DNA of 41,030 nt, from contig SIAA01000015.1 in the NCBI GenBank assembly GCA_009692045.1, positions 1 to 41,030 of the forward strand, given 5' to 3'. The position numbers and the translations under genes were made by a program. Below are positions 1 to 41,030 of this stretch, one piece after another. The notes beneath the pieces were generated by a model that searched no databases, was not told where the DNA came from, and worked only from the letters and a program-made list of their open reading frames with translations. The first letter of the stretch is position 1; the number at the start of each line of letters is the position of its first letter. The stretch is from Phycisphaerales bacterium. Its GTDB lineage: Bacteria; Planctomycetota; Phycisphaerae; Phycisphaerales; SM1A02.

Positions 1-1
1 G

Positions 2-679
2 AAGAACAGTCACCGCAGCCTCTACGCCTCAATGCTTACACAGAATCTGTTCACACCACAGATTCTCGTGAGCCCTGCGGAGTCGAGCGCCAAGGTGATT
101 ACGGCGTCGAACTACAACTTCAACACCTATGACCCATCGGCCGACATCTATTGGGATGGCGATCAGGCAGACACATCTGCCTCCACCGCCACACCGGATC
201 CAGGCAGTCCCAGCACCGGCCCCACCGCGGTAAACCTCTTGGCCAAGTCTTGCACCTCCTACGACACCCTGCTCTTGGCAGGCGACCGTAAGTACAAGCA
301 GTGGAAGAACTCTGGAGATTCCAAGTTCGCCATCGTGGCTAATCGCGGCATCCTTTGCTCCATAAGTGCGACGGGCGACATCATCCCCGCCAACTATAAG
401 GCGTCAAAGACTCTGGAGATTCACGGTGGTAAGAACGAGTGGGAGGGCAATGTTTGCTACAACGACAGTCATGTCGCTCTGGAGCGCACCTTCTTCCCCA
501 CCGACATCAACCCCACCGCAGGTACAGGTTGCGCTGCCGCAAATCCTGACAATATCTTCATCCATCAGTGCGGAGATACTGGCTCGGATGTGTTCTTGAC
601 CCAGTGCACTCAGGTGACTGGTTCATTCAACGCCGGTACCAACACCTTTACTCAGACCCATGCCTTCAATTTTGATTGA
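2..679 (+). CDS. Pilin-like secreted protein, C-terminal part (5' end outside window)
   Basis: The reading frame is open from base 2 with no stop upstream, so the ATG at 32 is probably internal and the gene begins outside the window. The visible residues open with KNSHRSLYASMLTQNLF followed by ILVSPAES. Such a stretch is familiar from planctomycete proteins with an N-terminal type IV/type II secretion prepilin helix, but the prepilin signal itself would lie to the left and cannot be seen. The rest is polar, rich in Asn, Thr, Ser and Gly, with about eight cysteines that could form disulfides, as expected of an exported protein. No catalytic motif is visible. The gene ends 32 bases before a strong terminator. 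The pilin-like assignment rests on the remembered look of this family and is moderate at best. Confidence 0.55.
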   Translation, partial: KNSHRSLYASMLTQNLFTPQILVSPAESSAKVITASNYNFNTYDPSADIYWDGDQADTSASTATPDPGSPSTGPTAVNLLAKSCTSYDTLLLAGDRKYKQWKNSGDSKFAIVANRGILCSISATGDIIPANYKASKTLEIHGGKNEWEGNVCYNDSHVALERTFFPTDINPTAGTGCAAANPDNIFIHQCGDTGSDVFLTQCTQVTGSFNAGTNTFTQTHAFNFD

Positions 680-710
680 TGCCACCAGTTATTAGACTCT
701 GACTTACAAG

Positions 711-748
711 GAGCCGATCGGAGACCCCGGTCGGCTTCTTTCTTTTTT
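711..748 (+). terminator. Rho-independent terminator
   Basis: Arms AGCCGATCGG (712-721) and CCGGTCGGCT (727-736) pair over ten bases with one G-U pair around a 5-nt loop. A T-rich run, TTCTTTCTTTTTT, follows at once. It closes the pilin-like gene and separates it from the operon beginning at 780. Confidence 0.88.
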
Positions 749-767
749 GTGCCGGTTGCTTGCACCG

Positions 768-779
768 TAGAATCACCCC
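768..779 (+). promoter_or_regulatory. -10 box of a probable leaderless promoter (long nfeD)
   Basis: TAGAAT (768-773, five of six matches to TATAAT) lies 6 nt before the GTG start at 780. No Shine-Dalgarno site is present and no -35 match is seen at the usual distance. A transcript initiated from this box would begin at or next to the start codon. Confidence 0.5.
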
Positions 780-2444
780 GTGCCGCAACTGATCATGTTC
801 TGCCTTCATGCACTCGCAAGTGTGGGGGTGCTGTTAGCGCCGCAGAGCGCCTTGGTTGGCGTGCCCGCTTCGCGGCAGGCTGCCAACATCGCCATCATCT
901 CCATCCACGGTGAGATCGACGGAATCACACTTCAGTCGGTGACGCGGCGCGTAGAGGAGGCCGCTCGTGCCGGCTGCACTGGCATCGTGCTCGAGCTCGA
1001 CACCCCTGGCGGCGATGCCATGGCGACTCTGAGTCTCACGAATCAGGTGAAGTCAGTTTTTCCCGCCAACACCGTGGCCTGGATTCGGCCTCATGCCTTC
1101 AGCGCTGGCGCCATAATCGCTCTCTCCTGCCGGGAGATCGTGGTGGCGCCTGGCGCGGCGTTTGGCGATGCTGCGCCGATCATGGCGCTGCCGGGCGTGG
1201 GGCTGGTTCCGCTTCCCGCGACCGAGCGCGCTAAAGCAGAGAGCCCCATCATCTCGGAGGTGATCGACTCGGCTCGGAGGCGAGGGTATGACGAGACTCT
1301 GGTGCAGGCGTTTGTTCGCTTGGGCTCCGAACTATGGCTGGTGGAACGAACTGACGGCAGTGCTCGCGCGGTGATCGATGCTGAGGAGTATCAACGCGTG
1401 TTTGGGCTCGCGCCACCGCGAGCAGCAACGATTGCACCTTCGGTACTCATAGCGGGGGAGGAGATTCCGCTGAACCCGCTGCTGCAGGCGCTTGCGGGCT
1501 CTCGCGCTCGGCCGGGTCGACCAGATCGCCCGGATCTCGAGATCGAGACCCCCGTGCCTACACGCACTCGACTGCCACTCGGCGCGGCCGATCGCAACGA
1601 GTGGAAGCTGTTGGGCCAGATAGTGCGCTCTGACACTCTCTTGGTAGTTCGGGAGCAGGAGGCGGCGGCACTCGGTTTATCCCACGGAACCATCGCGGAT
1701 GAAAGGGAGCTGTTACAGTTTTTCGGCGCTCAGAAGGTCACGCGGTTTGATGAGTCATGGTCTGAGGGTGTGGCGCGATTCATGATGAGTTGGCCCATGC
1801 GCATTGCGCTCCTCATCGCCATGCTGATGTGCTTCTTCACAGAGATGGCTCTTCCTGGCTCGACCTGGTTCGGCGTGGGCGGAGTAGTGGCGCTCGGCCT
1901 GCTGGTAGGCGCACCGGTCATGGCTGGAGCCGCCGAGTGGTGGGAGGTTGCCACAATCGTGACCGGGCTGCTCTTCCTGGCTGCTGAGGTTCTCGTCATT
2001 CCTGGCATGGGAATCGCCGGCTTTCTGGGCGGAGCGCTGCTTCTTGTCGGACTGGTGGGCACATTTACCGGCGCCGATATCTCCTCGGCAGATGGTCGAC
2101 AACAGGCGCTGCAGGCGGCGGTACTCGTCATCGGATCTTTCTTTCTCAGTGGCGTAGGAATGTGGCAGCTCGGTCGGCATCTGCCCCGCACCAAACTGCT
2201 GAGGAGGTTCGTGCTCGCCGCGGTCGCGACAGAGGGTGGTGCTGCGGCGCATGATTCGGCCTCGGCGCTTCCCATCGGCACGACTGGGGTCGCTGCCACT
2301 ACGCTTCGACCCTCAGGGAGGGCCGAGTTCGGAGGGAAACTTTACGAGGTGGCATCAACGGGCACCTTCATTGATGCGGCGCGGAGCGTGCAGATCGTGG
2401 GTAACCTCGATGGAGTGCCGCAGGTCGAGGAGACCCATTTATGA
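780..2444 (+). CDS. NfeD-family membrane serine protease (long form)
   Basis: A membrane-bound ClpP-class protease of the long NfeD family. A signal/anchor segment (about residues 5-30) is followed by the ClpP/crotonase-like domain (about 36-230). That domain contains LELDTPGGDA and PHAFSAGA, with probable nucleophile Ser108 and candidate general base Lys152, the Ser-Lys dyad known for this family. Four or so hydrophobic segments follow (about 335-475), then a C-terminal OB-like NfeD domain ending near residue 553. The 554 aa are longer than stomatin-partner NfeD proteases of about 440 aa; the extra is a linker around residues 200-330. The start is GTG; no upstream ATG is in frame after the terminator. 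It overlaps the next gene by ATGA, so translation is coupled. NfeD proteins act with flotillin/stomatin-family partners, and floA lies two genes downstream. Confidence 0.88.
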   Translation: MPQLIMFCLHALASVGVLLAPQSALVGVPASRQAANIAIISIHGEIDGITLQSVTRRVEEAARAGCTGIVLELDTPGGDAMATLSLTNQVKSVFPANTVAWIRPHAFSAGAIIALSCREIVVAPGAAFGDAAPIMALPGVGLVPLPATERAKAESPIISEVIDSARRRGYDETLVQAFVRLGSELWLVERTDGSARAVIDAEEYQRVFGLAPPRAATIAPSVLIAGEEIPLNPLLQALAGSRARPGRPDRPDLEIETPVPTRTRLPLGAADRNEWKLLGQIVRSDTLLVVREQEAAALGLSHGTIADERELLQFFGAQKVTRFDESWSEGVARFMMSWPMRIALLIAMLMCFFTEMALPGSTWFGVGGVVALGLLVGAPVMAGAAEWWEVATIVTGLLFLAAEVLVIPGMGIAGFLGGALLLVGLVGTFTGADISSADGRQQALQAAVLVIGSFFLSGVGMWQLGRHLPRTKLLRRFVLAAVATEGGAAAHDSASALPIGTTGVAATTLRPSGRAEFGGKLYEVASTGTFIDAARSVQIVGNLDGVPQVEETHL

Positions 2445-3007
2445 ACACGCTCCTTCTGGCGCAAGGCTCCGGAGACTCCGTGATGCTGTTGGTGGCACTG
2501 GGACTTCTGGGCGTCGGCATCGCACTCTTTGTTCTCGAACTGTTTGTACCCACGGGCGGCGTGCTGGCGATTCTCACCGTCACTGCTGTGGTCGCCAGCG
2601 TGGTGGCTATGTTTGTGCATGATGCCACCTGGGGTGGCGTGTATCTGGCGATGCTGCTCGCGGGTGCTCCGTTCGCCATCGTCTACGGAATCAAACTCTG
2701 GTCGGCTACCCCACTCGCTAGGCGCATGATTCTGAACTCCTCGGTCGACCAGCAGCGCGTTGGTGTCAGCGATGATGAGGGTGAGGATGCCGCGCCCACT
2801 CAGCAAGCTCGGGCAACCTTGCGGGCGCTGATCGGCAGAGATGGAGTGACTCTTACGGCGCTGCGCCCCGTGGGATTTGCGCGAATCGCCGGGCACCGCG
2901 TAGATGCGCTGGCGGAGAACGGCTTCATCGATGCAGCAAGGACCGTGACAGTCATCGAGGAGATCGACGGCACGCTGAAAGTACGCGAGCACACCGTCCC
3001 CCAGTAG
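2441..3007 (+). CDS. Short NfeD-like membrane protein
   Basis: 188 aa. The N-terminus has two or three hydrophobic segments (residues about 14-35, 37-60 and 64-84), including [16 protein letters not shown]. This resembles the ELF(V/I)PGxG element at the start of the NfeD membrane region, also seen in the preceding protein as MALPGSTWFGVGG. A C-terminal globular part (about 120-185) with [25 protein letters not shown] has the pattern of the NfeD OB-fold, in which Gly-x-x-Asp/Glu-A and FIDAG strands recur. There is no protease domain, so this is the short NfeD class that normally partners a flotillin. The start ATG overlaps the stop of the long NfeD gene, and floA begins 19 bases after it. Function is inferred: assembly or modulation of FloA membrane domains. 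Confidence 0.8.
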
Positions 3008-3013
3008 AAGCGG

Positions 3014-3026
3014 TATTCTGCTCGGA
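3014..3026 (+). promoter_or_regulatory. -10 box of a probable leaderless promoter (floA)
   Basis: TATTCT (3014-3019) lies exactly 7 nt before the floA ATG, and no Shine-Dalgarno sequence is present. This suggests that floA has its own internal transcript besides the nfeD read-through. No clear -35 match is visible. Confidence 0.45.
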
Positions 3027-4034
3027 ATGACAACGCTTACATTGGCTGACATTTCCGTGTGGGGCTGGGTCGGGATCGGAGTGGTCGGACTGGCAGGGCT
3101 GATTTTCTTGCTGGTCATCGGTCAATATCTGCAACTCTGGCTGCAGGCTCTGCTATCAGGCGCACCCGTGGGATTGGTCGACCTGATCATGATGCGCCTG
3201 CGCAAGGTGCAGCCCGATGTGATCGTCATCAATCGCATCAGTGCCAAGAAGGCGGGACTGAACATCGAGACCGACTTGATGGAAGCCCACTACATCGCCG
3301 GCGGTGATGTGACGCGGGTAGTTCGTGCCATGATCGCCGCCGAGAAGGCCAAGATCGATCTGCCTTGGGATCGCGCCGTGGCCATTGATCTTGCCGGTCG
3401 CGACATTCAGGGCGCGGTGCGCACCAGCGTTGATCCCAAGGTGATCGACTGCCCTAGCGTCTCCAGCGGTCGCGAGACCTTGGACGCCGTGGCCAAGGAC
3501 GGCATCCAGTTGAAGGTTCGGGCGCGCGTGACGGTGCGAACCAACATCTCAAGACTCATTGGTGGCGCCACGGAGGAGACCATCATCGCTCGTGTGGGTG
3601 AGGGCATCATCTCCAGCGTCGGCAGCGCCGAGAGCCACAAGGCCGTGCTCGAGAACCCGGATCGCATATCCAAGACTGTGCTCGCCAAAGGGCTGGACTC
3701 CGGCACGGCATTTGAGATTCTCTCCATCGACATCGCCGATGTCGATGTCGGCGAGAACATCGGCGCCAAGCTGCAACAGGCTCAGGCCGAGGCGGATACC
3801 AAGCGATTCCAAGCGGAAGCTGAGCAGAGGCGCGCCCTAGCGATCGCTCAGGAGGCCGAATATAAAGCGGAAGAACAGAAGAATCGGGCTCTGGTCATTC
3901 TGGCCGAGAGCGAGATTCCCAGGGCGATGGCTGAGTCATTCCGAAGCGGTCATCTCGGCATCATGGACTACTACCGCATGAAGAACATGCAGGCCGACAC
4001 TTCCATGCGCGAGAACATCGGCAAGACCCCCTGA
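3027..4034 (+). CDS. floA: Flotillin-like protein FloA
   Basis: 335 aa, close to the usual 330 of bacterial FloA (YqfA/UPF0365 family). One hairpin-like membrane segment (about residues 10-45) is followed by [21 protein letters not shown], the typical FloA entry into the PHB/SPFH region. Next comes the conserved region with [14 protein letters not shown] and [30 protein letters not shown]. The C-terminal half (about 245-305) is an Ala/Glu/Gln-rich coiled coil ([19 protein letters not shown]...), which drives oligomerisation in this family. FloA forms membrane microdomains at the inner face of the cytoplasmic membrane. Its place just after a long and a short NfeD gene is the classic NfeD-flotillin neighbourhood. 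Confidence 0.92.
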
Positions 4035-4046
4035 CGCAGGGCGACC

Positions 4047-5696
4047 GTGCCGACGCTCTATGTGGTGATCCCCTGCTTCAACGAACCAACGACTCTCGCT
4101 CCTTGTGTCGATGGTGTACTGCGCGCCCCTCTGCCTCCGGGATGGACTCGGCGAATCATTCTTGTTGATGATGCCTCAAAGCAGAGCACGCGCCAAGTCA
4201 GTCAGGAGTTGGCTGCGAAGCATCAGGACTCGCTCAATCTCATTCAGCACGAGGTGAATCTAGGAAAGGGCGCGGCGCTCCGCAGTGGGTTTGCTCGGGT
4301 CATTGAGTTGGCTCACGCCGACGATTCAGTAATCATCCAGGATGCCGACCTTGAGTACGACCCTTGCGACTTCGCGCGCCTGCTCGAGGCGCGGTCTGTC
4401 AACGGCGCGGTCTATGGTGATCGGTGGGGCGGAGCTGCCGAGTCCCCCGGACTCAAACGCCTCTTGCATCGATTGGGCAATCGGGCGCTGACACGCATCA
4501 GCAATCTCGCAACTGGCTACACCGTTAGCGACATGGAGTGCTGCTACAAACTGCTACCTGTCAGCCTGCTTCGCCAAGTTCTGCCCAGTCTTTCTGAGAA
4601 CCGATTCGGCTTCGAACCGCAAATCACTGCGATCTTGGCACGCCTAGGAGCGCCCATCGCCGAAGTTCCCGTTTCTTACTCGCCCCGCGGTGTTGCTGAT
4701 GGAAAGAAGATCGGAATCGGCGATGGATTACGGGCGCTCTGGGTGATCTTCCGTGAGAGGTCGAAGGGGCCGAGTGCCATGCGCGAGTTTCCCCCGCCTT
4801 CTTCGATGGGCCGCATCTTGGTGCAGTGCCTCGCCCTTGCCGCCGGGCTGGCTTTGATCGCGGCGTGTATCTGGAAAGCGATCGGCTCGGGCGACTGGAG
4901 CAGACTCGGTCATGCTGATCCTCGCCTGATCGCCGGCATGCTCCTGTTCGGCTTGGCTTCTCTCAGCATCAACGGAACCATCTTCTGGATCACCGTTCGG
5001 CCTCTGCAGCGATTGGCCTTCTGGGATTTGCAATCGGCTAATGCCATGGCGACATTTCTCAACTACGCGCCCATGCGCGCGGGATTAATCGCCAGACTTC
5101 TCTATCACATTCGCGTCGATCACATGCACAACATCCCCTTGCTGGGGTGGATGGCGGTGGTCGCTGCAACAATGGTGGTTGCTATCGGCTCGGTTTCTAC
5201 GGCGACGCTGCTGGCACCGATCGCCGCGCTGACATGGTGGGGCATCGTCTTGTTTGGATGTGCGCTGGGCGCGTGGCTTCTTCGCCATCCCGGCCGAATC
5301 TCTTGGCTACGAGAGCGTATGCGAGGGGCTGAGCACATAGTTGACAGTCGCGCGGCCCTTGGCTGGGGCGTTGCTCTGCGGGTTCTCGACATCGGCGCGT
5401 GGATCGGGAGAATGGCCTGTGCAGCCGCGATACTCGGTATCGACCTCTCGCACCGCGACATCGCCTTGGTGGCGATCACCGGCATAGTCGTTTCCATGAA
5501 TCCTCTGGGTCGCGTCGGATTTCGTGAGGCTGCCGTGGCATTCGTGGCGGCGAGGCTCACCAGCGGAGCTGGGATCGATGTTGATGCCATCTTTGTACAA
5601 CTTGCCGTACTCGAGAGTGCTGCCGAAGCAGCCATCGCCATCCCCGCCGGTCTCGCAGGTAGCGCGCGCTGCGCCTGGCGCTGGCGCCACCGATGA
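4047..5696 (+). CDS. Family 2 glycosyltransferase fused to an LPG-synthase/flippase-like membrane domain
   Basis: 549 aa with two parts. Residues 1-245 form a GT-A family 2 domain of the dolichyl-phosphate-sugar synthase type, with YVVIPCFNE at the start, ILVDDAS (39-44), NLGKGAALRSGF (71-82) and the metal/UDP-binding DAD at 99-101. YGDRW and a DMECCYKLLP acceptor-loop stretch follow. Residues about 250-545 hold roughly seven hydrophobic segments with a Pro-rich MNPLGRVGFREAA region, like the lysylphosphatidylglycerol-synthase membrane family (UPF0104), which is often found near glycosyltransferases. The protein probably transfers a sugar to a lipid carrier or membrane lipid; substrate unknown. 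GTG start, 12 bases after floA, so in the same operon. It overlaps the next gene by ATGA. Confidence 0.75.
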   Translation: MPTLYVVIPCFNEPTTLAPCVDGVLRAPLPPGWTRRIILVDDASKQSTRQVSQELAAKHQDSLNLIQHEVNLGKGAALRSGFARVIELAHADDSVIIQDADLEYDPCDFARLLEARSVNGAVYGDRWGGAAESPGLKRLLHRLGNRALTRISNLATGYTVSDMECCYKLLPVSLLRQVLPSLSENRFGFEPQITAILARLGAPIAEVPVSYSPRGVADGKKIGIGDGLRALWVIFRERSKGPSAMREFPPPSSMGRILVQCLALAAGLALIAACIWKAIGSGDWSRLGHADPRLIAGMLLFGLASLSINGTIFWITVRPLQRLAFWDLQSANAMATFLNYAPMRAGLIARLLYHIRVDHMHNIPLLGWMAVVAATMVVAIGSVSTATLLAPIAALTWWGIVLFGCALGAWLLRHPGRISWLRERMRGAEHIVDSRAALGWGVALRVLDIGAWIGRMACAAAILGIDLSHRDIALVAITGIVVSMNPLGRVGFREAAVAFVAARLTSGAGIDVDAIFVQLAVLESAAEAAIAIPAGLAGSARCAWRWRHR

Positions 5697-6976
5697 TGGT
5701 GCGGCTTCCCATCATCATTCCCCAGCTGCCCACTCAGCGATACTCCTGTCACTCCTGCGGCAACTGCTGCCGACACTTCAGTGTGCAACTACGCAGCGAA
5801 GATGTCACGCGGCTTGCCGAGCAGGGATGGGAGCGAGAGTTGGGAGCACCCGTCACCATAATGATCAAAGGCGTGCCCCACCTGCGCCGCCAGGCAGACG
5901 GCGCCTGCGTGTTCCTTCAGCAGGATGGGCTGTGCCGCATTCATGCTCGGCATGGGTTCGATGCCAAACCCATGGCATGCAAGTTTTTCCCCTTCTCTCT
6001 AAGTCCTGCGAATCACACCACGGTGGCGGGCCTCAACTTCGCGTGTCAAAGTGTGCTGGAAAACAAGGGTGCTTCACCTGAGAGTCATCGGCGCGGGTTG
6101 GAGCAGTTGGCCGATCTTGCCCCCGAGTGCGCCAGTCCGGCTGGCGTGGCGGCTCTGCAGAGCGGAACCGCAGGGACAGAGGCAGAACTTGCCACCCTGC
6201 GAGACTCGCTCTGCGGATGGGTCACTCTGAATGCGCGGGTCGATAAGCAAACTGACTCAGCACTGCTGCGACGATTGGATGGACTGGCATGGCTCGCGCA
6301 GACTCTTTCGGCTGCAACTCTCTCCAAGGTGCGCGGCGAACGATTCGCCGACTTGGTGCAGCTTCTAGTTGGTCAGCTTCCCCAGGAGTTGCCCCTTCAT
6401 CCAGTTGCGCCTGCGAGCTTTCGGCAAATGGCACTGCTGCGGCAATCAGTATTCGCGCGACTCGAAGATCCGGCTCTAGACATGATGGCGCTTCGAGGGC
6501 GGCTGCGAACTATCTGGCGACAGTTGCGACTGAACACGCGCTTCAATCGGGCGCGTGGCGAAGTGCCATCGATCGGATTGGAGTTCACACCGCAGACGAC
6601 CTTCAAGGCTACGGAAGCAACCGCGCCGCTCTCGGCTTCGAGTGATGCGGGTTTGATCGACGATCTTTTTTCCCGCTGGCTGATGGCACGCATCGCGGGC
6701 GGTAGGTGGTGCGGCAGCGGTTACTACGGATTCGACGCGGTCAGCGGGCTGAGCGCTCTCGTGCTTGATGCCGCCTGCGCCGGTTGGATTGCCCGCTGCC
6801 ATGCCGCCTCAGGTGGACGAGCTGCACCATCCATCATCGATGCTCGGCGCGGAGTCATGGCAGTGGACAGATCCGCAGGCCGGGCACCCTGGCTCGGGGG
6901 ATCAGGCAGCCGAGTTCTACTGGGCTACTTACTTCGCGAGGAGGGCCTGCGGCGAGTGATTCGCGCGTCTGTTTGA
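5693..6976 (+). CDS. YkgJ-type cysteine-cluster protein (putative Zn/Fe-chelating)
   Basis: 427 aa. The N-terminal 100 residues carry the YkgJ cysteine-cluster signature: C19-x2-C22-G-x-C25-C26, then C72, C81 (DGLCRIH) and C96 (KPMACKFFPF). This family is described as zinc- or iron-chelating and its biochemical role is not settled. The remaining 320 residues are a mostly helical extension that I do not recognise; it may be a planctomycete-specific partner domain. The start overlaps the previous stop (ATGA), so expression is coupled to the glycosyltransferase. A second ATG directly follows the first. It is the last gene of the operon and converges on the HEPN gene with only 13 bases between stops. 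Confidence 0.72.
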   Translation: MMVRLPIIIPQLPTQRYSCHSCGNCCRHFSVQLRSEDVTRLAEQGWERELGAPVTIMIKGVPHLRRQADGACVFLQQDGLCRIHARHGFDAKPMACKFFPFSLSPANHTTVAGLNFACQSVLENKGASPESHRRGLEQLADLAPECASPAGVAALQSGTAGTEAELATLRDSLCGWVTLNARVDKQTDSALLRRLDGLAWLAQTLSAATLSKVRGERFADLVQLLVGQLPQELPLHPVAPASFRQMALLRQSVFARLEDPALDMMALRGRLRTIWRQLRLNTRFNRARGEVPSIGLEFTPQTTFKATEATAPLSASSDAGLIDDLFSRWLMARIAGGRWCGSGYYGFDAVSGLSALVLDAACAGWIARCHAASGGRAAPSIIDARRGVMAVDRSAGRAPWLGGSGSRVLLGYLLREEGLRRVIRASV

Positions 6977-6989
6977 ATCCGCAACAGAC
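6967..6989. terminator. Possible bidirectional terminator between convergent genes
   Basis: GTCTGTT (6967-6973) and AACAGAC (6983-6989) form a perfect 7-bp stem with a 9-nt loop. The structure sits across the stop codon of the cysteine-cluster gene and directly against the stop of the HEPN gene. There is no U-tract on either side, so it may act as a transcript 3' end stabiliser rather than a true intrinsic terminator. Confidence 0.4.
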
Positions 6990-7721
6990 TCAGCTCGTAC
7001 TACCAGTGAGCGGTGGGTAACAGAGCTCGCCCCAGTCATCGGTGTAGCCGTGATCCATCATGATCTGCAGACAGGTTGGGACAATGTGGCCGAGCATCAT
7101 GGATGTTCGCTTCACGGCATTGCGATTGAGACGACCGCCGTAGGTGGCGCCACCGTGCATCACCTGACAGCGCACAAAGTAGATACGGTCCAGAACCTTA
7201 TCCAGAATGATCGCCTGCCGGTCGGCGCGAAACCACTCCTGTGCCGTGGCAACCAACCGTGCCGTTGAAGGCTGCGCTCCACCGTCCGACTCCCAGAAGT
7301 GGCGCAGCAGATAACGATCTCCGAAGATGGCCATTGCCAGACCCTTATGCTCTCGGAGCATGACGCCGAGCACCTTGTCAGCATCGTGGGTGCGAATCAA
7401 TCGGATGAAAGTCTCAACACTCAGACGATCGGGGACTGGCTCGCGGCGATCAGGATTCCACCTGCCGTAAAGGGCGTTGAGGGCGATCCATTGCTCGACG
7501 AGCCGCGTATCGATTTCTGCGGGCCCGCGCATATCAGCAGCTTCCAACCAAGTGAGGCAGCGGTGAATGCGAATGCGCACATCCTCGTAGAGGTGCGCCG
7601 CCGCATAGGAATCACGCCGAGGCTTCCACATGCGCCGCAGCTGCACTGCTGACATGAGTCTCTCGTTGCCGGGCTCTGCCTCAACCCGCTCACCCGTTGA
7701 GTCTGGATTCGACTCTGTCAT
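6990..7721 (-). CDS. Apea-like HEPN domain protein (putative ribonuclease)
   Basis: 243 aa from the ATG at 7721. I prefer this start to a TTG two codons upstream because it makes a clean ATGA overlap with the stop of the metalloprotease gene. The protein is helical. It has LVEQWIALNALYGRW in the first half, and in the second LDRIYFVRCQVMHGGATYGG, which contains an R-x4-H motif (R184, H189) followed by Gly-Gly. R-x4-6-H is the catalytic signature of HEPN ribonucleases, and the spacing of the W-x3-N-x-L-Y and R-x4-HGG blocks resembles Apea-like HEPN proteins. HEPN domains are common in toxin and defence proteins, but no antitoxin-like gene is adjacent. Coupling to a secreted protease gene is odd and the role is unknown. 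Confidence 0.6.
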   Translation of the reverse strand: MTESNPDSTGERVEAEPGNERLMSAVQLRRMWKPRRDSYAAAHLYEDVRIRIHRCLTWLEAADMRGPAEIDTRLVEQWIALNALYGRWNPDRREPVPDRLSVETFIRLIRTHDADKVLGVMLREHKGLAMAIFGDRYLLRHFWESDGGAQPSTARLVATAQEWFRADRQAIILDKVLDRIYFVRCQVMHGGATYGGRLNRNAVKRTSMMLGHIVPTCLQIMMDHGYTDDWGELCYPPLTGSTS

Positions 7722-10381
7722 CTCCAAGACGCTAACAGAAGTGGGAGATCACCTCCGCCCACCGTGCCGTCGCCATTGAGATCGGCGTTGGGATTGCCGG
7801 GGAGTTGTCCCCAGAGCAAGAGCATTATGGCAAGGTCGGCCCCATCTACGATGCCATCACCATTCAGATCTGCCGGAACAGGCGGAGTCGGGTCACATTC
7901 ATCGAGCAGGAAATCCATGTCGATGTCGAGTAAAGAAGCGCCCACCACTGCCATGGAGGTTGGTTGCGGCGCGTCCACCGAGTAGACGCGATAGGTGCGC
8001 AGGTAGTAACCATCGCTGAGCCGGAATCCGTGCACCGACGCGCTGGCGCCGGTGGCGCATACCAGCAGAACATCACCGCGCGGGCCCAGCTTCATCGCCG
8101 TCGGATCGCGCAGCGCCACGCTGCTGCTTGGATTGGGGCCGACATCGAAGCGGCCGCCGTAGGCACCTGTCATCAGGTCGAGCAACAGAATCGCATCGAG
8201 CGCCACACTGCTTACAAACACCCGACCATCAGGATGGGTCTCTATGTCCGTCACCACACCCACATCAAGAGGGAGTGAAGCGCCGATGCTTCCCAAGTCT
8301 GCACCGGTCGTGGCATCGAAGCGGCGAATGAGTGAGTTGCCGTCAAGAACGAGGAGTTCGCCGCTTTCGGTAGCACGACACCTGCGTGGATCGATGAGCC
8401 CCGCGCTGGGCGGGACGAGGTCCGAAGGTGGCGCACCCGTGGCACTGAATTCCACCACCGCTTTGCGGCTGCGCGACACCACAAGCATGGCACCATCGGC
8501 TCGCCAACATAGGGCGGAGATGTCGGTACCAAGGAGCGCGTTAGGACTGACAAAGAACTCCAGATTTCCCGTACTTCTATCTAGGCGCGTGATCGCCCCC
8601 AGACGTGCACCAGTCACACTGATGGTTCCTGCGGCGTAGAGAGCACCGTCTGGACCGATGGTGATGTCGGTGGTGGAGATGAGACTCGTCGGTGTGCTGC
8701 GCACGCGAACTCCGCTACGCCCGTGCAACTCATAAACCAGATCGCCCCCCGCTTGAACGCACCAGATGCCTAGGGCGCCATTCAACTCCTCCGCATCTGT
8801 CACGCCATCGGCGTCGCAATCCTCACAGGAGTCGAGGCGCCCGTCACGGCTGCGATCATTGATCATCCAGCCGACGGTGTTGATCTGGGTGTAGTCGCTG
8901 GTGCCGCTGGAATCGCAGTCCACCTCGCACTCATCGGGAACGCCGTTCAGGTAGGTGTCGGTGACAAGCGCCGCGGCAATCTCCATGGCATCAGGAATCG
9001 AGTTGGAGTTGCAGTCGGGATCGCAGTGATCAGGGCGCGAGTTGCCATCAACATCCGGTTCGCCCTGAAGGATCTCCTGGGGATCAAGTACACCATCACC
9101 ATCGCAGTCCTGACAGGAGTCGGGGATGCCATCGAGATTGTTGTCAAACACTGCACCCGAGGAGATAGCGGTGGAATCGTCGATGCCATCCTCATCGCAG
9201 TCGGTATCGATGCACGCGACGCCCGAAACATAGGCCTGAATCTGCTGCGCTAACAGAGTCTCGAAGCGCAGGTCGACATTGGCGCTCGCTCCGCTGACGG
9301 TGTGACAGTAACTCATCAATCCCGCGCGGCGCACCTCGCCGGTGTTACAGGCGTCGAGGCCGTAGCTATGGGTGTGCAGCGTTCCAATGTTGTGACCTAT
9401 CTCATGTGTCGAAACATTGATGTCCCAGTTGCCCGGATTGTCGGCCGTGCCATCGGCGAACGAGCCGTTCATGTACCCAGATACGGAGTAGCCGCTACCG
9501 GTGCACACAGCATTGAGCCAGGCAACTCCGCCATAGGGAAGATTGCGGCGACCAGTGAGCAACTGCGCCAAGTCTCGGGGTACGTTCCCCTGCTGATCGT
9601 TCCAATGACTGCGAAAGGGGTCGAGCGGATCAGGTTCGTTGAAGAGGTCGGCGGCGGTATCCCAGAGTCTGAGATAGGTGAGCGAGAGGCGGACACCTGT
9701 GTCCCTAGTGAGTATCAAACTGTTGATGCCGTAGAGCGCAACGATGTAGTCCTCCGCGGCTTGCGGGGACGCAAAGATCGAACAGAACTCGAAGTCGGTG
9801 TCCACTGCCAGTTCGATCATCTTGGGCCACACTGCGCCGACCCCCGCGAGGCTTCCGGAGGCTCCGCCACTGCCGCCACTGCCGCCACTGCCGCTGCCGG
9901 AAGCAAGGTCCCCATCCAACCCGCAGGGAACGGGGGAATCCACCCCCGAGAACCCAATTTCTCGCTCGAATCTCCACGGCCCAGGCCGCATTCCCCGCGT
10001 GCACAACTGGGGAGCGGCGTTGGACGCAAGGGTGGTCAGCGTGTAGCAATTTCCACCGCCTCTGGGCATAAGCAATCCGAGCGCGCCCTCGGGACTCTGG
10101 GCAATGAAGGCATCGAGCGAGCCATCTTGGCTCGTGCCGCGAAACAGTTGTACGCGGTCGCGACTCAGGGTGTGCTGCTCGGTCAGGCCCTGGTCACCCA
10201 CAGTCGTCACAATCGCGCCGGGCGCGACTACATGAAAGCGTTCCAGAGAAAGCTGGATCGGGCCATCGCAGGTGTCGAACACTTGCAGGAGTGACTCACT
10301 GTCGACACCCCCTGCTGTCGCAGCGATCAGAGTCATCACGATCGCCGCCGGAATTGCTGCGAAGGGTACGGTGGGCTGCAT
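7718..10381 (-). CDS. Secreted metzincin metalloprotease with TSP3-like repeats and C-terminal dockerin
   Basis: 887 aa. A signal peptide (about 1-25) and a propeptide-like region precede a Gly/Ser linker (161-177, encoded by 9-bp tandem repeats). A reprolysin-like catalytic domain follows (about 185-390). Its zinc site HEIGHNIGTLH has ligands H326, H330 and H336, with catalytic Glu327 and a Met-turn LMSY around Met356. Residues 392-535 hold Asp-rich calcium repeats of thrombospondin type 3 kind (DCDGDGVLDPQE, DCDADGVTDAEE). About 540-830 look like a beta-propeller of NHL/YVTN type. The last 50 residues have two dockerin/EF-hand loops (ADLNGDGIVDGAD, ADLNGDGTVGGGD), which in this group may serve surface sorting or calcium binding. 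A site reading AAGGA precedes the ATG by 5 bases. The stop overlaps the HEPN gene. Confidence 0.85.
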   Translation of the reverse strand: MQPTVPFAAIPAAIVMTLIAATAGGVDSESLLQVFDTCDGPIQLSLERFHVVAPGAIVTTVGDQGLTEQHTLSRDRVQLFRGTSQDGSLDAFIAQSPEGALGLLMPRGGGNCYTLTTLASNAAPQLCTRGMRPGPWRFEREIGFSGVDSPVPCGLDGDLASGSGSGGSGGSGGASGSLAGVGAVWPKMIELAVDTDFEFCSIFASPQAAEDYIVALYGINSLILTRDTGVRLSLTYLRLWDTAADLFNEPDPLDPFRSHWNDQQGNVPRDLAQLLTGRRNLPYGGVAWLNAVCTGSGYSVSGYMNGSFADGTADNPGNWDINVSTHEIGHNIGTLHTHSYGLDACNTGEVRRAGLMSYCHTVSGASANVDLRFETLLAQQIQAYVSGVACIDTDCDEDGIDDSTAISSGAVFDNNLDGIPDSCQDCDGDGVLDPQEILQGEPDVDGNSRPDHCDPDCNSNSIPDAMEIAAALVTDTYLNGVPDECEVDCDSSGTSDYTQINTVGWMINDRSRDGRLDSCEDCDADGVTDAEELNGALGIWCVQAGGDLVYELHGRSGVRVRSTPTSLISTTDITIGPDGALYAAGTISVTGARLGAITRLDRSTGNLEFFVSPNALLGTDISALCWRADGAMLVVSRSRKAVVEFSATGAPPSDLVPPSAGLIDPRRCRATESGELLVLDGNSLIRRFDATTGADLGSIGASLPLDVGVVTDIETHPDGRVFVSSVALDAILLLDLMTGAYGGRFDVGPNPSSSVALRDPTAMKLGPRGDVLLVCATGASASVHGFRLSDGYYLRTYRVYSVDAPQPTSMAVVGASLLDIDMDFLLDECDPTPPVPADLNGDGIVDGADLAIMLLLWGQLPGNPNADLNGDGTVGGGDLPLLLASWR

Positions 10382-10469
10382 ACTGTTCCTTGGAAGTAAG
10401 CCTACCTCCTAGTATGCGGGTATCGACCCGAATAGTTCAGATCAACGACATTGGCCCAGCCTTCTCGCA

Positions 10470-11090
10470 GTGGCCTGGATCTTTGGCATCGGGTTCGTCG
10501 GACTGTGGCTAGTGGGCTGCGCCGTTTCCGGCATGGCCAGCACAAGAATCGATGCCTCACTGCCGGGCGAGCGCGACATTCCTTTTATCGCCGCCGCCAT
10601 ACCTATATATGTGTCAATGGATCTGGCGATGGTGCTTCTTCCTCTGGCGTTTCGGTCAGGTCGAGACCTGTTGCCGCTAGCTCTAACCATGCTGGCGCAG
10701 GCCATCGTTGCCGCGATTTGCTTTGTTCTCTTTCCGCTTCAGGCCGGATTCGCTCAGAGGCCCGATGGCATATGGGGAGAGGTGTTCGGTGAGGTCGGCC
10801 TACCCAACCTCGCTCAGTTCGGTTACGCACCGAGTCTGCATGTGACATTCGCCATCATCATGGCGGCCTGTGTTTCCCAGAGGTGGCGCGGCCACTGGCC
10901 GCTAGTGCTGTGGACCTGGGCCGCGGGGGTGTCCATCTCGACGGTACTCGTGCACGAGCACCTGATAGTGGATGTGATCAGCGGAGTCATTCTGGGGGCG
11001 GCGGGAATTCCCCTGCTGCGCCGACTGGAGCGGTGGTCTGCCCAGGGCAGCGTGAGGTCTCACACCGCGAAGTACTTCGCCTCGGGATGA
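10470..11090 (+). CDS. PAP2-superfamily membrane phosphatase
   Basis: 206 aa with about five membrane segments. Two of the three PAP2 motifs are clear: APSLHVTF (P-S-x-H type, around residues 127-134) and STVLVHEHLIVDVISG (S-x5-H-x4-D type, around 157-172). The first motif, K-x6-RP, is reduced to an RPDG stretch and may be degenerate. The PSLHV form and the spacing resemble the inositol-phosphorylceramide-synthase-like branch (PAP2_3) more than classic PAP2 lipid phosphatases. It probably removes or transfers a phosphate or phospho-headgroup on a lipid. The start is an uncertain GTG; the frame is open back to 10413 without a better start. The 3' end overlaps metH by 31 bases on the opposite strand. 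Confidence 0.72.
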   Translation: MAWIFGIGFVGLWLVGCAVSGMASTRIDASLPGERDIPFIAAAIPIYVSMDLAMVLLPLAFRSGRDLLPLALTMLAQAIVAAICFVLFPLQAGFAQRPDGIWGEVFGEVGLPNLAQFGYAPSLHVTFAIIMAACVSQRWRGHWPLVLWTWAAGVSISTVLVHEHLIVDVISGVILGAAGIPLLRRLERWSAQGSVRSHTAKYFASG

Positions 11091-14000
11091 TGGACGATGA
11101 GCGCGCTCGTTGATTGCTCGGGATCGATCTGAAAGTTCTCGGTGAGCGTGCATCCGATCCGCTGCGGCTGGAGAAGTCGAAACAGTTTCTCTTGATCCCC
11201 CATCTCGGGGCACGCCGGATATCCAAAGGAGAATCTGCTGCCCCGATACTGCTGTGTAAACAGTTTGCGCACGGAGGGATCGTCCTGCGCGCCAATGCCT
11301 AACTCAGCCCTGATGCGCTTGTGCCACAACTCAGCGAGCGCTTCCGCGCACTCCACCCCCATGCCGTGCAGGTAGAGATACTCGGTGTACTCGTTGCGCT
11401 CAAAGAGTTGGCGCGCCCTATGAGAGGCCTCCGTGCCCATGGTGACGCAGTGCAGCGCCAGCACATCACGTTTGCCGCTGCTCAGTGGCCAGAAGAAGTC
11501 GCTGATGCACCGCCGCGCCCGCGCCTTCTGTCTAGGGAAAGTGAAACGCTCAATCTCGCGGTCATGATCAACTGCATCGAACACGACAAGATCATTACCG
11601 TCGCTGTTGCAGGGGAAGTACCCCCACACCACGGCAGGCCGCAGGATCTTCTCGGATGCGCAAGTCAGCTTCAGTCTCGCCAGGGTTGGTTCCGCGGTTT
11701 CCTCGATGATCCGTTCATACTCCGCCGGGCTGAGCGAGCCCTTCTTGAGTCCCCACTGCCCGCGGAACAGCGCGACTAGATTCAGGTAGGGATAGATGGA
11801 ACCTAGATCGAGTCCTTCCGCCAGTCGTTCCCCCCAGAATGGTGGGGTGGGAATGGATGAGAGAGTCTCCACGCTCGTACCCTCTGTCGACACCTCGGAA
11901 TCACCGCCATCTCCGACTGCCACGCCTGCTCGCAGTTGTGCCGCGGCGATGCGACCCTCCACCGCCGCTCTCTTGGCGCTGCGTTCAGCGATCTGCGCGT
12001 CGAGCGCGGGCAGCGTTGCACTCGCGAGCGCCTCGCACACCGATAGACCTTCGAACGCATCGCGTCCGTAGTACAGCCGACCTTGGTAGATCCCGCGAAG
12101 ATGTCCCTCGGCATAGCCGCGGGTCAGGGCTGCGCCGCCGAGCAGGATGGGAATACTCACCCCCATCGTGTTCAGCTCGCGCAGGTTCTGCTCCATCACG
12201 CCCACGCTCTTGACGAGCAACCCGCTCATGCCGATGGCGTCTGCGCCCATCTCCCGTGCCGCCTGCAGCATCTGGGGCAGCGGCTGCTTGATGCCGATGT
12301 TGCGGACCTCGAAGCCATTGTTGGAGAGAATGATGTCCACAAGATTCTTGCCGATGTCATGCACATCGCCCGCGACAGTTGCCAGAACAATCTTGGCCTT
12401 GGGCTTGCCGCTGATGCCAGACTTGGCCATGAATGGCTGCAGAATCGCCACGGATTTCTTCATTACCGAGGCCGACTGCAACACAAATGGCAACTGCATC
12501 CGACCCGCACCAAAGAGCTCTCCCACTGTCTTCATTCCCGCGAGCAAGTGATCGTTGATGATCTCAAGCGGGCCGTAGATGGTCATGGCCTCCTCGAGGG
12601 TCTGCTCTAAATCCTTGTCATCTCCATCGACGATGTGCCGCTGCAAACGCTCGACAAGCGGCAGATCAGCGATGGAACCAGCTGCTTCGACCGACTCCGC
12701 TCCATCGGGAAAGAGGGAGATGAAACTGAGCAGCGGATCGAAGTCGGCGGGCTTGCTAGGGGGACGGCGTTCACCCCGTCGATCAAAGATCAACCACTGC
12801 GCCGCTTCCCAGTGCTCAGGGTCAATGCGATCTCGGGGCAGAATCTTGCTGGCGTGCACAATTGCGGCGGTCAAGCCGCGCTGCCGAGCCTCCTCGAGAA
12901 ACACCGAGTTGAGCACGGCTCGCGCCGCTGGCTTGAGTCCGAAGCTGATGTTGCTGAGGCCGAGAATGATGCCGCACTGGGGAAGGTGCTGGCGAAGCAG
13001 CCTGATGCCTTCCAGCGTCTCCAGTCCCAAGGCGCGATCATCCTCGTTGCCTGTAGCGATGGTGAATGTGAGTGGATCGATGAGCAGGCTGGCACTATCG
13101 AGCCCCCACTTCTTGGTGTACAGGTCGTGGATGCGCAGCGCGATTTCCAGTTTCCGCATGGCCGTCTTGGCCATTCCCGCCTGAGGATCCTCATCGATGG
13201 TGAGCGCAACGCAAGCCGCGCCGTAGCGCTGCAGCATGGGACAGATGCCATCCATCCTCGCCTCTCCATCCTCCAGGTTGATGGAGTTGACAATGCAGCG
13301 ACCGCCCGCTCGCTGCAACCCCGCCTCGATCGCGGCTGGATCGGTAGAGTCGAGCATGAGCGGCACATCCACTTGACGGACAACCCGCGAGACGAGTTGC
13401 GCCATGTCGCTAGCACCGTCACGACCAACGAAGTCGACGCAGAGATCGAGGACATGGCTGCCATCGCGCAGTTCTTCCCGTGCCATCGACACCAGGCCAT
13501 CCCAATCTTCTGCATCAAGAAGCCGCTTGAATTTGCGGCTGCCATTGGCGTTGGTCCGCTCCGCCACGATGAGGAAGGAGAGATCCTGATCGAAGGGAAC
13601 ATGACTGTAGAGGCTGCTGCAGCCAGCCCTCTGTGGCTCGTGGTTTCGCGCCTGCCCAACGCGGGCGCGGCACAACTCGCCGAGCTTCGCTATGTGCGCC
13701 GGTGTAGTTCCGCAGCAGCCACCAACAATGTCCACACCAGAAATTTCGACTAGCCCTCGCATCGCCTCGGCGAATCCGCTGGGACTGAGGGGATACTCGG
13801 TGCGCCCTTCGATCAGTACCGGAAGCCCCGCGTTGGGAATCACCGAAACACGACCGGGCCAATGCCTCGAGAGATACGCGATGTGGGGCGCCATCTCCAT
13901 CGGCCCAGTGGCGCAGTTGAGGCCGAGAGATGTAATAGGGAATGGAGCTAGTGCCGTGACAATCGCCTCGGTGTCTGTTCCCAGCAGCATCGTGCCCGAA

Positions 14001-14602
14001 GTTTCGATGGTGACCGAAACAAGAATGGGAATGTCTCTGGGAGTGCGGCCGGCATCAGCGATGGCATCAAGACAGGCATTGACCGCGCACTTCACCTGCA
14101 GCAGGTCTTGACAGGTCTCCACGATCAGACAGTCGACACCCCCCGCGATCAATCCCGCCGCCTGCTCGCGGTAACTCGTCAGCATCTGATCCCACGAGAC
14201 TTGCCCGAGGCTGATCAGCTTGGTGCCCGGACCCATTGAGCCCGCGGCAAATCTGGGTTTGTCGATAGTGGACCAGCGATCGCAAGCGGCTCGCGCAATC
14301 TGTGCCCCTCGCACATTGAGGTCCCGAACCCAGTTCACCATCTCGGCATCAAAGTCGGCTGCGACCAGTTGATTGGACCCGAAGGTGTCGGTCTCCACCA
14401 CATCGGCACCCACCGCTAGGAATGATTCATGAATGCGACCGATCAGATCGGGACGAGACTTCACCAGGATGTCGGTGCAGTTGTCGCGCCCTAGGTAGTC
14501 GGCCGCCGCGCAATCGGTACAGGAGTGAATCGAGGTACCCATGGCACCGTCGAATAGCAGGATGCCTTTGTCCAGAGCGCTGAGCAGGGTCGGTCGAGCC
14601 AT
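11060..14602 (-). CDS. metH: Cobalamin-dependent methionine synthase MetH
   Basis: 1180 aa (E. coli MetH has 1227), all four modules present. The homocysteine-binding barrel starts with LLFDGAMGTS and has zinc ligands C230, C296 and C297 (GGCCGTTP). The methyltetrahydrofolate-binding barrel spans about 340-620. The B12 cap and Rossmann domain contain MQLPFVLQSASVMK and GDVHDIGKN, with cobalt ligand His748. After an unusually Ser/Thr/Gly-rich linker (about 895-930) comes the AdoMet reactivation domain, with RGSRFSFGYPACP from residue 1120 and the usual ALIVHHPEAKYF end. It converts homocysteine to methionine. Transcribed alone; the start lies 59 bases from a divergent gene. I see no cobalamin or SAM riboswitch upstream. 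Confidence 0.97.
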   Translation of the reverse strand: MARPTLLSALDKGILLFDGAMGTSIHSCTDCAAADYLGRDNCTDILVKSRPDLIGRIHESFLAVGADVVETDTFGSNQLVAADFDAEMVNWVRDLNVRGAQIARAACDRWSTIDKPRFAAGSMGPGTKLISLGQVSWDQMLTSYREQAAGLIAGGVDCLIVETCQDLLQVKCAVNACLDAIADAGRTPRDIPILVSVTIETSGTMLLGTDTEAIVTALAPFPITSLGLNCATGPMEMAPHIAYLSRHWPGRVSVIPNAGLPVLIEGRTEYPLSPSGFAEAMRGLVEISGVDIVGGCCGTTPAHIAKLGELCRARVGQARNHEPQRAGCSSLYSHVPFDQDLSFLIVAERTNANGSRKFKRLLDAEDWDGLVSMAREELRDGSHVLDLCVDFVGRDGASDMAQLVSRVVRQVDVPLMLDSTDPAAIEAGLQRAGGRCIVNSINLEDGEARMDGICPMLQRYGAACVALTIDEDPQAGMAKTAMRKLEIALRIHDLYTKKWGLDSASLLIDPLTFTIATGNEDDRALGLETLEGIRLLRQHLPQCGIILGLSNISFGLKPAARAVLNSVFLEEARQRGLTAAIVHASKILPRDRIDPEHWEAAQWLIFDRRGERRPPSKPADFDPLLSFISLFPDGAESVEAAGSIADLPLVERLQRHIVDGDDKDLEQTLEEAMTIYGPLEIINDHLLAGMKTVGELFGAGRMQLPFVLQSASVMKKSVAILQPFMAKSGISGKPKAKIVLATVAGDVHDIGKNLVDIILSNNGFEVRNIGIKQPLPQMLQAAREMGADAIGMSGLLVKSVGVMEQNLRELNTMGVSIPILLGGAALTRGYAEGHLRGIYQGRLYYGRDAFEGLSVCEALASATLPALDAQIAERSAKRAAVEGRIAAAQLRAGVAVGDGGDSEVSTEGTSVETLSSIPTPPFWGERLAEGLDLGSIYPYLNLVALFRGQWGLKKGSLSPAEYERIIEETAEPTLARLKLTCASEKILRPAVVWGYFPCNSDGNDLVVFDAVDHDREIERFTFPRQKARARRCISDFFWPLSSGKRDVLALHCVTMGTEASHRARQLFERNEYTEYLYLHGMGVECAEALAELWHKRIRAELGIGAQDDPSVRKLFTQQYRGSRFSFGYPACPEMGDQEKLFRLLQPQRIGCTLTENFQIDPEQSTSALIVHHPEAKYFAV

Positions 14603-14637
14603 GAAGCGATGGTATTGCTGGGCGGATTACATTTCAA
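14603..14637 (-). promoter_or_regulatory. metH promoter, probable leaderless
   Basis: On the minus strand TTGAAA (14632-14637) and TACCAT (14609-14614) are separated by exactly 17 bp. They give five of six and four of six matches to the -35 and -10 consensus. The -10 lies only 6 nt before the metH ATG, so the transcript would be leaderless. This is the best -35/-10 pair among the ten leaderless-type starts of this window. Confidence 0.6.
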
Positions 14638-14638
14638 C

Positions 14639-14656
14639 CGTCTATCCGGATGGACG
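14639..14656. promoter_or_regulatory. 18-bp palindrome, candidate operator between metH and the divergent gene
   Basis: CGTCTATCCGGATGGACG is an uninterrupted inverted repeat of nine base pairs with a single G-T departure from symmetry. It sits directly upstream of the metH -35 hexamer and just before the divergent gene. The position and symmetry suit a dimeric transcription factor; which one is unknown. Confidence 0.4.
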
Positions 14657-14661
14657 GATGA

Positions 14662-15576
14662 ATGGGTGTGTTCGGGGCGGAGTCCCGACCCGTCGGGAAA
14701 CCGGCTACCTTCCTCCATTCTCCCGTGTCAGTCGCGACCCCATCCAAACTGCTTCTATTGGCTGGAACGCCCTGCAGTGCGCTGTTGATTCTGAGCTTGC
14801 ACCTTGGAGAGAGCAGCGGCTATGCCCAGACGGCACCTGTTGCAACAGGCGCTGCTGAAACCGCAGCCACTCCCCCGGCGACCATGCCCCCAGAGGTCGT
14901 GGCGATTCTGGATCGAGCCTATGAAGCCATGGGAGGCCGTGCAGCTTTCGAACAACTTACGTCAGTGAGCTTCAAGCTGCAGACTGTGACCGACGCCGGA
15001 TCGTTGATCCTGGAGATCGCCTCCAGCAATGACGGCGGCTTCATCGTGCGCAGACGGTCGCCGGAAGTCGGTCTGGCGGTGGAACTGGGAACTAATGGCG
15101 TCATTGCATGGAGATGGGCGCCGCGAGAGTTCGCCTTCACGCTTGTTCCTCAATCAATGGTCTCCCTGCCTCCGGAGATTGCCCGCTCATTCGATGTGCT
15201 CAATGGCATTCGAGCTGCGCCCTTCCAAAGTTACGATGTTCACCACAAGCACCCCTTCGAAGGCACCGAGTGCGATGCCATTACTTTTTTCAGCCGGGGC
15301 GAGGAGCATCTAGAGATGTTCTTTGATGTGGGAAACGGTCTCCCCCGCGGGATGCACCGCTACCTGCATCTCGCCAACGCGCCGGTCGAGTCCGTCACAT
15401 TTGCCGGCTGGCGCCAGGCTGGCCCGCTTCTGGTCTCGACTGAACGAGAGATCATGGCCCGAAAGACCATCACCCACATTTCCATTCCTGAGATCGAGAT
15501 AAATACTCTGACAGTCAAAGACTTCTCGCCACCTGCGGTTGCCGTCGCTGCCATCAATGCAGGACCAACGCCATGA
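14662..15576 (+). CDS. Exported protein, LolA/outer-membrane lipoprotein-sorting-like
   Basis: 304 aa from the ATG at 14662; a GTG at 14725 would give a more normal signal peptide (KLLLLAGTPCSALLILSLHL) and may be the real start. The mature part begins MPPEVVAILDRAYEAMGGRAAFEQLTSVSFK, a helix-then-strand opening common to LolA-like periplasmic proteins of the form 'ALxxMGGxxAxxxlxSv'. It continues as a beta-rich sheet protein, with YDVHHKHPFEGTECDAITFF and a late FAGWRQAGPLLVSTEREI. There is no lipobox. It is coupled by ATGA overlap to an ABC transporter ATPase, so it may bind a lipid or other hydrophobic substrate exported by that system. The family assignment is by overall pattern only. Confidence 0.55.
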   Translation: MGVFGAESRPVGKPATFLHSPVSVATPSKLLLLAGTPCSALLILSLHLGESSGYAQTAPVATGAAETAATPPATMPPEVVAILDRAYEAMGGRAAFEQLTSVSFKLQTVTDAGSLILEIASSNDGGFIVRRRSPEVGLAVELGTNGVIAWRWAPREFAFTLVPQSMVSLPPEIARSFDVLNGIRAAPFQSYDVHHKHPFEGTECDAITFFSRGEEHLEMFFDVGNGLPRGMHRYLHLANAPVESVTFAGWRQAGPLLVSTEREIMARKTITHISIPEIEINTLTVKDFSPPAVAVAAINAGPTP

Positions 15577-16523
15577 CACAGTCAGCAGAACTTGCCGTGG
15601 ATCTGCGCGGCATCGGCAAGCGGTTCGCCAATGTCGCTGCCGTCCAAGGGCTCGACTTGGCAATCGAGCGCGGCTGCCTGTGCGGCCTGCTGGGGCCCAA
15701 CGGCGCGGGCAAGAGCACCACCATCCGCATGATCATGTCCATCATCAAGCCGGATGTGGGAACCGTAAGCGTTCTGGGCGCTGATGCTCTGGCCATGAAG
15801 GACCGCATCGGTTACCTACCGGAAGAACGCGGGCTCTATCGCAAGATGCGCGTTCTTGAGTTCCTGGTGTTTCTCGGACGCCTCAAGGGCATGCCCTCCA
15901 AGGGGCTCTCGCACCGCATCCGCCGCTGGCTAGAGCGGCTGGAACTGCCGGGAGTCGAGCGCGCCCGCTGCAGCGAACTCAGCAAGGGAATGCAACAGAA
16001 GGTGCAGTTTCTGGCGGCGGTGGTGAACGATCCAGAACTCATCGTGCTAGATGAACCCTTCAGTGGACTCGATCCCGTCAATGCGCGGGTTGTCACCTCT
16101 GTGGTCTCTGAGTTGCATGAAGCGGGACGAACTATTGTGTTCTCCACCCATCAGATGCATCAGGCGGAAGAGCTTTGCGACCGAGTGATCCTCATCAACC
16201 GCGGCGAGAAGATTCTCGACGAAACAATGGCGGAGATTCAGGCTCAGTTCGACCCTCGCACCATCATCGCCGAGACCATGGACCCCAGCGTTGATCTGTC
16301 CACCCTCGCAGGATGCGACGGCATTGAGTCTGTCGAGCGAGAGGGCACCGCTGGCCACTGGCTGCTGCGCCTCGACTCCCAGTGCCATGCTCAGGCAGCG
16401 ATGCAGGCCGCACTCCGTACCACTTCGCTGCGCTTGGTCTCTCTGCGACGTACCTCTCTGGACGAGGTGTTCGTGACGCTGGTGACTCAGCACGGCGGCC
16501 ACGCCCGCACGGAGGTCCGATGA
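15573..16523 (+). CDS. ABC transporter ATP-binding protein (NatA-like)
   Basis: 316 aa. Walker A GPNGAGKST (41-49), the Q-loop region replaced by YLPEERGLYRKM (81-92), signature LSKGM (136-140) and Walker B LIVLDEPF (156-163) with D-loop SGLDP, then the switch His in STHQMHQAEELCD. The YLPEERGLY and LSKGM variants are typical of the NatA branch of ABC-2 exporters. The last 90 residues match the usual C-terminal dimer/regulatory extension (DUF4162 type). The start overlaps the upstream stop by ATGA and its stop overlaps the permease start in the same way. This makes a three-gene coupled set. It energises the adjacent permease; substrate unknown. Confidence 0.9.
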   Translation: MTQSAELAVDLRGIGKRFANVAAVQGLDLAIERGCLCGLLGPNGAGKSTTIRMIMSIIKPDVGTVSVLGADALAMKDRIGYLPEERGLYRKMRVLEFLVFLGRLKGMPSKGLSHRIRRWLERLELPGVERARCSELSKGMQQKVQFLAAVVNDPELIVLDEPFSGLDPVNARVVTSVVSELHEAGRTIVFSTHQMHQAEELCDRVILINRGEKILDETMAEIQAQFDPRTIIAETMDPSVDLSTLAGCDGIESVEREGTAGHWLLRLDSQCHAQAAMQAALRTTSLRLVSLRRTSLDEVFVTLVTQHGGHARTEVR

Positions 16524-17899
16524 GTAGTTCATCCCCACGCGATCACCGTTCCGGCACTCTTGTTCGAACTGCAGTCGTCGCCTGGCGCGAGTTCAAGCAC
16601 ACCGCCCTCACCAAGGCCTTCTTCTTCGGCGCGGTGGTTGTTCCCGCTTTGATGCTGGGGGTAGTCCTGCTGATTCCCTCCCTAATCAGCGGCCGCGCCG
16701 CGCCCATCATTGGCACCGTGACCGTTTTCTGCAGCGATCCTGCCGTGGTTGAGTCGGCGCAGAAGTCGGTCAATGAACGGGGCAGCGATGTCCTCATGGG
16801 CAGCAGGAGTGCTCGTGGTGTCATCGAACAGATGGCCATGGATGCCAGCGAGCCCAGCGGCATCGATGTCACCATCGTGGCGGCCGCTGCCTCGGATTCG
16901 ATAGACGCATTGAAGGAACGGGTTCGGGCCGGAGAGTTGATTGCCGTGGTGAGCATCACGGATGAGGCCCTTCATCCTCCCGTGCCGGCAGCTGGAGCCG
17001 ACTCGCCCGAGGAGTCATTCTTCGACATGTTTGTGGCAAGTTCTACCAGCCCCAAGCACACCGCCCTGCTCCAGCGCGCATTTTGCGACGCCATCGTCAA
17101 TGTTCGTGTCCTGGCCACTGGCGCCGACTTCGAGCAACTCTCAGCACTATTGCGGCGACCGGTGGCAATCACCTCCCGACTCACACCCGAGGGCGAAGAG
17201 GCGACTGAGAACACGGAGCGGCGCTTTCTCATCCCCATGGGATTCATGATGCTGGTGTGGATGGCGGTGTTTTCCAGCGCCAACCAACTGCTGACCACCA
17301 CCATTGAGGAGAAGAGTTCCAAGGTGATGGAGGTACTGCTGGCGGCGGCAAGCCCCATGGAGATTCTCACTGGCAAAATTCTTGGCCAAGCCGGCGTTGC
17401 CGCCGTGCTTCTCGTCATGTACGGCGGCCTAGGGATGGCGGGGCTGATTGCCGCCACCATGGCCGACCTAGTAACACCCGGGACGCTGCTCTTGCTCGGG
17501 TGCTGGGCCGTGATGGCCTACTTCATGATCGGCGCGCTCATGGCGGCCATCGGCAGTGCCGTCAGCGATCTTCGTGAAGCTCAATCGCTAGTTGGCCCGG
17601 CCATGATCATCCTCATGATTCCCCTCATGCTCTGGCTTCCTATCACGGAAAACCCCAACGGGCTTTTCTCAACGGTGTGCAGCTTTGTGCCGCTGCTGAC
17701 TCCATTTGTGATGATTCTCAGAACTGCGGGCGCCATCGAGCCTGTGCCTACTTGGCAGATCGCCGCCGCCCTGTTGTGGGGAGCGTTCACCACGCTTGCC
17801 ATGATGTGGATGGCAGCGCGCATCTTCCGAGTCGGGGTGCTCATGCAGGGCAAGCCTCCAAGCCCATTGGAACTTCTGCGCTGGATCCGCGAGAGGTAG
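16520..17899 (+). CDS. ABC-2 type permease (NatB-like)
   Basis: 459 aa from the ATG at 16520. The frame is open further upstream, but this ATG overlaps the ATPase stop (ATGA) and has GGAGG 5 bases before it. The N-terminal membrane segment (VVVPALMLGVVLLIPSLI) is followed by a large extracytoplasmic domain (about 55-250). Then come about five membrane segments with LLTTTIEEKSSKVMEVLLAAASPMEILTGKILGQ. The EEKSSKxMEVLL(A/S)..SP.ELL.GKI motif is diagnostic of NatB/ABC-2 permeases. Together with the preceding ATPase it forms a complete exporter. NatAB exports sodium in Bacillus, but substrates differ widely in this family. Confidence 0.88.
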   Translation: MSSSSPRDHRSGTLVRTAVVAWREFKHTALTKAFFFGAVVVPALMLGVVLLIPSLISGRAAPIIGTVTVFCSDPAVVESAQKSVNERGSDVLMGSRSARGVIEQMAMDASEPSGIDVTIVAAAASDSIDALKERVRAGELIAVVSITDEALHPPVPAAGADSPEESFFDMFVASSTSPKHTALLQRAFCDAIVNVRVLATGADFEQLSALLRRPVAITSRLTPEGEEATENTERRFLIPMGFMMLVWMAVFSSANQLLTTTIEEKSSKVMEVLLAAASPMEILTGKILGQAGVAAVLLVMYGGLGMAGLIAATMADLVTPGTLLLLGCWAVMAYFMIGALMAAIGSAVSDLREAQSLVGPAMIILMIPLMLWLPITENPNGLFSTVCSFVPLLTPFVMILRTAGAIEPVPTWQIAAALLWGAFTTLAMMWMAARIFRVGVLMQGKPPSPLELLRWIRER

Positions 17900-17909
17900 C
17901 CTCTCGCAT
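17897..17909 (+). promoter_or_regulatory. -10 box of a probable leaderless promoter (zinc-ribbon gene)
   Basis: TAGCCT (17897-17902) stands exactly 7 nt before the ATG at 17910. Its first three bases are also the TAG stop codon of the permease gene. No Shine-Dalgarno site and no convincing -35 element are present. Confidence 0.4.
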
Positions 17910-19418
17910 ATGGGCGCGCAGTCCTACCTCTGGCTGGGTTGGATCCTCGCAATACTCTGGTTCGGCACCTGCGCCTGTACTGTTGCTTGGGCCCTCTTTG
18001 ATGTCCGCGCTACCTCTCTGCGCCGCTGCCCAAAGTGCTGGCATGATCTGTCGGGGATCGCTGGATTGTGCTGCAGCGAGTGCGGCCGCTGGGCAAAGAA
18101 CGAACAGCAGCTCCACCGAAGAAAGCCGCGTCGGCTTCCCGCCTACCTCGCACTCGGGGCGGCACTTGCCGGTGCTCTATATATTCATGACCGCGTCGTC
18201 ACCGATTCATGGATGGCCATCATCCCCGATCGGATGATGAGCCAAGTGGCCTGCTTCGCCCCCTCGACGGGGGTTGGTGAGAGGGCACTCAATGAAGTTC
18301 GCATTCGAGCCGTTCGAGGCGTGCTCTCGCGGGGCTCACTGTTGGATCTGATCGAACACGCCGCATTGGGTGATGCCGATGCCCCGGTGCACGCGACCAA
18401 GTGGCGTGATCGCTATGCCTCAATCCTGGGTGCAGCGGCTGCTCATGAGATTATCAATGGTCAGCCTGATGATGAGTCTGTGAGTGACTCTGGTGAGATC
18501 TCTCTGGCCCTGAGATCCATTCCTCCGCGCATCCGCTGTGCTAGCCCTAGCAAATGGTTCGAGGACGACCCAGTTGTGGTGGGTCTAAACATCGATTGCT
18601 ACTGGATTGAGCCACCTGACTTCCTTGCCCGCGTGAGCTGGGACTCGAGCAGCGCCATGCAGTATTCGGGTTCCGATCAGCCCGATGCCGGATGCGTTCG
18701 GCGTGCGGGCGCCGCGGGCGCCGCCGGAGCCAACATTGTTCTCGGGCGATTGCCGAAGGGATCACATGATGGCCGAATCATTGTGGAGGTGACGCAAGTT
18801 GGTTCACGCGATGACGAATCCCCCCCAATCCGTGCCGAGTTCCCCGCCCACATTCAGGTGATGCCATCTCCAATCGCTGAGCTTCCTCGCATCAGTGGCA
18901 CGGAGGTTGACGCAGCGGTGGGTGCAGTGTGCCGCGATGGACTTCTCCTCTGGCCTGCCAGCCCGGGACGCGCGGCATTTCGCTTCAACATTGATGCCAC
19001 CGCTTCTACTGAGTTTGAGGGGGTGCTCTTCGGCGCGCAGATATTGGCGTGTGAAGCGGGCGTTGTGCGGCGCTCGATCCGGACTTGGTGGATGGGCGGG
19101 CCGCGCTCGGCCGAATCACTGCACTGGGAGATAGCACTGGAGGACGAAGCGGCCCTAGCTCGCGTTCCTCTGGATGGATCAGGCTGGACACTGCGAGTGG
19201 CCTCGATGCCATCGATCGCTTGCCGATCAGCACCTGCCCCCGCGCCCACTCTGCCCACACGCATCTGGGAGGGCGCATTCGAAGTCCCGCTCACTATCTC
19301 CCCTATGACTGGAGTCCCCCAACCGCGGCCGTGGCGCGTAGTAGACGATTCCGGTCCCGCTTCCTCCAAGTCGGCAAGTGGCGACTCGGCGCGCACAACA
19401 GGGTCTACTGTGCGATGA
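17910..19418 (+). CDS. Membrane-anchored zinc-ribbon protein of unknown function
   Basis: 502 aa. A first membrane segment (about residues 6-30) is followed by a compact zinc ribbon, with C40-x2-C43 and C55-x2-C58 in RCPKCWHDLSG...CSECGR, then a basic stretch HRRKPRR and a second membrane segment (about 77-92). The remaining 400 residues should lie outside the cytoplasm. They are rich in Ser, Pro, Ala and Trp with no motif I recognise. N-terminal ribbons of the RCPxCxYDLSG..xxxCPECG type next to two membrane helices are common in planctomycetes, and their role is unknown. The gene follows the ABC permease by 10 bases but has its own -10-like box. The C-terminal tail ends 10 bases before the HIT-family start. 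Confidence 0.65.
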   Translation: MGAQSYLWLGWILAILWFGTCACTVAWALFDVRATSLRRCPKCWHDLSGIAGLCCSECGRWAKNEQQLHRRKPRRLPAYLALGAALAGALYIHDRVVTDSWMAIIPDRMMSQVACFAPSTGVGERALNEVRIRAVRGVLSRGSLLDLIEHAALGDADAPVHATKWRDRYASILGAAAAHEIINGQPDDESVSDSGEISLALRSIPPRIRCASPSKWFEDDPVVVGLNIDCYWIEPPDFLARVSWDSSSAMQYSGSDQPDAGCVRRAGAAGAAGANIVLGRLPKGSHDGRIIVEVTQVGSRDDESPPIRAEFPAHIQVMPSPIAELPRISGTEVDAAVGAVCRDGLLLWPASPGRAAFRFNIDATASTEFEGVLFGAQILACEAGVVRRSIRTWWMGGPRSAESLHWEIALEDEAALARVPLDGSGWTLRVASMPSIACRSAPAPAPTLPTRIWEGAFEVPLTISPMTGVPQPRPWRVVDDSGPASSKSASGDSARTTGSTVR

Positions 19419-19428
19419 TCCCCCACCG

Positions 19429-19971
19429 ATGAACAATCAGACGCTATTCACTCCTTGGCGCATGGCATACCTGCGCGAACTCGAGGCCAGGTCTCAGGAC
19501 TTGCGCGTCTGCGGTGGGGCACCTCGGGCTTCTGATGGGACGGGGAACTTTCTCCTGGATTACTGGCGGTCTCCCGCGCAGGACGAGGCGAATCTAGTGG
19601 TGCTGCGCAATGATCATGGAATCGTCATGCTCAATCGATACCCATATGCCAACGGCCACCTGCTCGTAGCACTGGGAGATCCGCGGCCAACGCTCATGGA
19701 CTACGCCAGTCCCCAGCGCGCCGAGCTTTGGAAGTTGGTCGATGAGGCTGTGGCGCTGGTGGAGCGTGCCCTCAATCCGCAGGGGATCAATGTGGGATTC
19801 AATCAGGGTCGTGCTGCCGGTGCGGGGCTGCCCGAGCACTTGCATGCTCATGTGGTGCCGAGGTGGGCGGGAGATGTGAACATGATGGCAGCCATCGCTT
19901 CGGTGCGGATCATCCCCGACTCACTCGAGGAGACGGCTGCGCTGCTGCGCGGCGCGCACGCCCCCAAGTAG
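19429..19971 (+). CDS. HIT-family protein, Ap4A phosphorylase/hydrolase-like
   Basis: 180 aa from the ATG at 19429; an open frame upstream overlaps the previous gene and lacks family similarity. The sequence begins LFTPWRMAYLRE, the (L/I)xxPWRxxYL opening of bacterial HIT proteins related to Ap4A phosphorylase. It has VMLNRYPYANGHLLVAL and the histidine triad H137-L-H139-A-H141-V-V in GLPEHLHAHVVPRW. The family cleaves or phosphorolyses dinucleoside polyphosphates, or other NMP conjugates, through a nucleotidyl-histidine intermediate. It lies close behind the zinc-ribbon gene and is probably co-transcribed with it. The exact substrate is not decidable from sequence alone. Confidence 0.9.
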   Translation: MNNQTLFTPWRMAYLRELEARSQDLRVCGGAPRASDGTGNFLLDYWRSPAQDEANLVVLRNDHGIVMLNRYPYANGHLLVALGDPRPTLMDYASPQRAELWKLVDEAVALVERALNPQGINVGFNQGRAAGAGLPEHLHAHVVPRWAGDVNMMAAIASVRIIPDSLEETAALLRGAHAPK

Positions 19972-20287
19972 GTGCGCAGCGATTCGTTCGGAGCGCGGCC
20001 CCCTGGGAAGAACGCAATGCGCCTCTGCAAGCAGAGCACTTGGCGATTGGCAGCTCGAACCCATCTTTAAGGTGGGTTCGCCGTCCATCATTTCCGGTCT
20101 TCCACACGAGGGAGGCATGACCTTCAAGGCAGAGTCGGCGATCCCGATGGGCTCGAACATAGGTCCGAGCGCACTGAACCAAGGCTGCCCAGGGGGCCGG
20201 GCTTCGAACTGACGAAGTCTATCGAAAACAGTTCCTCCCTCAGCCCTACTATCCGCTTCCACCTTTCGCTAAACAACGAAGCCCTCC
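19972..20287. other. 316-bp intergenic region with four hairpins, possible structured RNA
   Basis: No gene is convincing here. Inverted repeats are CTCTG/CAGAG (20023-20036), CGAACCCATCTT/AAGGTGGGTTCG (20056-20080, one G-U, inner pairs opening into the loop), GCTCG/CGAGC (20151-20170), and GAACTG/CAGTTC (20206-20234) with a competing CTTCG/CGAAG. None is followed by a U-tract. A 113-codon frame exists on the minus strand (GTG at 20262 to a stop at 19921). It runs 51 bases into the HIT gene and matches nothing I know. The region does not show the conserved cores of SRP RNA, RNase P RNA, tmRNA or a tRNA. A structured RNA or leader is possible; the strand is unknown. Confidence 0.35.
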
Positions 20288-21640
20288 ATGTTTCAAATGC
20301 CAGCCTTCTTGATTCGCATGCTCGGGCAGTTCGTCGCCTCTTTTCACCCGCGCGCGCTGCCTCCCATGTTGCGTGCGAGTTACGCCCGCGAACTCGCCTC
20401 TTGGTTCTTCCTGCCCATAATGCTGGCGGGAATCGAAGGCAGTGCCATTGCCGTAATCGCTAAGAAGGCCTTCAGCGCCGGGCCGAATCTCACGGACTCG
20501 CAAATCGATTTCGCCGTGGCGATTCTGGCAGCCGCACCCAATGTGGCCAACCTCACCAGCTTTGCCTGGGCCGCGGTGGCCCATGGCAGGTCGAAGATAA
20601 AGTTCATTGGCCGACTTCAGATCATTACAGCACTGCTCGTCGGGCTGATAGCAATTGTCCCTGAGACCGCGGACGGCTTGACCGCCCTGTGCGTGCTGGT
20701 CGTGACGGCGCGATGCGCCTGGACTGGCGTTCTCACACTTCGAACTGCTGTCTGGCGCAACAACTATCCGCGAGCCAATCGCGCCGTGATCGCCGGCAGG
20801 ATGGCGACCATCCAAGCGCTAATGTTGGCGGCGACGGGATTCGTGATGGGGTGGGCCTTGGATCTCGATGCTCGCGCCTATCACCTGCTCTTTCCTGCGC
20901 TCGCATGCTTTGGTCTCATCGGTAATGCCATCTACCGCAAGGTGCGCTTGCGAGGAGCGCAACGACTGAAGCACGCCGAGCGCAAGGGACGCGCCGAGGA
21001 TTCCCCCTCTCTGAATCCTGTAGCCATGTGGAGGCTCCTGCATCAGGATCGCCCTTACGCGGCCTTCATGGGATGGATGATGGTGCTGGGCATCGGCAAC
21101 CTCATGGTGGTCGCGCCTCAGGCGATCATTCTCGAAGATCAGTTCAATGCGACCTACCTAGAAGGCCTGCTCAACACCACGGTAATTCCTGTGCTGATCA
21201 TGCCGCTTGCCATTCCCATGTGGTCTCGCCTCCTTGGGCGCATGCATGTGGTTCAGTTTCGATCACTGCACAGCTGGGCGTTTGTGCTGGCTACGGCCCT
21301 CATGTGGCTGGGTGCGTGGTTGGACTCGTTTTTCGTTTTCCAACTGAGCGCCGTTGCCATGGGAGTCGGGTACGCCGGTGGAGCCCTCGCGTGGAATCTT
21401 GGGCATCATGACTTCGCCCCTGCCAACCGCGACAGCGAGTACATGGCGGTGCATGTCACTCTCAATGGCATCCGGGGATTCATAGCACCACTAGCGGCGG
21501 TGGCGCTCTACAAGTGGCTACTGCCCCACGGAGCGGGAAGTTGGGTCTTCTTCGTAGCGCTGATAGTGACGCTCGTTGGAGCCGTGGGATTCCAGTTGCT
21601 GTGGAAACAACTACGAGAACTGCCAAGACACGGCGGATGA
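20288..21640 (+). CDS. Major facilitator superfamily transporter
   Basis: 450 aa, strongly hydrophobic with about 11 or 12 membrane segments in two halves separated by a basic cytoplasmic loop (about 218-245, rich in Arg, Lys and Glu). The first half has SWFFLPIMLAGIEGSAIAVI and the second AAFMGWMMVLGIGNLMVVAPQAIIL. The near-repeats FAWAAVAHGRSK and LAWNLGHHDFAP resemble MFS loop regions. No substrate motif is evident. The ATG at 20288 has no good Shine-Dalgarno site, and an in-frame stop lies just upstream, so a longer protein is excluded. It is followed by a 189-bp leader region before rpsA. Confidence 0.72.
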   Translation: MFQMPAFLIRMLGQFVASFHPRALPPMLRASYARELASWFFLPIMLAGIEGSAIAVIAKKAFSAGPNLTDSQIDFAVAILAAAPNVANLTSFAWAAVAHGRSKIKFIGRLQIITALLVGLIAIVPETADGLTALCVLVVTARCAWTGVLTLRTAVWRNNYPRANRAVIAGRMATIQALMLAATGFVMGWALDLDARAYHLLFPALACFGLIGNAIYRKVRLRGAQRLKHAERKGRAEDSPSLNPVAMWRLLHQDRPYAAFMGWMMVLGIGNLMVVAPQAIILEDQFNATYLEGLLNTTVIPVLIMPLAIPMWSRLLGRMHVVQFRSLHSWAFVLATALMWLGAWLDSFFVFQLSAVAMGVGYAGGALAWNLGHHDFAPANRDSEYMAVHVTLNGIRGFIAPLAAVALYKWLLPHGAGSWVFFVALIVTLVGAVGFQLLWKQLRELPRHGG

Positions 21641-21829
21641 CTCCTGCCCGCCCTTCGCGGATACCGGGGCAAAAACCCGGCGAACACTGACACAACTCGG
21701 GGCGAATTGCCGACCTTGCTGTATGCTCTTGGGTTCACCTGCGGGAATGTCCCGCGGGATTCGCACCCCTTTGCAGCCTCAGTTTGTAACTGAGGCGGTG
21801 AACAACTTAGAGAACGATCCCCCCCACCC
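21641..21829 (+). promoter_or_regulatory. rpsA upstream/leader region with a strong hairpin
   Basis: This gap holds three inverted repeats: CCGGG/CCCGG near 21665-21680, GCGGGA/TCCCGC near 21741-21755, and a perfect 9-bp stem GCCTCAGTT/AACTGAGGC with a TGT loop (21776-21796). The last ends 33 bases before the rpsA start. A hexamer TATGCT (21722-21727) may be a -10, but no good -35 is placed 17 bp upstream. S1 regulates its own translation through its leader in E. coli; the 21776 hairpin is a natural candidate for such control here, by analogy only. Confidence 0.45.
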
Positions 21830-23614
21830 ATGGTTGACTACAACCTCATTTCCGACATCGACATCGACTCATCAGTCTCGGACAACATGGTTCGAGAAGC
21901 ACTCGGCGACATCAGTTCAGTTCTGGAATCCGGCGCCATTTCCCAGTTCAAACCGGGAGCGGTTCTCCCCGGCAGAGTCGTCTCCATCAGTGGGGACTTT
22001 GTAATCATTGATGTCGGGCTGAAGAGCGAGGGCCAGGTTCCCATTGCTGAGTTTGAGGATGCGGGCGGGGTTTCAGTTGGCGATACGGTTGATGTGATGA
22101 TCGAGGGTCATGAAGATGCCGAGGGCAGCCTTGTTCTCTCCAAGCGCAAGGCCGACCGCATCCGCGGCTGGTCGCAGTTGCTGCTGACTCGCAAAGAGGG
22201 TGATGTCGTAGAGGGCAAAGTTCTTCGCAAGATCAAGGGCGGATTGCTGGTTGATATCGGCGTCCCGGTCTTCCTGCCTGCCTCGCAGGTTGATGTCCGC
22301 CGTCCCGGTGATGTAGGCGACTTCCTCGGTCGCACCATCCGCGCCTCCATCCTCAAGATTGACGAGGAGCGACGCAATATCGTCATCAGCCGTCGCAAGC
22401 TCATCGAAGAGGAGCGCGATGCTGCCAAGAAGGACCTGATGGCCAAGGTCGTCGAGGGCGCGATCGTCAAGGGCATCGTCACCAACATCGCAGACTTCGG
22501 CGCGTTTGTTGATCTGGGCGGCGTTGATGGTCTGCTTCACATCACTGATATGTCTTGGGGGCGCGTCAATCACCCCAGCGAGATCGTCAAGTCTGGGCAG
22601 GAGATCGAGGTCAAGATTCTCAACATCGATCGCGAGCGCGAGAAGATCGCTCTCGGTCTCAAGCAGAAGGAATCGAGCCCGTGGGAGCAGATTGAGAAGA
22701 AGTACCCCGTCGGCGCCCGCGTGCGCGGCACGGTGGTGAACCTCATGTCCTACGGCGCATTCGTGCGGCTCGAGGATGGCATTGAAGGGCTGGTTCATGT
22801 CAGCGAAATGTCATGGACGCGCCGCGTCAATCACCCGAGCGAGGTTGTGGCTCAGGCTCAGGAGATTGATGTTGTGGTGCTTGACTTCAACAAGGACAAG
22901 CTCGAAATTTCTCTGGGCATGAAGCAAACCGAGGTCAATCCCTGGGACCTCGTTAGCGAGAAGTACCCGCTCGGCACCGTCATCGAGGGCAAGGTTCGCA
23001 ATCTCGCCAATTATGGCGCGTTCATCGAGATCGAGCCTGGCATCGACGGCCTGCTGCATGTGAGCGACATGAGCTGGACCAAGAAAGTTGCCCATCCCAA
23101 TGAGGTCGTAAAGAAGGGCGATGCCCTCAAGTGCGTCGTCATCGAGGTTGATCAGGAGAAGCAGCGCGTGGGTCTGGGGCTCAAGCAGCTGGCCGAGGAT
23201 CCATGGGTTGAGGCCATTCCCAGCGCCTATCGACCGGGCATGATCGTCAAGGGCAAGATCACCAAGATCACCAACTTCGGCGTGTTTGTCGAACTCGAAG
23301 ATGGCCTCGAGGGGCTGCTTCACATCAGCGAGCTCGCTGATGCCAAGGTCGAGAACCCGCAGGATGTTGTTAAGCCAAATCAGGAGGTCGATGTCAAGAT
23401 CCTGAGAGTTGATACCGAGGAGCGCAAGATCGCCCTGTCGCTCAAACGGGCTCAGTGGGGCGCGGCCGCTACCCCAACTCCGGCGGCATCCTCTGCCACC
23501 AAACACGAGGATGATGCGTTCCTTTCGCCCAAGCGCAAGGCTGCACCCACCCGCGGCGGAATGGACGATCACGGCGCACTTGGCACGGACAAGTTCACTC
23601 TGCCGGGGACCTGA
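21830..23614 (+). CDS. rpsA: 30S ribosomal protein S1
   Basis: 594 aa with six S1 OB-fold repeats, starting near residues 43, 128, 208, 293, 380 and 465. Repeats 3 to 6 carry the classic form G-x-V-x-x-(I/L)-x-x-(F/Y)-G-(A/V)-F-V...GLLH(I/V)S(D/E)(M/L)(S/A). Repeat 2 keeps GGLLVDIGVPVFLPASQVD, typical of the domain that binds the ribosome. The C-terminal 60 residues are a low-complexity Ala/Pro/Lys tail ending in GTDKFTLPG. Six domains match E. coli S1 (557 aa). S1 recruits structured or weakly initiating mRNAs to the 30S subunit. A terminator follows 70 bases after the stop. Confidence 0.96.
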   Translation: MVDYNLISDIDIDSSVSDNMVREALGDISSVLESGAISQFKPGAVLPGRVVSISGDFVIIDVGLKSEGQVPIAEFEDAGGVSVGDTVDVMIEGHEDAEGSLVLSKRKADRIRGWSQLLLTRKEGDVVEGKVLRKIKGGLLVDIGVPVFLPASQVDVRRPGDVGDFLGRTIRASILKIDEERRNIVISRRKLIEEERDAAKKDLMAKVVEGAIVKGIVTNIADFGAFVDLGGVDGLLHITDMSWGRVNHPSEIVKSGQEIEVKILNIDREREKIALGLKQKESSPWEQIEKKYPVGARVRGTVVNLMSYGAFVRLEDGIEGLVHVSEMSWTRRVNHPSEVVAQAQEIDVVVLDFNKDKLEISLGMKQTEVNPWDLVSEKYPLGTVIEGKVRNLANYGAFIEIEPGIDGLLHVSDMSWTKKVAHPNEVVKKGDALKCVVIEVDQEKQRVGLGLKQLAEDPWVEAIPSAYRPGMIVKGKITKITNFGVFVELEDGLEGLLHISELADAKVENPQDVVKPNQEVDVKILRVDTEERKIALSLKRAQWGAAATPTPAASSATKHEDDAFLSPKRKAAPTRGGMDDHGALGTDKFTLPGT

Positions 23615-23685
23615 TCCAGAGCCGCTCTAGTGCCTCGCCAGTGGCACAGCTCTTGCCGCGACCGAGGTCAACAAGTCAACGAAAA

Positions 23686-23715
23686 AGGCCTGCGCTCTAA
23701 GCGCAGGCCTGTTTC
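23686..23715 (+). terminator. Rho-independent terminator after rpsA
   Basis: A perfect ten-base stem, AGGCCTGCGC (23686-23695) and GCGCAGGCCT (23701-23710), has a 5-nt loop. It is preceded by AAAAA and followed by a short GTTTCATT. The A-run before and T-rich stretch after suggest it could stop transcription from both sides. Confidence 0.85.
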
Positions 23716-23903
23716 ATTCGTGGATCCAAACGCCGCTCACTCCTCCGGCGCGTGGATTGGGTTAGTTCAGCAGATGGCTAAATAGCAGAGAAGCGCCAGC
23801 AGATACAACTTCTGGCGCGTCGATTCGATTGACATTATTCCGGTTAGGCGCATTTGGAGTTTCTTCAGTCGGAGCACAAAGTGCGCCCTGTACACTGGTG
23901 AAT
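23716..23903. other. Gene-free stretch with two further hairpins
   Basis: Behind the terminator lie two more inverted repeats. One is a bulged stem ATCCA-aa-CGCCG/CGGCG-cg-TGGAT (23724-23757). The other is GCGCCAG/CTGGCGC with an inner AG/CT pair (23793-23818). Neither is followed by a U-tract. A TTGACA at 23829 has no acceptable -10 seventeen bases on. No coding frame here looks real. Confidence 0.4.
23891..23903 (+). promoter_or_regulatory. -10 box of a probable leaderless promoter
   Basis: TACACT (23891-23896) stands exactly 7 nt before the ATG at 23904. No Shine-Dalgarno site precedes that ATG, and no good -35 match is seen. Confidence 0.4.
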
Positions 23904-25754
23904 ATGCCTCGGATTCTGCCCTGTGCCACAGCATTCTTGTGCGGATTCATTCATTTGGCAGCACAAGGTGGGGGTCTCAGAGCCTCATCCGATAACAGCA
24001 GGCCAGATCTCAGCACTGCCGTATCCATCTGGAGCACCGCTCGAGCCTGGGTTGACGGCGGAACTACCGACCCCAAACAAGAGATGCCACCAAGCTCTGT
24101 TCGGGGTGCAGCGATCATTCTGCGGCTGTACGGCAGAGTTGTCGGCATCGGCATTGACTGGATGGGTGGCCCGCTCATGCCAACACGAGCCATGCAGGCT
24201 GCACTCAAGGATGCTGTGACGGACGAAGAAGTTGCGCGGCTCCGAGAGGCAAATCCAAATGATTGGGGAGAGCGCCTGACTCTCGAACTGGAACTATGCG
24301 GTGAACCGGTGCCACTCCTCGGCAGGACTTTTTCCGACATCATCGAGCGGATCAATCCTGGCACCGATGCCATCGTCATGCGCCGGGGTGAGAAGTTTGC
24401 CTATGCCTTCCCCTGTGTGATGCACACAACGAACTCAACCAGTGATGTTGCCGGCGCTATCGCTCGCCTGTGCGATCAACTTGATTTGCCCAGACGGGAT
24501 CTCGCCCAACTCGAGGCCATCGATTCGGTGGCTGTGTACTTGGCGCCGACTATTCGTCTGGCGCAATCTGCCCCTGCCCAAGCGCCATTTCGAGCGCGTC
24601 GTGGACATCAAGTGGCACTTCCGATCAAGCCCACTGCGGAGGCACGGGCCCAGTTCGCCGGGGAGATAGCCCAGTGGCTGCTTAGGCAGATTCCCAAATC
24701 AGAGTCGATGCGAGACCAAGAGTCTGTCAACACTTTGGGGATTCCCGGGGCCTATCGGCCAGCGACAGACTCCTTTGAGCCCCTCTCCGCGTCCCCTGCT
24801 GAGCAGGCGGTTGTGGCTCTGGCTCTGGCCAGACACGCGGCTTCTCTCCAGAACGAGAGCGAGGCGCGAAGTAAGGAACTCGCCGCATCTTGGCGGCTGC
24901 TAGCGGCACTAGGAGATGTCGACCCCGCAGCAGAACGAGATCCGCTGCAGGATGCCTTGGCCTGCTCGATCGCTCAACTGACTATGGAGTCACTCGCCAA
25001 CTCAGAGGCCATCGCTGCCACGCAGATAGCGCAGCCAATCCGCACCAAGGCGGAAGTGTTCGTAAGCAAGGCGCTGCAGAGCCTCAAGGTGGACCGAGCT
25101 TGCCCCGACATCACATTGCGAGCGGCAGTACTTGCAGCGGTCGCACCCTTCCCCGGTCAGCGCGATGAACTAGACCATGTCTGGGAATCTGGAACCACCG
25201 AGCAGTTGATTTCGGCGCTGCCCTTCCTGATGGAGGCAGAGCGCCGCATGGCCATCGCGGCTCCGAGCAGCGAGAGCGAGACTTCGTCACCAGCAATCAC
25301 ACCACTGCCCATCGCAGTGCAGCGGGCGCGTGAGGCACGCGAGTTGTTGGCACGGCTGCAGTGCCACTCGAGCGATACATCATCACCGGAGCCGGATGCG
25401 CTGGGATCCTTCTTGCTCTCCGCCTCGGGTCGCTCTCATTCTGGTGCGCAGTCGAGCAGGCCCGGTGCCGGCCTGGCATTGATGCTGCGCAATCCCCGAT
25501 TCACCAGCACGGAGGAGCGCATTGGGGCCGTGGTGATGCAGGAGTCATTGCTCAGGTTTCTAAGGCAGCTTCAGTGCGATTCTGCAAGCGCCTATGCCCT
25601 GCGCAACTCGCGCCAGGCCCTAGGCGGCATCCACACCTCACTATGGGACCTCAATATGCCGATAGGCGCCAACGGCATGACCCTTTGGTGTGTTACCGAA
25701 TCCAATGAGTCCCTGAGGGAACTCGACAAAGCGCGGTCTATACTTGGAAGGTAA
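23904..25754 (+). CDS. Exported protein of unknown function
   Basis: 616 aa from the ATG at 23904, which gives a normal signal peptide (ILPCATAFLCGFIHLAAQ) and has a -10-like box 7 nt upstream. A TTG further upstream would bury the signal. After the signal, residues about 45-175 contain SVRGAAIILRLYGRVVGIGIDWMGGPLMPTRAM. This layout (Gly-Ala-hydrophobic strand, GRVVG, then an Ala-rich helix) is faintly like AMMECR1-type domains, too weak to claim. The C-terminal 400 residues are helical, rich in Ala, Glu, Arg and Leu, with no motif. It heads a three-gene unit; the next gene begins 9 bases after its stop with a good GGAGG site. Confidence 0.6.
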   Translation: MPRILPCATAFLCGFIHLAAQGGGLRASSDNSRPDLSTAVSIWSTARAWVDGGTTDPKQEMPPSSVRGAAIILRLYGRVVGIGIDWMGGPLMPTRAMQAALKDAVTDEEVARLREANPNDWGERLTLELELCGEPVPLLGRTFSDIIERINPGTDAIVMRRGEKFAYAFPCVMHTTNSTSDVAGAIARLCDQLDLPRRDLAQLEAIDSVAVYLAPTIRLAQSAPAQAPFRARRGHQVALPIKPTAEARAQFAGEIAQWLLRQIPKSESMRDQESVNTLGIPGAYRPATDSFEPLSASPAEQAVVALALARHAASLQNESEARSKELAASWRLLAALGDVDPAAERDPLQDALACSIAQLTMESLANSEAIAATQIAQPIRTKAEVFVSKALQSLKVDRACPDITLRAAVLAAVAPFPGQRDELDHVWESGTTEQLISALPFLMEAERRMAIAAPSSESETSSPAITPLPIAVQRAREARELLARLQCHSSDTSSPEPDALGSFLLSASGRSHSGAQSSRPGAGLALMLRNPRFTSTEERIGAVVMQESLLRFLRQLQCDSASAYALRNSRQALGGIHTSLWDLNMPIGANGMTLWCVTESNESLRELDKARSILGR

Positions 25755-25763
25755 GGAGGCTTC

Positions 25764-26813
25764 ATGCATTTCCTCACTAGCGTCGCCCTAGTTTGCGCAG
25801 CCATCCCGACACTTCAGGCAGCGGGACAGAACCTAGCCGACAGAGTTGCAGCCGTCGCCCAAGAGCGCGAACGAGTAGAGCGCCAAGCGGCGCTCGCCCC
25901 GGCTCCATCGGGCCAGTGGAGCAAGGCCCGCATTTTGGGTCAGCTGGTCTATACGGATCTGTCGGTCAACTTTGAGGCGACCTCCGCCAAGGATGTATTC
26001 GCCTATCTGCAGTCGGTATTGCAACTGCCTATCACAGTTCGCTACAGCGATGATCGAACAGGCGAGGGCATCGACCCGGATGCGTTGGTCACGCTTCGGC
26101 TCGACTCTACACCTGCTCTAACTGTGATTGAACAAGTTCTGGAGGTGTGCACGACTGACGAGCCATGCACCTGGCAGCTGCGCAAGGGATTTCTCGAGGT
26201 GGGAACAAAGCCGAGGCTCACTTCACCTGCGGCAATGGAACTGAAGATGTATCCGGTGAAAGACCTCCTCTTTGAGATGCCCTACTTCGACAACGCTCCG
26301 AACTTCAATCTGAATGCTGCCATCTCCCAGGGCGGCGGTGGCGGTGGTGGTGGTGGAAGCGGCGGCGGTGGAAGCGGCGGCGGTGGCGGCGGTATGGGAG
26401 GCGGTGGTGGTGGAAGCGGAGGCGGTGGTGGTGGAAGCGGCGGCGGTGGCGGCGGCGGCGGCGGAATATTTGGCGAACCCGGCGGTGATCCCGAGCGCAC
26501 ACCCGAGGCTGAGCGCGCCCAGAAGCTGGTCGATCTGATTCTGCAGACGGTGGAGCCAGAGCAATGGGAAGACAATGGCGGCGGCCCATGCACCATTCGT
26601 TACTACGAAGGCGTGCTGATCGTTCGGGCTCCGGACTTCGTCCACCGCGGCCTTGTCGGCTATCCATTTGAGCCACGAAGAACGGAGACGGAGACGGAAA
26701 CGGCTGGTCGATATGTGGACTTCACGGGCAACATCGCCATGATCCAGAATGTGGGATTCACTCCCGTACCGGTGACAGGCGCGGTAGGCGGCACATCGGG
26801 CGGCAATCCCTGA
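25764..26813 (+). CDS. Exported secretin-N/STN-like protein with a polyglycine linker
   Basis: 349 aa. A signal peptide (1-21) precedes a short coiled region. Residues 60-150 read LSVNFEATSAKDVFAYLQSVLQLPITVRYSD... and LRLDSTPALTVIEQVL, the pattern of the secretin/TonB short N-terminal (STN) domain. Residues about 160-185 (MELKMYPVKDLLFEMP) and 250-305 (LVDLILQTVEPEQWEDNGG, YYEGVLIVRAPDFVHRGL) match the secretin N1-like layout common in planctomycete secreted proteins. Between them, residues 190-234 are almost pure glycine with Ser interruptions. There is no secretin barrel domain. AAGGAGG precedes the ATG at good spacing. It might be a periplasmic adaptor to a secretion or pilus machine. Confidence 0.6.
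   Translation: MHFLTSVALVCAAIPTLQAAGQNLADRVAAVAQERERVERQAALAPAPSGQWSKARILGQLVYTDLSVNFEATSAKDVFAYLQSVLQLPITVRYSDDRTGEGIDPDALVTLRLDSTPALTVIEQVLEVCTTDEPCTWQLRKGFLEVGTKPRLTSPAAMELKMYPVKDLLFEMPYFDNAPNFNLNAAISQGGGGGGGGGSGGGGSGGGGGGMGGGGGGSGGGGGGSGGGGGGGGGIFGEPGGDPERTPEAERAQKLVDLILQTVEPEQWEDNGGGPCTIRYYEGVLIVRAPDFVHRGLVGYPFEPRRTETETETAGRYVDFTGNIAMIQNVGFTPVPVTGAVGGTSGGNP
26331..26465 (+). repeat. GGN-rich microsatellite coding a polyglycine/serine linker
   Basis: A run of GGC/GGT/GGA codons with interspersed AGC and one ATG encodes 45 residues, about 38 of them Gly, in G4S-like periods. Such tracts change length easily by slippage in multiples of three. Confidence 0.9.
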
Positions 26814-26842
26814 CGCTATCGACGCCGCTTTGAGGCTCGCTG

Positions 26843-28594
26843 ATGAAGCGAACATCGCACTGGAGGTGGCTGTGGCTGGTGATGGCACCAGTTGCAGTTT
26901 CACTGGTCACTCCCAGTCTGTGGGGTCATGCAGCAGTTGTTGAGTGGCTGGAGCACCCAGATCGAATGATGCCCGGCAGTTCCGCTGCCAGTTTCTTGTC
27001 CGCGCCTGCAACAACAATCTCCGGTGCTGAGCTGCTGATTTACTGCTGGCCCTTGGCGGCGCTGTTGCTTCTGGCGCTTCCATGGATCGGTTCGCGGCTG
27101 ACGACAGCGCCCGCAGTCGAGCGCCCTTGCTCTCTCTCACCGATCCGCTACCGGGAAGTATGGGCGCTGCTTGCACTGATGTTGCTCGGACTTGCCCTGC
27201 GCATGAGGTATCTCGGCGACAGTCTGTGGTACGACGAGATTGCCGCCTATCTCGGATTCTCTATTCATGGACCGGGGGTCATCGCGGGCAACTACTTCCA
27301 ACAAAGCAATCATCCGCTCTATTCGCTGATGGCTTGGGCCAGTTCAACATTGCTGGGAGTAAATGAAATCACGCTTCGCATTCCCGCTGTGACTTGCGGC
27401 ACACTCTTCATTCCCGCATGCTGGCTTCTGGCCCGTGAGCTCGGTTCCGCCCGCCCTGGAAGGATTGCCGCCTCGGCTGCTGCTGCGCTCATGCCCATCG
27501 CAATACTCGAATCGGCGGATGCCCGCGGCTACTCAGCAATGGCCCTCTTTTCAACCGCCTCCATCGCGCTGCTGCTCCGGTCAATCCGCACCAGCTCTGG
27601 GATTTCTTGGGCCGCCGCCTGCCTGGCTCTGACCCTCGCAGTGCTGAGTCAGTTCGTGTCCGCTTGCGTTGGAGTGGGGATTGTCATCTCCGGGGTGCTG
27701 GCATGGACGAGCAGCCGCAGCGGATCCGGCGCTGTTGCGGGGATACTGCGTCCCCAACGCTTCGCCTTGCCCAGCACACTCATGGCCCTCTGTGCCGGGC
27801 TACTGAGCCTGCTGTTGCTGTCACCCATGCTGCCCGACATCATGGCGACTCGCAGCGAGTTTCTCGCCCTCGATGGCAATGAACCAAGACTTCTCAGCGA
27901 GGAGGGTTGGCATGCCCTCATCGGACTCTCTGGTTCCTGGGTCACCTGGTCGGCACTGCCTGCGCTTCTGGCGCTGCTCTGGTGCGCCATCGTTTGGTGG
28001 CGATCCGTTGCCGCTCGTCCCCATGCGCCGTGGAAGCCGGCAATCGTGTTTGCTCTGCTCTTCGGCGGCGGAGTCGTAGCAGTTCTGGGAACTCAACTCG
28101 CGGGCAGTTGGCTCTACGCCCGCTTTCTCTGTTTCATGTTGGGCTCTACGGCTGTGGTGTTCGGGCTGGGCGCCGATGAACTCTGGCCCCGACATCGCCG
28201 TTTGGTTCTGCTGGCATCGCTGATCGTCTCCTGCAGCTGGCTCGTCGGGCTCTTCTCCATGGGGCCGAGGCAACAGTTGCGTGAGGCCATTGATTGGATC
28301 GCCAGCGCTCCGACGACGCGATCCGTGGTTGTCGGGCTCGGCAGCGATGTCCACCTGTGGTACTCAACCCAAGCTGGCATAGTCATGGAAGGAAGCGGTC
28401 CACTTGGCGAGCACTTGACCGCCACGCTAGAAAGAGTCAATCCAACCCATGTCATGCTCATGTATCCCCGTGTGACTCCCCCACGGGTCGGCGCAGAACT
28501 ATCAGCGCACGGATATGAGACCGACATGACATTCCCGGGCTGGATGGACTGGGGGGGCGGGGAAATCGTGGTGTTTCGCAGAAAGCCCGGTTGA
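26843..28594 (+). CDS. GT39/ArnT-like polytopic glycosyltransferase
   Basis: 583 aa with about 11-13 membrane segments. Near residue 125 the first loop reads RMRYLGDSLWYDEIAAYLGFS. The pattern with an acidic pair in the first extracytoplasmic loop, followed by QQSNHPLYSLMAW, is typical of the protein-mannosyltransferase/ArnT (GT-C) fold, where the acidic residues are catalytic. The last 110 residues form a soluble domain (VVVGLGSDVHLWYSTQAG...). It would transfer a sugar from a polyprenyl-phosphate donor to a lipid or protein on the outer face of the membrane. Start ATG with GAGG upstream, 29 bases after the secretin-N-like gene, so likely in the same unit. It converges on the MacB-type permease gene with 2 bases between stops. 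Confidence 0.75.
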   Translation: MKRTSHWRWLWLVMAPVAVSLVTPSLWGHAAVVEWLEHPDRMMPGSSAASFLSAPATTISGAELLIYCWPLAALLLLALPWIGSRLTTAPAVERPCSLSPIRYREVWALLALMLLGLALRMRYLGDSLWYDEIAAYLGFSIHGPGVIAGNYFQQSNHPLYSLMAWASSTLLGVNEITLRIPAVTCGTLFIPACWLLARELGSARPGRIAASAAAALMPIAILESADARGYSAMALFSTASIALLLRSIRTSSGISWAAACLALTLAVLSQFVSACVGVGIVISGVLAWTSSRSGSGAVAGILRPQRFALPSTLMALCAGLLSLLLLSPMLPDIMATRSEFLALDGNEPRLLSEEGWHALIGLSGSWVTWSALPALLALLWCAIVWWRSVAARPHAPWKPAIVFALLFGGGVVAVLGTQLAGSWLYARFLCFMLGSTAVVFGLGADELWPRHRRLVLLASLIVSCSWLVGLFSMGPRQQLREAIDWIASAPTTRSVVVGLGSDVHLWYSTQAGIVMEGSGPLGEHLTATLERVNPTHVMLMYPRVTPPRVGAELSAHGYETDMTFPGWMDWGGGEIVVFRRKPG

Positions 28595-28596
28595 AG

Positions 28597-29925
28597 TCAA
28601 TCGTGCCGCAGCGCTTCGATGGGATCCATGCGGCTTGCCAGGACTGCGGGGTAGATACCGAACACCAGCCCCACCGTTGCCGCGACTCCGAAGCTGACCA
28701 GCACCGACCACAAGGTGACCTGCGGCTGGAGTGTGAATGCGGAAGCAGTAGAACTTCGCAGGGCGGGGAGCTTCATCAATAGGGGAACGACCCATTCGAG
28801 TCCCGCCGCAACACCGATACCTAGAGCGATTCCGATGAGGCCGCCCATCATGGAGAGCGTGCCTGTCTCCACTACGAACTGCAGCACAATGTGACGCCGC
28901 GTTGCCCCCAGTGCTCGGCGGATTCCGATCTCGCGAGTGCGTTCAACAACGCTGGCGAGCATGATGTTCATGATGCCTATGCCTCCCACTAGCAGACTGA
29001 TGGCGGCGATCGCCACCAGCATGATGTTCCAGACCAGCAGCGATTTCTTGGCGTTTTCCAGCAGCTCCCAGGGGACGATCACCTGAGCATCCATCAGTCC
29101 CGGATGCCCTACCTCGATCACCCGAGTGACTCGTTCAGCCACGCCGGTCACCGCCGAAGTGCCCGGAGCCTGCACATAAATCTCCGATAGCTCCAACTCC
29201 TCCGCGGTGAAAGTGCCCGATGAACGCCGCATCACCAGGTTTCCGAACTGTCGATCTGCGGTCGTCAGCGGTAGATGAATGTCTCTGTTGAGATCCCGGC
29301 CAACGAGGGCGCTGCCCGCGCCGGCGGCAAGACCGATGGGCTCGAGCACACCGACTACACGGAGTAACTGCTGATCTATGCGAATGTCGGCGCCGCAGGG
29401 GTCGCGGTCGGGAAAGAACTGCTTGGCAATCTCGCTGCCGATGACGCAGACGGGAGCCCGATCAGTCAGGTCCTGATCACTGAGGTAGCGCCCGGGGGGA
29501 TGCACCGTCAGTCGAGCGACTTCCGCAAGAGCGGGTGTGGTGCCGAATGCCTGTGCTCCAGTGCGAACGGCGCCGTAGACGAGTTCGCTTCCGACGGCCT
29601 TGAGGGGAACAATGCGTTCGGCATCGGTGATGGAATGCTCGATGCGGCGCAGGTCCTCTAGAGTCAGTCCATAGTGAACAACCATGGATCGGGTCCCGCT
29701 AGAGGTCTGTTGTTCGGGTGGCTTGGTGCTGCGAACGATCACATTGGTGGCGCCCAGTGCCGAGATGTCGCGCAGTGCCGCTCGCTTGTTGCCCTCACCG
29801 ATTGCCACCACAACGATGACGGCGGCTACGCCGAGAATGATGCCGAGGCTGGTAAGAACACTGCGCAACTTGTGTCGGCGCAAGTCAGCCATTCCCAGGC
29901 GAATGATTTCCAGAAGGAACTCCAC
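28597..29925 (-). CDS. MacB/FtsX-type ABC transporter permease
   Basis: 442 aa. One N-terminal membrane segment, LTSLGIILGVAAVIVVVAIGEG, is followed by a large extracytoplasmic core domain (MacB_PCD type, about 45-290). Three C-terminal membrane segments follow. The cytoplasmic loop VVERTREIGIRRALGATRRHIVLQF carries the coupling motif ER-x-x-EIGIRRALGA, diagnostic of MacB permeases. The ATPase partner is not adjacent, so it must be supplied from elsewhere. MacB-type complexes use mechanotransmission across the membrane to export peptides or lipoproteins. Start is GTG with a TACCCT box 6 nt upstream and no Shine-Dalgarno. It follows the kinase gene by 19 bases on the same strand. Confidence 0.85.
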   Translation of the reverse strand: MEFLLEIIRLGMADLRRHKLRSVLTSLGIILGVAAVIVVVAIGEGNKRAALRDISALGATNVIVRSTKPPEQQTSSGTRSMVVHYGLTLEDLRRIEHSITDAERIVPLKAVGSELVYGAVRTGAQAFGTTPALAEVARLTVHPPGRYLSDQDLTDRAPVCVIGSEIAKQFFPDRDPCGADIRIDQQLLRVVGVLEPIGLAAGAGSALVGRDLNRDIHLPLTTADRQFGNLVMRRSSGTFTAEELELSEIYVQAPGTSAVTGVAERVTRVIEVGHPGLMDAQVIVPWELLENAKKSLLVWNIMLVAIAAISLLVGGIGIMNIMLASVVERTREIGIRRALGATRRHIVLQFVVETGTLSMMGGLIGIALGIGVAAGLEWVVPLLMKLPALRSSTASAFTLQPQVTLWSVLVSFGVAATVGLVFGIYPAVLASRMDPIEALRHD

Positions 29926-29937
29926 GTTGCAAGGGTA
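29926..29937 (-). promoter_or_regulatory. -10 box of a probable leaderless promoter (MacB-type permease)
   Basis: On the minus strand TACCCT (29932-29937) is exactly 6 nt before the GTG start at 29925. No Shine-Dalgarno or -35 element is visible. Confidence 0.4.
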
Positions 29938-29944
29938 TCGGCAA

Positions 29945-31540
29945 CTAAATCGGCGGAGCGGAAGGGACCGCCCTGCTCGGCGCCACTAGGGGCGGCAAGT
30001 CACGGGGTCTGAAGGTCACGGGCAGCTCTACGGCGAAGGTGGCGCCACTTCCGGGAATAGAAACCAGAGATAGAGTTCCCCCCAGCATTTCCGCCAGTTC
30101 GCGGCATATCGCCAGTCCGAGCCCTGTCCCCGAGTGCTTGCGAGTGTGACTGGCATCAACCTGGCGGAACTTGTCAAAGATGGTCTCCTGCATGTCATAG
30201 GGAACCCCGACCCCGCGATCCACGACTGCGAGCCGCACATGATCGGGCGCACCTGACCGCCGCACCAGCAGACCCTGCATCCGAACCACTGAACCCTCGG
30301 GCGAGAACTTGATGGCATTGGAGAGAAAGTTGTGCAGGATCTGCTGAAGTTTGCCCGCGTCAGTCTCTAGTGGCGGCAGATCAGGAGCCACCTCCAAGGC
30401 AATCTCGATGCGTTTCGCCATGGCCTGCGGTCGCATGATGCCGCCGATTCCCTCCACCACATCCTTGATGCTGGAGTACGCAACCACGACTTCCATCCGC
30501 CCCGCCTCGATCTTGGCCATATCGAGCAACTCGTTGATCATGTCCAGCAGCATGCGCCCACTAGTGAGAATGTTGACGATGTAACGAATCCGCTTGGGAT
30601 CCGCCGCCGCATCGTTGCGCGCGATCTCCTCCAGGAGTTCAGCGAATCCGATGATTGAGTTGAGCGGCGTTCGAAGTTCATGGCTGACATTTGCCAGGAA
30701 CTCGCTTTTGAGCCGATTGGACTCGAACAACCCCAGGTTTGCCTCAGCCAACTCCACTAACTTGAGGTCCAGGTTGCGATTCATGGCACGAAGCTGGGTT
30801 TGCGAGCCTGCCAGTTCTTCCAGCATGCCGTCAAACGCTCGGCTCAACTCCTCAAAGTCATCTCCGGTAACCAGCCGACTCCGCGCCGAGAGATCGCCCC
30901 GGCCCACTCGCTCCGCCGCGGCACGCAGGCGCCGCACCGGAGAAAAAATGAGCTTGGTAAGGACAAAGTGAAAGACCAGTACCGCCAGAAGAACTGAGGC
31001 CGCTGCACTTATCACGATGCCCATTCGATTCATCGCCACCTGGTGCGCCGCCGTCTCGCTGGTGCGCTCGATCACCAGGAGCGCCCGCAGCGCGTCATCA
31101 ATACTTGGCTCACTCACCCGGGGAGAGAAGTCCACGAAACTGCGATCCTGGATGGCGCGCCACTCCCTCTCGCGCAGGGCGCGCGCGTAGTGGTACACCG
31201 TCACCCCACCGGACTGGGCAACTTCATACAGTTCCATCTTGGCGCTGTCGGCAGAGAAGTCAGCGAACGCCGCGGCAACGAAGGGGTCTGATTCCGGATG
31301 GCTCTCCAGTTCGTCGACGGTCACGACGCGCATGGGGATGGGGATCCCGTCACTCCGATGCAGCGCAAATCCATCGGCGACCCAAGTCTGTGCCAACTGA
31401 CGAGACACCTCCAGTTGGCTCTCGTCAACAACCGCCTGAACCCGCATCCAAGGCAATGCCAACGCCGCGGCAAGAATGATGACTACAGCAACTCCGAAGA
31501 TAATCTGACACTTGTTCGCGAGAGAGATGCCACGCGCCAT
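29945..31540 (-). CDS. Membrane sensor histidine kinase (HAMP-HisKA-HATPase)
   Basis: 531 aa from the ATG at 31540; the open frame upstream is on top of the divergent gene and is not expected to be coding. Two membrane helices (about 12-30 and 174-195) bracket a sensor domain of 140 residues. A HAMP region follows (about 196-250), with a coiled linker. HisKA has phospho-acceptor His287 in FLANVSHELRTPLNSIIGFAELL. The catalytic domain keeps the N-box NFLSNAIKFSPEG, G1 VDRGVGVP, F-box IFDKFRQVD and G2 GTGLGLAI. No receiver domain and no adjacent response regulator gene are seen, so it is an orphan. The following MacB permease gene and the divergent zinc-finger/STAS pair are possible functional partners. 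Confidence 0.9.
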   Translation of the reverse strand: MARGISLANKCQIIFGVAVVIILAAALALPWMRVQAVVDESQLEVSRQLAQTWVADGFALHRSDGIPIPMRVVTVDELESHPESDPFVAAAFADFSADSAKMELYEVAQSGGVTVYHYARALREREWRAIQDRSFVDFSPRVSEPSIDDALRALLVIERTSETAAHQVAMNRMGIVISAAASVLLAVLVFHFVLTKLIFSPVRRLRAAAERVGRGDLSARSRLVTGDDFEELSRAFDGMLEELAGSQTQLRAMNRNLDLKLVELAEANLGLFESNRLKSEFLANVSHELRTPLNSIIGFAELLEEIARNDAAADPKRIRYIVNILTSGRMLLDMINELLDMAKIEAGRMEVVVAYSSIKDVVEGIGGIMRPQAMAKRIEIALEVAPDLPPLETDAGKLQQILHNFLSNAIKFSPEGSVVRMQGLLVRRSGAPDHVRLAVVDRGVGVPYDMQETIFDKFRQVDASHTRKHSGTGLGLAICRELAEMLGGTLSLVSIPGSGATFAVELPVTFRPRDLPPLVAPSRAVPSAPPI

Positions 31541-31553
31541 GAGTTCGAGAATA
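31541..31553 (-). promoter_or_regulatory. -10 box of a probable leaderless promoter (histidine kinase)
   Basis: On the minus strand TATTCT (31548-31553) is exactly 7 nt before the kinase ATG. It is identical in sequence and spacing to the box before floA. No Shine-Dalgarno site is visible. Confidence 0.45.
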
Positions 31554-31574
31554 CTCTCGGGCTGGCCGACACCC

Positions 31575-31913
31575 ATGCACCGCACTGGTACCAATCCTGA
31601 TGATGTGAGGATGGAGGATGTGCTCTGCGACTTCTGTGAGTCGGGATGGTCGAAGGAGCGCCCCATGGTCGAGGGGCACCACGGATCCTGCATCTGCGGC
31701 AAGTGTCTGGCGCAGGCCTATCGCGAGGTGATCCAATCCCCGCTACCCCAGCCTACTAACCCGCCTGCGACCATGTGTGTGCTCTGCCTAGAGGAGCGGG
31801 CAGAGCCCGGATTTTCCTCACCGATTCGTCCTCAAGCCTTTGCCTGCAAGCGCTGCCTGCGCATGGCTGCCACCGCACTTTCCCGTGACACTGATTCCGA
31901 CTGGAAGGTGTAG
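31575..31913 (+). CDS. Small double zinc-finger protein
   Basis: 112 aa from the ATG at 31575; an ATG at 31611 (preceded by GTGAGG) is a possible shorter start. Two similar Cys4 units are present. The first is CDFCESGWSKERPMVEG...CICGKCL, the second CVLCLEERAEPGF...FACKRCL. Each has C-x2-C, about 18-20 residues, then C-x2-C. The first unit closely resembles the zinc-binding domain of ClpX (CSFCGK...V.LIAGP...ICDECI), a dimerisation and adaptor-binding module. No ATPase or other domain follows. It probably binds a protein or nucleic acid; a ClpX-adaptor mimic is a speculation. It is followed at once by the STAS gene. Confidence 0.68.
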   Translation: MHRTGTNPDDVRMEDVLCDFCESGWSKERPMVEGHHGSCICGKCLAQAYREVIQSPLPQPTNPPATMCVLCLEERAEPGFSSPIRPQAFACKRCLRMAATALSRDTDSDWKV

Positions 31914-31914
31914 A

Positions 31915-32313
31915 TTGGACATCGTGGAGACTCATCTGCACGAGATCGACAAGGATGTGGCCATCATGGTCGCCGATGGCGGCCTCGATCTGGGCACAGC
32001 GGCCCAAGTCTCGGAAGCGATGGACGCGCTGGTGGCCGCAGGTCTTCGCAAGATCATTCTCGACTGCTCACAGTTGCAGGTGATTTCCAGTGCCGGGCTG
32101 GGTGCGATGCTCTCTCTGCACGGAAGAGTCCAGCGCCACAACGGCGACATCAAGATCGCCGGCTTGTCCAGCCCGATGATGCAGGTGATCCGCACCATGA
32201 AGCTTGACCGAGTATTCGGCTGCTATTCCACAGTTGATGAGGCGCGGCTGGTGTTTCGCACCCAGCGCCCGAGGATGGACGCCTCGAGTCAGCCGCCTCC
32301 CCCGGGGATTTAG
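31915..32313 (+). CDS. STAS-domain protein (anti-sigma factor antagonist-like)
   Basis: About 132 aa. The start is probably the TTG at 31915, since GGAAGG lies 6 bases upstream; the GTG at 31924 is an alternative. One STAS domain: DVAIMVADGGLDLGTAAQVSEAMDALVAAGLRKIILDCSQLQVISSAGLGAML. The block DxSxLxxISSAGLGxL carries the conserved Ser phosphorylated in SpoIIAA/RsbV-type antagonists. The later KIAGLSSPMMQVIRTMKLDRVF matches helix 4 of the fold. The C-terminus has a short Pro-rich tail. Such proteins act in partner-switching with a serine kinase and sigma factor, neither of which is adjacent. It begins directly after the zinc-finger stop and converges with trmB by a 4-bp overlap. Confidence 0.88.
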   Translation: MDIVETHLHEIDKDVAIMVADGGLDLGTAAQVSEAMDALVAAGLRKIILDCSQLQVISSAGLGAMLSLHGRVQRHNGDIKIAGLSSPMMQVIRTMKLDRVFGCYSTVDEARLVFRTQRPRMDASSQPPPPGI

Positions 32314-32993
32314 GGAGTCGGGGGCAGCTCCAACCGTTTCCATGTCATCGCCCGGAACTTTCGCCCTAGGGGTGCATACTTTCGCTCGAAGTTGGAGCCC
32401 ACCAGTTCCCCCTCCCGAGCCGCACTCGGCGCGACAAAGGGAACTTGCGCGAATAATCCCGCAGCCAGAGCCCGAGCGGCATGTTGCTCGTACCAAGTCC
32501 ACAAGTCATCGTGATCGGTAACAAGTCGCAGCTCTCCACCCTGAGCAAGAACTCGGTGAAACTGCGCTACCGTTGCATCCTGCACCACGCGCCGCTTGTG
32601 GTGACGAGTCTTAGGCCAAGGGTCACTGAAGTAGAGATGAATCACAGTCACGCATCTATCTGCGAGCCGATGCTGCACGAACTCGTTAGCGTCGGAGTAG
32701 AGCAACCGCACATTGGTGCGTTGATGTCGGCGCAGTCGGTCGGCTCCGTATCTATAAAACTCTCCGGCGTACTCAACTCCCAGAAAGTCAGTTCCTGGCT
32801 CAAGCCCTGATTGTTCCAGCAGGAAAGTGGCCTTGCCTGAGCCAATCTCCAACTCGAAGGGGCGAGTTGTCTCCCGGCCGGGAAAGAACCAAGAGGCATC
32901 TAGACGGGGCACCTCGGCTGCGGGCAAGTCGAGACTTGACAACCCGACCGTGCCGAGATCCAACTTCTTACCGCGCGAAAGTCCAAATGACAC
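32310..32993 (-). CDS. trmB: tRNA (guanine-N7-)-methyltransferase TrmB
   Basis: 227 aa with the TrmB landmarks: AdoMet site FELEIGSGKATFLLEQ, then FLGVEYAGEFYRYGADR. The YSDANEFV acidic turn and the family hallmark YFSDPWPKTRHHKRRVV follow, then GGELRLVTDHDDLWTWYEQ. It methylates G46 of tRNAs. The start is GTG; a GAGG site lies about 7 bases upstream. It lies 9 bases behind the hydrolase gene on the same strand, so the two are probably co-transcribed. Its length is close to the usual 210-240 aa. Confidence 0.93.
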   Translation of the reverse strand: MSFGLSRGKKLDLGTVGLSSLDLPAAEVPRLDASWFFPGRETTRPFELEIGSGKATFLLEQSGLEPGTDFLGVEYAGEFYRYGADRLRRHQRTNVRLLYSDANEFVQHRLADRCVTVIHLYFSDPWPKTRHHKRRVVQDATVAQFHRVLAQGGELRLVTDHDDLWTWYEQHAARALAAGLFAQVPFVAPSAAREGELVGSNFERKYAPLGRKFRAMTWKRLELPPTP

Positions 32994-33002
32994 CGCTGGC
33001 CT

Positions 33003-34871
33003 CTACTTCTTCACTCGAGCCTTTATCCAATCGATGATGATTTCGATAGTCGCTGGATCAAAGGTGGTCTCGATGGTGGCGTACTCGCTGGGGCTCCCCG
33101 TCTTTGCCGGCTGCAGCAGATGATTCAATCCTTCGCGGCGAACTATGGTGGTGCTCGAACCTCCATGCTTGAGAGCTGCCTCTACATTGGACAGATCCAC
33201 CTGGGCATCCACCTGAGTGTCAAGAGTTCCCGCAATCGCCAGTACCGGGCAAGGAACCGCCGACATCGCCGTGCGAGGGTCGTAAGTGAGAAAGAGGCTC
33301 ATCCAGTTGCTGAGTATTTGTGCTACGACTGCTTGGGAAGCCTCGTCTGCTGCCGACTGCGCCACCAGCTCTTCTGATCCTGACAGCACTGCTTGTGCTT
33401 TGATCAACTCCAGAGCCTTCGCCTGAAGTGCTTCGGGCGCCTCCTTGGCGATGGCTGCATCCAAGAGAGCTCCCTGCAACTTGTCGATGGACTCACGAGC
33501 GGCGGCGGGGATGTTCTCCGCCTGCATGATCCGATCGTTCTGCCAGCGCATGATTTCGTGACCGGGTCGCCCGGGCGCGCCTAGCAACACCAGAAAGGCG
33601 ACGGGGTGTATGGGGGGCGTCTCCTCCCACTGCCACCTCGCCACAATGGCCGCGCATGTTGCGCCTTCGCTGTGTCCGATCAAACCGATGCGGTCAGGAT
33701 CGATGTTGCTCTGGCTCTTCAGCCACTCAGTGGCCGCATCCGCGTCAGTCGCAAAGTCAAAGGTGGTCGCGGTTGAGAACTCACCACTGCTGGCACCGAT
33801 TCCCCGCTTGTCTAGACGGATGACGGCAAACCCGGCGCGCGTGATGGCGTCGGCGAGAACCGCGAATGTCCGGTGTCCCATGATTGCCTCATCGCGATTC
33901 TGGGGACCGCTGCCAGCGATCAGCACCACGGCTGGGAGTTTTTCGTCCACCGCATGTGGTGGCATGGTGAAAGTTCCCGCAAGCTGGATGGGCGCGGCCG
34001 GATGGGAGACGCGCACCTCCGTGATCTCATAGGGGAACGGGGGCTGGGGATCCTGAGGTCGTGCCGCTCCGGTTGCCTCCGCGCCAGTCAGGGCGGTGAG
34101 GCGGATTTCTGTCTTGAAGCCGCTCTGTTCGAACATCCCCACCAGAGCAGCATCGGGAGCCACTGCCAGCGTGAATGTCGCGGGACTGCCCGCAGCGAGC
34201 GTGAGTTGATAGGCCCCCGTTGCCAGTTTCTTGACCAGCATGGGCCAGGCGCTCACTCCCTGCTGCAGAATGTCAATCGTGGCTACCGGGCCAATGGGCG
34301 GCGGAACTTCGGCGAGTGCGATGACAATGGGAATCCCACCACCGGGCGTCTTGATCTCACCCGTGACACGCAGACAGTTGGCGCTGCTGGTCGGATCGAT
34401 CCACCGATGGAGTTCGAAGGGAAGTCGCGATGGTGGTTGACCCTTTGCCTTGAGAGTAAGAACACCTCGGAAACTCACGCCATCAGCGGAAACTTCCCCT
34501 TCAAAGGTTCCGGGCGTGCCGCGGGCATCAAGTGTGCATGCGACTTGGTTTCCGCTGACACTGACATCAGTGCAATGCTGATTGATCACTCCAGCTTGAA
34601 TCAGAGATCCTGTGGCGATCCAGCCTGCCGATTGCTCCAGGCAGAGGCGAACGAGCAGTTTGTTCGGGCCTTGCGCCACTTCGCCGAGAAAACACCCTGG
34701 TTCGAATGTGGCGGGCGCTACGGCGGGAGGTGCCGCAGGTGCCGCGGTTGGTGCGGCCTGCGACGGTGTTGGTGCCGGTACCGGTGCGGGCGGCGCAGAC
34801 ACTCCCTCGGCAGCGGAGCCCAGTAGCACACCCACCAATCCCAAAGCACCAAATGTCCTAGCAGGCTTCAT
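33003..34871 (-). CDS. Secreted alpha/beta hydrolase
   Basis: 622 aa. A signal peptide (1-26) precedes an Ala/Pro-rich linker (27-58) and a domain of unknown type (about 60-280) with four or five cysteines. The hydrolase domain spans about 290-620. It has the oxyanion-hole stretch LIAGSGPQNRD (317-327) and RLDKRGIGASSGEF. The nucleophile elbow is GHSEGA with Ser401, the probable acid lies in IAGTLDTQVD, and the probable His in GLNHLLQ. The AGSGPxxRD...RGxGxS layout is shared with EstA/YqkD-like esterases and BAAT-type hydrolases. Substrate unknown, probably an ester or peptide-like compound outside the cytoplasm. The ATG is preceded by AGAGGA. Upstream of trmB in one unit. Confidence 0.82.
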   Translation of the reverse strand: MKPARTFGALGLVGVLLGSAAEGVSAPPAPVPAPTPSQAAPTAAPAAPPAVAPATFEPGCFLGEVAQGPNKLLVRLCLEQSAGWIATGSLIQAGVINQHCTDVSVSGNQVACTLDARGTPGTFEGEVSADGVSFRGVLTLKAKGQPPSRLPFELHRWIDPTSSANCLRVTGEIKTPGGGIPIVIALAEVPPPIGPVATIDILQQGVSAWPMLVKKLATGAYQLTLAAGSPATFTLAVAPDAALVGMFEQSGFKTEIRLTALTGAEATGAARPQDPQPPFPYEITEVRVSHPAAPIQLAGTFTMPPHAVDEKLPAVVLIAGSGPQNRDEAIMGHRTFAVLADAITRAGFAVIRLDKRGIGASSGEFSTATTFDFATDADAATEWLKSQSNIDPDRIGLIGHSEGATCAAIVARWQWEETPPIHPVAFLVLLGAPGRPGHEIMRWQNDRIMQAENIPAAARESIDKLQGALLDAAIAKEAPEALQAKALELIKAQAVLSGSEELVAQSAADEASQAVVAQILSNWMSLFLTYDPRTAMSAVPCPVLAIAGTLDTQVDAQVDLSNVEAALKHGGSSTTIVRREGLNHLLQPAKTGSPSEYATIETTFDPATIEIIIDWIKARVKK

Positions 34872-34931
34872 GAGTAGTTCCTCTTGCCACGGCTCAAAAT
34901 CGTAGCGGCAACAACGGGCAGAATCACGGAA

Positions 34932-35333
34932 TCACTTGGACTTGGTTTTGGATTTGGCCTTGGGGCGCCACTCCACCCGCGGGGCCTCTTTCCACAGACC
35001 TTCAAGATCGTAATAAGCCCTCTGCGAAGGTTCAAACAGGTGGACAATCGTCTCGACAAAGTCGACAACAATCCAACTCGTTCCATCATCCGCGCTGCGC
35101 CGCCATGCGGGATTCCCCTCGGCAGTGGCCTGCTTATCCATTTCGCCCGCCACCGATTTCATCTGGCGCGCGCTGGTTCCGCTGGCGATCACCACGAAGT
35201 CACAGACCTGCGATCGGGTGCGCACATCAATCACGGTAATGTCATCACAGTTATTGTCAGCAGCCATCCGCGCCATCGAAAGCGCGAACTCCTTGATCAA
35301 TACTGGGTCCCCCACCGATCGTGTCCGGGTCAT
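34932..35333 (-). CDS. rsfS: Ribosome silencing factor RsfS
   Basis: 133 aa. The central part reads DDITVIDVRTRSQVCDFVVIASGTSARQMKSVAGEM and later SWIVVDFVETIVHLFEPSQRAYYDLEGLW, the two signature blocks of the RsfS/YbeB/Iojap family. RsfS binds L14 on the 50S subunit and blocks subunit joining under starvation. The C-terminal 12 residues are a Lys-rich tail. The gene begins 25 bases after rpsU on the same strand, so the two ribosome genes probably form an operon, with GTAAGG serving as a weak ribosome-binding site. Confidence 0.94.
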   Translation of the reverse strand: MTRTRSVGDPVLIKEFALSMARMAADNNCDDITVIDVRTRSQVCDFVVIASGTSARQMKSVAGEMDKQATAEGNPAWRRSADDGTSWIVVDFVETIVHLFEPSQRAYYDLEGLWKEAPRVEWRPKAKSKTKSK

Positions 35334-35358
35334 TGCAGGCCTTACCTATTCGACTCGG

Positions 35359-35760
35359 TCAACGGGACGAGGGTCCGCTGCTGCGGTAACCGCCACCGCC
35401 CGTGCCGCTACTGGCATATCCGCCGCCGCCCGTGCGAGGCCCACTGCTGCGACCGGCGCCGCCCGTGCGAGCTCCGCCAGTGCGACCGCCGCCCGTGCGA
35501 GCTCCGCCAGTGCGACCGCCGCCGGTGCGACCGCCGCCGGTGCGACCACCAGCCGTGCGCGAATCCGGTCCAGAACCGAGCAGGCCGACGGGCCTAGGTG
35601 CGAATCGCCGCGACTCGCGTCTCTTACGCTCCGAGGGCTTCTCGTAGTGCATGCGCTTCTTGACATCCTTGGTCAGCCCCTCCTTCTCGCACATCTTCTT
35701 GAACCGACGGACCAGTTGCTCAGCTGTCTCATTACCGCGTGCCTTGACTCGAATCGCCAT
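35359..35760 (-). CDS. rpsU: 30S ribosomal protein S21 with a long Arg-Gly-Thr repeat tail
   Basis: 133 aa, about double the usual 60-70. Residues 1-56 are a normal S21: MAIRVKARGNETAEQLVRRF, KKMCEKEGL, KKRMHYEKPSERKRRES. Then follows GLLGSGPDSRT and from about residue 69 a low-complexity tail of GGRTGG and GGARTGG units, ending with Gly-Gly-Tyr repeats (GGGGYASSGTGGGGYRSS). Such Arg-Gly and Gly-Tyr-rich tails are known from RNA-binding RGG proteins. The gene has a good promoter 48 bases upstream and AGGAAAG before the ATG; rsfS follows. The frame is continuous through the repeats, so the tail is translated if the assembly is right. Confidence 0.92.
   Translation of the reverse strand: MAIRVKARGNETAEQLVRRFKKMCEKEGLTKDVKKRMHYEKPSERKRRESRRFAPRPVGLLGSGPDSRTAGGRTGGGRTGGGRTGGARTGGGRTGGARTGGAGRSSGPRTGGGGYASSGTGGGGYRSSGPSSR
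35449..35556 (-). repeat. 15/30-bp tandem repeats coding the S21 tail
   Basis: Imperfect 15-bp units are built on GTGCGACCGCCGCCG as read on the plus strand. Within them a 30-bp unit (35461-35490) is repeated exactly at 35491-35520. Lengths are multiples of three, so changes in copy number keep the reading frame. Confidence 0.9.
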
Positions 35761-35807
35761 GTGAGTTGTCCAACTTTCCTTTGAGGGTTCGGTGAGGCGG
35801 GCCGAGT

Positions 35808-35836
35808 ATTAGAACCAAATGCCCCAATCATGGCAA
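35808..35836 (-). promoter_or_regulatory. rpsU promoter
   Basis: On the minus strand TTGCCA (35831-35836) and TCTAAT (35808-35813) are 17 bp apart. Each matches five of six bases of the -35 and -10 consensus. The transcript would have a leader of about 40 nt before the rpsU ATG. This is the best sigma-70-type promoter in the window. Confidence 0.6.
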
Positions 35837-35924
35837 GTCGAAACGCCGCAAACGCCCCTCCTGACGCAGGATGGCATCCTCGAAGAACCTGTAGCCTTAT
35901 CGCCTGCCGACGGAGTACAGCCCG

Positions 35925-36548
35925 ATGGACGGAATCGACTTTGAACCTCTGAATATGGACTTCGACCGGCCACCAGCCTGCCCGGTCTCGGAGTTTCGCC
36001 GCTGGTTCGCGGAGGCGGCGCGCCTACCGCTACCTAATCCCAATGCCATGTCACTGGCGACTGTCGATAGCGATGGAACCCCCAGCGTGCGAACGGTGCT
36101 GCTCAAAGGGCTAGACGAATCGGGCGCGGTGTTCTACACCAACAGCCAGAGCCGTAAGGGTATCGCGCTGCTCAGCACTCAGCGCGCCGGACTGTTGTTC
36201 TTCTGGGATGCATTGGGCCGGCAGATCCACATTGAAGGACGAGTGCACCAAGTTTCCGACGTGGCGAGTGATGAGTATTGGTCCACTCGACCGCGGGCCA
36301 GTCAGATCGGTGCCTGGGCCAGTCAACAGTCACGCGTGGTGGCGAGCCGCGAAGAACTCGAGCAGTCGGTCGCCCAGGTTGAGAGACGGTTCCCCAACTC
36401 GGTGCCCCGACCACCGCACTGGCTTGGGTTTTGCGTCGAGCTCGGATTGATTGAGTTTTGGCAGGGTCACCCCTTCCGGCTCCATGATCGGGTCGTTTAT
36501 CGGCGCAACCAGCAGCGCGAGTGGGTCTGTACGCGGCTCTGTCCCTGA
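35925..36548 (+). CDS. pdxH: Pyridoxamine/pyridoxine 5'-phosphate oxidase
   Basis: 207 aa (E. coli PdxH 218). It has the family order: PVSEFRRWFAEAARLPLPNPNAMSLATV, then VRTVLLKGLDESGAVFYTNSQSRKG (FMN-binding), WDALGRQIHIEGRVHQV, and YWSTRPRASQIGAWASQQS, with the substrate-binding end region PHWLGFCVELGLIEFWQG..FRLHDR. The C-terminal RL-x-P ending is the usual RLAP variant (TRLCP). It oxidises PNP or PMP to pyridoxal phosphate with FMN. GGAG precedes the ATG. Divergent from rpsU with 164 bases between, where nothing else is seen except the rpsU promoter and a short inverted repeat (AGGATG/CATCCT, 35868-35880). Confidence 0.95.
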   Translation: MDGIDFEPLNMDFDRPPACPVSEFRRWFAEAARLPLPNPNAMSLATVDSDGTPSVRTVLLKGLDESGAVFYTNSQSRKGIALLSTQRAGLLFFWDALGRQIHIEGRVHQVSDVASDEYWSTRPRASQIGAWASQQSRVVASREELEQSVAQVERRFPNSVPRPPHWLGFCVELGLIEFWQGHPFRLHDRVVYRRNQQREWVCTRLCP

Positions 36549-36555
36549 CCACGGG

Positions 36556-36568
36556 TAACCTTTCGTTC
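36556..36568 (+). promoter_or_regulatory. -10 box of a probable leaderless promoter (dapA)
   Basis: TAACCT (36556-36561) lies exactly 7 nt before the dapA ATG. No Shine-Dalgarno site is seen. The gene may thus be transcribed independently of pdxH, whose stop lies only 20 bases upstream. Confidence 0.4.
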
Positions 36569-37480
36569 ATGAAACTCGAAGGCTGCTACACCGCGATTGT
36601 CACCCCCTTCACCGCTGATGGCACTAGCGTCGACTTGCGGCGACTAGGCCAGCAGATTCAGTATCAAATCGCCGGCGGTGTCCGAGGCATTGTTCCCTGC
36701 GGCACGACCGGCGAATCGCCCACTTTGACAGAGATGGAGCACGCCTCTGTGGTGGAGGCGGCGGTTGCCCATGCCCGAGGTAGCGGGGTGCAAGTGATCG
36801 CAGGCGCTGGGTCTAACTCAACGGCCCACGCGGTTCACCTGCACAGACTTGTTCGATCTCTAGGAGCAGATGCGGCCCTGCAGGTCGTTCCCTATTACAA
36901 CAAGCCCTCCCAAGAGGGGCTGTACCGTCACTTCATGGCTGTGGCAGACTCCGCCGATCTTGCGGTGGTCCTCTACAACATTCCCGGTCGAAGTGGCGTG
37001 CCGCTATTACCGGAAACCATTGAGCGTCTGGCCGCTCATTCCAACATCGTGGCGGTCAAGGAGGCATCCGGCTCCATTGACTCGGCCAGCGAGATCAGGC
37101 GGCGCTGTTCCATCACGATTCTCAGCGGTGATGATTCGCTCACTCTGGCATTCGCCTCAGTAGGGGCGCGGGGAGTAGTGAGCGTTGTCAGCAACATTGT
37201 GCCCGACCGGGTGCAGAAACTTTGTACGGCCACGCTGAGTAACGACTTCGACTGCGCGCGGCGAGTTCATGAGGAGTTGCTGCCACTCGCTCGCGGGCTG
37301 CTCAGCATTGACACTAATCCCGCGCCCGTGAAGGCTGCAATGGAACTCCTCGGTCGTGACAGCGGAGCCCTGCGACTCCCGATGTGCCGCCTCAGCAATG
37401 AGGCGATGAATCGAGTCAGTGCCCTGCTGGCCGCAGCGCAACTGCGCGTCAGCCCGGTTGCCGCCGGGGTCAGGGCTTGA
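36569..37480 (+). CDS. dapA: 4-hydroxy-tetrahydrodipicolinate synthase
   Basis: 303 aa from the ATG at 36569; the in-frame codons upstream overlap pdxH and are not conserved in kind. It starts LEGCYTAIVTPF, then CGTTGESPTLTEMEH with the pyruvate-carboxylate-binding threonines T46 and T47. It continues with VPYYNKPSQEGLYRHF, VLYNIPGRSG with catalytic Tyr136 and Arg141, and the Schiff-base Lys164 in NIVAVKEASGS. It condenses pyruvate with aspartate semialdehyde in lysine and diaminopimelate synthesis. The stop codon overlaps the TTG start of the Nudix gene. Confidence 0.95.
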   Translation: MKLEGCYTAIVTPFTADGTSVDLRRLGQQIQYQIAGGVRGIVPCGTTGESPTLTEMEHASVVEAAVAHARGSGVQVIAGAGSNSTAHAVHLHRLVRSLGADAALQVVPYYNKPSQEGLYRHFMAVADSADLAVVLYNIPGRSGVPLLPETIERLAAHSNIVAVKEASGSIDSASEIRRRCSITILSGDDSLTLAFASVGARGVVSVVSNIVPDRVQKLCTATLSNDFDCARRVHEELLPLARGLLSIDTNPAPVKAAMELLGRDSGALRLPMCRLSNEAMNRVSALLAAAQLRVSPVAAGVRA

Positions 37481-38031
37481 GTAGCCACTTGGACGCGGCT
37501 TACGACCTGGCGGCACTGCCTTATCGCATTGCCGTGATTTGCTACCTGTATGACGACACCGGGCGACTGCTCATGTTGCATCGCCGCAAGGCCCCCAACA
37601 TCGACATGTACTCGCCCATCGGCGGCAAGGTCGAGGTGTCGCGCGGCGAGAGTCCGCATGAGTGTGCCGCTCGTGAGGTGCGAGAGGAGGCTGGTATTGA
37701 CGCGCAACCTCAGCACCTGCGCCTGCAAGGGATGGTGAGCGAGCGCGCCTACCAAGGCGAACACCATTGGCTCCTGTTCTGCTTTGAGTACTGCCGAGCC
37801 GTTGCACCGAATGAAATCACCCACATGGAGTTTGAGGAAGGTCGCCTGGAGTGGGTTCCCATCGGCGCCGTAGCGCAGATGAGCATCCCCGTCACCGACC
37901 GCGATGTGCTCTGGCCGCTGGTTTGTTCCCACCGCGGCGGGTTCTTTGCCGTCGATATCGATTGCAGCAGCACACCACTGACGAGCGTGGTTCGGGAGTC
38001 GCGCCAGGCCTCGCCCCCTGCCCACATCTGA
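37477..38031 (+). CDS. Nudix hydrolase
   Basis: 184 aa. Start TTG at 37477, overlapping the dapA stop as TTGA; no better start is nearby before the conserved part. The Nudix box reads GGKVEVSRGESPHECAAREVREEAGI. The second half, E-x7-REVREEAGI, is perfect. The first half has two extra residues between the GGKVE and GE segments compared with the standard G-x5-E spacing. It continues with WLLFCFEYCR and FEEGRLEWVPIGAV, typical of MutT/8-oxo-dGTP-type Nudix proteins. It hydrolyses a nucleoside-diphosphate-linked substrate that cannot be named. It converges on pdxJ; both TGA stops lie in a short palindrome (CTGAGTGACTCAG). Confidence 0.87.
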   Translation: MSSHLDAAYDLAALPYRIAVICYLYDDTGRLLMLHRRKAPNIDMYSPIGGKVEVSRGESPHECAAREVREEAGIDAQPQHLRLQGMVSERAYQGEHHWLLFCFEYCRAVAPNEITHMEFEEGRLEWVPIGAVAQMSIPVTDRDVLWPLVCSHRGGFFAVDIDCSSTPLTSVVRESRQASPPAHI

Positions 38032-38036
38032 GTGAC

Positions 38037-38774
38037 TCAGTTCATCAGCGCTTTCATCTGCCGCACTGCCTCGCGAAGTCCCACGAACACAGCACGGCTC
38101 ACAATCGAGTGACCGATGTGCAACTCGCCGCTTCCGACAATCTGGGCAACGGCACCGACATTGTCATAGTTCAGTCCATGTCCCGCGTTGCAGCGCATTC
38201 CCCGTGACCTGATCAAATCGGCCGCACGGGCAATGTGCGCCAGTTCCTCGGCGACGCAGCTCGCGGCGCCCAGTCCGCACCGCTGGCGATAACACGCGAT
38301 CGCATAAGCGCCGGTATGAATCTCACAGGTGTGGGCGCCGATGCGGGCTGCCGCGGCGATCTGCGCCTCCACGGGATCGATAAAGACGCTCACCGGAACC
38401 CCCGCGTTCGCTAGTCGCGTTACCGCCGGTTTGAATCCCGCCTCCCCTGCCACCAGATCAAGTCCCCCTTCGGTAGTGACCTCGTAACGACCCTCCGGGA
38501 CCAGCATGGCGCTGTCTGGTCTGACTTGCAGCGCAATTCCCAGCATTTCTTCGGTCGCCGCCATCTCTAAGTTGAACCTCACCTTCACTGCTGCACGCAA
38601 GCGACGCACATCCTCATCCTGGATGTGACGGCGGTCCTCACGTAGATGAACAGTGATCCCATCGGCCCCACCCAACTCGGCTTCGGCCGCAGCCTGCAGC
38701 GGATCGGGCTCATAGGTCCGTCTGGCTTGGCGCACGGTAGCGATGTGATCGATGTTCACTCCGAGCGCGGCCAC
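38037..38774 (-). CDS. pdxJ: Pyridoxine 5'-phosphate synthase
   Basis: 245 aa. The opening [22 protein letters not shown], then [33 protein letters not shown] and [17 protein letters not shown] are the PdxJ blocks in order. A later IHTGAYA and the end [20 protein letters not shown] are also typical. It condenses 1-deoxyxylulose 5-phosphate with 3-amino-2-oxopropyl phosphate to give PNP. With pdxH in this window the DXP-dependent B6 pathway is represented at both of its final steps. GTG start; a TAGGAT box lies 6 nt upstream. It faces phoU with only 18 bases between. Confidence 0.96.
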
Positions 38775-38792
38775 GCGGATATCCTAGTCCCT
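38775..38792. promoter_or_regulatory. Divergent pdxJ/phoU promoter region of 18 bp with overlapping -10 boxes
   Basis: The 18 bases between the two start codons contain TATCCT (38780-38785), 7 nt before the phoU ATG on the plus strand. They also hold TAGGAT (38781-38786 read on the minus strand), 6 nt before the pdxJ GTG. The two boxes overlap over five bases around the palindrome GGATATCC (38777-38784). For pdxJ an AGGA inside the box could also act as a weak ribosome-binding site. Confidence 0.5.
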
Positions 38793-39473
38793 ATGGGCAC
38801 ATTCGCCACGAGTCTCGCGGAACTGCACGGCTCAATATCGGTACAGGGGCAGCATGTGCTCGATCATCTGACGCGCTCGGTCGAGGCCTTCTTTGAGTCG
38901 GACCAGGCCAAGGCGCGCGCCGTCATAGCCAACGATGACTCCATCGACAAACTAGATGTTGAGATTGAGCGTGCCGCTGTTCCACTCCTTGCGATGGGAT
39001 CGAGTGATGAGCATCAGATTCGTTCGGTTCTCACCATTGTGAAGGTGAACAATGAGCTGGAGCGAATCGCTGACATAGCAGTGAATATCGTGGAGCAGGT
39101 AGTAGAACCCGGGTCAACGACTGAACGCCCGCCGGCGACATTTCGGGTGATGGCGAACAGCGTGGTGGGCATGGTGCGCGACTCGGTGCGCAGCCTCTCG
39201 GACAGCAACGCGGAACTGGCCCGGCAGGTCTTGCTCTTCGATGACACCGTCGATCGCTTCCGCAACGAGATTCTGCTCCATGCCCAGGAGCAGGTGGCTC
39301 TGGGAACTTGCTCAGTTCGTTTCGCCTTTCGCTTGACGAGCGTTACCAAGTGCCTCGAACGCATCGCCGACCACAGCACCAATATCTGCGAGCAGGTGAT
39401 CTACCTGCAAACCGGCAAGATCGTGCGGCACCGCCCCGATGGTTGGAGCGAGCCGGAGGCACCGGCGTCCTAG
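38793..39473 (+). CDS. phoU: PhoU-family phosphate regulatory protein
   Basis: 226 aa from the ATG at 38793; upstream in-frame codons overlap pdxJ. It is all-helical with the two three-helix halves of PhoU. Each half holds the metal-binding pattern: VNNELERIADIAVNIVEQV in the first, TKCLERIADHSTNICEQVIYLQTG in the second. The E-R-I-(A/G)-D-x-x-x-N-I block is diagnostic. PhoU inhibits the PstSCAB phosphate transporter and the PhoR kinase when phosphate is plentiful. No pst, phoB or phoR gene is near. Preceded by a TATCCT box 7 nt upstream and no Shine-Dalgarno site. Confidence 0.92.
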   Translation: MGTFATSLAELHGSISVQGQHVLDHLTRSVEAFFESDQAKARAVIANDDSIDKLDVEIERAAVPLLAMGSSDEHQIRSVLTIVKVNNELERIADIAVNIVEQVVEPGSTTERPPATFRVMANSVVGMVRDSVRSLSDSNAELARQVLLFDDTVDRFRNEILLHAQEQVALGTCSVRFAFRLTSVTKCLERIADHSTNICEQVIYLQTGKIVRHRPDGWSEPEAPAS

Positions 39474-39508
39474 CGCCGTGCGCCGGCTCATGCGCACGCA
39501 CCTAACTG

Positions 39509-40930
39509 ATGACAGACGCACTCACCATGGAAGCCCGGTATGCACTGGCCATCGCCTCGCTTCGTCTCTTCGGTCAAGAGCACCTGCTGCGGTTCTGGGA
39601 CTCGCTATCCACTCAGCAGCGAGGCCAGTTGTTGGCACAGATAGAGAAGCTGCAGCTCCAGTTAGTGCGCGAGACATTCGCCAACAGGAGTGAGCATCGC
39701 CACCACGGAACACCGCAGGAGGCGCTGATTGTTCGGGCGGATTCGCAGATGCGCACCGAGGCACGGCTGGCCGGCGAAGCGATGCTGAGAGCCGGAGAAG
39801 TCTGCTGTTTCACCGTTGCTGGCGGTCAGGGAACGAGGTTGGGATTCGATGGACCCAAGGGTCTTTATCCGGCAACACCGGTGACGAAGCGCTGTCTCTT
39901 TGCCGTGTTTGCCGAGGCAATCGCTGCTACACAATCCCGCTATGGATGCCGAGTGCCCTGGTATGTGATGACCAGTCCTCTCAATCATGAGGCCACGGTG
40001 GCCGCCTTCAAGCGGGAGAACTGGTTCGGACTTCTCCCCGAGGATGTGCGGTTGATCACTCAGGGAACTATGCCCTCACTCGATGATGAGGGCAAGATCC
40101 TTCTCGCCTCCCGCGGCGAAGTCGCACTGAATCCTGATGGCCACGGAGGTTCACTGCGGGCTATCGCTCTTAGCGGTGCGCTGCGGGACATGCAAACGCG
40201 CGGCATCAAGACCATCAGTTACTTCCAAGTCGACAACCCGCTCGCGCGAGTATGCGATCCGCTGTTTCTCGGTCTGCATCAGGGGCATCCCCAGAGTTCC
40301 GGGGAGATGTCGAGCAAGGCTGTGCCCAAGGTGTCCGCTGATGAAAAGGTTGGCGTGTTCGCCGTTGTTGACGGTCGCACCACAGTGTTGGAGTACAGCG
40401 ATCTATCCCGCGAGTTGAGCGAGTCACGGGGAGGTGACGGCAAGCTCCGCTTCGGCGCGGGAAACCTTGCAGTTCATGCCATCAGCGTCGAGTTCGCAGC
40501 GCGACTGAGCGGAGACGGATCCAAGTTTGCCCTGCCGTTTCACCGCGCCCACAAGCGGGTGCCCTTCATGGATCCGGTGAGCGGAGAGATGGTGGAGCCC
40601 ACCGCCCCCAATGCCTGGAAGCTCGAGTCATTTGTGTTTGACGCCATTGGATTTGCCCGTAGCGCCATCGTCGTAGAGGTGGACCGCGCCGAAGAATTCG
40701 CTCCCATCAAGAACGCTCATGGAGCTGACAGTCCTGCGAGTTCGAATGCGGCGCAGACCGAGCGGGCAGCGCGTTGGCTTGAGGCTGCTGGAGTCAAAGT
40801 CCCCCGCCGAGCCGATGGCACCCCAGACTGTAACCTCGAAATTTCCAGCAGCACTGCCCTGGATGCGGAAGCTCTGCACCGAGTGCCGCTGCCGCCCTCC
40901 ATTGCCCGCGGCGCGACCCTTGCTCTGTGA
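39509..40930 (+). CDS. UDP-sugar pyrophosphorylase of the eukaryotic UAP1/UDPGP type
   Basis: 473 aa. An N-terminal helical region (1-95) is followed by the nucleotide-binding loop GGQGTRLGFDGPKGLYP (105-121). Further landmarks are PWYVMTSPLNHEAT, LNPDGHGG (uridine site, N-P-x-G-x-G-G) and YFQVDNPLARVCDP, plus KAVPKVSADEKVGVF and the late FEAF-like LESFVFD. These are the UDP-N-acetylhexosamine pyrophosphorylase motifs shared by eukaryotic UAP1/AGX and some bacteria, unlike the usual GlmU. It would make UDP-GlcNAc or UDP-GalNAc (possibly UDP-glucose) from UTP and a sugar 1-phosphate. It stands 35 bases after phoU on the same strand. Its stop is 22 bases from the stop of the convergent last gene. 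Confidence 0.88.
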   Translation: MTDALTMEARYALAIASLRLFGQEHLLRFWDSLSTQQRGQLLAQIEKLQLQLVRETFANRSEHRHHGTPQEALIVRADSQMRTEARLAGEAMLRAGEVCCFTVAGGQGTRLGFDGPKGLYPATPVTKRCLFAVFAEAIAATQSRYGCRVPWYVMTSPLNHEATVAAFKRENWFGLLPEDVRLITQGTMPSLDDEGKILLASRGEVALNPDGHGGSLRAIALSGALRDMQTRGIKTISYFQVDNPLARVCDPLFLGLHQGHPQSSGEMSSKAVPKVSADEKVGVFAVVDGRTTVLEYSDLSRELSESRGGDGKLRFGAGNLAVHAISVEFAARLSGDGSKFALPFHRAHKRVPFMDPVSGEMVEPTAPNAWKLESFVFDAIGFARSAIVVEVDRAEEFAPIKNAHGADSPASSNAAQTERAARWLEAAGVKVPRRADGTPDCNLEISSSTALDAEALHRVPLPPSIARGATLAL

Positions 40931-40952
40931 GCCGGGCTCCTCACCGCGAGAT

Positions 40953-41030
40953 TCAGCCAAGAAACTGCGCGTCCACCAGCTGAAGCTGGGGAGTTTCTTT
41001 GCCGTTATACGAGTTGATGCTGGCGCGGGC
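40953..41030 (-). CDS. 3' end of a minus-strand gene, possibly recJ
   Basis: The minus strand is open from the right edge to a TGA at 40953-40955 and encodes 25 final residues, beginning ARASINSYNGKETPQLQLVDAQF. The pattern 'xxNxYxGxxxPQLxLVD' followed by an abrupt end resembles the end of the OB-fold domain of RecJ single-strand exonucleases. The fragment is too short to be sure. The rest of the gene lies outside the window. It converges on the UDP-sugar pyrophosphorylase gene. Confidence 0.35.
   Translation of the reverse strand, partial: ARASINSYNGKETPQLQLVDAQFLG

Follow-up and report, generated by a model that had tools for sequence, protein, structure and literature searches.

Whether a long, disordered tail on a ribosomal protein is a genuine part of that protein, and what such a tail could do on the ribosome, are the questions raised by the gene encoding bS21 (rpsU) in a stretch of 41,030 nucleotides from a Phycisphaerales genome, hereafter called the window. 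The window bS21 is a genuine member of its family with a translated tail, and tails of this kind recur among related genomes, have more than one origin and are constrained at the protein level.

The rpsU gene and the conserved core of bS21

The rpsU reading frame (35359..35760, minus strand; ATG at 35760, stop codon ending at 35359) begins with ATG, contains no internal stop and encodes a protein of 133 residues. A complete S21 with a long tail had been described in an earlier note on this DNA, and that description was borne out, the core and a 78-residue tail sharing one open frame. The conserved core comprises residues 1-55 (35596..35760, minus strand) as delimited by PF01165 and an AlphaFold2 model. 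Residues 5-52 matched PF01165 (Ribosomal_S21) with an E value of 4.7e-13 and 49.1 bits, the curated cut-off being 27 bits, and covered positions 2-49 of the 55 in the profile. The protein was also similar to solved bS21 chains (E 7e-9). The AlphaFold2 model, run with 24 relatives and of low overall confidence (mean pLDDT 60), contained core helices at residues 13-27, 29-38 and 42-52. Only one bS21 copy was found in the window genome, a 2.17-Mb, 95%-complete assembly; thus, the protein should serve the ribosome. The single copy rules out a division of labour with another bS21 paralogue.

The bS21 of Flavobacterium johnsoniae (7jil) aligned in sequence to residues 7-52 of the window protein with an offset of one. 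The Flavobacterium protein, which sequesters the anti-SD, differs in having 64 residues without a tail, and its Tyr54 stacks on A1534 (PMC9976891), whereas the window bS21 would have no Tyr at the corresponding place, with Phe53 nearby. By the offset of the sequence alignment, Tyr54 would correspond to residue 55, two beyond Phe53.

An SD-like AAAGGA (35777..35782, minus strand) is located 17-22 nt upstream of the rpsU ATG, which is unusually far, and a pdxH-like gene lies upstream in divergent orientation. The gene encoding bS1, a protein with six S1 domains (21830..23614, plus strand), is present in the window approximately 12 kb from rpsU, and in several relatives bS1 and bS21 are likewise encoded within a neighbourhood of roughly 8-25 kb. 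The gene encoding bS18 was also located.

Composition and repeats of the tail

The tail comprises residues 56-133 (35362..35595, minus strand) and reads RPVGLLGSGPDSRTAGGRTGGGRTGGGRTGGARTGGGRTGGARTGGAGRSSGPRTGGGGYASSGTGGGGYRSSGPSSR after residue 55. Its 78 residues include 32 Gly, 12 Arg, 10 Ser, 9 Thr and two Tyr, with a net charge of +11. The AlphaFold2 model assigned the tail pLDDT values of about 46-57 without predicted structure, and it is predicted to be disordered. The Arg/Gly richness claimed in the earlier note stands, but the motif had to be corrected: the tail contains seven R[ST]GG motifs, the repeat is R-T-G-G, and no canonical RGG tri-residue repeats occur in it. Clustered Arg-Gly repeats, positive charge and predicted disorder, the last judged from low pLDDT, are traits of RG/RGG regions that were found in the tail.

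Analysis with Tandem Repeats Finder revealed a 15/30-bp in-frame tandem array coding for GGRTGG and GGARTG units (35457..35559, minus strand) and a second, 30-bp repeat coding for GGGGY and SSG units (35375..35435, minus strand). The exact 30-bp duplication proposed previously was present and proved slightly longer than proposed, the identity extending over 37 bp at a spacing of 30 bp. The copy number given for the window species is that of one metagenome-assembled genome (MAG), and the only same-genus genome (L051) breaks inside rpsU, where contig G001:C87 stops in the bS21 core at approximately residue 39.

The nucleotide pattern coding for RTGG units, GGN-CGN-ACN-GGN-GGN (GGNCGNACNGGNGGN), gave 17 matches genome-wide compared to 22 for a reversed-pattern control, and four of the 17 fall in rpsU alone. 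A genome-wide fondness for RTGG-coding DNA was ruled out, since the pattern is at control level outside rpsU. Reading frames in 429 kb of the genome were scanned for stretches of 40 residues rich in Gly and Arg. Apart from the tail of S21, such stretches were found in one Gly-rich EF-hand-like ORF and, as a weak match, in a frame whose coding status is doubtful. The Gly/Arg tail is no general habit of the proteome of the window genome. The EF-hand-like protein (L275, 2544-4529, plus strand) has a Gly/Arg/Gln-rich tail, which apart from that of bS21 is the sole clear Gly/Arg-rich tract of these 429 kb.

Two further repetitive features were noted in the window. A 349-residue ORF (25764-26813, plus strand) contains a long poly-Gly/Ser linker with tandem repeats at 26331-26466, and resembles a Gly-rich ORF in L309 of a relative. 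A short perfect 9-bp tandem repeat, CCGCCACTG, is located at 9864-9894.

Distribution and origins of tails among relatives

The relatives named here are MAGs of Phycisphaerales, several of them from lakes. Tails of at least 30 residues were found in 35 of the 72 complete bS21 sequences from the family of the window genome, a sample chosen to cover genera and not at random, so that the fraction is no estimate of frequency. At least a quarter of the residues were glycine in 25 of these 35 long tails, all of which had a net charge between +5 and +12, and two or more R[ST]GG motifs were present in 13 of the 72 proteins. The arrays closest to that of the window were found in the genus with code g253, as in L084 (GRSAGGRTGGGRTGGGRTGGGRTGGGRTGGG), with copy number shifting between species. 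Closely similar in-frame arrays occur in independent MAGs of other genera (L084, L086, L202 and L252). The number and order of R[ST]GG motifs are loosely conserved between the tails of the family, about half of which, including G005 and G015 nested among tailed members, is without a long tail. Loss of the tail in all relatives, a possibility raised beforehand, was refuted by the recurrence of tails within the family.

Neither long tails (at least 30 residues) nor R[ST]GG tails were found among 24 bS21 sequences from other families of the order. Long tails were found in 10 of 60 bS21 sequences from other families of Planctomycetota, and only one of these was Gly-rich, of a GFGG type. This protein (L138, from the family with code f85 outside the order of the window genome) carries a GRRRFGGFGGFGGGFGGG... 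tail, a Phe-Gly version that possibly represents a further independent origin. The bS21 tails of L120 and L163, from other Planctomycetota families, have 66 and 93 residues and a quite different, partly acidic composition. A phage origin was ruled out, as a relative is encoded on only three viral contigs, in each case with no Gly/Arg tail.

A species tree was obtained from bS1 of 58 genomes, the tailed group having been defined before the tree was seen; since bS1 is one gene, the true history of the species could depart from this tree in its details. The R[ST]GG tails were located mainly in one family clade, which holds the window genome, and other Gly-rich tails in a separate family clade, with short bS21 in and around both. 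A single tailed clade was rejected on this tree with a p-AU of 3e-34, and a tail length of at least 30 residues requires at least 8 changes. The topology combined with the number of changes indicates repeated gain and loss of the tail.

Selection on the tail

Substitutions in the tail were compared in pairs of close relatives. The ratios of synonymous to other changes were 16:2 (L081/L083), 24:4 (L079/L080), 7:1 (L104/L050) and 38:13 (L082/L202), and the synonymous excess over the neutral site ratio in the four pairs gave p values from 9e-4 to 8e-10. The pooled pN/pS, from pairs that are not independent, was 0.32 for the tail and 0.09 for the core. The pairs consist of relatives and the window tail lies outside them, as the same-genus L051 ends in the core. 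Since changes between close relatives are mostly synonymous, the tail is translated and its protein sequence constrained. The codon changes indicate that the tail is under protein-level selection, weaker than that on the core.

These results bear on the main rival explanation, a serious possibility about which we nonetheless have some doubt, in which the tail is mostly non-adaptive: it would be lengthened and shortened by replication slippage on simple repeats of high GC content, at a C-terminus that is permissive and exposed to solvent, with selection merely purging residues that aggregate or disturb the ribosome. The in-frame 15/30-bp array with its 37 identical bp, the differences in copy number between close relatives, the many short bS21 proteins in the family and the 8 changes in tail length on the tree are all consistent with slippage. 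Glycine-rich low-complexity regions have also been described as common in bacterial proteins, with GGC as the favored glycine codon (PMC6821194). However, slippage accounts poorly for the strong synonymous excess in the tails and for the net positive charge of 35 of 35 long tails. It is likewise at odds with the near absence of comparable tails in approximately 270 other ORFs of the genome, and with like chemistry appearing twice within a single family but in no genome out of 24 from sister families.

Translation initiation in the window genome

The 3' end of the 16S rRNA of the window genome reads GGATCACCTCCTTTCT, with the anti-SD CCTCC intact. An SD-like 4-mer preceded 24% of the first ATGs of 268 long ORFs compared to 9% of internal ATGs, and TANNNT as a -10 box in the -11..-14 band preceded 15.3% of first ATGs compared to 0.2% of internal ATGs, absolute percentages that are probably underestimates because first-ATG starts are crude predictions. 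TANNNT with its first base at -12 relative to the first ATG was found in 25 of the 268 ORFs (window and L259-L278), whereas 0.2 were expected from internal ATGs. The same method applied to E. coli as a control gave 41% SD and 0% leaderless. The suspicion that this genome uses many leaderless mRNAs was thus well founded, given a clear signature of the -10 box at the ATG and low SD use. A leaderless/RPS1-type bias, alongside small SD fractions, has already been described for Planctomycetes (PMC5397173).

It had been proposed in the earlier note that the tail could replace part of the SD contact. Such a replacement, with promotion of leaderless or non-SD initiation, we consider improbable. The low SD use and strong leaderless signature of the genome agree with this proposal, as does the finding that the leaderless signal was highest in two RTGG-tailed genomes, the window genome with 15% and G359 with 19%. 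The comparison of the leaderless signal of the window genome with that of pooled tail-less relatives gave a p value of 0.009, uncorrected for kinship. Nevertheless, the RSGGG-tailed G388 showed no leaderless signal (0/43), so that the association between RTGG tails and leaderless initiation is at most a hint. The SD use of tail-less relatives was equally low, at 25-33% in five genomes with an excess over background of 10-24 points, compared to 8-30% and an excess of 1-23 points in five tailed relatives. Of the family members, 72% have an SD-like 4-mer ahead of rpsU, the figure being 66% for those with tails and 78% for those with short ones, and the window encodes a six-domain bS1. Since SD use is equally low without a tail, the anti-SD is intact and the SD of rpsU is mostly kept in the family, replacement of the SD contact is not supported.

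The AAGGA-type motifs of most relatives are closer to the rpsU start than the AAAGGA of the window. Low genome-wide SD use, an intact anti-SD and an SD before rpsU, traits of the Bacteroidia system in which bS21 sequesters the anti-SD, were also found here, although in the window genome the rpsU motif lies unusually far from the ATG. Retention of the rpsU SD despite low genome-wide SD use is reminiscent of that in Flavobacterium, and the likeness to the F. johnsoniae system (PMC9976891) is that of the same protein with the SD of its gene kept in a low-SD lineage.

Other explanations of the tail

The gene located next downstream of rpsU encodes the ribosomal silencing factor RsfS (34932..35333, minus strand; PF02410, E 1.4e-26). 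This linkage, together with RG-rich, Tyr-containing disordered repeats, a type known for condensation with RNA in eukaryotes (PMC8562343), could suggest that the tail clusters ribosomes or forms condensates, for example in dormancy, where RsfS also acts. We hold this to be hardly probable, as the tail has only two Tyr and the linkage of rpsU and rsfS is common to many relatives, tailed or not, including those with short bS21 in sister families. The linkage is therefore probably ancestral and not specific to the tail, and an explanation tying the tail to it was ruled out.

Autoregulation, in which the tail would bind its own G-rich coding mRNA, is very improbable. GG runs are numerous in the strand coding for the tail, which matches the pattern of a two-tier G-quadruplex, and a coding link between RGG proteins and RNA G-quadruplexes has been described for human genes (PMC11789052). 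However, there are just five GGG runs, codons for Arg and Gly are G-rich anyway, and the tail-region mRNA folds less stably than shuffles (z +2.6). The last result indicates that RNA structure is not what is kept, and a structured RNA encoded by the repeat was ruled out on the same ground.

An assembly artefact or misframed read-through, which could be suspected from exact repeats in a single MAG and from the break inside rpsU of the same-genus L051, is largely refuted and frame error ruled out, since independent MAGs of other genera carry similar arrays with the same in-frame chemistry and with codon-level constraint.

Discussion

The explanation we favor, although tentatively, is a role of the disordered, positively charged tail as a multivalent, non-specific tether for RNA on the platform of the 30S subunit. 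In F. johnsoniae the contacts of the C-terminal portion of bS21 are mainly with the 16S rRNA 3' tail, and mRNA selection changes when this portion is deleted (PMC9976891), a placement in line with the earlier positioning of S21 near the anti-SD region. Because bS21 has its C-terminus next to the 16S rRNA 3' end on the platform, we infer that the tail would serve as an RNA tether there. It would leave the ribosome beside the anti-SD and the mRNA exit, and may keep near the platform either mRNA, upstream or incoming, or the 3' tail of the rRNA together with bS21 itself. The strength of such a tether would be set by the number of arginines and the length of the chain and not by the exact sequence, which would account for a drifting copy number alongside preserved composition and charge. 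RNA binding by the RTGG repeats is an extrapolation from eukaryotic RGG proteins, and a tail without RNA contact, either solvent-exposed or cleaved off, would look identical in sequence. A more specific proposal, that the tail is an RG-type, disordered, RNA-capturing arm by the anti-SD and mRNA exit, gained repeatedly and used as a tunable mRNA tether for leaderless or SD-poor initiation, appears unlikely.

C-terminal low-complexity tails of bacterial ribosomal proteins are already known, and the RG-type tail on bS21 is a variant of these. The tails treated in passages of PMC6821194 are similar to that of the window in being disordered extensions expected on the ribosome surface. They differ in being mostly Ala/Glu- or Lys-rich, Gly/Arg-Thr repeats not being described in those passages, which name S2, S16, L25, S3, S6, L3, L10, L17, L19, L21 and L31 but not bS21. 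Searches of open-access literature gave no report of RG tails on bS21. The N-terminal extension of eukaryotic uS5 (RPS2) is likewise RG-rich, disordered and part of a small-subunit protein, although it belongs to another protein, terminus and domain of life, is methylated by PRMT3 and is not homologous (PMC10216425). The eukaryotic RGG/RG RNA-binding proteins share with the window tail Arg-Gly repeats, Ser/Tyr spacers and a net positive charge. The motif of the window tail is R-[ST]-G-G in place of RGG, and there is no homology with these proteins.

The place of bS21 on the ribosome is the meeting point of mRNA and the 16S rRNA 3' end, and in Flavobacterium the C-terminus of the protein tunes mRNA choice. 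The bS21 tails of the family, which range from roughly 5 to 90 residues and vary between related genera, constitute a natural comparative series that serves the question of what role a disordered Arg-Gly arm has on the ribosome. A tailed bS21 would be the bacterial counterpart of the RG-rich extension on eukaryotic uS5.
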